A stretch of 16,597 bases of DNA from Rickettsiales bacterium. GTDB taxonomy: Bacteria > Pseudomonadota > Alphaproteobacteria > Rs-D84. The notes below the pieces were generated by a model, which saw only the letters and a program-made list of their open reading frames with translations, had not been told where the DNA came from and made no database searches. The translations under genes and the position numbers were made by a program. Of the stretch, positions 1 to 16,597 are shown piece by piece. Position 1 is the stretch's first letter; every line of letters begins with the position of its first letter. Location: NCBI GenBank assembly GCA_031259745.1, contig JAIRLB010000045.1, positions 1 to 16,597 of the forward strand. The letters run 5' to 3'.

Positions 1-177
1 AAAATACCCGACAAAATACTGTCGCGGTGGGAGGCGAAACGCGCCGGCCCGTCCTGGCGCCGCATGGCCATCTGCATATTGAAGAACGACCAGCTGTGCA
101 GATATCTTTCGTTCTCGCAGACAAAGCAGCAGCGGGAACGCGCGAAAATGCTGATTGCCAAATATGGCGGATTATAG
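1..177 (+). CDS. IbrA-like PAPS reductase family (DUF3440) protein, 3' end
   Basis: This is the last 58 codons of a gene cut by the window edge, in frame 1 and ending at TAG 175-177. The readable tail contains GPSWRRMAICILKNDQLC and then LSFSQTKQQRER. The pattern GPSWRR..ICILKND....LSFSQTK is what I know from the C-terminus of DUF3440 proteins, the PAPS-reductase-like ATP-pyrophosphatase family that includes E. coli IbrA. The catalytic P-loop region lies outside the window. The downstream gene is an IbrB-like protein, the classic partner, separated by 53 bases, so the two are probably one operon. IbrA/IbrB are known as activators of prophage-borne eib genes in E. coli. The biochemical activity of the family is not settled, so no reaction is assigned. 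Confidence 0.72.
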   Translation, partial: KIPDKILSRWEAKRAGPSWRRMAICILKNDQLCRYLSFSQTKQQRERAKMLIAKYGGL

Positions 178-189
178 CCAGGCTTTGAC

Positions 190-206
190 AATTGTGATTA
201 ACAATT
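190..206. promoter_or_regulatory. Small inverted repeat between the ibrA-like and ibrB-like genes
   Basis: A perfect 6-bp inverted repeat, AATTGT (190-195) and ACAATT (201-206), has a 5-bp centre. It lies just after a TTGACA hexamer (185-190) in the 53-base gap. No convincing -10 box sits at the right distance, so a separate promoter here is doubtful. The repeat could be an operator or chance in AT-rich sequence. The ribosome binding site of the next gene is AAAGGA at 215-220, ten bases before its ATG. Confidence 0.25.
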
Positions 207-230
207 TGCAAACCAAAGGACATTACATAG

Positions 231-773
231 ATGAAATCGGCCGAATTAAAAAAACAAAAATATGATTTTCTAAGCCCGGTTTATAATGTCCGCGCGATTT
301 CGATAGAAAAGCTGCGCGCGAACGAGTACAACCCGAACAAGGTCGCGCCCCCGGAAATGGAATTGCTTTACGACAGCATCAGGCAGGACGGATACACGAT
401 GCCCATAGTCGTATATCATCACAAAAAGGACGACATGTACGAGATTGTCGACGGATTCCACCGCTATGCCGTCATGCTGCGGTATCATGATATTTACGAG
501 CGCGAGCATGGGATGATGCCTTGCAGCATAATAGAAAAGCCGATCAGCGAAAGAATGGCGTCCACGATAAGGCATAACCGCGCGCGCGGCAGCCACAATG
601 TAGATCTGATGAGCAATATTGTGGCGGAACTTTCGGAAATGGGCAAAAGCGACAAATGGATATCGACGCATTTGGGGATGTCGATGGACGAAATTCTGCG
701 GTTAAAGCAAATCACGGGGCTGGCGGCATTGTTTCAGCACAAGGAATTCTCGCAAAGCTGGATTGCCGAGTAA
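231..773 (+). CDS. IbrB-like ParB N-terminal-domain protein
   Basis: A 180-residue protein of the ParB/sulfiredoxin-fold family, IbrB subgroup. The ParB-like domain covers about residues 20-120. It opens with ISIEKLRANEYNPNKV, continues through DSIRQDGYTMPIVV (48-61), and has the signature DGFHR at 74-78. A conserved HNRARGSH block follows at 115-122. Residues ~124-162 form helices with a helix-turn-helix look (KWISTHLGMSMDEILRL). The start at 231 is supported by AAAGGA at 215-220. In ParB relatives this domain binds or hydrolyses CTP, and in IbrB it works with IbrA as a regulator. Which genes this pair controls cannot be read here. The length is near that expected for the family. Confidence 0.82.
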   Translation: MKSAELKKQKYDFLSPVYNVRAISIEKLRANEYNPNKVAPPEMELLYDSIRQDGYTMPIVVYHHKKDDMYEIVDGFHRYAVMLRYHDIYEREHGMMPCSIIEKPISERMASTIRHNRARGSHNVDLMSNIVAELSEMGKSDKWISTHLGMSMDEILRLKQITGLAALFQHKEFSQSWIAE

Positions 774-964
774 TTGCAAGGACAGAAATATTTGTCATCC
801 GCGATATCCGAGCCCGCGCAAGGCCGGAGCGTCGCGGCAAAGGAAATGCCGGAAAATATCGTTTGATAATCGCAAGGATTGCCCGCTAAGGCAGAATTGC
901 GAATTTTATTTTTTCAAACCGCTTTATATGATATCATTGGCGGCATAAGGATAAAGGCGCGGGG

Positions 965-1360
965 ATGAAAAAAAGTTTGCTTTTGATATTGTCTTTGATG
1001 GCTGCGGGATGCGCGGGCGATTCCCGGCCGGCCATGGAAATGTACCAATGCGGCGATTATACCGTTTATTTGGATCCGTATGTCGAAAAAACGGATGATT
1101 TATCCGGCGGTCTGCTGGCGCGAGAGGGGGCGGAACCCGTAAAACTAAATTCTTCGAATATTGTGAAATGGCCGGTTATTGCGTATGGCGACGGCAAGAC
1201 CGAAATATTGTCCAAATCGTTAAAAACGCCCGATAACAAAATTATTTTTCAGATTATGAGATACGAGAATTTGTCGGGAACAATCGATACAGAGGCGGTT
1301 TTCAGCGAACGGGGCATCTTCAAAAACGGCGCGCGATATATAAATTGTGCAAAACAGTGA
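965..1360 (+). CDS. Predicted small lipoprotein, family not recognised
   Basis: A 131-residue protein with a textbook lipoprotein leader: MKKS basic start, hydrophobic LLLILSLM, then AAGC with the lipidation cysteine at residue 16. The mature part is about 115 residues, mostly beta-strand-like, with two cysteines at 29 and 128 that could form a disulfide joining its two ends. The general shape (short lipoprotein, YQCG near the N-terminus, C-terminal Cys) is a little like MliC-type lysozyme inhibitors, but I cannot identify conserved MliC residues and do not assign it. Purine-rich AAAGG (953-957) and GGGG (961-964) precede the ATG. It stands alone: the next gene is convergent. Location is inferred to be the outer or inner membrane, facing the periplasm. 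Confidence 0.62.
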   Translation: MKKSLLLILSLMAAGCAGDSRPAMEMYQCGDYTVYLDPYVEKTDDLSGGLLAREGAEPVKLNSSNIVKWPVIAYGDGKTEILSKSLKTPDNKIIFQIMRYENLSGTIDTEAVFSERGIFKNGARYINCAKQ

Positions 1361-1406
1361 ACAGAGAACGAATAAGGAATAAGAACAATTAAAAATGAAC
1401 AGGAAC
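1358..1406 (+). repeat. Dispersed short intergenic repeat, copy 1
   Basis: The gap between the convergent lipoprotein and flavoprotein genes holds TGAACAGAGAAC, then GAATAAGGAATAAG (1370-1383), then TGAACAGGAAC. The same blocks, in the same order but on the other strand, lie at 2722-2775 on the far side of the flavoprotein gene. A related TGAACGGTGAA sits on the minus strand near 1440-1450. This looks like a diverged family of small intergenic repeats rather than coding sequence. Confidence 0.45.
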
Positions 1407-1437
1407 CAGGAGCGGGAAAAATAACATCGTTTGCCAT

Positions 1438-2616
1438 TCACCGTTCACTATTAATTATGTTTGCGTATCGGCCGGCGACCGTGCCGCTGGCGAAGGCGAA
1501 ATGCAAATTAAATCCGCCCAGATCCCCGGCAATGTCCAATACCTCGCCCGCAAAGAACAGACCGGGGCACAGCTTGGATTCCATCGTCTTGGATGATATG
1601 TTTTCGGTTGACACGCCGCCCGCGACAATTTCCGCGCTGCGCAGGTCGCGCCGCCTTAACGCGCCGCCCGGAATTGAAAACCTGTTTATCATCTGTGAGA
1701 TTCTGGCAATTTCAGAGTCTTTGCAGTCCGCGATATTGGTTTTGGAATTCCCGCTGATCCACTTTGCGAATTTCATTGGCAGTTTTCCGGATAATATTGC
1801 CGCCAACGACTTTTTTCCATCTGTTTGCTTTGCGCGCGTCAGCCAATCGCGAGCATTTGTCCGGGGCAGGAAATCAATGTGAAAATCTTTGCTTAAATCA
1901 AACAGGGACGCGCGGTACGCAGCCGGCCCGCCGATTCCAAAGTGCGTGAACAGCAGTGAATCCGAAACGGTTTTTTTATCGGATTTAATTTCGACATTCA
2001 GCGATATGCCGGCCAGGCCCGGGTCGAACAAATCCGTCTTCATGGCGACCAAACCCGGCATTGGCGGCACGATTTTGTGTCCGAATTTTTTTGCAATGAC
2101 GTAGCCGAAATCGGAAACGCCCAGAGCGGGATACGATATGCCGCCGGTTGCGATGATAACGGATTTTCCATAATAAGCGGCGTTTGCCGCAAAGACCGCG
2201 AATTCGTCGCCTGTCTTTTCAATGTCGGAAACTTTCGTGTTTGTTACAATATCGGCGCCGCCGGCGTCGCGTATCAGGGCGTCGGCTATATCCCGGCTGC
2301 CGGTCGCGCAAAAAAATCTGCCCGGCTCTTTTTCCGCCCAACGAAGATTGCGCGCGGTCATCCAATCCAAAATATCAGCGGGCTTTACGGCGGCAATAGC
2401 CGAGCGCGCAAAGTCTGGATTTTGACCGAAATATCTGTCGCGCGACACGGCTGTGTTTGTAAAGTTGCATCTTCCGCCGCCCGAAGCAAGGACTTTGCGC
2501 GCCGGTCTGCCGCCCATATCCAATATCAGTATTTTGCGGCCGTTGGACAAGGCGCCGCGCGCGGCGGAAAGTCCGGCCGCCCCGGCGCCGATTATAATAA
2601 CGTCGTATTTTTTCAT
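1438..2616 (-). CDS. HI0933/YhiN family NAD(P)/FAD-dependent oxidoreductase
   Basis: A 392-residue flavoprotein, full length for the HI0933-like (YhiN, BaiN/RdsA) family. The N-terminal Rossmann dinucleotide-binding motif is VIIIGAGAAGLSAA with GAGAAG at 10-15. The family signature SGGGRCNFTN is at 45-54. ATGGISYPALGVSDFGY marks the second FAD-contact region in mid-protein. LLFTHFGIGGPAAYRAS follows, and the closing FAD motif GLFFAGEVLDIAGDLGGFNL is near residues 349-368. The HI0933 family binds FAD; the substrate of most members, including this one, is unknown, although one gut relative reduces bile-acid intermediates. It lies downstream of the giant Cys-rich gene on the same strand, 163 bases away, with a large inverted repeat between. 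The leader is AT-rich with no strong Shine-Dalgarno sequence before the ATG. Confidence 0.9.
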   Translation of the reverse strand: MKKYDVIIIGAGAAGLSAARGALSNGRKILILDMGGRPARKVLASGGGRCNFTNTAVSRDRYFGQNPDFARSAIAAVKPADILDWMTARNLRWAEKEPGRFFCATGSRDIADALIRDAGGADIVTNTKVSDIEKTGDEFAVFAANAAYYGKSVIIATGGISYPALGVSDFGYVIAKKFGHKIVPPMPGLVAMKTDLFDPGLAGISLNVEIKSDKKTVSDSLLFTHFGIGGPAAYRASLFDLSKDFHIDFLPRTNARDWLTRAKQTDGKKSLAAILSGKLPMKFAKWISGNSKTNIADCKDSEIARISQMINRFSIPGGALRRRDLRSAEIVAGGVSTENISSKTMESKLCPGLFFAGEVLDIAGDLGGFNLHFAFASGTVAGRYANIINSER

Positions 2617-2713
2617 AAGTTTTATTTTATATGCGATAAATAATATGCCTTTTTGCTTTTCAAAAACTGTCAGCGATATTGTTGGCTTTTACAGAAATGA
2701 CGAATTTGAGGAA

Positions 2714-2774
2714 AAGGAATAAGGACATTGTTCGCTGTTCATTATTTGCTCTTTTTGCTTATTCCTTATTCCTT
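2714..2774 (-). repeat. Inverted repeat / possible terminator, and dispersed repeat copy 2
   Basis: AAGGAATAAGGA (2714-2725) and TCCTTATTCCTT (2763-2774) are perfect 12-bp arms around a 37-base loop. The structure lies between the stop of the giant gene and the start of the flavoprotein gene. Read on the minus strand it could act as a weak terminator or mRNA 3' end for the giant gene, since the distal arm runs into TTTTCC. It also contains the minus-strand copy of the GAATAAGGAATAAG / TGAACAGnGAAC repeat seen at 1358-1406. Confidence 0.45.
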
Positions 2775-2779
2775 GAATT

Positions 2780-5700
2780 TTACCAAGGCGTGAATCCTTC
2801 CTTGCACTGGCGGACGCATTTGCGTGTCGCGGGATTCCATTTCATGGTTCCCGTTTCGTCTTCATACCCGTTGACATCGCAAATCGGCACGCATTCATTG
2901 CCTTCCAGGTTGTACAATTCGCCTTGGTGCATGCATGCGGCGATTTCGCACCCGCGCACATAGCTGCTTGCCGCCAGATCGCCCAGAATGCTGAACTTGT
3001 TCTTGCACTGTCCGCAAGGCTTGGAAAGCTCGTTTGTTTCCGACGGTTCGAAGGTATATCCGGGGTTGCAGGATTCGACGACGCATTCGCCCCATTTGTT
3101 TTTGACAAAATCCCATTCTTTATATCCGGCGCCGTTTTCGATGACGCATTCCTGCTCGTCGACGACGCAGGCGTTGGAAGCCACATGATAACCCGCATCG
3201 CAAGTCTTGATTGTGCAGATTCCGAATGCTTTTTTGGCCGCATCCCATGTCTGAAAGGCCTCTGCCGCGTTCGGCGCGGAACATTCGGCGACGCTTCCCT
3301 CGCACTTTTTTCCATTCGGGTGGTATCCCGCGACGCAGGATTCGACTTCGCAATTTCCGCCGGCGCTGTATGACAGGGCGTTTGTCCTGTTGCATGGCCG
3401 GCATAGGCCGCCAATCATTTCGTATGTGTTTTTGCAGCTATGCTCCACACAGGCGCCGCCGATATTTTTTCCCGGGTTTCCCGTGTCGGAAGTGCAGGAA
3501 TAGTCGCATTCGTCGGGATAGAATTCCGCCGCGTTTTTCGCGTGGTCGACGCCATAGCTCAACGCGACATCGGGGCATTGCTTATAGCAGTCCCGCTCGG
3601 TTGCCGCCCCGGCGCCCGCCAAAGACCAGCTGCCGTCCCCGACGCTTGTGCAGACTATGCGGTCGCTGTCGCCGGGACAGTAATATCCGGCCGTGCAAGT
3701 CGCGCAGCTGCCCGCGCCGGCCGCAGAATACGTTCCGGCTTTGCACGCCAAGCAGGCTTCGGCGTCCGAACCGTAGTAATAATTATGGGCGGCTTTATAT
3801 TTTCCCGCAAGACAGGCGGCCGGATCGTTGTCATTCTTCTTCGCAATGTATTTTCCGTCAGTCAATACTGTGCTTGGGATATAACAATCAGTAGAGCTGG
3901 CGGCGCCGCCGGCAGAAGTGTAATTGCTGCCCAGGCTGGAACAGCTGACCGCCGGCCCGCCGTTCGCGCCGCAGAAACTTCCCGCGGGGCATGGCTTGCA
4001 TTCGCCCGCGCTGATGGCGCCGGTGTTGTCCGTCGTCACGCCCGCGCCGCACGCCACGCATGATTTCGGGGCGCCGCTGGCAATCGTGCCGCCGGCGCTC
4101 CATGTTCCGATCGGGCATTTCGCGCAAGCCGCGCCATCCCAAGTATAGCCTGCAGCGCATGTATTCCACACGGCGTACAGGTTGAAGTCCGTTTTTTCCA
4201 ATCCGTCGATATCGTCGCCGTTTTGATAAATCGGCGCGCCGACGGCTGTTCTGGACCAGCCGCCGAAGACATATCCGACGCGCATAAAGCTGTTCAGTTC
4301 AAGGTCGTCGAATCTGCAGGTCATATCCACATAGCAGTTCTTGGTATAGCTTGCGCCGCCGCCGCCGATTATGCCGCCGTTCGGATAGAAAGTAATATCC
4401 AGCGGATTGCGGTCGCAGAACGGCATAGAGGTGTATCCGCTGTCATCATATGTTTCGCCGCCCAGGTTTTCGAAATACCCGACCGGGCATGACGGTATGT
4501 AGACGCAGAATTTCGGGTAATTTTCCGTGTAGTATCTGGCCGTTTTTATCGCGCCGACCGGCGGGGCGATGTGGACCGTTTCCTTGCAGGTTTGATAGCA
4601 ATCTTCGATACTATCATGATCGCCGGCCGCGGATTTTCCGGTAATGCGATAAATGCGCTCATCTTCGTTGTTTTTCGTTACCGTTGGGCATGTTTCCGGG
4701 GAAGAGAATGCGCCATAGGTCAGGCTGTGCGCCCCTATGTACTTGTCATCGGTTGTCAAGACTTGGCATTTTGCCGTCGCGTTTGGGACATAATAGCCGG
4801 GCATGCATTGCGTCACGCATTGCGCGGGCGCGTATAATCCCGCGGCGCCGTAATCATAGGTGTCGGGGCAATTCTGCAGATTTCCCAAGGAACCGTAATC
4901 GATGGTCGCGGCGGGGCAGTATTTTCCCGCCGGACAAGTCCCGCATGATTCGTATGCCGTGGCGACATATGTTCCGCCGCCGCAGTTTATTTTGCAATCT
5001 TGGACTTCATCATGCTCGGACGCCATGGTTTTGTTCCGTATACGATAGCCTTTGTTCGTATCGCACAAAGCCGGCGCGGATGTTTCGCCGTAATAAACGT
5101 AGTTGTCGATAATATACATGTCGTCCGTCGTCAGCGTCGAGCACGCGCTGGCGTTAGCCTGCGCTACATGCGTTCCGGCCGGGCAAAATATATAACAGTC
5201 TGCCTGTTCATCGCGGCCGCGGTCCGAATAGGAGTATCCGGTCGGGCATGCATTTGGCGCGGTCGTCGTTGTCTGGGATATTCCGGTCCGCGCCGCCACC
5301 CAGAATCCGCTGTCGGCGAACGTGCATGACGTGTCGTTCGCGGTTTTCAAATAATAGCCGGCCTGGCATGAAATCTTGCAATCCGTGACATCGTCATGAT
5401 CCGCGGCCGCCGTTCCAGAGGTCGTATAATTTGCCAGGCAGCCGGTGCAAGCCGCGGCGCCCGCATACGAATAGGTGTCGGCGGCGCACACCGCGCAAGT
5501 TTCAGCAGCAGAGTCATAATAATACTTATGCGCCGTTTTGTACGTGCCGGCAGGACAGCTGGTCGGCGTATTGCTGTTTTTTGTCGCGATGTACTTTCCT
5601 GCTGTCAAGATACTCTCCGGGATATAACAATCGCTGGCTGCGTCGGAACTTGTTGCCGAAGACGTGTAGTTGCCGCCCAAGGTTGTGCAGGCTATCCGAT

Positions 5701-8284
5701 TGCTGTTTCCAGGACAATAATACCCTGCCGTGCAATCCGTGCAGATGGCGGCGCCCGTTTCGGAATATTTGCCGCTGGCGCAGGGAGTGCAGCTGCTGGT
5801 ATTGCCGTAATTGACAGTATGATTGCCTTTGGATGTTCCCGCCGCGCAGTTTGTGGCGGACGAATTCTGCGCTGCCGCGATGTATTGTCCCGACAGGTTA
5901 TTCGTATAACAAGCGGCCGCGCTGGTTGAATTCTTTGGCGAATTCGGATACATGCCGCCAGCCAAGGCCGAGCAACTGTTGCAAACAGCCGCGCTGCCGG
6001 TGGAATAAGTCCCCATCTCGCTGTCATTGCGCGCGCCCGTGCCGCCGTAATTGACCAGCGCGGCGGGGCAGGCGTATCCGGCCTCGCAATCTGTCTGGGT
6101 CGTGGCGTTTGCGGTTTTGATATATTTTCCGCCGATGGTTTGAATTTGGCAGTCTGATTGTTTTTCCAAAGCAGTTCCGCCGTCGTCATAATTAGTCGGA
6201 CAAGCTGTCAGTCCGGTATTCGCGCCGGTCGAACGCGTCGCCGTGACGCCCAGACAGTAATTGCCAGCCGTGCATGTCGTGCAAGAGCGATCTTGCTCTG
6301 TATTACTGTATTTAAAGTAATTACCCTTGGCGCAAGTCAATGTCCAATTACACGTATCTGTTCCGCCGCCAGTTCCCGTATATGTCGCATTGGAAGGTTT
6401 CTTCGTGCAAGCGTCGCAGGAATACGATGTGCCGTAGTATTCGTTATGGGCCGCTTTGAATTGTCCGGTGCCGCAAGCCGTCAGTGACGTTCCGGACGCG
6501 CCTGCGCGGACATAGCCGGCGGCCACGGGCAAATAGCAGCTTTGCGAATCAATATCCTTATTCCCGCCGGCAGACGTATATCCGGCGCCAAAGTTCGCAC
6601 AGGATGTCAAACCGGAATTTGCAGTGGTTGAAGTGTACTCTTCGACACCCAGACAATAATTTCCGGCCATGCAGGGCTCGCATTGTTTCTTTGAACCGTT
6701 CCAATAAGTTCCGGCCGCGCAGGAAATCTTGCAATCGTCAGAAGAATCATGATCGTTTTGGATTGTTGTGCTTGGGGTATAATATCCTGAAATACAGGTT
6801 TGGTATTGACTGAACGAATCCCAATATACATAATGCTGTGCGGTGTACCAATTGCCGGTCGGCGTTGAACATTGCTCTCCTTTATCGGCAACACGGGTAC
6901 CTGCGGCACAAGTTATCTGACACTGCGTCGCAGCTGTCTTACCAGCTGTCGTATTAGCTGTGTAATTCGTAGGACAGTTGTTTTGCACACCATTGGCACA
7001 ATACGTTGTACCCGTGCACTGTGTCTGATCGGTACAATTATTATCACTCGTACATCCAGTGGTGTAATAACCACCACTGACCGTGCTGCACGCACTGGCA
7101 CCGACGGAACTGTACTTTGTACGGCCGGTACATGCAGCGCAACTGCTTTGACCCGTACTACTGTTATACGTTCCAGCAGCACATTGTGTGCACGTACTTG
7201 ATGTCGACGCATTTGTCGCAGTGCTGTACGTCCCGGCTCCGCACGCGGTTCTATTGCTTCCGCCTGTGCAATAATGTCCTGCTCCGCACGCACTGCATGA
7301 AGCTTGTCCCGTAGTATCATTATACGTTCCCGCAGCGCACGGAGTGCAGCTTTGCGCATCTTGGCCATAATAATATGTACCTGCCGCCCTATACGTGCCG
7401 GCAGAACAGCTGGTCAGCTGATTGCTGTTTTTTGTCGCGATGTACTTTCCTGCTGTCAAGATACTCTCCGGGATGTAACAATCGCTGGCTGCGTCGGAAC
7501 TTGTTGCTGATGTCGTATAATTGCTTCCAAGACTGGAACATGCCGTGCGTCCATGAATACTACTGTCTGGGGTAAATGTGCCGCCCGGACAATAATAGTT
7601 GGCTTCGCAGCTTGTGCAGCTAGTCGCGTTGGCAGTCAAATATGTTCCAGCAGAACAAGAGACGCTATCCGAAGCACAATTGCCGTTGCCGTCAGGGTGC
7701 GTGCCCGACCCACACCCGCAGGCTGCGGAACCCGAGGTTGAAAGACAGTTTTCGCAAGCGCTGCGGTCTGTATTTGGTTGTGTGCCGGCGGTACAAGACG
7801 AACACGCGGCTATCGTGCCAGCGCTGACATCGCGTCCGGTGCATGCGGTGCATGAACCTGTACCGGTCGAAGAATATCCATAGCCCGAGTTGCATTCTTT
7901 GACAGTATAATTGCAGTTTCCGGGACTGCTGGCGCTGCAACTCCCACCCTGGGGCTCGGTGCCGGTACTTGCTGCCGGGTTTGATGTATTGTATGTACAT
8001 GTTTTAACACCGTCTGTCGGACATCCGCTTTCAGTGCAAGCCACACTGCATGATTTCGTGCAACTGGACTCACCGCCTGAGTTGCCAGTAGTTGAAGTGT
8101 ATCCAGTAGAGCAGGTCTTGCATGAATTGCCAGCGACGGCCCCACCGGATAAATAATAACCTGCCGCACACGAAGTATATTTCTTATACGAGGGACATGA
8201 ATACCCAGCCGCAAGCGCGCTGCCGACAAAAAATATTATAAATAAAGACGCCAGAATATGCAGAATTCGCAGACTTTTTCTCAC
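2780..8284 (-). CDS. Giant secreted Cys-rich repeat protein with one InlB-type repeat
   Basis: About 1834 residues from the GTG at 8284. An ATG at 8332 is in frame, but the GTG has AGAGAGGAA five bases before it and begins a clean signal peptide (MRKSLR, hydrophobic ILHILASLFIIFFVGS, cleavage after ALA or ALAA near residue 25). The body is dozens of short modules of the type CxAGTYxxxxxxxxCxxCxAGxY, a GCC2/GCC3, ephrin-receptor or TNFR-like pattern, rich in Cys, Thr, Ser, Ala and Gly. Around residues 1295-1373 sits a single InlB B-repeat (Listeria-Bacteroides, Flg_new type) with ITFYPNGG and VGYVFGGWSR. The C-terminus has a different repeat, WDxxKxxWGxCxxxxCxxGY, at least twice, and ends CKEGFTPW. 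No sortase motif, autotransporter barrel or transmembrane anchor is visible. It is probably exported through Sec and disulfide-bonded; an adhesin or surface role is inference. Confidence 0.85.
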   Translation of the reverse strand: MRKSLRILHILASLFIIFFVGSALAAGYSCPSYKKYTSCAAGYYLSGGAVAGNSCKTCSTGYTSTTGNSGGESSCTKSCSVACTESGCPTDGVKTCTYNTSNPAASTGTEPQGGSCSASSPGNCNYTVKECNSGYGYSSTGTGSCTACTGRDVSAGTIAACSSCTAGTQPNTDRSACENCLSTSGSAACGCGSGTHPDGNGNCASDSVSCSAGTYLTANATSCTSCEANYYCPGGTFTPDSSIHGRTACSSLGSNYTTSATSSDAASDCYIPESILTAGKYIATKNSNQLTSCSAGTYRAAGTYYYGQDAQSCTPCAAGTYNDTTGQASCSACGAGHYCTGGSNRTACGAGTYSTATNASTSSTCTQCAAGTYNSSTGQSSCAACTGRTKYSSVGASACSTVSGGYYTTGCTSDNNCTDQTQCTGTTYCANGVQNNCPTNYTANTTAGKTAATQCQITCAAGTRVADKGEQCSTPTGNWYTAQHYVYWDSFSQYQTCISGYYTPSTTIQNDHDSSDDCKISCAAGTYWNGSKKQCEPCMAGNYCLGVEEYTSTTANSGLTSCANFGAGYTSAGGNKDIDSQSCYLPVAAGYVRAGASGTSLTACGTGQFKAAHNEYYGTSYSCDACTKKPSNATYTGTGGGTDTCNWTLTCAKGNYFKYSNTEQDRSCTTCTAGNYCLGVTATRSTGANTGLTACPTNYDDGGTALEKQSDCQIQTIGGKYIKTANATTQTDCEAGYACPAALVNYGGTGARNDSEMGTYSTGSAAVCNSCSALAGGMYPNSPKNSTSAAACYTNNLSGQYIAAAQNSSATNCAAGTSKGNHTVNYGNTSSCTPCASGKYSETGAAICTDCTAGYYCPGNSNRIACTTLGGNYTSSATSSDAASDCYIPESILTAGKYIATKNSNTPTSCPAGTYKTAHKYYYDSAAETCAVCAADTYSYAGAAACTGCLANYTTSGTAAADHDDVTDCKISCQAGYYLKTANDTSCTFADSGFWVAARTGISQTTTTAPNACPTGYSYSDRGRDEQADCYIFCPAGTHVAQANASACSTLTTDDMYIIDNYVYYGETSAPALCDTNKGYRIRNKTMASEHDEVQDCKINCGGGTYVATAYESCGTCPAGKYCPAATIDYGSLGNLQNCPDTYDYGAAGLYAPAQCVTQCMPGYYVPNATAKCQVLTTDDKYIGAHSLTYGAFSSPETCPTVTKNNEDERIYRITGKSAAGDHDSIEDCYQTCKETVHIAPPVGAIKTARYYTENYPKFCVYIPSCPVGYFENLGGETYDDSGYTSMPFCDRNPLDITFYPNGGIIGGGGASYTKNCYVDMTCRFDDLELNSFMRVGYVFGGWSRTAVGAPIYQNGDDIDGLEKTDFNLYAVWNTCAAGYTWDGAACAKCPIGTWSAGGTIASGAPKSCVACGAGVTTDNTGAISAGECKPCPAGSFCGANGGPAVSCSSLGSNYTSAGGAASSTDCYIPSTVLTDGKYIAKKNDNDPAACLAGKYKAAHNYYYGSDAEACLACKAGTYSAAGAGSCATCTAGYYCPGDSDRIVCTSVGDGSWSLAGAGAATERDCYKQCPDVALSYGVDHAKNAAEFYPDECDYSCTSDTGNPGKNIGGACVEHSCKNTYEMIGGLCRPCNRTNALSYSAGGNCEVESCVAGYHPNGKKCEGSVAECSAPNAAEAFQTWDAAKKAFGICTIKTCDAGYHVASNACVVDEQECVIENGAGYKEWDFVKNKWGECVVESCNPGYTFEPSETNELSKPCGQCKNKFSILGDLAASSYVRGCEIAACMHQGELYNLEGNECVPICDVNGYEDETGTMKWNPATRKCVRQCKEGFTPW
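5570..5656 (-). repeat. Internal duplication in the Cys-rich gene, copy 2
   Basis: These 87 bases match 7421-7507 with a single difference. Similarity continues at a lower level on the 5541-5569 side. The pair encodes the same run, SDAASDCYIPESILTAGKYI and a few residues on each side. A third, more diverged protein-level copy (DCYIPSTVLTDGKYIAKKN) lies near 3800-3905. Near-identity amid otherwise diverged modules indicates recent duplication or gene conversion. Confidence 0.9.
7421..7507 (-). repeat. Internal duplication in the Cys-rich gene, copy 1
   Basis: Partner of 5570-5656, with 86 of 87 bases identical. Both sit in the same module context: CxTLGxNYT-type sequence before, CxAGTYxxAxxYYY after. 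The supermodule is therefore a unit of about 90 residues that has been copied within the gene. Confidence 0.9.
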
Positions 8285-8306
8285 AGGTTCCTCTCTTTTA
8301 TGTCTT

Positions 8307-8336
8307 ATATTAGAAAAAATAGCATATGTCATGCAA
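8307..8336 (-). promoter_or_regulatory. Possible promoter of the Cys-rich gene
   Basis: On the minus strand, TTGCAT (8336-8331) and TAATAT (8312-8307) are separated by 18 bases. The expected transcript start, around 8300, lies downstream of the ATG at 8332 and upstream of the GTG at 8284. This fits the choice of the GTG start. Neither box is a full consensus, so the call is tentative. Confidence 0.35.
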
Positions 8337-8394
8337 GGGAAAAATAAAAAGAGTTATGATTTTTGATATCCGATAGCCGATTGTTCTTTAAACC

Positions 8395-8516
8395 CGTTAT
8401 CCCCGCGAAGGCAGAAATGACAGGAATAAGTTGGGCGCGGGAACCGCGCCCCTACAAGTCTGCTTCCTTATTAATTTGCAAAGATTTCCCTGGCGGCTGC
8501 GCATCAAAGTGCAGCC
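8395..8516. repeat. Intergenic hairpin repeats between the Cys-rich and Fic genes
   Basis: This divergent intergenic region holds two hairpins. GGGCGCGG (8433-8440) and CCGCGCCC (8444-8451) form a perfect 8-bp stem with a 3-base loop. GGCTGC (8495-8500) and GCAGCC (8511-8516) form a second. The sequence just before, CCCCGCGAAGGCAGAAATGAC, resembles widespread proteobacterial dispersed repeats of the CCCGCGAA..GGAATGAC type. No T-tract follows, so these are not classical terminators. No gene is seen in 8285-8664. Confidence 0.4.
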
Positions 8517-8549
8517 TGAATGCGAAGCGTCGATTATTAGTATTATTCA

Positions 8550-8619
8550 ACGCATAAATTGCGTATATTATATTTGACTTTGCGTCAATTATAAGGCATA
8601 ATCTACGCAAATAATGCGT
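8550..8619 (+). promoter_or_regulatory. Fic gene promoter with three 5-5-5 palindromes
   Basis: TTGACT (8574-8579) and CATAAT (8597-8602) with a 17-base spacer make a good sigma70-like promoter. Three 15-bp palindromes, each with 5-bp arms and a 5-bp centre, lie across it: ACGCATAAATTGCGT (8550-8564), TTGACTTTGCGTCAA (8574-8588, covering the -35) and ACGCAAATAATGCGT (8605-8619, at the expected start of transcription). The first and third share identical arms ACGCA/TGCGT, and TGCGT also occurs inside the second. The layout suggests repression, perhaps by the Fic protein's own C-terminal helix-turn-helix region. Confidence 0.55.
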
Positions 8620-8664
8620 GTATTGTCACGGCGCGCTGAACAAATTCAGTCAAAGGCGGTAAAA

Positions 8665-9753
8665 ATGAAATATATTCATGAACATCTGGGATATCCAAAA
8701 TTTACTTGGGATAAAGATTTAATTATCGATCTTATGACAAGCGTATCTGTTTTGCAGGGGCGCATATTGGGCAAAATGCAGCAATTTGGGTTCGGCGTCC
8801 AACAAGAAGCAATGCTGAACGCCATGACCGAGGAAATTACCAAATCAAGCGAAATAGAAGGAGAAGCGTTAAACAGCGAGCAAGTCCGATCTTCGTTGGC
8901 AAGGCGACTGAATATAAATCTAGAGAAAGAAACAACCCCGCCGCACCATGTTGAAGGTGTTGTCGATGTTCTGATGGACGCCGTCCGCAATTACAAGGAT
9001 CCATTAACCGAAGATCGTCTGTTCGGATGGCATGGCGCGCTGTTTCCAACCGGACGAAGCGGATTATATAAAATTCGTGTGGCCGAGTTTAGGACTAATG
9101 AAATGCGGGTCGTTTCAAGCAATGGATTTCGCGACATGGTTCATTATGAGGCCCCAAAACCAAATGAAGTTCCCGGGCAAATGTTGGAATTCTTGCAGTG
9201 GCTGAATACGAATGGCAATGAAAATTCATTGCTGAAAGCGGCGCTGTCGCATCTGTGGTTTGTTATAATTCACCCATTTGACGACGGCAACGGGCGGCTT
9301 GCCCGAACCATTACGGAGATGATGCTTGCCCGCGCGGAAAATACAAATTTGCGGTTTTATTCCATGTCCGCGCAGATTCAGAAAGATAAAAAAGAGTATT
9401 ACCGCATTCTGGAACGAACAACAACCGGCGGACTGGATATAACGCCGTGGCTGGAATGGTTTTTGGAAACGCTTGGCCGCGCGATAACAGGCAGCGAAGA
9501 AATTATCGGAAAAGTTTTGAAGAAAGCGGCATTCTGGCAAAAAAACGCGGCGCAAATATCTAACAAAATTCAGCGGGAAATAATAAACCGCCTGTTTGAC
9601 GGGTTTATCGGCAATATGACATCCGGAAAAGTCGGAAAGATTTTTAAGATTTCCCATGATACGGCAGTGCGTTTGCTGAAAGACCTGGCATCAAAGGGTT
9701 TGTTGGAAATTCAGGGCGCCGGCCGCAACACTCACTATGTCCTGAAAGACTGA
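8665..9753 (+). CDS. Class II Fic family protein with DUF4172-like N-terminus and C-terminal wHTH
   Basis: 362 residues from ATG 8665, which has AGGCGG five bases upstream. An in-frame ATG at 8614 sits inside an operator-like palindrome almost at the predicted transcript start, and the family normally begins MKYIHEHLGYPKFTWD, so 8665 is chosen. The N-terminal ~80 residues are the DUF4172-type helical domain and carry the Fic inhibitory motif SSEIEG (61-66, pattern S/TxxxEG). The Fic core has the full active-site motif HPFDDGNGRLAR at 203-214, with catalytic His203 and the anion-binding Gly-Asn-Gly. Residues ~318-360 look like a winged helix (KIFKISHDTAVRLLKDLASKGLLEI). Fic proteins typically transfer AMP from ATP to target hydroxyl groups, and the intact inhibitory Glu implies self-inhibition. 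The target is unknown. The gene stands alone with its own promoter. Confidence 0.9.
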   Translation: MKYIHEHLGYPKFTWDKDLIIDLMTSVSVLQGRILGKMQQFGFGVQQEAMLNAMTEEITKSSEIEGEALNSEQVRSSLARRLNINLEKETTPPHHVEGVVDVLMDAVRNYKDPLTEDRLFGWHGALFPTGRSGLYKIRVAEFRTNEMRVVSSNGFRDMVHYEAPKPNEVPGQMLEFLQWLNTNGNENSLLKAALSHLWFVIIHPFDDGNGRLARTITEMMLARAENTNLRFYSMSAQIQKDKKEYYRILERTTTGGLDITPWLEWFLETLGRAITGSEEIIGKVLKKAAFWQKNAAQISNKIQREIINRLFDGFIGNMTSGKVGKIFKISHDTAVRLLKDLASKGLLEIQGAGRNTHYVLKD

Positions 9754-9845
9754 TTTGTAAAAATCTGCCATGGCGGAATAAGCATTATATGGAAACATGA
9801 CGTATTCGGCCCCGAAACGCTATTCTGTTTCGAGCCGGCATCCGG

Positions 9846-10004
9846 GTGAAAAATAGATATTTTTTGCACAGGCAAAATCCGCAGAAACCCGCGGATGACA
9901 AATGGCGGGCAAACGACGGATGGGTTGGAATACTTGACGACATTATTATCATTGCCGACACTTTAAGTCAAGATGATTGGAATTTAATAAATGATGCTAA
10001 ATAA
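9846..10004 (+). pseudogene. Possible gene remnant after the Fic gene
   Basis: In one frame from GTG 9846 to TAA 10002-10004 the last ~37 codons read like a real protein end: DDKWRANDGWVGILDD, a hydrophobic III stretch, then ADTLSQDDWNLINDAK. The part before it does not look coding and no start with a ribosome binding site is visible. It may be the 3' scrap of a small antitoxin-like or unknown gene. The rest of 9754-10022 holds a small hairpin, CGAAAC (9813-9818) with GTTTCG (9827-9832), and nothing else I recognise. Confidence 0.25.
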
Positions 10005-10022
10005 CTGCTATACTTTTTAAGT

Positions 10023-10075
10023 AAAACTTGTGCTAAGTTTTGTGTAAATTAGTCTTAAAATAGTTTTCTAATTTA
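10023..10075. promoter_or_regulatory. Two inverted repeats upstream of the NYN/RNA promoter
   Basis: AAAACTT-GTGCT-AAGTTTT (10023-10041) is a perfect 7-bp palindrome. It is followed directly by TAAATTAG (10045-10052) and CTAATTTA (10068-10075), perfect 8-bp arms whose 15-base loop holds AAAA-TAG-TTTT. They end five bases before the -35 box at 10080. Both are candidates for operator sites; AT-richness makes some chance symmetry possible. Confidence 0.4.
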
Positions 10076-10079
10076 CTGC

Positions 10080-10108
10080 TTGACAAAACAACATAAATAT
10101 ATTAAATT
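10080..10108 (+). promoter_or_regulatory. sigma70-like promoter upstream of the NYN gene
   Basis: TTGACA (10080-10085), a 17-base spacer, and TAAATT (10103-10108). The -35 is a full consensus. Transcription would start near 10115, about 77 bases before the NYN start codon, so that the transcript begins with the structured segment at 10115-10176. Confidence 0.55.
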
Positions 10109-10114
10109 AACAGG

Positions 10115-10176
10115 TGATTAATCGCTGCTGTAATTGGCAGTAGCTCCCGCCGAGCACTGGGCTCGGCATCTTTTTT
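10115..10176 (+). ncRNA. Candidate ~60-nt structured RNA or leader upstream of the NYN gene
   Basis: Starting after a consensus promoter, the segment folds by eye into two stems. Stem 1 is GCTGCTG (10124-10130) with CAGTAGC (10138-10144), seven pairs with one G-U, and loop TAATTGG. An unpaired TCCC follows. Stem 2 is GCCGAGC-ACTGG-GCTCGGC (10149-10167), and ATC plus six Ts end it like an intrinsic terminator. A competing pairing exists: GCTC at 10143-10146 with GAGC at 10152-10155. The unit is therefore either a free small RNA or an attenuator leader for the NYN gene, whose ATG is 15 bases beyond the T-run. No known RNA family is claimed. Confidence 0.5.
10149..10176 (+). terminator. Intrinsic terminator before the NYN gene
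   Basis: A perfect 7-bp GC-rich stem (GCCGAGC with GCTCGGC, loop ACTGG) is followed by ATC and TTTTTT at 10171-10176. It is oriented with the NYN gene and sits between that gene's only clear promoter and its start codon. Transcription into the gene must therefore read through. Confidence 0.7.
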
Positions 10177-10191
10177 GGATAAGGATTTAGT

Positions 10192-10854
10192 ATGAATAAA
10201 AGAAGAGTTGCTGTTTATATTGATGGATTTAATCTATTTCACAGCGCTCTGCAAAAAAACTTTTCAACTACTCCTATTGCAAAGCAAAGATGGCCGGAAT
10301 TAAGGTGGCTTGATTTGCGTAAACTGTCCCTAAATTTTATAAATCCCAAAACGGAAAACCTTCTAAATGTTTACTACTTTTCCGCACCTATTGCTTGGAA
10401 GCCAGCTAAGGCTAATAAGCATAAAGAATATATGAATGCCCTAAGAACTGTTGGCGTAGAGATAATTTTAGGACAATTTAAGGAAAAAGACAGAACTTGT
10501 CCGAATTGCAAGAAACCTTATAAGGCTCACGAAGAAAAAGAAACCGATATAAATATTGCCATATCCATACTTTCTGACGCCATTCAAGATAAATTTGATA
10601 CCGCGTTAATTTTATCGGGTGACAGTGATTTGGCCCCGGTTATAACAAAGTTAAAAAAGTTATTTCCTACAAAAAAAGTAGGCATTATACTCCCGCCATA
10701 TCAATATGGCGCCGAATTGGTAGACAAGGCGGATTATGCTAAGAAAATTCATAAAAGCAATCTCCGCAGATCTTTATTGCCTTCATCTATAAAATATTTA
10801 GGAATAGTTATCAACGCGCCAAATGGGTGGTTGCCGTCAAATATTGACCCATAA
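10192..10854 (+). CDS. NYN (PIN-like/LabA-DUF88) domain protein, predicted RNase
   Basis: 220 residues. VAVYIDGFNLF at 6-16 is the opening NYN motif with Asp11 and Asn14. EKETDINIAISILSDA (115-130) supplies the central acidic residue Asp119. ALILSGDSDLAPVI (138-151) supplies Asp144 and Asp146. VGIILPP and ADYAKKI follow as expected. Together these give the acidic metal-binding site of PIN-like nucleases. A CPNC pair at 103-106, with His113 nearby, could bind zinc. NYN proteins are predicted or shown to be RNA-processing nucleases. The ATG is preceded by AAGGA (10181-10185). Base composition is visibly more AT-rich than the genes to the left, suggesting transfer. It follows a structured RNA candidate with its own terminator, which could be its substrate, regulator or antitoxin (inference). 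Confidence 0.85.
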   Translation: MNKRRVAVYIDGFNLFHSALQKNFSTTPIAKQRWPELRWLDLRKLSLNFINPKTENLLNVYYFSAPIAWKPAKANKHKEYMNALRTVGVEIILGQFKEKDRTCPNCKKPYKAHEEKETDINIAISILSDAIQDKFDTALILSGDSDLAPVITKLKKLFPTKKVGIILPPYQYGAELVDKADYAKKIHKSNLRRSLLPSSIKYLGIVINAPNGWLPSNIDP

Positions 10855-10926
10855 ATCGCACATTATAGAAAGCACATATATTTCGGGTATTCTCCCATGC
10901 TTCTTTGATCGCCAGCTGAATTAGCA

Positions 10927-11046
10927 TTATATGAATTGTTTGAAAACGGCGGGATTGAGCCGAAACAAAAGGTATTAAAGCCAGTGTTCGGGGGCATCCC
11001 GGCATTGCCGGCAAACGACAATCTAAAACTCCGTGCGGTGGCATAA
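10927..11046 (+). repeat. ANDN element, partial 3' copy after the NYN gene
   Basis: Seventy-odd bases after the NYN stop, an unanchored open frame reads ALYELFENGG, IEPKQKVLKP, then VFGGIPALPANDNLKLRAVA-stop (TAA 11044-11046). The last ~20 residues match the ends of the elements at 13507-13779 and 14285-14436, and of the inverted copy at 13363-13514. DNA similarity to the 14436 copy continues past the stop codon into CTTGACTT. There is no start codon or ribosome binding site, so it is a fragment. The protein family is not recognised. Confidence 0.6.
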
Positions 11047-11054
11047 ATTTCTGC

Positions 11055-11083
11055 TTGACTTCCTGCTAAGGATGGGTTATATA
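11055..11083 (+). promoter_or_regulatory. Promoter-like sequence just after the ANDN fragment
   Basis: TTGACT (11055-11060), 17 bases, TATATA (11078-11083). The -35 lies nine bases after the element's stop codon and matches the arrangement upstream of the DUF3800 gene at 14440. Here no convincing gene follows on this strand: the short frame from ATG 11085 does not look coding. It may be an orphaned promoter from a lost gene. Confidence 0.35.
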
Positions 11084-11190
11084 TATGAGTATAAATGGAC
11101 TGGGGATTCTCGGTCGGCGGCCCGCGAAAGCAGACCGCTTCTTTTATTCCGACAATATCACCGGTGATTTCTCACAAAGCTTTCCGCTGA

Positions 11191-11430
11191 TTATGTCCCA
11201 CGCGCGGTTGGATTGCCCCGGATGCAGAAGGTGTATTCCACTATTATTTGAGGGAACGAGTCCTTAAATTCCTGATCGGGGGCGTTATAGTAAATATTCA
11301 TCAATATATCACGACATTCTTCATATGTTCGTTTGCCGTAGGGTGGATCGTTGGTTGCGGTGCTTCTGAAAAGTTCCGCAATATCCTTTACCACCGATGC
11401 AATTTCATCCCAAGTCATGTCTAATTCCAT
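11191..11430 (-). CDS. Small hypothetical protein or gene fragment
   Basis: 79 residues beginning MELDMTWDEIASVVKDIAEL and containing YGKRTYEECRDILMNIYY and DSFPQIIVEYTF. The amphipathic helices and charged composition look like real protein, unlike the surrounding frames. The last residues (RGNPTARGT) look non-coding, so the 3' end may be lost or shifted. No Shine-Dalgarno is visible, and a hairpin (11436-11453) lies directly upstream on the minus strand. A second in-frame ATG is four codons in. I do not recognise the family. Confidence 0.4.
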   Translation of the reverse strand: MELDMTWDEIASVVKDIAELFRSTATNDPPYGKRTYEECRDILMNIYYNAPDQEFKDSFPQIIVEYTFCIRGNPTARGT

Positions 11431-11435
11431 CTGTT

Positions 11436-11453
11436 GCCGAGATCTGACTCGGC
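11436..11453. repeat. GCCGAG/CTCGGC hairpin
   Basis: GCCGAG-ATCTGA-CTCGGC, a perfect 6-bp stem, is followed on the plus strand by TTGTTT. Its arms are the same as the core of the terminator stem at 10149-10167. On the plus strand it could be a weak terminator. For the minus-strand frame starting at 11430 it would lie in the leader. Confidence 0.4.
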
Positions 11454-11547
11454 TTGTTTATCTGCTCGAAAATATACAGTATTAGTAACACAGAAATCAA
11501 GGTTTGATCTACATGAATTTGCCGATATTGCGATATTTCAAATCATT

Positions 11548-11719
11548 CCCTGTTTTGATAGGATAGGTTCCATGATATTGAAAATAAATTCCCTGTTATT
11601 TTACGGGAATTTTATTGGCTTTTGATGAAAATTTGTTAGAATTCCGGTGTGTTCAAATGGCATTTTGAGGCGTGAGTGTATCAAAAAACACAAATTTCCC
11701 TGTAAATACCCTGTTATTT
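11548..11719. other. Decayed region with repeated CCCTGT(T) motifs
   Basis: CCCTGTTTT (11548-11556), CCCTGTTATT (11591-11600), CCCTGT (11698-11703) and CCCTGTTATTT (11709-11719) recur in AT-rich sequence without a convincing gene. The middle copy is part of a small inverted repeat with ACGGGAAT. Similar CCCTGTTATTT-rich stretches are familiar from degenerate mobile-element borders in Alphaproteobacteria; that link is from memory and is unverified. No RNA gene is seen in 11454-11671. Confidence 0.25.
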
Positions 11720-11998
11720 GGTATTCTTGGGATAGGTATACTGCACCTTGTTACTCGTCGACCAATATCTGACATTCAAAACATTGGGGGGGGCGAGCCG
11801 TCAAAGTTCGGCTCGGAAAAAGACCGACTAAAGCTTCAATTCATGATGGGTGACGAGGAATGTAGGACTTTTACGGACAGTCAGGTGCCGATAGATCAAT
11901 TCCGGCAGCTTAAAGACCATCTGCCGTTCGTCGCGGCGATCACAAAAATCAACAAATATTATACCTTGGCAGATAATGAGTCCGGGACAACGCCTTAA
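11672..11998 (+). CDS. Doubtful ORF, possibly a gene fragment
   Basis: The open frame runs 108 codons from an ATG at 11672 with no clear ribosome binding site. The first half crosses the CCCTGT repeats and a hairpin (CGAGCCG 11794-11800, CGGCTCG 11809-11815) and does not look like protein. The second half, from about 11820, reads DRLKLQFMMGDEECRTF and then VPIDQFRQLKDHLPFVAAIT, with plausible composition. It may be the remnant of an older gene. No family is recognised. Confidence 0.25.
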   Translation: MSVSKNTNFPVNTLLFGILGIGILHLVTRRPISDIQNIGGGEPSKFGSEKDRLKLQFMMGDEECRTFTDSQVPIDQFRQLKDHLPFVAAITKINKYYTLADNESGTTP

Positions 11999-12022
11999 AA
12001 TACCCTCATATTTGCTTTTATG

Positions 12023-12086
12023 TTTTTCCGAATATAGTCGGAAAAAATGTTTGATTTTATCTTTTTTCCGATTATAATATGGAAAA
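12023..12086 (+). promoter_or_regulatory. Palindromic operator/promoter of the AAA_14 ATPase gene
   Basis: TTTTTCCGA (12023-12031) and TCGGAAAAA (12038-12046) are perfect 9-bp arms around a 6-bp AT centre. A degenerate second copy follows: TTTTCC (12064-12069) and GGAAAA (12081-12086), with TATAAT (12073-12078) in its centre. TTGATT (12051-12056) lies 16 bases upstream as a possible -35. TATAAT as the -10 would leave a very short leader of about 11 bases. A symmetric repressor site over the promoter is the simple reading. Confidence 0.45.
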
Positions 12087-12095
12087 GGAGTAAAA

Positions 12096-13340
12096 ATGGC
12101 ATTGATAAACAGGTCAGAATACCTTGAGAAACTTAAAATCTTGCGAGATAAGCAGGACTTGGTAAAAGTGATAACCGGGGCCAGAAGGTGCGGGAAATCT
12201 GTTCTGCTGGAACTATTTCAAAATTATTTGAAAACAACAGGCATCGCCGATGCTCAGGTAATCTCCATAAATTTTGAAGATTTGATAAATGACGAATTGA
12301 GAGATTATAAAAAACTGCACCAGCATATAATGAAATTGATCCAATCCGACAAAATGACCTATGTGTTTCTCGATGAAGTACAGCTGGTAGAAAACTGGAT
12401 AAAGGCGGTAAATTCTCTGAGGATAAAAAAAGGTGTTGATGTTTATGTCACAGGATCAAATGCCAATATGATGAGCGGCGATCTGAACAATGAATTCGGC
12501 GGCCGCTGGATGGAAATAAAAATGCTTCCGCTGTCGTTCAAAGAGTATGCTCAAGGAAATATCCGATCGGGCAAGCCTTTATCCGATGTATACGAGCGGT
12601 ATATAACTGAAAGCGGATTTCCGCAAACCGTGGAGTTTGGCGGCGACCAGCGGATCATCGGCGATTATCTGCGCGACACCGTATTTCTGAATGCGATCCA
12701 GAGGGATATAATAGGCAAATATAAATTGCCGGATGCCACAAAATTAAATGATACGGCTCGTTTTGTATTTGATAACATGGGGCGTCCAACCTCTCTATTG
12801 TCAATAGAAAAGGGATTGGGGCAATCAGGGCGAAAAGTGGACGCCGATACCGTTGGGAATTATATTAAATGGCTGCAGGACTGTTTCATGCTGTACAAGT
12901 GCGAGCGGTATGACATAAAGGGTCGTCAGCTTTTATCAACCAATGCAAAATACTATGTGGTGGATTGCGGATTGCGGTATGCTCTGCTGGGGCATCGGGA
13001 CACTGACATAGGGCGCACATTGGAAAATGTAGTGTATCTTGAGTTGCTTCGCAGGGGGTATAAAGTTTACGCTGGAAAAATAAACAAGAAAAAAGAGATA
13101 GACGGCGAGGAAGTTGCGCTAGAAGTTGATTTTGTTGCAGAAAAAGACGGTGAAAAAGAATACTATCAGGTTTCCCGCTCTATTATTGAAGAAAAAACCA
13201 TGAAACGGGAATATGCTTCGCTTGAAGAAATCAAAGACGGGTACCCAAGATATTTGCTTACAATGGATGCGCGCGGCGGGGGGCAGGGAAGCATAAAACG
13301 GTTGAATGCGCTGGATTGGTTGCTGGGAACGGCAAACTAA
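12096..13340 (+). CDS. ATP-binding protein, AAA_14 + DUF4143
   Basis: 414 residues, the normal length for this family. The Walker A motif GARRCGKS is at 28-35, Walker B YVFLDEVQ at 89-96, and the sensor-like VTGSNANM at 118-125. GRWMEIKMLPLSFKEYAQG (136-154) is the typical AAA_14 block, followed by FPQTVE and IQRDIIGKY. The C-terminal half is DUF4143. It ends in a nuclease-like fold with ENVVYLELLRRGYKVY, ALEVDFVAE and YYQVS, the shape of a PD-(D/E)xK core. AGGAG (12086-12090) is five bases before the ATG. Members are widespread in gut bacteria and of unknown biological role. The protein ends LDWLLGTAN directly before an inverted copy of the ANDN element. Confidence 0.9.
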   Translation: MALINRSEYLEKLKILRDKQDLVKVITGARRCGKSVLLELFQNYLKTTGIADAQVISINFEDLINDELRDYKKLHQHIMKLIQSDKMTYVFLDEVQLVENWIKAVNSLRIKKGVDVYVTGSNANMMSGDLNNEFGGRWMEIKMLPLSFKEYAQGNIRSGKPLSDVYERYITESGFPQTVEFGGDQRIIGDYLRDTVFLNAIQRDIIGKYKLPDATKLNDTARFVFDNMGRPTSLLSIEKGLGQSGRKVDADTVGNYIKWLQDCFMLYKCERYDIKGRQLLSTNAKYYVVDCGLRYALLGHRDTDIGRTLENVVYLELLRRGYKVYAGKINKKKEIDGEEVALEVDFVAEKDGEKEYYQVSRSIIEEKTMKREYASLEEIKDGYPRYLLTMDARGGGQGSIKRLNALDWLLGTAN

Positions 13341-13362
13341 TTCAGATTCAGGCTTTAATAAA

Positions 13363-13514
13363 TTATGCCGCCATGCGCAATTTTGTATTGTCATTGGCAA
13401 TGGATGGCGGCATGGATCCGAATACGGCGAAATATTCTTTGATCTGCGGCCATAATGCGGTAGAATTAAAGAAATTGGCGAGCGCACAGGTTCTAGAATC
13501 ATCATGTCTCGCCG
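13363..13514 (-). repeat. ANDN element, inverted 3' copy after the ATPase
   Basis: A 152-bp sequence on the minus strand, 22 bases after the ATPase stop. It pairs with the equally long 14285-14436 on the plus strand. The outer 70 bases (13445-13514 and 14285-14354) are identical by eye, and the rest is diverged. Read on the minus strand it ends LWPQIKEYFAVFG, then ANDNTKLRMAA-stop (13363-13365). It carries the same one-base frame break, relative to 13507-13779, as its partner, so the two were copied as DNA after the break. Confidence 0.8.
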
Positions 13515-13779
13515 CGGGTTCTTGAAAAATATTTTTAGAACCTTGGAGATTCGGGATGGAAAGCTTGGATTTTCGCTGCATCCCATATTCGCCAGCCTGA
13601 AAAAACTCGCAATCGTATCAAATGGTGGGCAAAACGGGGCGATTTTAGAACCGCGCCAAGTCGCCGATATGTGTGATATTGCCACTTTGCGGCATGAAAT
13701 CAAGGAATATCTCGCCATATTCGGTGGCATTCCGGTATTGCCGGCAAACGACAATATCAAACTGCGCGTGGCGGCATAA
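13507..13779 (+). repeat. ANDN element, most intact direct copy
   Basis: One open frame reads SRRGFLKNIFRTLEI, then LHPIFASLKKLA, GAILEPRQVADM, LRHEIKEYLAIFGG and PANDNIKLRVAA-stop. It is homologous over its length to 14163-14436, and its 3' half to 13363-13514. It starts back to back with the inverted copy. TTTTAGAACC occurs twice in it. The frame has a possible ATG at 13504 but no ribosome binding site. It is either the 3' end of a gene that has been multiplied or a dispersed coding-type repeat. No known domain is recognised. Confidence 0.65.
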
Positions 13780-13866
13780 CCTAACTTATTGAATATGAAA
13801 TGCTATAAAAAATGAATAAAACCGCAAGAATTTCTGGATAAACAACTTATACATATAGACGCCTCG

Positions 13867-13924
13867 TACTTTACATTTAAGTTTCTTGCTACTTTACATT
13901 TAGACACATTTCTACTTTACATTT
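13867..13924 (+). repeat. Three TACTTTACATTT direct repeats, 23-bp period (iteron-like)
   Basis: TACTTTACATTT occurs exactly at 13867-13878, 13890-13901 and 13913-13924, each 23 bp after the last. The second and third continue as AGACAC and GGACAT. A degenerate fourth copy with one inserted base precedes them at 13845-13860 (ACTTATACATATAGAC). The array ends 18 bases before the start codon of the truncated ATPase. Equal spacing near two helical turns suggests cooperative protein binding, as at iterons or multi-site operators. No replication gene is nearby, so transcription control is more likely than an origin. Confidence 0.65.
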
Positions 13925-13942
13925 GGACATGATCGTGCAATT

Positions 13943-14162
13943 ATGTTTTCAATGAATCAAATGGCCGAAGAATATAAAAGGTGGCAAATCGAAAACACGC
14001 GAAAGGCGTTAAAAAACCGGCGCGTAGTGGCCGTGTCCGGCGCGCGTCAAACCGGCAAGACCACTTTGACGCGGCAGGTCGGCGGATATGCCGATGAATT
14101 TGCGTTTTTGATGCGGAAAACTGCAGAAATGCCAGATGGGGATGAAAAAAGTTCTAAAATCG
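13943..14162 (+). pseudogene. Truncated AAA_14/DUF4143 ATPase, N-terminal part only
   Basis: Starting at ATG 13943, or the in-frame ATG 13961 (MAEEYKRW, a more typical family start), the frame reads RRVVAVSGARQTGKTTLTRQV with Walker A GARQTGKT at residues 33-40. After about residue 55 the ATPase homology stops. The frame runs through unrelated sequence into an ANDN element and ends at 14416 in a frame different from the element's own end. Walker B, sensor and DUF4143 parts are missing, so the ATPase is dead. The likely cause is insertion of, or recombination at, the element. There is no clear Shine-Dalgarno sequence. Confidence 0.7.
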
Positions 14163-14436
14163 CGTCTGGGCGCGGTTTTCTGAAAGCAGTTTTTAGAACC
14201 ATGGAAATAAAGACGGAAACCTTGGATTTGCGCTGCATGCGCCATTTGAAGCGCCGCAGAAATTATCATCTGGTCCTATATGGTCGGCGAGACATGATGA
14301 TTCTAGAACCTGTGCGCTCGCCAATTTCTTTAATTCTACCGCATTATGGCCGCAAATCAAGGAGTATTTCGCCGTATTCGGCATTACTCCGCCGTCCGTC
14401 GCCAACGACAATATAAAACTCCGTGCGGCGGCATAA
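14163..14436 (+). repeat. ANDN element, direct copy inside the truncated ATPase
   Basis: About 274 bp matching 13507-13779 in order. It opens GRGFLKAVFRTMEI in the ATPase frame. After a frame break near 14290 it ends LWPQIKEYFAVFGITPPSVANDNIKLRAAA-stop (TAA 14434-14436). Its last 152 bp are the plus-strand partner of 13363-13514. The promoter of the DUF3800 gene begins four bases after the stop. Confidence 0.75.
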
Positions 14437-14439
14437 TTC

Positions 14440-14467
14440 TTGACTTGAATTCGCAATACTTTATAAT
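14440..14467 (+). promoter_or_regulatory. Promoter of the DUF3800 gene
   Basis: TTGACT (14440-14445), 16 bases, TATAAT (14462-14467). The -10 is a full consensus. The expected start near 14474 leaves a short leader with AAAGGA (14475-14480) before ATG 14487. The same TTGACTT follows the ANDN fragment at 11055. Confidence 0.65.
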
Positions 14468-14486
14468 CCGAAACAAAGGAATTTTT

Positions 14487-15197
14487 ATGAAAAACAGCAA
14501 TTATCTTATATTTGTTGATGAATCGGGTGATCAAAACCTAAAAGTTATTAATCCGAACGGTTATCCCGTTTTCGTCTTAGCTTTTATGATTATTCATAAA
14601 GATGAGTATTGTAATAACCTTTTGCCAAAATTCGCAAAACTGAAATTAAAATATTTCCCTGACGTCAACACGGTATTTCATGAAAAAGATATTCGCAAAG
14701 CGGAAAAAGATTTTGTAATTTTAACAAAACGTGAAGTTCGCGAATCGTTTTTTGATGACTTGAATAATTTGATGTCAGAAATAGACTATAAAATTGTAGC
14801 GGTTGTCGTAGATAAAAACGAAACAGAACAATCCGATTTAAGCAATGATTTGTACGAAATAGCAGTCAAACACGGTTTGTCCGCTATAAGGGCGTTTCTG
14901 AAAAAAGAAAATGATTTTAACTATACTACGGCAACTTTTGAATCGCGGGCGTATTCTTTATATGAATATAGACAAGTTGATAAAAAATTGTACGATTATT
15001 TTACCAAAATGGCTGCACCGGAATTTGGAATTTCAATACAGGTCAAGTCATCTGGTGGTTTCGGATTGCAATTTGCGGATTTAGTTGCCAGGCCCATAGG
15101 CATGCATATTTTAAGACCCGACCAAAATAATCGCGCCTGGAATATATTAGAATCTAAAATTTGCGAAAACGGGCTGATTGTTTTGCCAAAAAAATAA
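14487..15197 (+). CDS. DUF3800 domain protein (RNase H-like fold)
   Basis: 236 residues. The ATG at 14487 is chosen because AAAGGA lies six bases upstream, a strong promoter ends at 14467, and the family starts near this point. IFVDESGD at 8-15 is the DUF3800 hallmark with Asp11 and Glu12. HEKDIRK (65-71) is the second conserved block. VAVVVDK (104-110) and TFESRAY (150-156) follow. LQFADLVARP (194-203) closes the fold with Asp198. These acidic residues are arranged like an RNase H/RuvC-type metal site. DUF3800 genes are common in mobile and defence-associated regions and are of unknown role. Composition is AT-rich like that of the NYN gene. Confidence 0.85.
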   Translation: MKNSNYLIFVDESGDQNLKVINPNGYPVFVLAFMIIHKDEYCNNLLPKFAKLKLKYFPDVNTVFHEKDIRKAEKDFVILTKREVRESFFDDLNNLMSEIDYKIVAVVVDKNETEQSDLSNDLYEIAVKHGLSAIRAFLKKENDFNYTTATFESRAYSLYEYRQVDKKLYDYFTKMAAPEFGISIQVKSSGGFGLQFADLVARPIGMHILRPDQNNRAWNILESKICENGLIVLPKK

Positions 15198-15235
15198 GCG
15201 GCCGATTTCTCAGCCGCCGGATGGGTTCCCCATCC
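15198..15235 (+). terminator. Tandem hairpins directly after the DUF3800 gene
   Basis: GCGGC (15198-15202) with GCCGC (15213-15217) is followed by GGATGGG-TTC-CCCATCC (15219-15235), a perfect 7-bp stem. CATTTATATTTATATT follows; it is T-rich but not a pure T-tract. The first hairpin starts at the base after the stop codon. Probably the gene's transcription end. Confidence 0.5.
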
Positions 15236-15263
15236 CATTTATATTTATATTATAGGTCTTTTG

Positions 15264-15401
15264 GTGGAAAAAGTCAAGTGCAAAAAGCCGGCCTTAGTTG
15301 ATGACCATAAAACCCTTGTAGAACAGACTTTACGGGACAATTACGAGGAAATCAAGTGTTATTTCGAGACAAGACCATTTAGGATAATGGGTCAGCTCTG
15401 A
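15264..15401 (+). other. Short protein-like frame beside the transposase
   Basis: From GTG 15264 to TGA 15399-15401 a 45-residue frame reads VEKVKCKKPALVDDHKTLVE and then LRDNYEEIKCYFETRPF. The composition looks protein-like and it is in the same frame as the preceding DUF3800 gene after its stop. It overlaps the transposase 3' end by 23 bases on the opposite strand. There is no ribosome binding site. It may be a gene scrap or chance. Confidence 0.2.
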
Positions 15402-16053
15402 ATATTTTCAATAATAGCCTATAAAGGTCTTCTCGTCTATGGTTAAATCGCCATTCGCTTTCCTTAATGTGGATATAGTGCTTGTCATATCTAATCCCCT
15501 TGAACCGCGACAGTCTCAATCTCGTCCAAACCCAATAGCTCTCTATACGGTTCGTAGTCACGTTCAGGACCCCTTCCTTGCGTCCAAACTCGTACTCAGA
15601 ATGATTGACGGTCTTATGTATAAAGCCTTCGTTCGCAAGACCTTTATACATAGGCGCAGCGTCGGTAAATATTGTCGTTCCGGGCTTGCATACAGTGCGG
15701 ATTTCCGCAAAAATCTCTGCCTTGCTTACCCGCGTCAAGATCTTCGTATAGACATATTTTGAGGATATTATCCCAAGCACCGCAGTCTTGCTGTTATACC
15801 AAGAACGTCTCGCTTTGGATGCCCCAAAGTATGCCTCGTCTATCTGAACATTGGTCATGCCGTTCGGTTTCTCTTGTTCGGACAGTAACACTATCCTTGC
15901 CCGGATTCTGTTATATACCGCATTTACCGTCTTGCGGTTCAATCCGGCCTTTACCGCCGCCTTTGACGCCTCGGTCCCAAGGACAAATTCCCGCAAAACG
16001 AATCGTAATCTCCGTTCCGATAAGTGAGACCTGTTTTTATATTTGTTTTTCAT
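15379..16053 (-). CDS. IS1595-family (ISXO2-like) transposase
   Basis: 224 residues. The N-terminal helix-turn-helix is EFVLGTEASKAAVKAGLNRK (22-41). The DDE-type catalytic core has IDEAYFGA with Asp72 and TIFTDAAPMYKGL with Asp131. HSEYEFGR lies at 151-158, then NRIESYWVWTRLRLSRFKG with Asn168 and Glu171. The family's closing signature SEWRFNHR is at 199-206. All catalytic residues are present and the frame is open, so it could be active. It is shorter than members with an N-terminal zinc ribbon. The start codon has GAAAGGAG upstream, partly buried in a 9-bp hairpin (16058-16081), a plausible brake on translation from read-through transcripts. Confidence 0.9.
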   Translation of the reverse strand: MKNKYKNRSHLSERRLRFVLREFVLGTEASKAAVKAGLNRKTVNAVYNRIRARIVLLSEQEKPNGMTNVQIDEAYFGASKARRSWYNSKTAVLGIISSKYVYTKILTRVSKAEIFAEIRTVCKPGTTIFTDAAPMYKGLANEGFIHKTVNHSEYEFGRKEGVLNVTTNRIESYWVWTRLRLSRFKGIRYDKHYIHIKESEWRFNHRREDLYRLLLKIFRADPLS

Positions 16054-16057
16054 AAGA

Positions 16058-16081
16058 AAACCGCTCCTTTCAGAGCGATTT
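16058..16081 (-). promoter_or_regulatory. Hairpin over the transposase ribosome binding site
   Basis: AAACCGCTC (16058-16066) and GAGCGATTT (16073-16081) form a 9-bp stem with one G-U pair and a 6-base loop. On the minus strand the loop and 3' arm hold GAAAGGAG, the Shine-Dalgarno of the transposase that starts at 16053. Sequestering this site in transcripts that enter from outside is a known way for IS elements to limit transposase. Confidence 0.5.
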
Positions 16082-16094
16082 TACCCATCTAAAC

Positions 16095-16133
16095 TGGTCT
16101 TGTGGAAAATTGCAGCAATTTTCCACAAGACCA
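16095..16133. repeat. 39-bp perfect palindrome
   Basis: TGGTCTTGTGGAAAATTGC (16095-16113), a single central A (16114), and the exact reverse complement (16115-16133). It lies about 40 bases upstream of the transposase. TGGTCTTG or its complement also occurs at 15369-15377 and 16180-16187. It may be two IS ends abutted head to head, a transposase binding site, or a strong bidirectional hairpin. Confidence 0.85.
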
Positions 16134-16362
16134 AACCCGCTGCTACATTGCCTTCAAAGGCTCTTTTACCTCCCTTATATGGTCTTGACCCGTTATTTCG
16201 CAATCTATGGCACGCACATAGATTTGCTGACAAATGATAATGAATTCTAGAGAATAGTGACATGATTGAAATTAAATATTGCCAGTCTCTCTATCTTAAT
16301 CTCATAAACTGCACAAGGCGCTCAGGGCGCATTTATCGATGCTGGATGTAAGAGCGGCAGAA
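16134..16362. other. Intergenic region, no gene seen
   Basis: No convincing coding frame or RNA gene is seen. It contains one more TGGTCTTG (16180-16187) and a weak GCGC...GCGC hairpin near 16319-16332. This lies between the palindrome and the stop of the partial gene on the minus strand. Confidence 0.4.
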
Positions 16363-16597
16363 CTATAAGCCAATACGATCATAGTATTTATCTACATAAG
16401 TTGAAGCGCTGCCATTCGGCAATTTGTCAGGAGAAAATTGGCCAATAACCATTTTGATTACATCTTTGTGGAATGGTATATGGATTGTTTTAGCTGTTTC
16501 ATTATTTATTCTTGTGGCCAAGGCTGCAGGATACAACGAGGGATTTGGTTTCAGTCTTTTATCAGTTATATCCAAATAAGCACAGATTATAGGTATT
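16363..16597 (-). CDS. Unrecognised protein, C-terminal part (cut by window edge)
   Basis: The minus-strand frame is open from the right edge to TAG 16363-16365, giving at least 77 residues: IPIICAYLDITDKRLKPNPS, then ATRINNETAKTIHIPFHKDV and QFSPDKLPNGSASTYVDKYY. Composition and mixed helix/loop character look like a real protein. A TTG at 16575 could serve as a start, but the frame continues to the edge, so it is best read as the 3' end of a longer gene. I do not recognise the family. Confidence 0.5.
   Translation of the reverse strand, partial: IPIICAYLDITDKRLKPNPSLYPAALATRINNETAKTIHIPFHKDVIKMVIGQFSPDKLPNGSASTYVDKYYDRIGL

Follow-up and report, generated by a model that had tools for sequence, protein, structure and literature searches.

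The window (the whole stretch of 16,597 nt analysed here) contains, at positions 10080–10854, a short terminated RNA directly followed by the gene of a NYN-domain ribonuclease, and the comparison with relatives points to an undescribed two-part module, NYN nuclease plus small RNA, that recurs across bacterial groups, phages and small plasmids. We propose, at a probability of about 60%, that this module works in the manner of a type III toxin-antitoxin pair, with the RNA as the inhibitor of the NYN protein. The estimate reflects a layout that matches both AbiF/RCd22 and the type III toxin-antitoxins. NYN/PIN-like RNases occur widely among bacteria, where their role is mostly unknown. If the proposal is correct, the presence of a dedicated inhibitory RNA would account for the cell's tolerance of a NYN nuclease, and RNA-antitoxin systems would extend to a new nuclease fold, perhaps with an anti-phage role.

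The RNA is preceded by a sigma-70-type promoter with matches to the consensus at 10 of 12 positions (Table 1), in agreement with the first-pass annotation, which had described a consensus -35 element with a 17-bp spacer. The same annotation had described about 60 bases folding into two stems, the second a terminator, and this was borne out by the predicted fold, whose minimum free energy is -26.2 kcal/mol where shuffles average -15.9 (z -3.7; equalled by 0 of 200 dinucleotide shuffles), and by the run of six T residues that closes it. The start codon of the NYN gene lies 15 nt past this T run, and a consensus scan found no second promoter between the terminator and the ATG, as had likewise been claimed. 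The 220-aa ORF matches the Pfam NYN family (PF01936; E value 2e-14; 54.7 bits against a gathering cutoff of 24.2), no other Pfam family being found at an E value up to 0.001, and residues 4–213 match the PADLOC HEC-09 profile (PDLC04163; E value 2.3e-55; 185.4 bits), in which we take HEC to stand for HMA-embedded candidate. The protein has the PIN-like/NYN fold together with its conserved acidic residues, and NYN chains rank top in the fold listing, with which other folds remain compatible. Covariance model R2, whose training set includes the window RNA, scores that RNA at 75.5 bits and finds one copy only in the window's own genome. Rfam has no gathering-level match in the window, and a hit of hilD_3p_UTR on the RNA (17.1 bits; gathering 74) was treated as chance.

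Table 1. Features of the two RNA-bearing loci of the window.
Feature	Position	Strand	Details
Sigma-70-type promoter of the RNA	10080..10108	+	-35 TTGACA (10080-10085), 17-nt spacer, -10 TAAATT (10103-10108)
NYN-associated small RNA	10112..10176	+	probable 5' end ~10114-10117; ~60 nt
Stem-loop 1	10124..10144	+	7-8 bp; 10124-10131 pairs with 10137-10144
Stem-loop 2 and T6, intrinsic terminator	10149..10176	+	10149-10155 pairs with 10161-10167; T6 at 10171-10176
Likely ribosome binding site	10181..10185	+	AAGGA; from sequence
NYN-domain (PIN-like) ribonuclease gene, HEC-09 family	10192..10854	+	220 aa; ATG at 10192
DUF3800 gene	14487..15197	+	
Promoter of the DUF3800 RNA	15277-15249	-	TTGACT-17-TATAAT; 11/12 matches
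Two-hairpin terminated RNA, convergent with the DUF3800 gene 3' end	15245-15184	-	58 nt; fold z -5.0

The window contains 28 terminator-like sites where shuffles give 23.1 (sd 4.3). Since this count is close to expectation, the case rests on comparison with relatives, and it is conservation, and not the number of terminators, that sets the window terminator above chance. The window RNA was aligned with those of a termite-gut relative (L014; 84% identical) and of six spirochaete loci (L198–L203), giving a nearly gap-free set of eight RNAs that represents few independent lineages. The 14 pairs give 109 scorable cells, each of which holds a standard pair (3 cells are gapped), and six of the 14 pairs have changed on both sides, with 14 such cells compared with 4.5 in shuffles and at most 3 in slid structures, used as a control. 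These changes affect 4 of the 7 pairs of stem-loop 1 and 2 of the 7 pairs of stem-loop 2, every scorable cell being paired in both. A lack of conservation upstream of homologues had been named beforehand as what would refute the proposed pair; when this was examined, the stems proved to be kept, and the pair was not refuted. Moreover, in 8 of 8 members of the clade a correctly placed promoter agrees with the consensus at 9 or more of the 12 positions, with 0.6 expected from single-base shuffles. A profile built from the six spirochaete RNAs and searched in the window plus L014 (23 kb) ranked the 3' half of the window RNA (10146–10176) first (E value 6.5e-5) and the L014 RNA second (E value 0.0015). 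Two viral contigs have a NYN protein of 59% identity and RNAs scored by R2 at 88.5 and 87.6 bits. Where the NYN frame is disrupted, in L204 and L208, the RNAs are visibly altered (L208 scores 41.5 bits with R2, which misses L204); together with two broken copies in which the RNA is kept (L231 and L232), these cases are anecdotal. That the arrangement arose by chance, or is no more than a normal 5' UTR in which a terminator happens to lie, would suit the terminator count of the window, but is contradicted by the compensatory changes, by the enrichment over control genes and by the model matches in at least eight phyla described below, and we regard it as extremely improbable.

NYN loci were gathered by protein search and by applying the HEC-09 profile to whole genomes, with at most 30 loci taken per search. 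The profile was found in 20 of 398 genomes of the window's phylum, in 22 of 256, 19 of 246 and 10 of 240 genomes of the phyla of G183, G187 and G190, and in 52 of 221 and 11 of 239 genomes of those of G186 and G191, respectively. A DNA-search locus without NYN (L002), duplicate upstream regions and matches starting inside the profile were excluded before scoring, which left 163 loci; two of these had too little upstream DNA, so that 161 were scored. A terminator is present within 60 nt upstream of the gene in 98 of the 161 NYN loci, compared with 48 of 486 neighbouring control genes. These controls came from the same set of loci, each start codon within their first 120 nt was tried, and they are a fairer control than an earlier one (17/362), which used leftmost starts and flattered the enrichment. 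A stricter hairpin definition gave 94/161 and 22/486, and a looser one 121/161 and 127/486, for NYN loci and controls, respectively. On viral contigs, a terminator precedes NYN by 60 nt or less in 44 of 61 distinct loci. Terminators on the minus strand upstream of NYN are not enriched by themselves (43/161 versus 101/486 controls), and support for the divergent class of RNAs described next thus comes from the sequence model and the promoters of that class.

By covariance model, the NYN-associated RNAs can be sorted into three classes: a UUCG-loop class (model R1, 36 sequences), a divergent GATAGC class (model R3) and the class of the window. R1 gave 71 matches at E values up to 0.05 in 74 sources. 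Sixty-four of these lie within 300 nt upstream of a NYN gene on the same strand, and three more overlap the gene only through the choice of start codon; the remaining four are a second, downstream copy in L045 and three matches left unclaimed, in L016 (2.7 kb off), L023 (E value 0.009) and L176 (overlapping, minus strand). In an alignment fitted to the model, 94.8% of the cells of the UUCG class are paired, and 228 cells, in 14 of 15 pairs, have changed on both sides, compared with 53 in shuffles. The divergent class (16 sequences), located upstream of NYN on the opposite strand, shows changes on both sides in 14 of 17 pairs, and 15 of the 16 have a promoter that is directed away from NYN and agrees with the consensus at 9 or more of 12 positions (0.3 expected). 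The G-U pairs present at the base of stem 2 in 9 of the 16 sequences fit the opposite strand only. R3, searched in 63 sources, gave 26 matches, none with an E value above 6.2e-9; they fall in 22 of the sources, of which 16 are training loci.

Taken together, matches to the models span at least eight phyla, as grouped by ourselves from host names in the record titles, with hosts in Pseudomonadota, Spirochaetes, Planctomycetes, Chloroflexi, Acidobacteria, Verrucomicrobia, candidate Kaiserbacteria/Parcubacteria and Rhodothermia. R2 matches downstream of NYN (L261 and L267–L273 at 21–24.5 bits; L278 at 17.7 bits) were not counted; one of them, L269, reads as an ordinary terminator. No claim is made for weak R2 matches in L126, L187, L277, L298, L018, L307, G169 (three) and G1817 (one), for R1 matches in viral contigs with E values above 0.01, or for R3 matches with E values above 1e-4. 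A crude pattern for an EEK motif in the NYN protein selected 116 loci, with a strict terminator in 79, a weaker one in 21 and none in 16; among these last, six have a strong R3 match, L042 has a weak one and nine show no RNA by either the terminator scan or R3. The 45 loci lacking the motif comprise 19 with a strict terminator, 8 with a weaker one and 18 with none (6 with R3). At the gathering level, Rfam returned only tRNAs in two sets of 20 NYN relatives and only RNAI in nine more; a Thr_leader hit in L062 (30.1 bits; gathering 55) was treated as chance. The NYN RNA classes, having no Rfam match at cutoff in the window and these 49 relatives, could be proposed from the alignments.

The position of the RNA relative to the gene varies. 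Copies downstream of NYN and convergent with it were found in L029 (25 nt from the stop), L025 (about 430 nt; NYN frame interrupted), L309–L311 (53.5–55.2 bits) and, weakly, L206 (24.1 bits; promoter readable by eye), while two RNA copies are present in L169, L174, L175 and L186 (R1), in L020, L022, L023 and L081 (R3), and in G1542:C13. Six genomes picked for multi-copy NYN were searched with R1 (E values up to 0.01; 150 candidates per genome first scored). By our tally of coordinates, 21 of the 27 matches lie upstream of a NYN gene, tandem second copies counted and three training sequences included; conversely, 18 of 21 NYN genes have an upstream R1 RNA and three have no adjacent R1 match. 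The other six matches are L231 and L232, both before NYN remnants, one lying 3 kb off a NYN gene, and three with no NYN in the neighbourhood. This freedom of placement argues for a product that acts in trans. UUCG-class RNAs were also seen in L223 and L227 (Chloroflexi, the phylum of G186), with no NYN in 2–3 kb and the same unrelated gene adjoining.

These placements bear on a reading of the RNA as a cis-acting leader, in which a signal-dependent terminator would attenuate NYN transcription and the RNA would have no role in trans. The window RNA itself lies in the 5' UTR of NYN, and here, as in most relatives with this layout, the same-strand terminator lies about 50 nt or less from the start codon, so that read-through must set NYN levels at such loci. 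However, in relatives the RNA is also found on the other strand under a promoter of its own, downstream and convergent, in tandem, or alone, and the opposite-strand and downstream positions make an obligatory leader unlikely. Neither an antiterminator nor a leader ORF is conserved, the tests for attenuation having covered GCTC pairing and short ORFs. The first-pass annotation had suggested that GCTC at 10143–10146 can compete for the terminator stem, a suggestion that did not hold up: the forced pairing gives -14.5 compared with -26.2, a cost of 11.7 kcal/mol, although it could form briefly, before the 3' arm of the terminator is made, and GCTC is found in 3 of the 8 clade members. The window RNA has a GTG frame of 9 codons, considered as a leader peptide, which is not conserved in the clade. 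In our judgement, the leader reading is quite unlikely.

Tight co-occurrence and free placement would suit any partner acting in trans, including a required cofactor or scaffold that gives an active, targeted NYN nuclease and not an inhibited one; HEC-09, in addition, belongs to a library that collects established and candidate defence proteins. Against this, no variable unpaired segment that could serve as a guide is apparent by eye between promoter and terminator, which disfavours a guide role and led us to reject a guide RNA, and the RNA is found beside two NYN remnants and, in 4 of the 27 genome matches, not adjoining NYN. RNAs with a remnant or absent NYN would be expected of an antidote more readily than of an activator, and we consider a cofactor rather unlikely. 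The RNA might also be a substrate or product, with NYN maturing a small RNA that works elsewhere, as in the crRNA trimming proposed for a CRISPR-associated NYN in the accessible text of PMC11346440. We find this quite improbable, since promoter and terminator signals already bound the RNA, and it has no evident target-pairing stretch. What had been envisaged as a pair resembling a type III toxin-antitoxin has good support as a genetic architecture (conserved RNA, terminator and NYN linkage), whereas an attenuating leader and a guide, both raised with it, are disfavoured.

Under the preferred reading, that of an inhibitory RNA, the single promoter would produce an abundant two-hairpin RNA of about 60 nt, stopped at the terminator, and the NYN mRNA would arise from occasional read-through; by analogy to type III systems, the RNA would be in excess over that mRNA. 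The folded RNA would bind the NYN RNase and hold it inactive. If transcription were shut off, e.g., by a phage, the RNA would be depleted before the NYN protein, and the RNase thus set free would cleave RNA, its toxicity and its release by infection giving the behaviour of a type III toxin-antitoxin or abortive-infection system and, possibly, phage defence. In one survey of Pseudomonas strains, HEC-09 correlates with phage susceptibility, not resistance, according to the accessible text of PMC12447246.

The module also occurs on small plasmids; 401 plasmid records matched, from which five of 3.5–4.6 kb carrying NYN were examined. On the enterobacterial plasmids L063–L066, a divergent helix-turn-helix gene is located beside NYN, so that a protein regulator is possible there, and the RNAs look longer. 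On one of them, a 4.6-kb Klebsiella plasmid (L065:1519–1599), the region before NYN has a 28-nt direct repeat at a spacing of 53 nt that recalls the repeats of type III antitoxins; in three other plasmid regions no such repeat was found.

A DUF3800 gene in the same window has a convergent RNA at its 3' end (Table 1), to which a weak R3 match (19 bits) pointed. Relatives of DUF3800 were collected from viral contigs (77 loci, 43 of them distinct and long enough), and only DUF3800 loci were counted. In all 43, the minus strand has a terminator within the 250 nt around and after the stop, compared with 14 for the strand of the gene over that stretch; upstream, a terminator lies within 60 nt in 4 loci and on the minus strand in 10. 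A hand-written sequence pattern for the RNA matched 22 of the 43 loci, with the two window copies, seen by eye, left unmatched. An alignment around TGGAYTGGG...CCCGGTCGGC takes in 13 of the 22 together with the two window stretches; the window copies fit mainly in the first hairpin, and 12 of 20 predicted pairs have changed on both sides. One of the two, a solo and somewhat degenerate stretch at 11087–11149 (+) that resembles the DUF3800-type RNA, aligns without matching the pattern. Rfam has no gathering-level match in 16 DUF3800 loci, and the RNA was unmatched among phage records by DNA and in a single-sequence viral scan. A link between DUF3800 and ncRNAs has been reported before (PMC10910872, accessible text). 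On balance, we lean towards the view that this is a very widespread module in which several two-hairpin classes, each of its own sequence, pair with HEC-09-type NYN proteins in at least eight phyla, phages and tiny plasmids, that they constitute a new class of RNA antitoxins with a PIN-like toxin, and that DUF3800 with its convergent RNA is a second system of the same design.

Elsewhere in the window, a Fic/DUF4172 protein (PADLOC SoFic) is encoded at 8614–9753 and an AAA_14/DUF4143 protein (PADLOC PDC-S01) at 12096–13340, so that the contig holds further matches to the defence library. A 1850-codon ORF for a cysteine-rich repeat protein (2780–8332, minus strand) occupies a third of the contig, and an IS1595-family transposase ORF (15379–16053, minus strand) is located downstream of the DUF3800 gene.

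Among the literature matches listed, which excluded subscription papers and most preprints, no partner RNA of a bacterial NYN was found besides crRNA, nor did the literature searched provide a mechanism for HEC-09; NYN is absent from the main text of a 2026 defence-prediction paper (PMC13092281). Among known systems, PADLOC HEC-09 has in common with the window its protein, the window NYN belonging to that profile family in a comparison of protein profiles alone. The CRISPR-associated NYN also is a nuclease acting on a small RNA. In the accessible text of PMC11346440, it is a Mn-dependent ssRNase of a type III CRISPR locus, proposed to be a crRNA trimmer and not a toxin, and that text does not mention a terminated partner RNA for it. 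The DUF3800-associated ncRNAs resemble the NYN pair in that putative ncRNAs lie close to a nuclease-like protein; however, DUF3800 has an RNase H-like fold (PMC10910872, accessible text) and belongs to another family than NYN, and the DUF3800 RNA of the window has a sequence of its own.

ToxIN, CptNI and TenpNI share with the window a single unit of RNA gene, terminator and RNase gene, and the window does have an RNA gene with an intrinsic terminator directly upstream of an RNase gene, as is typical of type III systems. The toxins differ, those of type III being ToxN-like and the window nuclease NYN/PIN-like, and the ToxN fold is distinct from the NYN/PIN-like fold. By its Pfam match, the nuclease is not a toxin of the ToxN, CptN or TenpN type, and the RNA occurs in one copy and not as tandem repeats, although some relatives have two complete copies; because repeats and a ToxN-type toxin are lacking, we do not file the window as type III. 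According to the accessible text of PMC12373285, type III antitoxins are tandem repeats, with ToxI units forming pseudoknots, where the window has a single two-hairpin unit, and the terminator is reported to keep the antitoxin RNA more abundant than the mRNA of the toxin. AbiF/RCd22, as described in the same text, differs from the window in its Abi_2 protein and in RCd22 transcripts of 88–132 nt with two abiF motifs; the abiF RNA motif (RF03085) has no gathering match in the window and is absent among six weak matches in 9900–10900. The two nevertheless share promoter, structured ncRNA, intrinsic terminator and an effector gene without a second promoter, and in AbiF/RCd22 the ncRNA binds the toxin tightly and neutralises it in cis and in trans (PMC12373285).
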